From a virus, in IMG/VR virus record IMGVR_UViG_3300017765_000045, positions 1-25,831 of that record: a stretch of DNA of 25,831 nucleotides; one strand, given 5' to 3'. A program made the position numbers and the translations under genes. This document shows, one piece after another, positions 1 to 25,831 of the stretch. The notes beneath the pieces are model-generated. The model was not told the origin of the DNA. It ran no database searches and saw nothing but the letters and a program-made list of their open reading frames with translations. The first letter of the stretch is position 1. Every line of letters begins with the position of its first letter.

Positions 1-3000
1 GTGTAACCGTCAAACACAGACATGTCTAGCGTATTGTTCTGCATGTATGACTGTATTATTTTACCAGCTACTTCTTCTTTAGGTATAGCGTGCTCGTATT
101 GAAACTCTTTACCTAGCTGATCAAGTCCAAGCTTAGCGGCTAGCGCATTAAAGTTTTTAGGTACTCTAGACAAGTAAGCAGCTCTTCTTAATGGCGCATC
201 CATAGACGATCCTAATGACATCACTAGCAAACCAAAATCAGCTGCATCAAAGCTATCGTCTGATTGAACTCTAGCCCAAGCGTCGTCTAATAATCTTTTT
301 ACTTCTTGTCTGGCTTCTAAAGATTTTTGTTTTCTTGTTCTAAATATATCAGCTAAGCTTTTGCTTTTTAACGAAGTAAAAAATCCTTTTGTAGATTCGG
401 CAGGCATTTCAACAACTAGTCTAACACTAGAGCCATCAGGCTTATTTAACATGTATGTGCCTTGCTTTGGAGATGTAACTTCAAACCTAGGTAAAAGACC
501 TTGGTTTACTAACGCTAAAAAATCTGCTTTACCAGTTGTAACTTGTTGTCTGTTTTCTCTAGCTATTTTTTTACCTTTTTTATCTAGCTTAAAGTCACCA
601 ATGTTTTTACCTTTAGGTAGCTTGTCTCCCTTCTTATATCGCTTCCACTTGCCACCGTTTTCTCCTTCCCAGTTTGGTGTATCAATTATTTCACCGCCAG
701 CTTTTGTAACCGTTTTACTACCGTCACCTATTTTAGAAGCACCAGCATACATAGGCATTAGTTGACTAATAACTCTTGTAGCAGCTTCTTCAGGACTTGT
801 TTCTTCGGCTAGCTTAGCTGTAGTGTTAACTAAATGAGATCTTTGTTTATTAATACCTTCAGTTTCCTTAGCTCTGTTACCAGGATTTACGGGTTTTCCG
901 TTTTCATCTTTAGGCATTATATCCATTAAGTTTTTCTTAATGCCTTTGTTGAAGTTGTTATTAAAGAACGCATCAATAAAAAAGTCTTTAACATCTTTAC
1001 CTGTAAACTCAGCAAAATTACCAAGGTCTTTTAGACTTTCGTTTACTGTATTAAAATCTTTTACAAGAGATTTAACTTCGTTTTTTATAGAGTTAATAGT
1101 TCTACTTGGAAGCGTAGACTCTGAGTATACATTGTTAAAAACGTTATCGATGCTAGCGTCACTCATGTCTGTTGTTGGTAGCGTTGCAAATACTTGTTCT
1201 ATCCTATCGTTTCTACCTTCAGCAGAGTCTTTGTTGAAAGCCATTAAACCTTTACCGTCGCCCAGTCTAGCTCTTGCTGCGTCTGAAAAAGTTCCTTCTG
1301 ATAAAGACTTTATTCTTAATTGTTGATTAGCTTCTAGCTGAGCCATTTGAACTATAAAAGCTCTAATAGCACCATCGCCGCTAGTTCCGCCTCTGTCAGA
1401 TCCATCAGGGTTCATGTTGAATAAAGCTAAAAACTCTTCTTTAGCTATGTCAGTTCTCTTGTCTTGAGCTTTCTTTTGGCCTAACTTTTTAGAGGCGCCC
1501 TCTGCTACTTTAAGTCTAGCGCCTTCAGCATATAAATCTCCAAGCTTAGTATTAGCAGCTCCAGTAGCCTCGCCGCTTCTAGTTTGACCTTCTGCTAGTA
1601 TACCTATCAAACCTTGATTTAAGTTACCATTAGCATCTATAGCTCTATCAAATATTTCTAGTTGAGCTTGTTTTCTTTGCTTAGCATTTAAGTCTTGGTT
1701 GGCTAGTATTCTTTTTGCATCAACACCGAAGTGTTTTGCTACAGCATCTAACACACCATACAAAGGGCCTGTTGGTGTAACGTCAGCTTCTTTTGTAGGA
1801 TTAAATAATTTTATATTACCTTTTTTGTCTAATACTAGCTCGCCTGTTTTCTTGTCTACTCTTGTTATTTTCTTAGCGCTGTTTAAAAACTGCTTTACAC
1901 CTTTGTACGTTAAGTTTTCTATTGATACGTCAGCGTCATCTAAGGCTTTGTCTATCGCGTTATTAGTTGTTTCGTTAAACTCGAATACCTCTCTAGCTTT
2001 TAACTCGTTTACAACCTCTCTAACTGCTTCTTTTCTACCAATAGATAGATCCTGCTCGTCTAGTTGTTCTAGCAAAGAATCTCTTTCACCTTGCATTAAG
2101 TCGCTAACAGTAGATCCACTGTCGCCAACCTCTCTGTCTAGTGATGTAGTGTCGGCTTGTTGCTCTGCTTTGTACTGATTTATTACGTCACCTTTAGCCC
2201 TGTATATAATCGACATACCAGCGCCGCCAGATACACCTGTTAGCCAACCAAACAAACTATTGTTTTTGTCTAGGTTGAAGTTTGTTAAAAATCTTCTACC
2301 TAACTCTTCTTTTACTTTTCTAGTAAACTCACGCAAAGCTTCAGGCGGTAGACCTCTTTTCGTCATGTCATTTTGAACCAAAGCGTCTAAAGCTCTACCT
2401 TCTACTATAGCAAAGTAAGCGTCTGTGTAATCAGGAGTAGCTGCAAAAGCGTCTTGACTTACGTGTTTAGGGCTGCCATCTTCGTTCTGTACAAACTTAT
2501 CAAATGTCTGCTTCAAGTCTGGATCACTCTTAATGTTGGCATCTAAAGACTTAGAGTAAGCTCTTTCAGCTCTAGCTTCTTCTTGTTGTTGTGGTGTTTT
2601 AGCTTGCTCAACAATTAGTCCACCAGCTCCTTTAGCCATCATTCTAGTAATAGCAGCATTAGGCTTATTGTTCTTTATAGAAGTATGCATATCCTTCATA
2701 AAGTTTCTAACGTCTTGATCTGTATCAAACTTTATATCTCTACCTAAATAGTTTTGTGAAAACTGTCTAAAAAAATCTTTAAGCTTCTGTAGCGTAGAGT
2801 CGTTGAACTCTATATCCCCATCAGCAAACATCTCAGAAGCTATAGTTAGTATTTCTTCACCTCTTCTATCAGCTTTATAACCACTTATTCTTTTGTTAAA
2901 CAAGGCTGCTTTGCCAGTTTTAAACGTAACACCATCGCCACTTAACATATCTATAACTCTGTCGCCTAAAGCTGTTCTAATACTTGGGTCGTTTTTCAAA

Positions 3001-6000
3001 GTGTTATACAACACTGCGTGAACAAACTCGTGGGCTTGTGTGTTAAACTTACCGTTTTCACCAATAGCTTCTGGGTTTAATTCTATTTGAAAACCTGTTA
3101 GCTTCATGTTTTTACCTTCACCAGTAAACGTAGGCGTCATGCCTCCATAAACCTTAGTGTTGTTTAGCATTTCTAAAGCGGACGAACCCTGGTCAGATCC
3201 TTCTTCAGCTTGCTTTAAAATTTCTTTAGCTTCAGCTATGTCTTCAGGTGTAGAGTTAGGATCGTTTATTACATCATTAGCAGCTTCTTTAAGTCCATCT
3301 TGAAACATAGAAAACTCTTCTACAGACTGCATGCTTCGACCAAACTCATCTTGAGAAAGATTTTCTTGCATTTCCTTATTACTAACCTCTTTAACAGAGA
3401 TATTTAAAGGACTTCCTAACTTTTTAAGCTGAGCATTTGTTTTATCTATTAAAAGCTGTTGTTGCTTTTGGTGCTTTTTAACATCAGAAGGAGGATACTT
3501 ATCTATTATATCTTGTCTAGATTTTTCGTTTTTCTTATATCTTTCGTTAAGTCTATCAAGATCTCTTTGTTTAACATCGTCTGGCGTAGTTTTATCGTTT
3601 ACTATCCTGTTATATTCTGCCTGTAGTTTAGAGTTATTTTTATTTAGCTTCAACAGTTGAGACTTTTCAGAGTCGCTAAGCATATCAACTCTGTTAGCAT
3701 CTATTTCTATAAGCTCTTTATTTTTATGTAGTATATCGCCTACCTCAGACTGTAAGTCCGCTACCTCTTCTTTAGATAAACTGTTTTTACCTTCGTGTAG
3801 CTGTCTTTTTATTTCTTGTAGTCTTTGGTTGTTAGCTGCCATAGCATCGCTAGCAGAAACAGATTTAAAAGGAGCCATCATGTGTTTGAATAACACCGGC
3901 GATTTAATGCTACCAGATATAGCTACACCAGAGACGAAAGACTCTGCAACATCATCAAATATAGTTACGCCTTCTTTGCCAGAAGCCATATCAAATAAGT
4001 TACCGCTCATAGTGGCAAGACTTTCAGATCCACCTTCTTCAATAAAGTCTTTACCCGTAGCTAGTAGAGATCTTTTGTTAAACACGTTTTGTCTAAGGTA
4101 TCTAGACGCGCCTTCAATACCAGCTTCTCTAGCCGTTGCGACAGTTCCTCTAAGTGCTCCTTTTACATATTTAATTTGGCCAAACGTAACTCTTTCTGAT
4201 AATCCTTCAGCCGTACCACTAAGCATTGAATTTGTCCACATGTTCCAAAACCCGTAGTCCGTTCCTTCAGCGCCGTCTGTGTCTTTGTAAAGAGATCGCT
4301 CTTGCTCTAGTTGATCAAACTTTTGTCCAGCAGCAGAGCCTCCCATCATTACTAAACCAGCTGTACCTCCAGTTAAAGCCATAGCTGTAAGCTGAGGTAG
4401 CTGACCACCTAGCATTGTCACAAACCACTCACCTGCGTCTGAAGAGTTTTGTATATCTCCAAAAGCTACTGGATCTTGAACTTTTTGTCTAAAGTTAGTT
4501 TGCCACTCTGATAAAACTTTTTTACCTTGTTCTCTAGCTGTTGGTGTTACTGGGTCGTTGTCCCAGTCTATACTGTCTGGAGAAGTTATTAATTTTCCAG
4601 CATTAATAAATGTTTTTATATATAGGTCAGTTATTATACCTTCTTCAATAGCCCAGTCAGATATTTCTCCAAATGGATTAACCATGTAAGCAACTTGATT
4701 TAAACCTTTTATCATATCTACAGCACCCATGAAAGCAGCGTTACCTGCTTGCGTTCCAAGTTGATGGTTCTTTTCGATAAGGGTGGAGTACATATCTAGT
4801 TGGCCTTGGTCCAAGTTAATCTCCTGCATTTGCCTATACGCTGAGCTCATAGCTTCTGATATATTTTTATTATCAGATATGTATGTATTATATTTATCTA
4901 CATTACTTTGGTACTCATCTTTTAGTTTTTGTATTTCAGTATTTGCAGCATCAACCTCTTCTTCTGTTTTATATTCTTTGCTTTGTATTTCTTCTATTTT
5001 TTTTCTAATAGGAGCTGGATCAATCTTAGATTTTAAAGCTTCAGCGTCTTTTATACTATTAGAAAAAGCTTCGTTAAGCCTATCTATTCTTGAAACAACC
5101 TCTTGTTCTTGCTTGCTTAATGTTGCTAGATGATTTTCTGTTTGATCTTCAAATAATTCTTGAGTTTCAGCCTGTCTAAACCAACCACCTCCAAGATCCT
5201 CTATGTTTTGACTAATGTTTTTCTTTAGTGTTTGTTGGTTTTTTTGAGTTGTTAGTGTTGAATTAGCTAGCTCATTTACTTCCTCATCATCATCACCTAT
5301 ACTATTGTATATATCTTTTAAGTTAACTATTTCTCCATTAGGTGCAGTGCCTTTTTGAAGATCTTTATTTATAAAGTCAAGATTGTGGTTAGCTTTTAAA
5401 AACTTATTTAAGTCTTCTCCTTTGAACCCCATAGCTTCAGCATATCTTTCTTTAGCTATTCTAATTCTAGCGTTCGTATCTGAAAAGCCAATCAAACCGT
5501 TGTTTTGTTTTTCTAGTTCTTCTTTTAGCTTGCTAGGTCTCTTTAAATTTAGCCTTGCGTATTCTTTGTCAGCAAACGAGTTTATTAAAAGATCTCTATT
5601 TTGAAACTGTCTTTCTTTTGCAGGCACTTTCGATAGCATCTCATCAGCTTTTCTCTCTGCTTCTAATATTATTTGTTTTTCTTGCTCTTCCTCTTCGCTA
5701 GTTATGTTTTCAACATCAGCTTTTAATACTTTGTTTTGCTGTAGCTCTGTTTTAGCGTTTTGTTTGTTTTCTGCTTTTTGATTATTAGTTACACGTGTAG
5801 TTTCCGCGTTACCCTCTGCAGCTGTGTTACCTCCTCTAGTAGCGTGTTTTTTCATAAACTCGTCAACTTCACTCGCAACCCTTTTGTCCTTCTTGTTTGA
5901 CCAGCCGTCTACATCAAAAGTCATGCTAGCTCCGTTCAAGGCTGTAACAGTTATTGAGTCGCTAGTGCTACTCGGGCTGCTAAAACTAAAGCCATACTCA

Positions 6001-6647
6001 GAATAATCTGTTACAAATCTATCTAAAGATGATTCGCCAAAACCAAAAAACCAACCGTTATCATCTGTGCCTATTAGCTCTTGTGTAACAGTAGGCATGT
6101 CGTTGCTAGCCCACTCGTTATCTTTAATTCTTTTTTCTTCAAGAATCTTAGACATGTCATCGTCGACTTTTTGAGGTTTTCCATCTTCGCCAGGTATAGT
6201 CCAACCTAGCTTGTGGTCGTATTGATAACCTTCTGGATCTATTATAGACTCGTTGTTTTCTGTTCTAGTCTTATTTAACTCTTGTATTTTCTTTAAATGA
6301 GGGTTTTGTTTTTCAAACTCAGCCTGCTCTTCTAGTATAGCTTGAGTTTCTTCATCTACGTTCGACGCCGAAGAACCATCTTCCGAGGTGGATGCCGTAC
6401 CGTCTTCCGGCACAGCGGCATCCGTCTGTGTCTCGGCTTTTTTTGGTGCATACTCTGGAAAAAGTTCTGGAAAAGCTTTGTTAACTTTTTCGTAGTTAAA
6501 TTTATTGTTAACAGCGGTAGTTACGTAATCTTTTATAACACTCGTGTCTACACCTTCTAGCTCTGGAAAAGCAGCTAAAACTTTATCGTAATCGTAGTCG
6601 TTAGCTACAGATGTTGTAACTAAATCTTTTAGTATTTGTTGATCCAT
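1..6647 (-). CDS. Giant internal virion protein with zinc-metallopeptidase motif (3' end outside the window)
   Basis: Reading frame of at least 2215 codons, open from ATG at 6647 to the left edge with no stop. Residues 7-30 and 39-62 form two tandem repeats (core DxVTTxVxN...AFPEL). A GC-rich Thr/Ser/Asp/Glu linker follows (about 71-96). Long charged coiled-coil regions occupy about 270-700 and 930-1085. A Gly/Met-rich hydrophobic stretch lies at about 742-773 (FVTMLGGQLPQLTAMALTGG). Residues 857-915 have a patterned block (EEGGSESLATMSGNLFDM, IFDDVAESFVSGVAISG) that I associate with large phage internal proteins. Residues 1206-1210 are HEFVH, preceded by a beta strand (FQIELNPE), with Glu1264/1265 and Glu1272 in EEILTIASEMF as candidate third ligands, so a zincin-like peptidase is likely. 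The rest, including YEHAIP near the visible end, is unassigned. It is last of a three-gene ejection block; a delivered cargo protein is inferred. Confidence 0.82.
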   Translation of the reverse strand, partial: MDQQILKDLVTTSVANDYDYDKVLAAFPELEGVDTSVIKDYVTTAVNNKFNYEKVNKAFPELFPEYAPKKAETQTDAAVPEDGTASTSEDGSSASNVDEETQAILEEQAEFEKQNPHLKKIQELNKTRTENNESIIDPEGYQYDHKLGWTIPGEDGKPQKVDDDMSKILEEKRIKDNEWASNDMPTVTQELIGTDDNGWFFGFGESSLDRFVTDYSEYGFSFSSPSSTSDSITVTALNGASMTFDVDGWSNKKDKRVASEVDEFMKKHATRGGNTAAEGNAETTRVTNNQKAENKQNAKTELQQNKVLKADVENITSEEEEQEKQIILEAERKADEMLSKVPAKERQFQNRDLLINSFADKEYARLNLKRPSKLKEELEKQNNGLIGFSDTNARIRIAKERYAEAMGFKGEDLNKFLKANHNLDFINKDLQKGTAPNGEIVNLKDIYNSIGDDDEEVNELANSTLTTQKNQQTLKKNISQNIEDLGGGWFRQAETQELFEDQTENHLATLSKQEQEVVSRIDRLNEAFSNSIKDAEALKSKIDPAPIRKKIEEIQSKEYKTEEEVDAANTEIQKLKDEYQSNVDKYNTYISDNKNISEAMSSAYRQMQEINLDQGQLDMYSTLIEKNHQLGTQAGNAAFMGAVDMIKGLNQVAYMVNPFGEISDWAIEEGIITDLYIKTFINAGKLITSPDSIDWDNDPVTPTAREQGKKVLSEWQTNFRQKVQDPVAFGDIQNSSDAGEWFVTMLGGQLPQLTAMALTGGTAGLVMMGGSAAGQKFDQLEQERSLYKDTDGAEGTDYGFWNMWTNSMLSGTAEGLSERVTFGQIKYVKGALRGTVATAREAGIEGASRYLRQNVFNKRSLLATGKDFIEEGGSESLATMSGNLFDMASGKEGVTIFDDVAESFVSGVAISGSIKSPVLFKHMMAPFKSVSASDAMAANNQRLQEIKRQLHEGKNSLSKEEVADLQSEVGDILHKNKELIEIDANRVDMLSDSEKSQLLKLNKNNSKLQAEYNRIVNDKTTPDDVKQRDLDRLNERYKKNEKSRQDIIDKYPPSDVKKHQKQQQLLIDKTNAQLKKLGSPLNISVKEVSNKEMQENLSQDEFGRSMQSVEEFSMFQDGLKEAANDVINDPNSTPEDIAEAKEILKQAEEGSDQGSSALEMLNNTKVYGGMTPTFTGEGKNMKLTGFQIELNPEAIGENGKFNTQAHEFVHAVLYNTLKNDPSIRTALGDRVIDMLSGDGVTFKTGKAALFNKRISGYKADRRGEEILTIASEMFADGDIEFNDSTLQKLKDFFRQFSQNYLGRDIKFDTDQDVRNFMKDMHTSIKNNKPNAAITRMMAKGAGGLIVEQAKTPQQQEEARAERAYSKSLDANIKSDPDLKQTFDKFVQNEDGSPKHVSQDAFAATPDYTDAYFAIVEGRALDALVQNDMTKRGLPPEALREFTRKVKEELGRRFLTNFNLDKNNSLFGWLTGVSGGAGMSIIYRAKGDVINQYKAEQQADTTSLDREVGDSGSTVSDLMQGERDSLLEQLDEQDLSIGRKEAVREVVNELKAREVFEFNETTNNAIDKALDDADVSIENLTYKGVKQFLNSAKKITRVDKKTGELVLDKKGNIKLFNPTKEADVTPTGPLYGVLDAVAKHFGVDAKRILANQDLNAKQRKQAQLEIFDRAIDANGNLNQGLIGILAEGQTRSGEATGAANTKLGDLYAEGARLKVAEGASKKLGQKKAQDKRTDIAKEEFLALFNMNPDGSDRGGTSGDGAIRAFIVQMAQLEANQQLRIKSLSEGTFSDAARARLGDGKGLMAFNKDSAEGRNDRIEQVFATLPTTDMSDASIDNVFNNVYSESTLPSRTINSIKNEVKSLVKDFNTVNESLKDLGNFAEFTGKDVKDFFIDAFFNNNFNKGIKKNLMDIMPKDENGKPVNPGNRAKETEGINKQRSHLVNTTAKLAEETSPEEAATRVISQLMPMYAGASKIGDGSKTVTKAGGEIIDTPNWEGENGGKWKRYKKGDKLPKGKNIGDFKLDKKGKKIARENRQQVTTGKADFLALVNQGLLPRFEVTSPKQGTYMLNKPDGSSVRLVVEMPAESTKGFFTSLKSKSLADIFRTRKQKSLEARQEVKRLLDDAWARVQSDDSFDAADFGLLVMSLGSSMDAPLRRAAYLSRVPKNFNALAAKLGLDQLGKEFQYEHAIPKEEVAGKIIQSYMQNNTLDMSVFDGY
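3018..3032 (-). other. HEFVH metallopeptidase motif in the giant gene
   Basis: In-frame codons CAC GAG TTT GTT CAC encode H-E-F-V-H, residues 1206-1210 of the giant protein. It sits in the context NTQAHEFVHAVLYNT after a beta strand, the usual zincin active-site helix setting. Confidence 0.8.
6359..6438 (-). other. GC-rich linker segment in the giant gene
   Basis: About 60% G+C by hand count, against a clearly AT-rich surround. It encodes a Ser/Thr/Asp/Glu/Ala linker containing PEDGTAST and SEDGSSAS, directly after the two N-terminal repeats. Confidence 0.6.
6462..6629 (-). repeat. Two-copy protein-level tandem repeat in the giant gene
   Basis: Copies at 6558-6629 and 6462-6533 each encode 24 residues, spaced 32 residues apart. 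They share K-D-[LY]-V-T-T-[SA]-V at the start and K-V-x-x-A-F-P-E-L at the end. The DNA copies use different codons, so the duplication is old and kept at the protein level. Confidence 0.85.
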
Positions 6648-6648
6648 A

Positions 6649-7839
6649 TTATGATTTTGCTAGTCTGTTACTTCCTCCTGCCTTAGTAGAGCCTTTCATG
6701 TTTGCAGCTCTTCCTTCAAGGCCAGCTGTTTCTAAAGTTGTTGTTTCTCTTGCGTCAGAGTACTTTTTATCTTGTTGAGCTACAAATCTAAAAAAGTAGT
6801 TCTCTAATACAGATCTACCTATGTTTTCATCTTCTTGTATTTTCTTTAACATAAACTCTTTGTCTTCTGGAGATATATTGTCGTACCAGTTCGTTTCACC
6901 TTCATCAGGGCTTATGTTAAATTCATTTAACTCTTCTGGGCTTAGCAGCTCTTGATACGTTAGGTTGTCTATTTCACTAGATATATCTTCCATTACACTT
7001 CTACCAGTGCTATCAAGCTTGTCTGCAAACAAAGATTTAAAATCTTTTGTATTTAAGTTGTTGCTTATTTGTCTTTTAACATCTGCTTCATCAAAAAATC
7101 CTCCAGAACCTGCGTTATCCTTTACAGCTTTAGCCATATTGCCTATAGCTAAATCAAACTCTGAAGCTTTAGGTACAGTCATTTCTTCTAGTTCAGCTCT
7201 TGTACCAGTAAACACATCAGGCGGTCCAGCAGAACCTGCCGGCGATGGTACTTCTATTGTATATACTTTTTCGCCTTTTTCATTTGTAGATATTTGAGAC
7301 TCTCCAGCGTAAAACTTTTCTAACAACGAAACTGTTCTTTGATCAGTAGCACTACTTACCGTTGATTTATTTTTTTTGGGATCCATGCTAAAGTCTTTTA
7401 ACCCAGTAGCAGATTCAACGTCGCTAGCTGTTTGCGTTTTTATATCTGCAATATACATGTTAAACTCACGCGTTAAGTCAGCACGCTCTTTGTCATCTGT
7501 AGATTCTAATATCTGATTTCTAAGATCTTGAAGCTTATCATAGCCGAAGTTGTATTCATTAGTATTAGAACCAGCGTTAATAAATTCGTCTAGCTTAGTC
7601 TGAAGATTACCTTCTAACCTGTCTTGTTCTGCTTTCTGCTCTTTCTCTAAAGCTTCTTTTTCTGCAGCAGCATCGTCTAACAATTCAGTTCCTTTGTCAA
7701 CAGCTAACTGTCCTAGCGTTTCGCCAAAAGTATCAGCTTTAAAAGTACCAACTCCAGCGGCCGCTTGTGAAGCCCTGTTTAATCTATTAAGTTCGTTTGC
7801 ACCTAATCCTAAATTTATACCTGCGCTTTTCTTTGCCAT
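6649..7839 (-). CDS. Putative internal virion / ejection protein, 396 aa
   Basis: 396-aa protein without a recognised domain. It has a Gly/Asn-rich start (MAKKSAGINLGLGANELNRL), a helical segment with a strong coiled coil at about 55-88 (DAAAEKEALEKEQKAEQDRL) and further charged helices (RNQILESTDDKERADLTREF). A Pro/Gly-rich beta segment at about 205-225 (IEVPSPAGSAGPPDV) is followed by an acidic helical C-terminal half. The position between the 213-aa ejection-like gene and the giant gene suggests an ejection or cargo protein, the counterpart of T7 gp15 or a crAss cargo protein. No hydrolase motif is seen. It ends in the TAATATG junction to the giant gene. Function is inference. Confidence 0.6.
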   Translation of the reverse strand: MAKKSAGINLGLGANELNRLNRASQAAAGVGTFKADTFGETLGQLAVDKGTELLDDAAAEKEALEKEQKAEQDRLEGNLQTKLDEFINAGSNTNEYNFGYDKLQDLRNQILESTDDKERADLTREFNMYIADIKTQTASDVESATGLKDFSMDPKKNKSTVSSATDQRTVSLLEKFYAGESQISTNEKGEKVYTIEVPSPAGSAGPPDVFTGTRAELEEMTVPKASEFDLAIGNMAKAVKDNAGSGGFFDEADVKRQISNNLNTKDFKSLFADKLDSTGRSVMEDISSEIDNLTYQELLSPEELNEFNISPDEGETNWYDNISPEDKEFMLKKIQEDENIGRSVLENYFFRFVAQQDKKYSDARETTTLETAGLEGRAANMKGSTKAGGSNRLAKS

Positions 7840-7846
7840 ATCTATG

Positions 7847-8488
7847 TTATGAAGGATCTAAGAAAGATCCTGTTAAATCTGTGCCTCCTGTAGCCAAGTT
7901 CATACCAGCGCCAGCAATATCGCCAATACCAGACATCATCATATTTTGGGCGTCTGTTACAGCTTGTTGTTGGTTAGCATAGTCGTCAGCTGCCATACCC
8001 ATTAGCGATTTTGTTTTATCAGCCACCATTTGTCTAGACATAATATCACCTTCTCTTTCTAAACCTTGAAGTCTAGAAGCCTCTTTACGTTCAGCTAATT
8101 GGTTGGCTTGCTCTTGCTTACCTATAGATATAGCTGCTTTACGAGCGTTCTCAGATCCTTGATTTGCTAGTGTTTGAGCTAGAGCTGCAATACCAGATCC
8201 ACCAGCCGCTCCTCTCATATCTGCTAGTATATTTGCTTGTGACTGCGCTTGTTTCTCGGCTGTGAACTGCGCTTCTTCTTGGTTGACTGTTAAATCTTCC
8301 ATCGTGTTTTCCATGTTCTGATATGGGTTGGAAGTGTCTAAGTTTTTAAAAGCTTGCTTCTGAGCTTCTAACTCTGCTTGAGCTGCTGCTGCTGCCGCTT
8401 TAGCTTTCTTCTTTTGAACACCGCCTGATATAGCTTTAGCTGCACCACCTGCAACGGCTAAGCCTAATCCTACTGCTACAAATGACAT
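7847..8488 (-). CDS. Putative DNA-ejection (internal virion) protein, 213 aa
   Basis: The N-terminus is a Gly/Ala/Val-rich hydrophobic segment (residues 3-23, VAVGLGLAVAGGAAKAISGG), a possible membrane-inserting helix. An Ala-rich coiled coil with KKKAKAAAAAAQAELEAQKQ follows, then a conserved-looking block with LADMRGAAGGSGIAALAQTLA and NARKAAISIGKQEQANQLA (about 89-140). The C-terminus is Gly-rich. This architecture, hydrophobic head plus Ala-rich helices and Gly patch, matches small internal virion or ejection proteins such as the T7 gp14 class that build a channel through the envelope. The family assignment is by analogy and position: it precedes a coiled-coil protein and a giant protein, the usual ejection-protein order. 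A weak six-base inverted repeat overlaps the end of the gene. Confidence 0.6.
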   Translation of the reverse strand: MSFVAVGLGLAVAGGAAKAISGGVQKKKAKAAAAAAQAELEAQKQAFKNLDTSNPYQNMENTMEDLTVNQEEAQFTAEKQAQSQANILADMRGAAGGSGIAALAQTLANQGSENARKAAISIGKQEQANQLAERKEASRLQGLEREGDIMSRQMVADKTKSLMGMAADDYANQQQAVTDAQNMMMSGIGDIAGAGMNLATGGTDLTGSFLDPS

Positions 8489-8489
8489 A

Positions 8490-9107
8490 TTATTTCTTTT
8501 TAGTTAATTCAACGTTTAAGCCTAGCTTTTCAGTTAGACTTTGTATTTCATCTAAGCAAACAGCTTCATCATTAAAGCTTTTTGCTATTACTTCTTCTTC
8601 TACTTCTTCTGGAGTTTTCTTGTCTGTAGCATGAACTGTTACAAACGTACAAGGCTCATGAGTATATATAACTCTTTTTGTACCTGCTTTAGTAACTCCA
8701 TGGTGAGGAGCTTCGATGTCTACTATACCGTCTTCTGTAAGTATAGACATTTTGCCACTCATTAAAAAGTATGGGTGGTCAACTTTATGTATTTTAGTTA
8801 CTAGTAGCATGTTAGCAGGATTATATATTTCTCTTACGTAACACCCACCAGCAAACGTATGTTTAGTTGGGTTTGCCTTGTGTAACTCTTCGCCAACCAT
8901 ACCACCTTCACTCTCAAGTTGCTCATGCAACTCTGTTATTTGTCTTCTATACTCTTGCTTTTTTCGTATTTCTTGAGCTATTTCCCAAGCTTCATCAAAA
9001 GTAAAAGTATGTTTTAGACCTAGCCTCTCTGTTTGTTCTATAAATTGTTTCCTTAAATCTTCTTTTGATAGTGGATTATTTATAGCTTGATCGTCTATGT
9101 GCTTCAT
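8490..9107 (-). CDS. Cupin-fold virion-region protein
   Basis: 205-aa protein. The first about 80 residues are helical and charged (QFIEQTERLG, EIAQEIRKKQEYRRQITEL). Residues 85-160 look like a single cupin barrel: KIHKVDHPYFLMSGKM matches a degenerate cupin motif 1, with His107, His111 and Gly118. After it come ILTEDGIVDIEAP and TKRVIYTHEPCTFVTVHAT, with His150 in the motif-2 position. Two to three histidines could hold a metal, but an enzymatic role is not established. Cupin proteins of this type recur in the late operons of marine podoviruses, where their job is unknown. A charged tail ends TKKK. The TAATATG junction to the following gene suggests coupled translation. Confidence 0.78.
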   Translation of the reverse strand: MKHIDDQAINNPLSKEDLRKQFIEQTERLGLKHTFTFDEAWEIAQEIRKKQEYRRQITELHEQLESEGGMVGEELHKANPTKHTFAGGCYVREIYNPANMLLVTKIHKVDHPYFLMSGKMSILTEDGIVDIEAPHHGVTKAGTKRVIYTHEPCTFVTVHATDKKTPEEVEEEVIAKSFNDEAVCLDEIQSLTEKLGLNVELTKKK

Positions 9108-9137
9108 TAAATTAAATTTACTATAATATAGTTACAC

Positions 9138-9527
9138 TTAATTGCTACTTTCAAAAGTATCAACAGTGATATTGAATAACTCTGCAAAGTTGTTAGAGTT
9201 GTTCTTAAATCTAAACATACCGTAGTAACCTAACATCGATCCATATTCATGGCAGTTATCTTTGCTAAACAACACAAATAAAACCTCAGGTCTTTCTGGA
9301 CTAGGTTTAGGTGTAGGTAATTGATTAACATATAAGTTTGTAGTAACTGTTATAGTATTATTAATTCTATCTATAGCTGTTATTTCTCCTAACTGAGTTA
9401 TATCTTGCTGATTAACGTTGAAGCCGCTATTTGGTACAGCAACCACAGCGTAAGCAATATCACCTACAGATACAGAGTCTTGTATAGTATATTCAAATTG
9501 TAATGTTAGTGTAAATGGAGGAGGCAT
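9138..9527 (-). CDS. Small beta-rich virion-region protein, 129 aa
   Basis: Unrecognised. The translation is dominated by beta-forming segments such as PFTLTLQFEYTIQD and ITAIDRINNTITVTTNLYVNQ. A short Pro-rich patch (QLPTPKPSPERP) follows, then a Cys-containing region with YGSMLGYYGMFRFKNNSNNFAEL. There is no signal peptide or membrane helix. It is coupled to the 450-aa gene by TAATATG and followed after 30 bases by the cupin gene, so it is part of the same late operon. A small tail or baseplate-like component is plausible, but unproven. Confidence 0.65.
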   Translation of the reverse strand: MPPPFTLTLQFEYTIQDSVSVGDIAYAVVAVPNSGFNVNQQDITQLGEITAIDRINNTITVTTNLYVNQLPTPKPSPERPEVLFVLFSKDNCHEYGSMLGYYGMFRFKNNSNNFAELFNITVDTFESSN

Positions 9528-9528
9528 A

Positions 9529-10881
9529 TTATGTTACTGTTATAAAATTATCTACTGCTATAGTAAAGCTTTCGTTAACTCTACCAAATCTATCTACTTT
9601 AAACAAACCTTTAACTGTTAAAGAGTTTGCTGAAAACGTAGTTGTTAAGTCGTGAAGAGAAACCCTAGCGTCAACTATAGGCTCTCGTCTAACATTTATT
9701 GTGTCTTTTTCATATTCATCGTACTGGCTAGCTAAAGGCGTTGATATATCTGTAACATTAGCGTCTCTAGACTTGCTAGCTGACTTACTGCCACCACCAC
9801 CAGAAGGATCAAAAGTTCCAGTTAAAGTAAAATATTTGTAACCTGGCTGGCCGTCCATGTCTGATGATTTTAAATCAGGCTCTATACCTATGTCTCTAGG
9901 CCAAACTAAAGGAGTGTAAGCTTTTGGTTTTTTACCAGGCCTGTCTGTAAATGTTACATCGCTAGCGGCAAAAGTCCAGTTAGAAGAGTAGCTAGAACTT
10001 GTTAAAGCTAAAGTTATAGTTGTATCTATATATCTTTTAAACTCGTAGGGATTTTCTTCACTAGGAACTCCATCTGCTAACACAGTGTTGTTTTTAGGGA
10101 CAACGTAAAAACTATAGTCAGTATTAACACTGATAGCTGGAAAGTTAATCGAATAAATATTTTTAGGTATATAAATAAAGTCTCCTCCTTCTAAAAGCTC
10201 TTTCTCTGTAATATCAAGTATATTCTTTAAACTATCACTAGTATTAGATCTGCTAGAGTATTTTTTATCAAAAGAACCAGTTGTAAAGCTATAATAATCG
10301 CCGGTAGTTTTATTATACAAAACTAAATCACAATCAGCGTTTTTACCTTTGTTTAGACTAACATCTGCTACTACAGGGTCTTTAGTGTCTGGAAGCTCAA
10401 AGCTTGCGTGGAAAACAACGTTACCATCATTTAAAGAAACATGATCGTTAGCATCAACGTCTCCACCGTTATTTGGATAAAAACACGAGCCGTCGTCAGA
10501 TGTTGCTAGCGGGTTGTAGTTTACAGCGTTTGGATCTGTGCAACCTTTCGCTATACTACCGTGGTCTACACTTGGCTTTTTTCTATCAATGTCAAGGCGT
10601 ATTTCCATGAAGTTGTTAACAACAAAGCTAGTGTGGTATACGGCCGCGTTTACAGTGCCGTCGTTGTTGTTTGTAAAAACTACTTTTGTTATTTCAGTTG
10701 CAACGTTACCACCAACCCAACCGCCTTGAGAAAACACAGCTCCACCAATAGAAAACTCTGTAAAGTCTAGCGCAGCTCCTGTAATCTCGGATATAGTTAA
10801 ATTAGCTATTCCAGCTGGAACAACATCTCCTTGAAAAACGTTATAATCAAAATCTGTTACGTTACAATTATCTACAGCCAT
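9529..10881 (-). CDS. Virion structural protein with GCTDP/DDGSC module
   Basis: 450-aa protein of unknown function. The N-terminal about 105 residues are beta-rich. A short Cys module follows at residues 113-133, beginning GCTDPNAVNYNP and ending TSDDGSC; its two cysteines and acidic residues look like a small calcium-binding or disulphide-held unit. I associate this pattern with secreted adhesin-like proteins of marine Bacteroidota, from memory. The remainder is beta-rich with several Ser/Thr/Asn-rich segments, a GGGGSKSASKS linker near 360 and a C-terminal beta segment ending FTIAVDNFITVT. There is no signal peptide. The location after the nozzle gene fits a tail-associated or head-decorating protein. 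The 129-aa gene follows with a TAATATG junction. Confidence 0.75.
   Translation of the reverse strand: MAVDNCNVTDFDYNVFQGDVVPAGIANLTISEITGAALDFTEFSIGGAVFSQGGWVGGNVATEITKVVFTNNNDGTVNAAVYHTSFVVNNFMEIRLDIDRKKPSVDHGSIAKGCTDPNAVNYNPLATSDDGSCFYPNNGGDVDANDHVSLNDGNVVFHASFELPDTKDPVVADVSLNKGKNADCDLVLYNKTTGDYYSFTTGSFDKKYSSRSNTSDSLKNILDITEKELLEGGDFIYIPKNIYSINFPAISVNTDYSFYVVPKNNTVLADGVPSEENPYEFKRYIDTTITLALTSSSYSSNWTFAASDVTFTDRPGKKPKAYTPLVWPRDIGIEPDLKSSDMDGQPGYKYFTLTGTFDPSGGGGSKSASKSRDANVTDISTPLASQYDEYEKDTINVRREPIVDARVSLHDLTTTFSANSLTVKGLFKVDRFGRVNESFTIAVDNFITVT
10483..10545 (-). other. GCTDP...DDGSC Cys module coding segment
   Basis: Encodes residues 113-133 of the 450-aa protein, starting GCTDPNAVNYNP and ending DDGSC. 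It joins a beta-rich N-terminal domain to the Gly/Asp-rich start of the rest. Confidence 0.75.
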
Positions 10882-10882
10882 A

Positions 10883-13800
10883 TTAATCCCAATTTTGTCC
10901 TGTTATGCTAGAGCTAAAGTCTTTTACTACAGCTCTTACTGGTTGTGGAGCCTGCTCTCCAGGGTTGCTATGTGTTATAGTAGCTTCACCTATACCTTGT
11001 ACAGTAAACTCTTTTTCGTCTAGGTTATTAAAATCTGTGCAAGCTCCTCTTATATAATTGAACCATTTACCTTCTTTGTCTAAAAACTCTGGAACTTTAC
11101 CATCTTGAAGGTCAGTGTTGGCGTACTCAACGTACCAACCTTCTTTTGAATTTAAGTTATAATATTGATCATCATCTACATGCCTATTTATTCTAGCTTG
11201 TGTGCCTTCGTACTTTATAGTTTGAAAGTTTTTAACAGAGCTAGGAGCATCGTTAAATAACACTTCAACATAGGAGGGAATAAATGAACTACCATAAAAA
11301 GTATTTCTACTATTGTTTATGTGGTGCTTCCATATTGAGCCATTATCAAAAGTGTAATAATCATTATTAACGCCTACACCTGTTTCAGGGTGAAAACTTT
11401 TAAAGCTAGTCCAACCTTTAACCTGCTCGTTATATGTTACTGTTGTATCTGGAAAATTACTAGCTAAAAAACCGTTAGGATAACCTTTTCGCTGCGTAGG
11501 CTTTTCATACATTGTTAAATTATAGTTATCTTTTCTTTGATCAAAAGTACCTATAAGCCTAAAGTTTTTTATAGTATTAAATGTATCTGTAAAGTAATCT
11601 TTCATACCATAGTCTGATATAGGTGTCATACCGTCTTTTGATAGTCTAAGCACCGCGCCTCTCTGCGTATCAGTAAAGTAACACCTGTATTTATCTGCCG
11701 CAAAAGATTCAGGGTTAGTAGATATACCGTAGTCTCCAGCAAAAGCTATAGCTTGACCAAGGACTCTATTAGCAGCTGTAAGTTGAGCGTTACCGCCAGA
11801 TTCAAACAAAGCATCTTTGTCAGATAAAACTTTTAATACTTTATCTTCACAGAAAGTTACTATGTCAGTGTCTCTTGTAAATAGCTTCTGTATGCTTCCG
11901 TTATCAGGATCAAGATCTTTTGTTATTGGCTCAGCCTGTATAAACTGATTAAGTCTATTAACGCCAGACAGACTATTGAATATACCTGAAAATATAAAGC
12001 TTTGCGATCTTCTTTCTTCTTTATACTGCTCTGCTATAGTAGTCGATGCTTTAACGCCGTTTTGTATTGTTGGTTGATTAAAGTCATCTCTAATTCTATC
12101 TGACTCTATACCATTACCAAAAGAGTAGCAGTTGTGCCAAGGTAGTGTTATAGAGTTCCAAGAGGCATGGAACCTAGGGTTAACTCTTATAGTAGATCCA
12201 ACCGAAGCTTGTGTTGCAACTAGTGTTACCTCACCACCATACCCGTCTTCAAAAAGAAGTGTATCTCCAGACGCAACCGCTTGTGCGCCTTGTACTTCTA
12301 CCTCAACAAATCCTCCTCCAGCGTATTCCCCTCTCATTGCAGTAACTAATGCTGGCTGTATGGAAACATTGTCTATAGCTATTAAAGAACCAAAGTTAGG
12401 TAAGATTGCGGTCTCTGCGTTAGTCTCATCTATAACAATAGGGTACGCTCTGCTTATCTCGTAGTATATATCTAAGCCAATATCTTCTTTAGGTTTTGTT
12501 TCCCAAACAGCTGGGTTTTCACTTGAAAAACCTTCACCATCATCGAAAGGACCCATTATCTGTAAGTTGGTAGTGCTGCTACCATCGTGATTAGCGTTTC
12601 TTCTAGCGTTGTATATAGTTCTGTCTGCTACTATAGTCCACTTTTGTCTTCTGTTCCAAGACTCCCAATAGTCGCTGTCACCTAGGTGTAAATCACTTTT
12701 CTGAGCGTTAGTTATTCCCCAATGGCTGTATGAAGTTACTGTCTCATGTATTATCTGATCTGGATCATCTTGCCACCTCCATTTACAACCTGGTAAAAGT
12801 AAAAGTCTCATGAACTCATATTCGTCTGTATTACTACCTTTTCTTAAATGAACAGGGTTCATAAAATCCATTCTTGCAGGAGTTAAATCATCTTTCCAGT
12901 CTCCCGTTGGGCCAAACTCGTCATCTGGACCTATAAATCCGCCTGTAACAGATATATCCATTCTGCTACCCCATATACCCTTAGATCCGTTTTGATAACC
13001 GTTGGCACTACCGTTCCAAGGTGCTATTTCTAAAGCGCCGTTTGGACCTCCTGCCAGCGTAATTTGTTGATCAGGAGCGGTGTGCCAATCTTCAAAGTCT
13101 TGAGGGTTGAGACCGTTTTCTATAGTATGCGGGTCATGAGCCCAGCTCAAAGCCCAAGCATCATCAATAAATAGCGTAGCTTGACCACCTCTTGTAAAGT
13201 AATTGTTCCAAAACTGAAAAGCTCTGTTGTCGTTAATAAAGTCTGCTGCCGCAAATCCAGCTTGAGCTAGCGCATAAATTGGAAGAAGTAAAAGCTCCCA
13301 CCACTGTGGAGCGCCTCCAGCGTCAACAGATCCTGCTGTACCCTTGTATATACCCCAGTCACCACCGTTAGATGCTGTGAAAAAATCTCCTAGCGGAGCA
13401 TTTTGGTTTTGCGCAAAATCGTCTACAGTATTATTAACGTTATTAGGTTGGTTAGACACCTCTAACAAGTTGTTTGGTATTGGTAAAGTGGCGTTAGTGC
13501 TGTCTCCCCAAGTGTAGCTAGAGTTGTATGGGTGAACATGATTTAATCCAGCTATTGATCTAACGTAGCCGTTATTTGTGTTACCAAATATAGAAAAAGG
13601 AAAGCTTCCTCCACCATACCCAGCGCCTTGGTTATCTGTGTTGAGAACACCACCGCTTCCGTTAGTATGCGAGTCGTATGTGTGAAGATAACGCATGCCG
13701 TACGCTGTAACGACAACAAGGTTATCATCGTTTAAAACCATAATAAAGTTTTCTAACGTAGTATCTTTAAAAACTTTAACAAAGAATTTACCGTCAAACT

Positions 13801-14416
13801 CTGGCTTATCAATATACTCGTTGCGTACGATTTGTAATTGTAATCCAGGATTTCTATTTGCCCAGCTTGTGCCACAGACAGATCCAACCTCAGGTCCTAA
13901 TCGTTCTTCTAAATTTATTCTATACCCGTCATTTCCAGCACCACCAAAGAAGTTACCTAGCTCTATACTAATTATATCGTAATACTGAGTGGCTAAACCT
14001 GTTATAGTTCTAAACCTAGCAGAGCACTCTGACGCTATAGCAGTTATAGGATTATTAGAGGTAGTATCAAAAGCTGTATTAAACTGATTTAGTCTTACGT
14101 AAAAAAACACTTCGTTTTGTCCCGGAAAGCCTATACCAGTACCTGTTTGTCCAAAAAAGTCGTCTAAAGTAGTTGTTCCAGCGGTAGTGGTAGATCCATT
14201 TAACAAGGTTCCTTGAACTTTTCTATCAAGCTTTATATCTTGAGGAGCTTCGTTTTCAATGGCTAGTATCTTGTATCTAGCAGGCTCTACTATAGGGGTT
14301 GGCCCATCGTGCTCTTTCTTTAATTCTAAAAATGTTTCTTCATCTACTTTGTTTCTATCTGATGAAGGAAAAGAAAGCCACAGGTTACCATCTTCAGCAT
14401 TGTACCAGCGGTCCAT
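10883..14416 (-). CDS. Tail nozzle/stabilisation protein, C-terminal part (frameshifted)
   Basis: Frame of 1177 aa counted from an internal Met; coding actually begins at 14599, giving 1238 residues of the continuous protein. It is Trp-, Asn- and Gly-rich and beta-rich, with many aromatic loops (WGSRMDISVTGG, RQKWTIVADRTIYN). The second half contains nozzle-type segments: ERRSQSFIFSGIFNSLSGVN, SFAADKYRCYFTDTQRGAVL and NVNDYYTFDNGS-like beta repeats, which look like propeller blades of the T7 gp12 / crAss muzzle class. It probably forms the tail tube end and may bind tail fibres. The ATG at 14416 has no leader of its own, being embedded in coding sequence. It ends in a TAATATG junction with the next gene. 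Confidence 0.85.
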   Translation of the reverse strand: MDRWYNAEDGNLWLSFPSSDRNKVDEETFLELKKEHDGPTPIVEPARYKILAIENEAPQDIKLDRKVQGTLLNGSTTTAGTTTLDDFFGQTGTGIGFPGQNEVFFYVRLNQFNTAFDTTSNNPITAIASECSARFRTITGLATQYYDIISIELGNFFGGAGNDGYRINLEERLGPEVGSVCGTSWANRNPGLQLQIVRNEYIDKPEFDGKFFVKVFKDTTLENFIMVLNDDNLVVVTAYGMRYLHTYDSHTNGSGGVLNTDNQGAGYGGGSFPFSIFGNTNNGYVRSIAGLNHVHPYNSSYTWGDSTNATLPIPNNLLEVSNQPNNVNNTVDDFAQNQNAPLGDFFTASNGGDWGIYKGTAGSVDAGGAPQWWELLLLPIYALAQAGFAAADFINDNRAFQFWNNYFTRGGQATLFIDDAWALSWAHDPHTIENGLNPQDFEDWHTAPDQQITLAGGPNGALEIAPWNGSANGYQNGSKGIWGSRMDISVTGGFIGPDDEFGPTGDWKDDLTPARMDFMNPVHLRKGSNTDEYEFMRLLLLPGCKWRWQDDPDQIIHETVTSYSHWGITNAQKSDLHLGDSDYWESWNRRQKWTIVADRTIYNARRNANHDGSSTTNLQIMGPFDDGEGFSSENPAVWETKPKEDIGLDIYYEISRAYPIVIDETNAETAILPNFGSLIAIDNVSIQPALVTAMRGEYAGGGFVEVEVQGAQAVASGDTLLFEDGYGGEVTLVATQASVGSTIRVNPRFHASWNSITLPWHNCYSFGNGIESDRIRDDFNQPTIQNGVKASTTIAEQYKEERRSQSFIFSGIFNSLSGVNRLNQFIQAEPITKDLDPDNGSIQKLFTRDTDIVTFCEDKVLKVLSDKDALFESGGNAQLTAANRVLGQAIAFAGDYGISTNPESFAADKYRCYFTDTQRGAVLRLSKDGMTPISDYGMKDYFTDTFNTIKNFRLIGTFDQRKDNYNLTMYEKPTQRKGYPNGFLASNFPDTTVTYNEQVKGWTSFKSFHPETGVGVNNDYYTFDNGSIWKHHINNSRNTFYGSSFIPSYVEVLFNDAPSSVKNFQTIKYEGTQARINRHVDDDQYYNLNSKEGWYVEYANTDLQDGKVPEFLDKEGKWFNYIRGACTDFNNLDEKEFTVQGIGEATITHSNPGEQAPQPVRAVVKDFSSSITGQNWD

Positions 14417-14568
14417 CGCTAAATTGTAGTATTCGTTAGAAGTTTCTTTAATAAAAAACTTAAACGACTTAGCCCAAATAGGGGCGTTATTATTAATAGA
14501 AGTTACAAAACTATTAGAGTTAGCACAAAACTCTTTTGAAACTGTTATTGAACCTCCTTGCTTATCTG

Positions 14569-16575
14569 CTAATACTGGTGTTTCTCTACCAAACTCATCT
14601 TGTAAACAACACCTAGTTGGTAAGTTCTTTGTGTTTTTATAGATTTAGTAGGTATCTCTACCGCTAAGCTTTGATCTACATAAGACAGAGATTTTACTTT
14701 AAGATTTGCCTCTGGACTTATTAGTTTGTTAAAGGAATCTAATAAATTGTAATTTTGTAAGTAGTTAGCATATATAAGTCTATTAGCAGAAACCTCTTGA
14801 GCTTTAGCTTTTCTAGGCACATTATCCCAAGGGCGTAGCAATTGATTTGCTGGAACTACAGCGTGTATTAACTCTGATTCTATACGTAAGCTACCTCTCT
14901 CTTGAAAGTTGCTACCATCAGCTAAAACAGCATATCCAGAAAAAGGATCAGACGTAGGCCATAGTGGAGCTCCGTCTTCTAGCTTTATAGTTTTAACGGT
15001 GTAAACTGTTGTTGATTTGTCTTCTTTGTAAAGTACATCAATTTCAGTTATATCCTTAGGTCTATGACTAGGTAGAGGCGCGTAGTTTTCTACGTATAAA
15101 CTTCTTAATCTATTAGCCATACCTTGATTGTAACCTTCTTTAGGATAATAATCAAAAGGCCCTGGAAGAAAAGCTACTTCAGAAAAAGGCGCAAAAGGAG
15201 AGTACTGACCGTCTACGTACTTGTATCTGTATGAAAATCTAGGAAACTTAAACTCAAACAAAGCGTCTTCTTGTTCTAGTATAACGTAAAAGCTACCTAT
15301 GTTTCCTAAATCATTACTTATTGACATTATTTGTATGTCGTAAGTGTCGTTACTTATCTTATTAAATATTTGAGCTCTAATGTCAAAGTCTGTAAAAGCC
15401 GTTGGATCTTGACTCAACTCAGATGTCATTAATATAAAATCTCCTTCAAAGTAAGATACGTCGTCGTCAAAAGTAACATTACTTATTATAGTACCAGTGC
15501 CAACTACGTTAGTTGGAAACTGTACAGACGCAGCGCCAAAAGGACCTATTGGTGTAACAAAAGGATTGTTTTGATTAAAAGTGTTACCACCACCTACGTT
15601 TACAATGTTTACGCCTGGATTAAATTGAGTTGCTACTGGTAAAGGTCTATCATCATTAGTAGAAGACATCCTTAACGTTGGTGGAGTTAAAGGACTTTTT
15701 CTTATAGTAGTATTATTTTCTAACTCAGAATATACTGGAACATCAATGTTTATTTGATCAAAATATTTTACTATTTCAAGTCCATCATTAACAAAAGATC
15801 CATCAATTTTTTTACTAACTAGCCTGGTGTGATGCTCAGAAGAGTTTCCAGCGCCAGCTGTATTTAAAATGTCGTCATCAGAACCTGTTCCAAGTATAGA
15901 TCTTTTTATGTTTATAGTTTTAGGCTCACTTACATCATCAGTATACATCAACAAGTCTTCAACAATGTTTATAGCTGTAATATCTGTAAATTTGTTAAAC
16001 CCTAAAACACTTGTGTTAGCTATTGTTTGTTGACCTAAAGCTATAGACGCGTTGTCAACACCGTGTAGCAAGTCGTTACCAACAACATTTTTTATTTCAT
16101 AACCACTAACTTTCATGCCGGGTCTAATACCTGCACTACTAGAAACTTGGACTGCTGGAGCTGGTGTAGCAAAAACTGGCGCACCCACAGTGTTTGTAGA
16201 AACTATATCTGTTGTAACTCTATATATATCTACAAAAACAAACGTAAAGTTGTTTTCATCTATGTCGTATTTTACAATATAGTTTTTAGTTATTCTGTTA
16301 CCGCCAGCATGTGTAAACTCATTACCAGCTACTAAGTAATATATGCAGTTAACCTCATTGTCTACTATAGAGCCAACACAATAACCACCTTCTGGTATTA
16401 AGTTTGTGGATAGCTCTACGTTACCTAATATATTTTCTAGCGAACCTACGTTACTACTATCTGAAGTAGAAACTTGTATGTTCATTGCGTCTCTATATTG
16501 ACCAGCTGGAACAAGGCGCTCATCAAGGTCCTTGTTCATTTTACCTTGTGCAAAATTTCTATTAAATTCTGGCAT
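14569..16575 (-). CDS. Tail nozzle/stabilisation protein, N-terminal part (frameshifted)
   Basis: 668-aa reading frame starting MPEFNRNFAQGKMNKDLDER, followed by LVPAGQYRDAMNIQV and SNVGSLENILGN. This N-terminus is a pattern I know from phage tail nozzle or 'stabilisation' proteins of the T7 gp12 / P22 gp10 / crAss muzzle class (recall, not search). The body is beta-rich, with RYKYVDGQYSPFAPFSEVAF and EIDVLYKED typical of the conserved core. The frame ends abruptly: after QRTYQLGVVYK it reads MSLVEKHQY and stops. In the alternative frame the text continues DEFGRETPVLADKQGGS and runs without a stop into the 1177-aa frame. The last nine residues are therefore probably an artefact of a lost base, and the real product would be about 1897 aa. 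A real split gene cannot be excluded. Confidence 0.85.
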   Translation of the reverse strand: MPEFNRNFAQGKMNKDLDERLVPAGQYRDAMNIQVSTSDSSNVGSLENILGNVELSTNLIPEGGYCVGSIVDNEVNCIYYLVAGNEFTHAGGNRITKNYIVKYDIDENNFTFVFVDIYRVTTDIVSTNTVGAPVFATPAPAVQVSSSAGIRPGMKVSGYEIKNVVGNDLLHGVDNASIALGQQTIANTSVLGFNKFTDITAINIVEDLLMYTDDVSEPKTINIKRSILGTGSDDDILNTAGAGNSSEHHTRLVSKKIDGSFVNDGLEIVKYFDQINIDVPVYSELENNTTIRKSPLTPPTLRMSSTNDDRPLPVATQFNPGVNIVNVGGGNTFNQNNPFVTPIGPFGAASVQFPTNVVGTGTIISNVTFDDDVSYFEGDFILMTSELSQDPTAFTDFDIRAQIFNKISNDTYDIQIMSISNDLGNIGSFYVILEQEDALFEFKFPRFSYRYKYVDGQYSPFAPFSEVAFLPGPFDYYPKEGYNQGMANRLRSLYVENYAPLPSHRPKDITEIDVLYKEDKSTTVYTVKTIKLEDGAPLWPTSDPFSGYAVLADGSNFQERGSLRIESELIHAVVPANQLLRPWDNVPRKAKAQEVSANRLIYANYLQNYNLLDSFNKLISPEANLKVKSLSYVDQSLAVEIPTKSIKTQRTYQLGVVYKMSLVEKHQY
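14596..14604 (-). other. Apparent -1 base frameshift inside the nozzle gene
   Basis: The minus strand reads TAC AAG ATG AG here. One additional A (TAC AAA GAT GAG) would give Y-K-D-E-F-G-R-E and join the 668-aa and 1177-aa frames. The 61 codons between this point and the Met at 14416 are all sense and read like normal protein, with SKEFCANSNSFVTSINN and APIWAKSFKFFIKE. There is no classical X-XXY-YYZ slippery heptamer at the site. Confidence 0.85.
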
Positions 16576-16578
16576 ATC

Positions 16579-17520
16579 TTATTTTATCCATTTAGATTTG
16601 TTTCTCATCACTTGCATAAACTCTGTTATCTTGTAGTTAGACAATCGTAGCTTAGCTTTTCTAAGTTCAGCAAATCTTTCTTTTTTTAACATCTGTATTG
16701 TTGCGGGACTATAGTTTGATCCTGTTGACACTATATAGTACGCTACGCACTTGTACCAAGCTTCTTCAGCAAACTTATGTATGACGTTATCTTTTATTTT
16801 ATCAGGCTCTCCAGAGTCATTGCCAGTACCATCTGTAACATAGTCTAGTATTATGTTTGATCCAACTAAGCCTGACCCAAAATATAACCTTCCTCTAGCG
16901 TGGTCAAAATAGTAGCTACCGTTTATCTGCGCGTGTTCAGGTGACAATCCATATCTTTGCCCCAAAGCAAACTCAGAGTGTCCATCGTTATAATTGAAGT
17001 CGGCTACTTGATCTTCGTGGCTGGCTGTAGTTTGAAAATTACTTGTTATTACAGCGTGTTCTTCTGGTATCTCTTGAGCAAATGGTCTACCTAAGGCATT
17101 TATACCGTTTACGTCCCACCATATATCATTTTCTTTTGGATCATCTGTTTTAGTTGCTGGCCTGTAAGGATTTTGAGTTTCTCTAACAGGATATAGTGGA
17201 TGCTTAATACCAGAGCCGTCGCTGTAGAAAACGTTTGTATAACCTACAAAGTCATGAGGCAAAGGTATGTGCATTCTATTATCTAGTGTAAACTCCCAAG
17301 TCTTTTTAGATCTTAAAATATCGTAATTCATTTCTTGCATAGCTCTACGGCCAAAAAAGAAAACGTCTGATCTATCAGCTTTAGATATTATTTTATTCTC
17401 ACCAACATACATAGCTAAAAACGTGTTTACCAAAGCTGTTAAGATTTGATATTGAAAAGTTCCGTAATTAGCCGGATTATTGTAGTAGTTAGCTACCTGT
17501 TGTGGAGTGTGTTGTGCCAT
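16579..17520 (-). CDS. Probable tail adaptor / tubular (ring) protein
   Basis: 313-aa protein with a helical N-terminus (FQYQILTALVNTFLAMYVGENKI) and a beta-rich middle. The middle contains RMHIPLPHDFVGYTNVFYSDG (about 82-102) and, later, HARGRLYFGSGLVGSNIILDYV. A basic helical C-terminus ends in MRNKSKWIK. The 'pleasing IPLPxDF...LDYVTDG' pattern resembles podovirus adaptor proteins of the T7 gp11 / crAss ring class, which connect portal and nozzle. That comparison is from memory. It overlaps the upstream gene by one base and is followed by the nozzle gene after three bases, which fits a connector-tail operon. Confidence 0.58.
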   Translation of the reverse strand: MAQHTPQQVANYYNNPANYGTFQYQILTALVNTFLAMYVGENKIISKADRSDVFFFGRRAMQEMNYDILRSKKTWEFTLDNRMHIPLPHDFVGYTNVFYSDGSGIKHPLYPVRETQNPYRPATKTDDPKENDIWWDVNGINALGRPFAQEIPEEHAVITSNFQTTASHEDQVADFNYNDGHSEFALGQRYGLSPEHAQINGSYYFDHARGRLYFGSGLVGSNIILDYVTDGTGNDSGEPDKIKDNVIHKFAEEAWYKCVAYYIVSTGSNYSPATIQMLKKERFAELRKAKLRLSNYKITEFMQVMRNKSKWIK

Positions 17521-18323
17521 TATGATTTTTCATTATTGCTTTGCTCTACAACTTCAGCTTTAGCTAAACTTGCTAGACCAGGCTTGTTAATAGTTATACC
17601 ACCTAGTTGTAGTATTCTATATACTAAGTTAGTTTCTTCAGAGGGATGTAAGTCAAAGTCTGTAGCTCCGTTAGCGTTGTATAAAGCTTTTTCGTTTACA
17701 ACAACATAATCCCAGTTAACTTTTATAGGCATACGTATAAAATCTATTTGTATAACGCCTCCAAAAAGTCCAGACTGATTGTAGCACCTAATAAAGTTAT
17801 CTGAGCCTGAATTATAAGCGCTTAAAGGAGGAGGGTTTGTAACCCCTGCCGCGGTAGGACCAAAAGATCTAATGTAAACTGGAGATCCACTGTGAACTTG
17901 AGCGGCGTAAACACCTCTTGTCTGATCACGATATTTTTTATTTGTAGTTTGCTGTGCGTTAGCGTTGTTAAACTTTACTCCAACTAACCTATACATTGTT
18001 TTGTCGTTAGGCAATATGTGGCCATACGTGCTACCTACAATAGGTTGCCCTGTCTCTGGATCTATTAAAAAAGCTGCGGCTACTGGATGATCGTGAACTT
18101 CAAACCTACTTATCTTATCTTCTATGTAATCTACAGAATCTGAAAAGTTAGAGTTATTCCCAGGATTTCTAAGATATTGATTCAAGTGATGAAAATACTC
18201 TTCAAATATTTCCATCTGAGCTTGGTTAGCAAACAGGTTGTATTCCTGTGGAGTTATGTAACCTCGTTGTTCTTTATTTGCTAATGCTAGTACACGTTGA
18301 TATACTGTATCTACACTTACCAT
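17520..18323 (-). CDS. Probable head-tail connector (ring/adaptor) protein
   Basis: 267-aa protein starting MVSVDTVYQRVLALANKEQRG, followed by YITPQEYNLFANQAQMEIFEEYFHHLN. I associate this helical N-terminus with structural connector proteins of crAss-like and other Bacteroidota podoviruses (family memory, not a search). The C-terminal half is richer in beta strands (GGVIQIDFIRMPIKVNWDYV) and then becomes helical (ETNLVYRILQLGGITIN). It lies upstream of the 313-aa adaptor-like gene and the nozzle gene, the order expected for ring proteins stacked below the portal. The stop codon TAA shares one base with the ATG of the next gene, so translation of the pair is likely coupled. The exact ring is not assignable. 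Confidence 0.55.
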   Translation of the reverse strand: MVSVDTVYQRVLALANKEQRGYITPQEYNLFANQAQMEIFEEYFHHLNQYLRNPGNNSNFSDSVDYIEDKISRFEVHDHPVAAAFLIDPETGQPIVGSTYGHILPNDKTMYRLVGVKFNNANAQQTTNKKYRDQTRGVYAAQVHSGSPVYIRSFGPTAAGVTNPPPLSAYNSGSDNFIRCYNQSGLFGGVIQIDFIRMPIKVNWDYVVVNEKALYNANGATDFDLHPSEETNLVYRILQLGGITINKPGLASLAKAEVVEQSNNEKS

Positions 18324-18343
18324 TTAATTATCTTTTATAGTTA

Positions 18344-18370
18344 AGTAACCACCCCCGAAGAGTGGTTACT
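18344..18370 (-). other. Intergenic hairpin without U-tract
   Basis: Perfect nine-base inverted repeat AGTAACCAC / GTGGTTACT around a nine-base loop containing TTCGG, in the 61-base gap after the 274-aa gene. The sequence that follows (TAACTATAAAAG) has no T-run, so it is a poor classical terminator. It may act as a processing or RNA-stability element, or as a weak terminator. Confidence 0.55.
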
Positions 18371-18384
18371 CTTCTATAAAGTAA

Positions 18385-19209
18385 TTACATACTTAGTTGC
18401 TTTTCTATATTAGAATACACTTCCATACCTTCGTCTGTTTTAAACCAAGCGGCTAAAGCAGAATACGGATGCTCATCAAAAGGAATAGTCATTAGTTTTC
18501 TATCGTTTGATCCCCAATTAAAATTTCTTTGATCAGTTGATAGTTTTATAATTCCTAGTTCAGTAGCTTTAATACCAAAGTTTCTAAGCTCTACGTTTTC
18601 ATCTTGAACTAGCTCTAAGAACAAACCTGGGTTTCTTCTTGCAAATACTAGACAATCTCGTTTTAATTCCTTAGAACTCATCTCTGATACCTTAGAACCT
18701 AATTCTACTCGCATTATAGCTTCCATCTTGTCAATGTCTAGTGTTCTAGCTAAAACTAAAGCGTCAGCTTCCATTTCTAAGTAGTCTAGCTCAGTAGCTG
18801 CTATTTCTACAGGCTTGTGCTCGTAAAAAAGTTTATCACGCATTGGGTGATATAGAGATAATAGCTTTTGTAAAGTTGCTTTTTCTCTTGGAACGTATAG
18901 CGCTCCATTTCTAAATATAATGTGAGCTAGCCTTTGATCGCCTTGCATTTCGTCTACAAAAACAGTTCTTTGATTTTCACAATACTTTAACTCTCTTTCG
19001 TATCCTAATTTTTCGTCAAAGTAATATATACCTGAAGACTTCATTGAATAAGATAAAGCTGATCTACTTTGTTTTAAATAATAAACTCTATCTTTTATTT
19101 CCCAAGTAGGTTTTTTAGGCTGCGGCTTAACAGCCACTTCTACCATTTCATTTGTAGCTTTAATTTCTGGCTGTGCTACCTCAGCTTTTTTTGTTTGCTT
19201 TTTTGCCAT
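18385..19209 (-). CDS. Unrecognised phage virion-region protein, 274 aa
   Basis: I do not recognise a domain. The first about 35 residues are Lys/Ala/Pro-rich and look disordered (MAKKQTKKAEVAQ...). A compact region follows with RVYYLKQSRSALSYSMKSSGIYYFDEKLGYERELKYC and NGALYVPREKATLQKLLSLYHP. The second half is helical and charged, with TELDYLEMEADALVLARTLD and ELKRDCLVFARRNPGLFLELV. It stands alone between the capsid gene's terminator and a second hairpin, so its transcript level may be set separately from both neighbours. Position between capsid and connector genes suggests a head-completion, auxiliary capsid or connector role, but nothing in the sequence proves this. There is no signal peptide or membrane segment. 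Confidence 0.7.
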   Translation of the reverse strand: MAKKQTKKAEVAQPEIKATNEMVEVAVKPQPKKPTWEIKDRVYYLKQSRSALSYSMKSSGIYYFDEKLGYERELKYCENQRTVFVDEMQGDQRLAHIIFRNGALYVPREKATLQKLLSLYHPMRDKLFYEHKPVEIAATELDYLEMEADALVLARTLDIDKMEAIMRVELGSKVSEMSSKELKRDCLVFARRNPGLFLELVQDENVELRNFGIKATELGIIKLSTDQRNFNWGSNDRKLMTIPFDEHPYSALAAWFKTDEGMEVYSNIEKQLSM

Positions 19210-19230
19210 GATATAATATAATAAAAAATT

Positions 19231-19260
19231 AAAAAAAAGATCGGAGCCGAAGCCCCGACC
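19231..19260 (-). terminator. Rho-independent terminator after the capsid gene
   Basis: On the minus strand a hairpin with arms GGTCGGGGC and GCTCCGATC (nine pairs, two of them G-U) closes a TTCG loop and is followed at once by eight T residues. The C(UUCG)G tetraloop is exceptionally stable. It lies 12 bases after the capsid stop codon and about 21 bases before the next start codon. Confidence 0.88.
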
Positions 19261-19272
19261 TAATTAATATGC

Positions 19273-20769
19273 TTACTTCATTAACATGAAGTTGTTAGCA
19301 CCTTGAACAACTAAACATCTTTCAGATAGATAGTTTACTTGCATTGCATCAAGATCAGAAGTGATGTTTCCACCAACAGATCCAGTGATCCAAGTTTTCA
19401 TTTTTCTATCGTCCATTTGAGAAGCTCTATAACGTACGTGTAAGAACGGACGCTTTAAGTTTCTACCTAATGTTTGGTCGTATACAGTTGATACACCAGC
19501 AGGAATAACAACCCCACGGATACCAAAGCCTGCAGCTCTATCGTTGATAGATCCACGAGTAGCTTTATCGTTTAAGTATCGCATGTCAGACTTATAGAAG
19601 TCGTAAGAACCTCTTCGGAATCCAGAGAAACCTAAGTTCAACGCCATATCTTCGTCATTGTTAAATACTCCGTAAGAAGTACCACCAGCACCGTAAGAGT
19701 TCATTGAAGCTAACATATCGTCGATAGCTAAGCTAGTCGCACGGTTAACAAACAACATGTTCTCTTCAATAGCACCTTGCTTATCAAACTCTGCTAAGAT
19801 AGCGTCAAACTCTGCTAAGTCAGTAGCAGCGTTAACACCAGTAACACCAGTAGTAACGTTACCACGAGTCTCAATAGCAGCGAATAAACCTTCAGTACCG
19901 TAAGACTCACCAGCTCCGTTAAGTAAAGCTTCGTTAACGTTGTTAGCAACGTCAACACCTTTAACAGCTTCCATCATAGTCATCTCTAAGTAATCAGTGA
20001 AGCGAGAGCGAGTATCGCCTTCAGCTTTTAAATACCATAAGTAACCATTTTGTCCGTCTTCACCAGCGATTTCTACCCAACCGATTTGAGATACATCAGA
20101 TCCGTTGATCTCGTAGTAATCTTTCATGATGATAGGCTTGTTGCTAAAAGATTTGTGCTGTGGCTCTACAGCCTTAGCACCTTCAGCAGCTGATCCTTGG
20201 CCAGCTGTTCCTTTACCAAACTCAGAACCATATACTAATACCGTACAAGCTACAGTGCCAGTAGAAAAAGCAGCGGCGTCGTTAATGTTTTCCTTTTCGT
20301 AAGGCTTAACGGTAACTTTGTCAGCCGTACCAACTAAAGCGTCAGTAACTAAACACTTGATTACACCTTCAGAAGTAGCAACGATAACTTGATCGTTTAA
20401 TCTAATACCGTGAGTAGTAGTTAAATCGTTTCCGTCAATATCTTTTAGGATAGCTAACTCACCAGTGTCAGTATTAATTGTACCCGTGTAAGATAAGTGA
20501 AGTCTACCTTGCTCTGTCCAAATAACTTGGTCAGAAGTCATAGACTCTTCAGCACCTACTTGAGATAAGAAACCTGAAATAGTTCTTGGTCCGAACACTT
20601 CAGCTTCAGCTTCAATTAGGTCTGGTAAATACTGCTGCGCCCAGTCGTTGCCAGCGCCGCTCGTAAAGTCAATGTAGTTTGAAGACAATGTAGCTCTCAC
20701 TGGAGCGGCTACACTATTTAAACTACCTGTAGTCCCGGAATGCCCAGGACCTGGATTTGTAATTGCCAT
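19273..20769 (-). CDS. Major capsid protein
   Basis: 498-aa shell-forming protein, presumably of the HK97 fold, placed after portal and scaffold. It begins MAITNPGPGHSGTTGSLN and has a mixed alpha/beta composition. It contains RGSINDRAAGFGIRGVVIPAG and a C-terminal run with HVRYRASQMDDRKMKTWITG, consistent with a P-domain and last strands of a capsid protein. Codon choice differs from neighbouring genes: CGT for Arg, TTC for Phe and GGT for Gly are frequent, and GTA/GTT and AAC are common, as expected for the most highly expressed gene. The start is preceded by CTAATTAAAA, with no Shine-Dalgarno. A strong intrinsic terminator lies immediately downstream, which should raise capsid transcript level relative to downstream genes. 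The role is inferred from order, length and codon bias; I did not find a diagnostic motif. Confidence 0.85.
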   Translation of the reverse strand: MAITNPGPGHSGTTGSLNSVAAPVRATLSSNYIDFTSGAGNDWAQQYLPDLIEAEAEVFGPRTISGFLSQVGAEESMTSDQVIWTEQGRLHLSYTGTINTDTGELAILKDIDGNDLTTTHGIRLNDQVIVATSEGVIKCLVTDALVGTADKVTVKPYEKENINDAAAFSTGTVACTVLVYGSEFGKGTAGQGSAAEGAKAVEPQHKSFSNKPIIMKDYYEINGSDVSQIGWVEIAGEDGQNGYLWYLKAEGDTRSRFTDYLEMTMMEAVKGVDVANNVNEALLNGAGESYGTEGLFAAIETRGNVTTGVTGVNAATDLAEFDAILAEFDKQGAIEENMLFVNRATSLAIDDMLASMNSYGAGGTSYGVFNNDEDMALNLGFSGFRRGSYDFYKSDMRYLNDKATRGSINDRAAGFGIRGVVIPAGVSTVYDQTLGRNLKRPFLHVRYRASQMDDRKMKTWITGSVGGNITSDLDAMQVNYLSERCLVVQGANNFMLMK

Positions 20770-20798
20770 TTTTAATTAGTTTTAAATGGATTAATAAT

Positions 20799-21935
20799 TT
20801 ATTTTCTACCTCGTTTGATTTTAACTTTAAAGTCTGAAGTAGACTCTCCACTTAATACTCTATATGTAGCGCCTCCAACTTTAACTTCTCTGTTAGTTTG
20901 TCTTGGATCCATATTAATGTTCTTAGACTTTTCAACAGAAGTTTTTAAAGCGTCAGCTTTACCTTGTTCGTAAAAGTGTTGAGCTATAGCGTCTGCGTTC
21001 ATAGCGGTATATAAACCTTTATGATAACCCGCGGCGTCTTCCATTGATCCCTCTTTATTCAAAAACTTTTTGATAAAGTTACCAATATCGCTTTGAGTTT
21101 CTTTAACACTATCAACGTTTTTAACATTAAACCTAAACTTCTTTTCTCCTAAGTTATATTCAAAACCTTTGAATTTATCAGAGAAAAGACTAGATGTCTT
21201 TTTGTTAAACACGTTCTGGTTGCGCTCTTGCGTTTGCTTAGCGCTTTCAGACTCTTTGTTATATCTGTTAAAGAAATCAATTGCTTTCTGTTGCTCTGTA
21301 GTGAGCTTCGATCCAGCTTTGATCTCTTCGTAATATTTAGACTTTTGCCTGTCTAAGTAGGCTTTAGCCTCGGCAACTTGCTCTTTGAGGGCTATTTTCT
21401 TTCTTCTAATATCTTTGTCATCATCAACCTCTTCATCATAGCTAAAGGTTTCGTCCATTAAGAACTTTCTTTCTTCAACATCTAAATGAGGTTTTGTAAT
21501 TTTGTAGTACTCTTCTAGCGCTGTTAAATTATCCATTTGACTGTAGTCTTGGTTTAATCTAACATAGTCTTCAACAGTACCACCTGTTTCGTTTATAAAC
21601 TCAACTAGCTTTTCAACGTTTTCAGGAAGCTCTACAGTTGGCTTTTCTTCTGCCACTGTTTCTTCTGCAGTCTCCTCGTTGTCCTCTTGAGGCTCTTCTT
21701 CTGTAACCTCTTCTAATACTGGAGTTTCTTGTGCTTCACTTTCCGCCTGTACTTCTTCTTGTTTCGGTGCGGCGTCGGTAGCTTCATCGCTTCCAACCAC
21801 TCCTGTGTCGTCAGTTGTACCTTCTTCAGCATCGTCCTTTTTGTTTAAGTCTACCTTGTGAACTGTTTCTTTTGGCTTCTCTTTCAAGCTTACCTTAGTT
21901 ACTTTTTCTTCTTGTACTTCTTTTGTTTCTTCCAT
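20799..21935 (-). CDS. Probable capsid scaffolding protein
   Basis: 378-aa protein encoded between portal and major capsid protein, the usual place for a scaffold. The first roughly 110 residues are low complexity and strongly acidic, with many Glu, Thr and Asp and no hydrophobic core. A predicted helical, charged region follows (about 165-260, with DIRRKKIALKEQVAEAKAYL and similar). The C-terminus is basic and ends KVKIKRGRK. Acidic disordered head, helical middle and basic tail fit a scaffold that binds the capsid protein through its positive C-terminus and is lost or cleaved during maturation. No protease is visible next to it. The assignment comes from position and composition, not a recognised domain. 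A minor capsid or decoration protein is the alternative. Confidence 0.6.
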   Translation of the reverse strand: MEETKEVQEEKVTKVSLKEKPKETVHKVDLNKKDDAEEGTTDDTGVVGSDEATDAAPKQEEVQAESEAQETPVLEEVTEEEPQEDNEETAEETVAEEKPTVELPENVEKLVEFINETGGTVEDYVRLNQDYSQMDNLTALEEYYKITKPHLDVEERKFLMDETFSYDEEVDDDKDIRRKKIALKEQVAEAKAYLDRQKSKYYEEIKAGSKLTTEQQKAIDFFNRYNKESESAKQTQERNQNVFNKKTSSLFSDKFKGFEYNLGEKKFRFNVKNVDSVKETQSDIGNFIKKFLNKEGSMEDAAGYHKGLYTAMNADAIAQHFYEQGKADALKTSVEKSKNINMDPRQTNREVKVGGATYRVLSGESTSDFKVKIKRGRK

Positions 21936-21952
21936 AATATAAAATATAATAA

Positions 21953-24304
21953 TTAAAACTGATTCATATTCAAGCCAGTACCTAATTCATCATTACCTGC
22001 TGACTCAAACTTTTTACTCGCCGCTACTTGCCTCTTGTCTTCTATTTGATTTTTAGACTCAGCTTCTAGCGTTCTTAACTTCATGTTGTATTGATACTCT
22101 GCTTCCATTAATTCTTTTTTAATGTCAGCTTCTTGCCTTAAGTTGTTTGATTTAAAACCTGCTTTAGCCTCCTCTAACTGTATTTGACTTTGAGTTATAG
22201 CTTGTTGCTTTTGCATTTCAGCTTGCGCTTGTGCTTGAGCTGTTTGCTGTTGAGCTTGTTGTTGCGCTTGTATGTTCTGCTGTTGCATTGCTTGCTCTTG
22301 CTCCATCTTCTTCTTTTCTTTTATTTTAAGAAGTTCGTTTGCAAGCTTTACATTTTTAGTAGCTCTAATATCTATTGCGTCAGATAATCTTATTATCTTT
22401 TGAGCTAAAGCCATTTGTATATTATTTTCTAGCAACTGTCGCTCTTCTTCATCTGGCGCCAACTCTATAAATATACCAAAGTCATAAAGATAAAGCTCAG
22501 ACATTTCTTCTAAAGTAGCTACGTTATGTACACCTATCTGCTGTAAGAAAGCATCTCGCGTTGGAGAAAACTCTAATATATCAGATATACGTAAAGATAT
22601 TTGTTCTGCAATGTCAGCTGTTAAAAATAAACCTGCTTGAAGTATATGTCTTGTAGCTGTATTGCTATTTGCGGCTGCTAATTTTTGAACACCAACCAAA
22701 GCGTTTCTATCTGGCGTGCTACCATCTCTAGCTTCATTTAATCCGGTTACATCACGGATCATCTGCATGTAGTAGTTGTAGTTTGCTATAAGCGTTTGCA
22801 TTTTAGCTCCAGCACCTTTACCGTTTGATATTTCTTGTATAGGAACTTTGCCTGGGTTTGGATCACCATCAGCGGTAAACGATCTACCAATTATACTACC
22901 AGTTTGGAAGAACATGTTTAGCGCTTCCTGTGGATTATAATTTGTACCGTTACCCAAGTCTATTTCAGCTAAGCCATCAGCATCTAAGTAAACACCATCG
23001 GGTACCATACGTGCCATAACTTGTTGTAGCTTCAAGTGTGTAAGCTGTATCATATCTGCAAAACCAGTGATACGGCTAACGATACTTTCTATTCTACCTT
23101 GATACATACGCGGAGCTACGATGCTATAGTTCATCTTAACTTTGCTCATGTCGCTTTTTGGTCTGATCATATTTTCAGCCATCTCCCATTTTAAAAGTTT
23201 GTCAGAACCAATAATCATAGCTCCTTCATATAAAACTTCTATTTGTCTTGAAAGTTTAGCAAAGCCACCTTGCATGTCTGTAGGTGGATCAAAAGTGTCG
23301 TCTTTTTCTATAGCTTTCTCTCCACCTGTTGAGGTTTCCTTTAGCTTGTAAACCTCGTTCATATAAGTTTTCCAGTTAAAGTATAATACTTCAACTTGAT
23401 TTATATCTTGATCTCTTCTACCTTTATTGTACTCGTAAGTTCTACTGTTATTATATTGCTGTATCTCTTCAAGATCTTCTTGGCTTAAGTGTGGAAACTG
23501 TTTTACCAACTCGTTAATTGGAATTGTTTTAACTTCACCAACATAGTACACATCATCAAAATATGGAGACTCTGTGTAAGAGTGAACAATTCTATCAGGG
23601 TCAACATAGTCTATAGTTACTCCTTCAGAATTTGTATAGTTAGTTTTTACAGCGGCCATACCTAAAACTGTTAAGTCATAGTAAAGCCTTTTTTTAGTAA
23701 GTTCGTAATCGTTACCTTCTAGCAATACATTTATAGCTTGCTCTTCTGCTAGCTCAGTAGCTTGCTTGTAGGTTAGCTGCATGTGTAACTCTAACTCTTC
23801 TTCTGTCTCAGGTAAAGTTTCAGGATCGTTTTCTGCAAAGTCCATGTTCAACTGTTGCTTAGCTACAGCGTCGAACTCTTTCATTTTCATGTCACGAAGA
23901 ACACTCTCCATGTATTCTGTTCTTTTTGCTACACCGTACGGGTCTTGAGAAAATACTTTTATATCGTAATTTCTTTCAGCCATACCGTTAACAACAATAT
24001 CTACAAATTTAGGAACAACTGGAACCGGCTTCCAGTCCAAGTTTAAATAGCTTAAGTCACCATTTATAGATAACTCGTTTTTATATTTCTGTACAGACTG
24101 TTCGCCTCTAGCATATAATCTTAAGTTGTGGAAGTTGTTTTTGTTACTATAAAACCTTCCGTTGCCACGTATGTTTCCGTCTTCATTTCTATCAAACCAC
24201 TCGCTTTCTATAGCTTGTGCAACTTTTAGACCGTAGTCATAGCTTATTTTTTCTATATCAGGTACTACCTGACTTGGAAAATTGTTAGTGTTTCTGTAAG
24301 CCAT
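21953..24304 (-). CDS. Portal protein
   Basis: Dodecameric ring at the capsid vertex through which DNA is packaged and ejected. At 783 aa it is long, in the range I expect for crAss-like and other podovirus portals. Supporting sequence includes RLYARGEQSVQKYKN (about 62-76) and LDWKPVPVVPKFVDIVVNGM (about 89-108), a portal N-terminal pattern. Conserved aromatic and acidic stretches around 205-270 (YYDLTVLGMAAVKTNY, DYVDPDRIVH) form the wing/stem core. From about residue 655 the protein turns into a highly charged, Gln/Ala-rich coiled coil rich in QQ and QAQA, which probably forms the barrel that projects into the capsid. It sits between terminase and scaffold, the standard order. The start ATG has an AT-rich leader without Shine-Dalgarno. 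Confidence 0.92.
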   Translation of the reverse strand: MAYRNTNNFPSQVVPDIEKISYDYGLKVAQAIESEWFDRNEDGNIRGNGRFYSNKNNFHNLRLYARGEQSVQKYKNELSINGDLSYLNLDWKPVPVVPKFVDIVVNGMAERNYDIKVFSQDPYGVAKRTEYMESVLRDMKMKEFDAVAKQQLNMDFAENDPETLPETEEELELHMQLTYKQATELAEEQAINVLLEGNDYELTKKRLYYDLTVLGMAAVKTNYTNSEGVTIDYVDPDRIVHSYTESPYFDDVYYVGEVKTIPINELVKQFPHLSQEDLEEIQQYNNSRTYEYNKGRRDQDINQVEVLYFNWKTYMNEVYKLKETSTGGEKAIEKDDTFDPPTDMQGGFAKLSRQIEVLYEGAMIIGSDKLLKWEMAENMIRPKSDMSKVKMNYSIVAPRMYQGRIESIVSRITGFADMIQLTHLKLQQVMARMVPDGVYLDADGLAEIDLGNGTNYNPQEALNMFFQTGSIIGRSFTADGDPNPGKVPIQEISNGKGAGAKMQTLIANYNYYMQMIRDVTGLNEARDGSTPDRNALVGVQKLAAANSNTATRHILQAGLFLTADIAEQISLRISDILEFSPTRDAFLQQIGVHNVATLEEMSELYLYDFGIFIELAPDEEERQLLENNIQMALAQKIIRLSDAIDIRATKNVKLANELLKIKEKKKMEQEQAMQQQNIQAQQQAQQQTAQAQAQAEMQKQQAITQSQIQLEEAKAGFKSNNLRQEADIKKELMEAEYQYNMKLRTLEAESKNQIEDKRQVAASKKFESAGNDELGTGLNMNQF

Positions 24305-24306
24305 AT

Positions 24307-25831
24307 TTAATTTTTAATTATTTTAGAGTTTACACCATCGTTACTATATTTAGAAAACGAAAAGCCTAATGGTTTTCTTTTTCTTTCTTTTACTGGTCTA
24401 TACAAGTGTCTATTGCAAGCCATAACAGCTAGCCCAGAACTTATTGCGGCATCAAACTTAGTTCTTTTATTTATATCGAACTTAGCCCAGTCGTTTAATG
24501 TTTCGTTAAAATACATTGTTCCATAAGTGCCATCTTCCATTAACCCAACGTGATCGTTGATATACATTTCAATAGCAGCAGCATGAGCTTGTTTAATATC
24601 TTCACTAGAGTTTGGTATACCACCTATTTCTTTTTCAGTAATAGATAATTTATTCCAAACTTTATCTGGTCTGTTCATACTGAATCCTCTATATCCTCTA
24701 CGCTTTAGATGATACAGTAATCTTGGTTTATTGTTTTCTGCGAGCAATGGCATGCCGTAGAACACTAACGCCATTAGCACATCTTCAAAAAATATTTCAG
24801 CGGTTTGTGGTCTTGCTATGTATTCTAGAAAAAAAGTATTTGCTGGAGCTGACTCCATGCTAAACTTAGTTAGTCCATGAAGAGATCCGTTGGATCCTCT
24901 ACCGTCAACAGTACCGCTAATATCATAGCTATCGCAGCCAAAAGCGCCCATGTGTTCGTTTGCAGGATACTTAATTCCATTTTTAATTATAACATTATTC
25001 TGCAAGTTAAAATCCGGAACCCAACTAACTTTAAATCTACCGTTAGGATCTGGAGTAAAAACTACAGATGTATCTTTTATGCCGTTTACCCACTGAAAAT
25101 TACCAGTGTTTAAAACTGCTGAGCTAGTTACACCTTCGTTGTAATCTATTTGCTCATATATTTTCACAAGATTAAAAAGACTATTTTTTGTCTCATCTCT
25201 AAACGCGTGCTCTTCAGTTCTTGGAAACTGTCTATAAAACTCGTTTAAAGCGTCTTGATCTCCTTTTAAACCTTCAACTTCATTTTCCCAATGCGATATA
25301 ACACCTACGTCTATTAGTTCGCCATGTGGTCCTCGTACATCATGACTTGGGCTATCAAAAACAGGTTGTCCGTATTCGTCAATAAATCCTTCAAAGTTCC
25401 ATTCCATTGGGATAAACAAAGAATATAAACCAGACTTTGTTTGTCCATTACGGTTTCTGTTTGTAGCATTTGAGTCATTGTAAAGCTTTTTAAAATTATC
25501 ACCACCTTTATCTAACGAGTTAGACGTTGATCCCATCATGCATTTACCAACTATACGAGCACCTAGCCTTAAACAAGTTTTAGTTACTCGCCAGTTGTTT
25601 AGAATATTATCAGGCCTCTCCCACTTACCACTTTCATCGTGTACTAGTAGATTAAGCTTCTCTCCATCATAGCTGTTATCACCTGTGTTTTTCCAATCAA
25701 TAGTAGTGTCAAGTCCAACCAGCTCTTCCTGCTTTTCGTTTGCAGTAATTTTTTTACGCGTAAACTTACTTGCAGGAACCCTATAAGCAAGTTCACTTTT
25801 AGGTCTGTCCATACCGTCTTGTATCGGTTTA
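24307..25831 (-). CDS. terL: Phage terminase large subunit, 5' end outside the window
   Basis: ATPase-nuclease motor that pumps phage DNA into the prohead through the portal. The frame is open to the right edge: six sense codons precede the Met at 25812, so this is the C-terminal part and the Walker A region is not visible. Numbering from the Met at 25812, a Walker B strand LLVHDE lies at residues 55-60, with the D-E pair giving the catalytic Glu. A coupling motif GSTSN follows at 94-98. The nuclease domain starts around 290 with FGCDSYD, where Asp294 and Asp297 are candidate metal ligands. A late acidic residue sits in TKFDAAISSGLAV near the C-terminus, as in other terminase nucleases. It is the first gene of the head block, directly upstream of the portal, with a two-base gap. 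The overall pattern resembles crAss-like and related Bacteroidota phage terminases, from family memory rather than a search. The terminase assignment is secure. Confidence 0.93.
   Translation of the reverse strand, partial: KPIQDGMDRPKSELAYRVPASKFTRKKITANEKQEELVGLDTTIDWKNTGDNSYDGEKLNLLVHDESGKWERPDNILNNWRVTKTCLRLGARIVGKCMMGSTSNSLDKGGDNFKKLYNDSNATNRNRNGQTKSGLYSLFIPMEWNFEGFIDEYGQPVFDSPSHDVRGPHGELIDVGVISHWENEVEGLKGDQDALNEFYRQFPRTEEHAFRDETKNSLFNLVKIYEQIDYNEGVTSSAVLNTGNFQWVNGIKDTSVVFTPDPNGRFKVSWVPDFNLQNNVIIKNGIKYPANEHMGAFGCDSYDISGTVDGRGSNGSLHGLTKFSMESAPANTFFLEYIARPQTAEIFFEDVLMALVFYGMPLLAENNKPRLLYHLKRRGYRGFSMNRPDKVWNKLSITEKEIGGIPNSSEDIKQAHAAAIEMYINDHVGLMEDGTYGTMYFNETLNDWAKFDINKRTKFDAAISSGLAVMACNRHLYRPVKERKRKPLGFSFSKYSNDGVNSKIIKN

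Follow-up and report, generated by a model that had tools for sequence, protein, structure and literature searches.

A predicted zincin-like metallopeptidase domain in the giant late-gene protein of a probable crAss-like phage

Background

Zincin-like metallopeptidases (MPTases) are the commonest domain of polyvalent proteins, where their role is mostly predicted (Iyer et al., PMC5512222). They occur in the polyvalent proteins of phages and plasmids and fall into 12 clades, and self-processing has been proposed for them (PMC5512222); the main text of that paper names neither Cellulophaga nor Flavobacteria. Among crassviruses, the large cargo proteins gp45-gp50 of PhiCrAss001 are stored in the capsid and the tail, from which they are ejected into the host (PMC10172136). 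In the openly accessible literature we found no zincin reported from crAss-like phages. Here we describe such a domain, predicted from sequence, in a giant protein encoded by a virus (IMG/VR record IMGVR_UViG_3300017765_000045). The window is the whole 25,831-nucleotide stretch analysed; coordinates are window positions, and all features described lie on the minus strand.

Results and discussion

Genomic context of the giant protein

The giant late-gene protein (3..6647), of the polyvalent or ejected cargo type, is encoded by an open reading frame of 2,215 aa that starts with an ATG at 6647 and whose C-terminus is cut by the window's left edge; a 92% homologue, L003, extends to at least 2,394 aa. 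Its gene lies in a late operon downstream of genes for a muzzle and a tail fibre, the former (10883..14416) being a crassvirus-type muzzle protein in the same operon that matches PF25729 at E 1.7e-9. This muzzle C-terminal domain was matched in 6/6 related contigs at E <= 1e-3 (four above the cut-off) and in none of 14 control genomes, and its presence in the late operon indicates that the window phage is probably a crAss-like, muzzle-bearing podovirus. A megablast search of phage records with the window as query returned zero matches.

An N-terminal module (residues 498-969; 3741..5156) is common to gp101 of Cellulophaga phage phi38:1 (tblastn E about 1e-8, 23% identity), a phage filed as Pervagoviridae without the order Crassvirales. 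At the opposite end, at the window edge, an EHAIP sequence (residues 2185-2189; 81..95) has the form of an HNH-like EHxxP motif, whose E and H are both invariant across 10 aligned relatives, and by eye is a candidate HNH-like nuclease. The HAD part of the protein falls beyond the window edge; L003 has FDFDET at 2331, and relatives of the giant protein combine a zincin with complete HAD motifs (PHROG 415, E 5.6e-4), so that, judged from these relatives, several unrelated enzymatic domains share one polypeptide, as in polyvalent proteins. Synteny and the 'structural protein' annotations of phi38:1 gp101 and of Flavobacterium phage elemoA gp21 point to a virion location, and by homology and synteny the giant protein is likely to be virion cargo that is ejected into the host; our literature search found no proteomics reports for gp101 or gp21.

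Motif, layout and conservation of the domain

The zincin-like domain occupies residues about 1080-1335 (2643..3410), as delimited by family alignments, a structure model and a profile match to the N4 virion RNA polymerase (vRNAP); its upstream limit was set by eye, the model covering residues 1146-1335. The first-pass annotation had correctly placed HEFVH in the giant frame, at residues 1206-1210 (3018..3032), on what is now predicted to be a helix of residues 1203-1217, and had read its surroundings as a gluzincin-like layout rather than a chance HExxH. H1206 and H1210 are predicted zinc ligands and E1207 the predicted general base. The strand proposed ahead of the motif, TGFQIELN (residues 1184-1191; 3075..3098), is predicted as a strand (residues 1182-1190) in both models, and the acidic helix proposed beyond it (residues 1259-1275; 2823..2873), which contains the stretch EEILTIASEMFA, is likewise helical in both. 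This Glu helix carries the conserved E1265 (codon 2853-2855), 55 residues after H1210, which we infer to be the third zinc ligand. Tail helices follow at residues 1283-1325 (2673..2801; LQKLKDFFRQFSQNYLG, DVRNFMKDM), predicted as helices in the second model; the segments singled out earlier, LQKLKDFFRQF and DVRNFMKD, do recur across the family, D1312 being D in 69 of 94 relatives and F1316 being F in 70.

Conservation was assessed in 106 non-redundant giant frames, of which 102 were evaluable for HExxH. The motif occupies the equivalent position in 94 of these, with HExxxH variants in two more, and E1265 is kept in all 94 HExxH-bearing relatives, which were chosen by HExxH only, E1265 having played no part in the selection. 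At the second acidic position, E1272, 88/94 have E or D. HEFVH is invariant in both family alignments (23 and 76 domains), whose only invariant columns are H1206, E1207, H1210 and E1265; the alignment check suggested earlier, on the two histidines, E1207 and the distal Glu, finds all four conserved in 76 aligned domains. The zincin core has a dN/dS of 0.106 and is under purifying selection.

These data bear directly on two deflationary readings. A chance HExxH in a helical protein, with no metallopeptidase, might be suspected from the shortness of the motif and from the failure of Pfam and NCBIfam zincin models and fold searches to match. HEFVH is, however, the sole HExxH across all six frames of the window, the number expected in the giant protein from composition is 0.011, and equivalents in 94/102 evaluable relatives together with an invariant distal Glu lead us to reject chance, whose residual probability is negligible. 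Alternatively, the fold might be kept mainly for structure or packaging, with catalysis minor or lost: a few relatives retain the domain without HExxH (L038, with EELFH, E 3.5e-16; and L073), and encapsidation reportedly requires the region surrounding the N4 MPTase (PMC5512222). This seems quite improbable, since the four catalytic or ligand positions are the sole invariants of a very divergent domain, a pattern not readily accounted for unless the domain is catalytic or at least binds metal. The invariant HExxH...E, purifying selection, domain model and likeness to the N4 profile together bear out the gluzincin-like layout, and the locus very probably encodes a zincin-like MPTase domain, for which the sequence evidence is strong. 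The family is abundant, with at least 587 confirmed stretches in a viral scan, and unmatched by Pfam.

Family assignment and structure models

Searches of Pfam, NCBIfam and PDB sequences gave no zincin match, and the PHROG 'metallo-protease' profile matched weakly in 2/76 relatives. Alignment by hhalign to the N4 vRNAP zincin scored 35.5, a value reached by 0/120 shuffles that retained HExxH (maximum 34.4); the alignment is in register over the strands and HExxH, at a modest probability of 41-47%. This supports a relationship, of modest likeness, between the window domain and the zincin of the N4 polymerase. Judged from these comparisons, the domain probably forms a new branch, lacking a Pfam match, within the zincin-like MPTases found in polyvalent proteins of phages (Iyer 2017).

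In zincin-like MPTases an N-terminal helix and a three-stranded sheet precede the HExxH helix. In the model of residues 1146-1335 (pLDDT 84, pTM 0.77) the HExxH and the Glu sit on different helices, behind a pair of strands; before HExxH the model has a helix and two long strands, and by eye the first strand seems to lie upstream of the modelled part. A first fold search was uninformative, its F-BAR protein matches reflecting the dominance of long N-terminal helices. With the trimmed model, which probably lacks the first core strand as a result of the trimming, a PDB fold search gave no significant match, and a viral fold library, searched with that same model, returned no zincin (best E 0.04). 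An elemo structural protein (E 0.04, probability 0.96) headed its matches together with two unnamed fragments, and an N4-type polymerase from a Vibrio phage had a probability of 0.20; these matches to the trimmed model are suggestive only. The structural side of the first-pass proposal has the fairly confident model and its expected helix order in its favour; the PDB and viral fold libraries returned no zincin for the trimmed model.

Block exchange and linker motifs

Comparison of the window with L003 reveals an exchanged block at codons about 1101-1325 (2673..3347) that coincides with the zincin domain: dS is 0.40-0.44 within the block and 0.07 in both flanks. The zincin region was thus swapped as a block in this closest pair. 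A generally faster evolution of the zincin than of its flanks was rejected, as it holds in only 26/60 close pairs. Exchange between close phages with near-identical flanks would be expected under changing host pressure, as if the zincin were an injected effector protease whose targets, early in infection, are one or several proteins of the host (a defence or transcription factor, say) rather than its own chain; host-protein targeting is among the possible MPTase roles in Iyer et al. (PMC5512222). In L008, L009 and L010, however, the zincin is conserved at 96-97% and the next 700 residues at 20-46%, a pattern better fitted by processing of exchangeable neighbours, and no candidate host substrate is known. 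We regard the effector role as possible, at clearly less than even odds.

Motifs of the form [FYM]S[KR][STA] recur between the domains of the giant proteins, one of them, YSKS (residues 1364-1367; 2547..2558), identified from motif counts just past the zincin. They are found also in relatives without HExxH, so they cannot simply be equated with cleavage sites of the zincin, and the motif is unsupported as a specific target of the window zincin. A more speculative and rather doubtful extension is that the giant cargo is an injected polyprotein, cut by the zincin or a partner protease at [FYM]-S-[KR]-[STA] linkers between exchangeable domains. If true, modules could be swapped between phages with the protease unchanged, and tailed phages would have a counterpart to viral polyprotein processing whose cleavage sites can be read; block exchange and recurrent linker motifs together yield concrete predictions on processing sites.

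Proposed role

The first-pass annotation had offered three candidate roles for such a peptidase: attack on host wall or envelope proteins, processing of the ejection complex, and cutting of host factors. Our preferred explanation, to which we give a probability of about 0.5, is that the zincin self-processes the chain in the host cell. The giant protein would be packaged in the particle, ejected into the host and refolded there, whereupon the zincin would become active, H1206, H1210 and E1265 coordinating the zinc and E1207 activating the water. By cleaving the chain in the linkers between domains, it would then release the N-terminal module from the enzymatic parts at the C-terminal side, namely the EHxxP region, the HAD phosphatase-like domain and the conserved C-terminus. 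The annotation of the homologues phi38:1 gp101 and elemoA gp21 (HEIFH) as structural proteins favours this explanation. Self-processing as the main role draws on published proposals for P1 DdrB and N4 vRNAP and is about an even call; most likely, the zincin would act after entry into the cell, on either the giant chain or a protein of the host.

Several observations count against self-processing in the host: N4 vRNAP, with a related domain, is packaged uncut (PMC5512222), the zincin is unmatched by Pfam/NCBIfam and fold libraries, and the linker motifs occur also without HExxH. Processing could instead take place during assembly, before or in the capsid, as in the maturation proposed for P1 DdrB, which bears a C-terminal MPTase and is reportedly processed before packaging (PMC5512222); the entry of N4 vRNAP, whose zincin is related by profile, into the particle uncut argues the other way (PMC5512222), and we consider such timing unlikely.

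Comparison with known systems

The window domain resembles the MPTases of Iyer et al. 2017 (PMC5512222) in having HExxH on one helix and the Glu on a later one, a variable stretch between the two helices and HExxxH variants, and in being embedded in giant multi-domain phage late-gene proteins; it differs in its partner domains, which in the window family are HAD phosphatase-like and EHxxP, and in being unmatched by Pfam/NCBIfam. Like the C1 (zincin) domain of N4 vRNAP of Schitoviridae (PMC12633501), it is a zincin-type domain with HExxH, carried by a giant virion protein that is ejected (for the window protein, by prediction), but family searches recognise no N4-type polymerase there. PhiCrAss001 gp45-gp50 (PMC10172136) are likewise large cargo proteins of a muzzle-bearing crassvirus, a likeness by description, that paper mentioning no protease, peptidase or zinc.

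phi38:1 gp101 occupies the same operon place and shares the homologous N-terminal module (residues 498-969), but has HExxH nowhere; HExxH is absent also from Panino, and both were rejected as zincin carriers. As both work without the motif, the giant-protein architecture can do without the peptidase. elemoA gp21, a 3,694 aa structural protein, is much longer than the window protein, has a DUF3293 match, and its zincin cannot be aligned with ours by BLAST alone, but it has in common with the window protein the module immediately preceding the zincin (window residues 743-1096, E 5e-9) and has its own HEIFH at 1543 as the window protein has HEFVH. The cultured pair of Flavobacterium phage elemoA and Flavobacterium sp. 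BAL314 therefore offers an HExxH-bearing relative in which the role is directly testable.

Results

HEFVH, at residues 1206-1210 of the giant frame (3..6647, minus strand; window 3032-3018), is the sole HExxH motif across the six frames of the window, against 0.011 expected from the composition of this protein. It lies where the first-pass annotation had placed the core of a zincin metallopeptidase, and the strand claimed before it and the acidic helix claimed after it are both predicted as such. The frame is truncated by the window edge; a 92% identical homologue, L003, extends to at least 2,394 residues.

The main genes of this 25.8 kb virus record form one minus-strand late operon. It encodes the terminase large subunit, the portal, proteins of several 'virion structural' PHROGs, a muzzle-type protein (10883-14416; Pfam crAss_MUZ_C, E 1.7e-9) and a short tail fibre protein, and closes with the giant frame. 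The nearest named relatives by terminase are the uncultured podovirus MW202828 (68%), Flavobacterium elemo phages (50%) and Cellulophaga phages. Judged by sequence the phage is a crAss-like, muzzle-bearing podovirus, and its relatives indicate that the hosts are probably Bacteroidota. A 129-aa protein (9138-9527) matches one part of PHROG 18548 and the muzzle another, which suggests a split or exchanged muzzle domain. MAGs labelled Aliivibrio, Woesearchaeota, Ilumatobacteraceae and Maricaulis, among others, also include contigs of this phage family (L117, L119, L121-L123, L125-L127); misbinning, not host range, is the most likely cause.

Relatives were collected by successive viral contig scans, close homologues first and a large family later; the final scan confirmed at least 587 stretches, 80 of which were kept. 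Non-redundant giant frames (n = 106; 1,077-3,697 aa) were extracted, including four N-terminally cut pieces that start downstream of the zincin domain (L018, L069, L076, L115). HExxH is present in 94 of the other 102, nearly always as a single copy. All 94 retain E1265, an independent result because relatives were selected by HExxH alone, with the reservation that aligners tend to draw such residues into one column; the E1272 position is acidic in 88. These counts bear out the claim of a gluzincin-like layout beyond a chance HExxH, and the conservation check proposed with it found H1206, E1207, H1210 and the distal E1265 to be the only invariant columns in 76 aligned domains.

Exceptions include an HExxxH form in two relatives (L075, HEILGH; L098, HEMVGH), as described for some polyvalent zincin-like metallopeptidases (MPTases; Iyer et al., PMC5512222), HDILH in L102 (contig shared with L021), and EELFH in L038, where the domain is kept (E 3.5e-16). 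These four variants suggest that in some phages the activity has been altered or lost. The motif is absent from L073 despite a profile match (E 7.5e-15), and no HExxH was found in L027, L028 or phi38:1 gp101. The 3,859-aa protein of MW202828.1 (L035:741-12320) has two HExxH motifs (residues 1615 and 2500); its deposited label, 'reticulocyte binding/rhoptry protein', is probably a misannotation, as is 'tRNA methyltransferase' for the 1,829-aa homologue of Maribacter phage Panino (L144:11662-17151), which occupies the same operon place and lacks HExxH.

Comparison of the window with L003 gives a dN/dS of 0.106 for the zincin core (34.5 synonymous, 18.5 non-synonymous differences). At the sequence level, this late-operon giant protein has a gluzincin-type active site that is conserved and under purifying selection. 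Raised divergence starts and stops with the zincin domain (codons ~1101-1325), dS being 0.44 in the core, 0.40 in the whole domain and 0.07 in both flanks, roughly a six-fold difference. The simplest reading is that the block was exchanged with its active site retained. That zincin is generally the faster-evolving part was ruled out, as this holds in 26 of 60 pairs. Conversely, relatives L008, L009 and L010 are 96-97% identical in zincin and just 20-46% in the following 700 residues, and the giant protein is modular. A second strongly diverged window-L003 block lies in the N-terminal part (window ~5447-5810, codons 280-400), much of the remainder differing by ~1%.

A domain model from the 76-row alignment (mean pLDDT 84, pTM 0.77) gives helix, two strands, HExxH helix, more helices, Glu helix and two further helices. 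By eye, a first strand probably lies upstream of the trimmed model (KINIEIAENQ in a relative, LNISVKEVSN in the window). In the structure check that had been proposed, helix order was as expected, and Foldseek of the model, which omits this strand, found no zincin in PDB. Its leading matches in a viral library were fragments of large proteins, including an elemo structural protein. With no zincin from Foldseek, support for the predicted fold comes from the motif, from helix order and from homology rather than from a structural match.

In an independent test against a profile of virion RNA polymerase (vRNAP) zincins (N4 and 11 relatives), hhalign scored the family profile at 35.5 (P 2e-4, probability 41-47%), with strands and HExxH in register. 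Fully column-shuffled N4 profiles scored 11.2 ± 1.8 and HExxH-keeping shuffles 26.0 ± 1.9 (maximum 34.4); since none of 120 of the latter reached 35.5, the likeness exceeds HExxH alone, though it is modest.

Further predicted domains give the protein the multi-enzyme make-up typical of polyvalent proteins. An EHxxP motif (window 81-95, EHAIP; residues 1402-1407 of P0005, encoded on contig L006) has an E-H pair invariant in 10 aligned relatives; in relatives a NYKLIALD...DK stretch follows, resembling HNH nucleases by eye. The window protein is cut soon after EHAIP, and a HAD phosphatase-like domain sits just past the edge, with complete motifs in P0005 (L006:8092-15327, residues 1569-1752) and in the L003 giant frame from residue 2331 (FDFDET). 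Its signature (DxDxT, LTAR, K, DD) is invariant in 10 aligned relatives, and PHROG 415 polynucleotide kinase matches the region weakly (E 5.6e-4). Where a HAD motif was found, HExxH precedes it by 831-1,256 residues. In the cultured phage elemoA, gp21 (L036:16564-27645) has a DUF3293 domain (residues 1323-1392, E 1e-12) upstream of zincin.

Between zincin and HAD, 65 dereplicated proteins contain 41 copies of [FYM]S[KR][STA], versus 9.2 ± 2.9 in locally shuffled sequence, a descriptive figure as the pattern was picked from these same sequences; related control patterns showed no comparable enrichment (highest z 2.5), and none for the motif was found in the N-terminal part. Sites fall directly after zincin (YSKS, residues 1364-1367, window 2547-2558, minus strand), mid-region, before HAD and after HAD; inter-domain linkers of L008, L009, L010, L063 and L082 also carry it. 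Because proteins without HExxH have the motif too, it is not simply readable as the cleavage site of this zincin.

Discussion

The kind of domain is already known, as the zincin-like MPTase of polyvalent proteins, N4 vRNAP included. The family has no Pfam-A or NCBIfam match, we found no description of it in the open papers searched, and by sequence it adds to this kind a new and abundant branch, carried by crAss-like phages.

The annotation of phi38:1 gp101 and elemoA gp21 as structural proteins, together with the cargo proteins that PhiCrAss001 stores and ejects (PMC10172136), leads us to infer that the giant protein would be packaged in the particle and then ejected into the host. With less certainty, zincin may cut the giant chain after entry; self-processing is among the roles proposed for polyvalent MPTases by Iyer et al. 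(PMC5512222). That it cuts host protein(s) instead is a serious rival. Two precedents are cited in PMC5512222: P1 DdrB is processed before packaging and N4 vRNAP is packaged uncut. We place cleavage after ejection because N4 vRNAP has a profile-related zincin yet is packaged intact.
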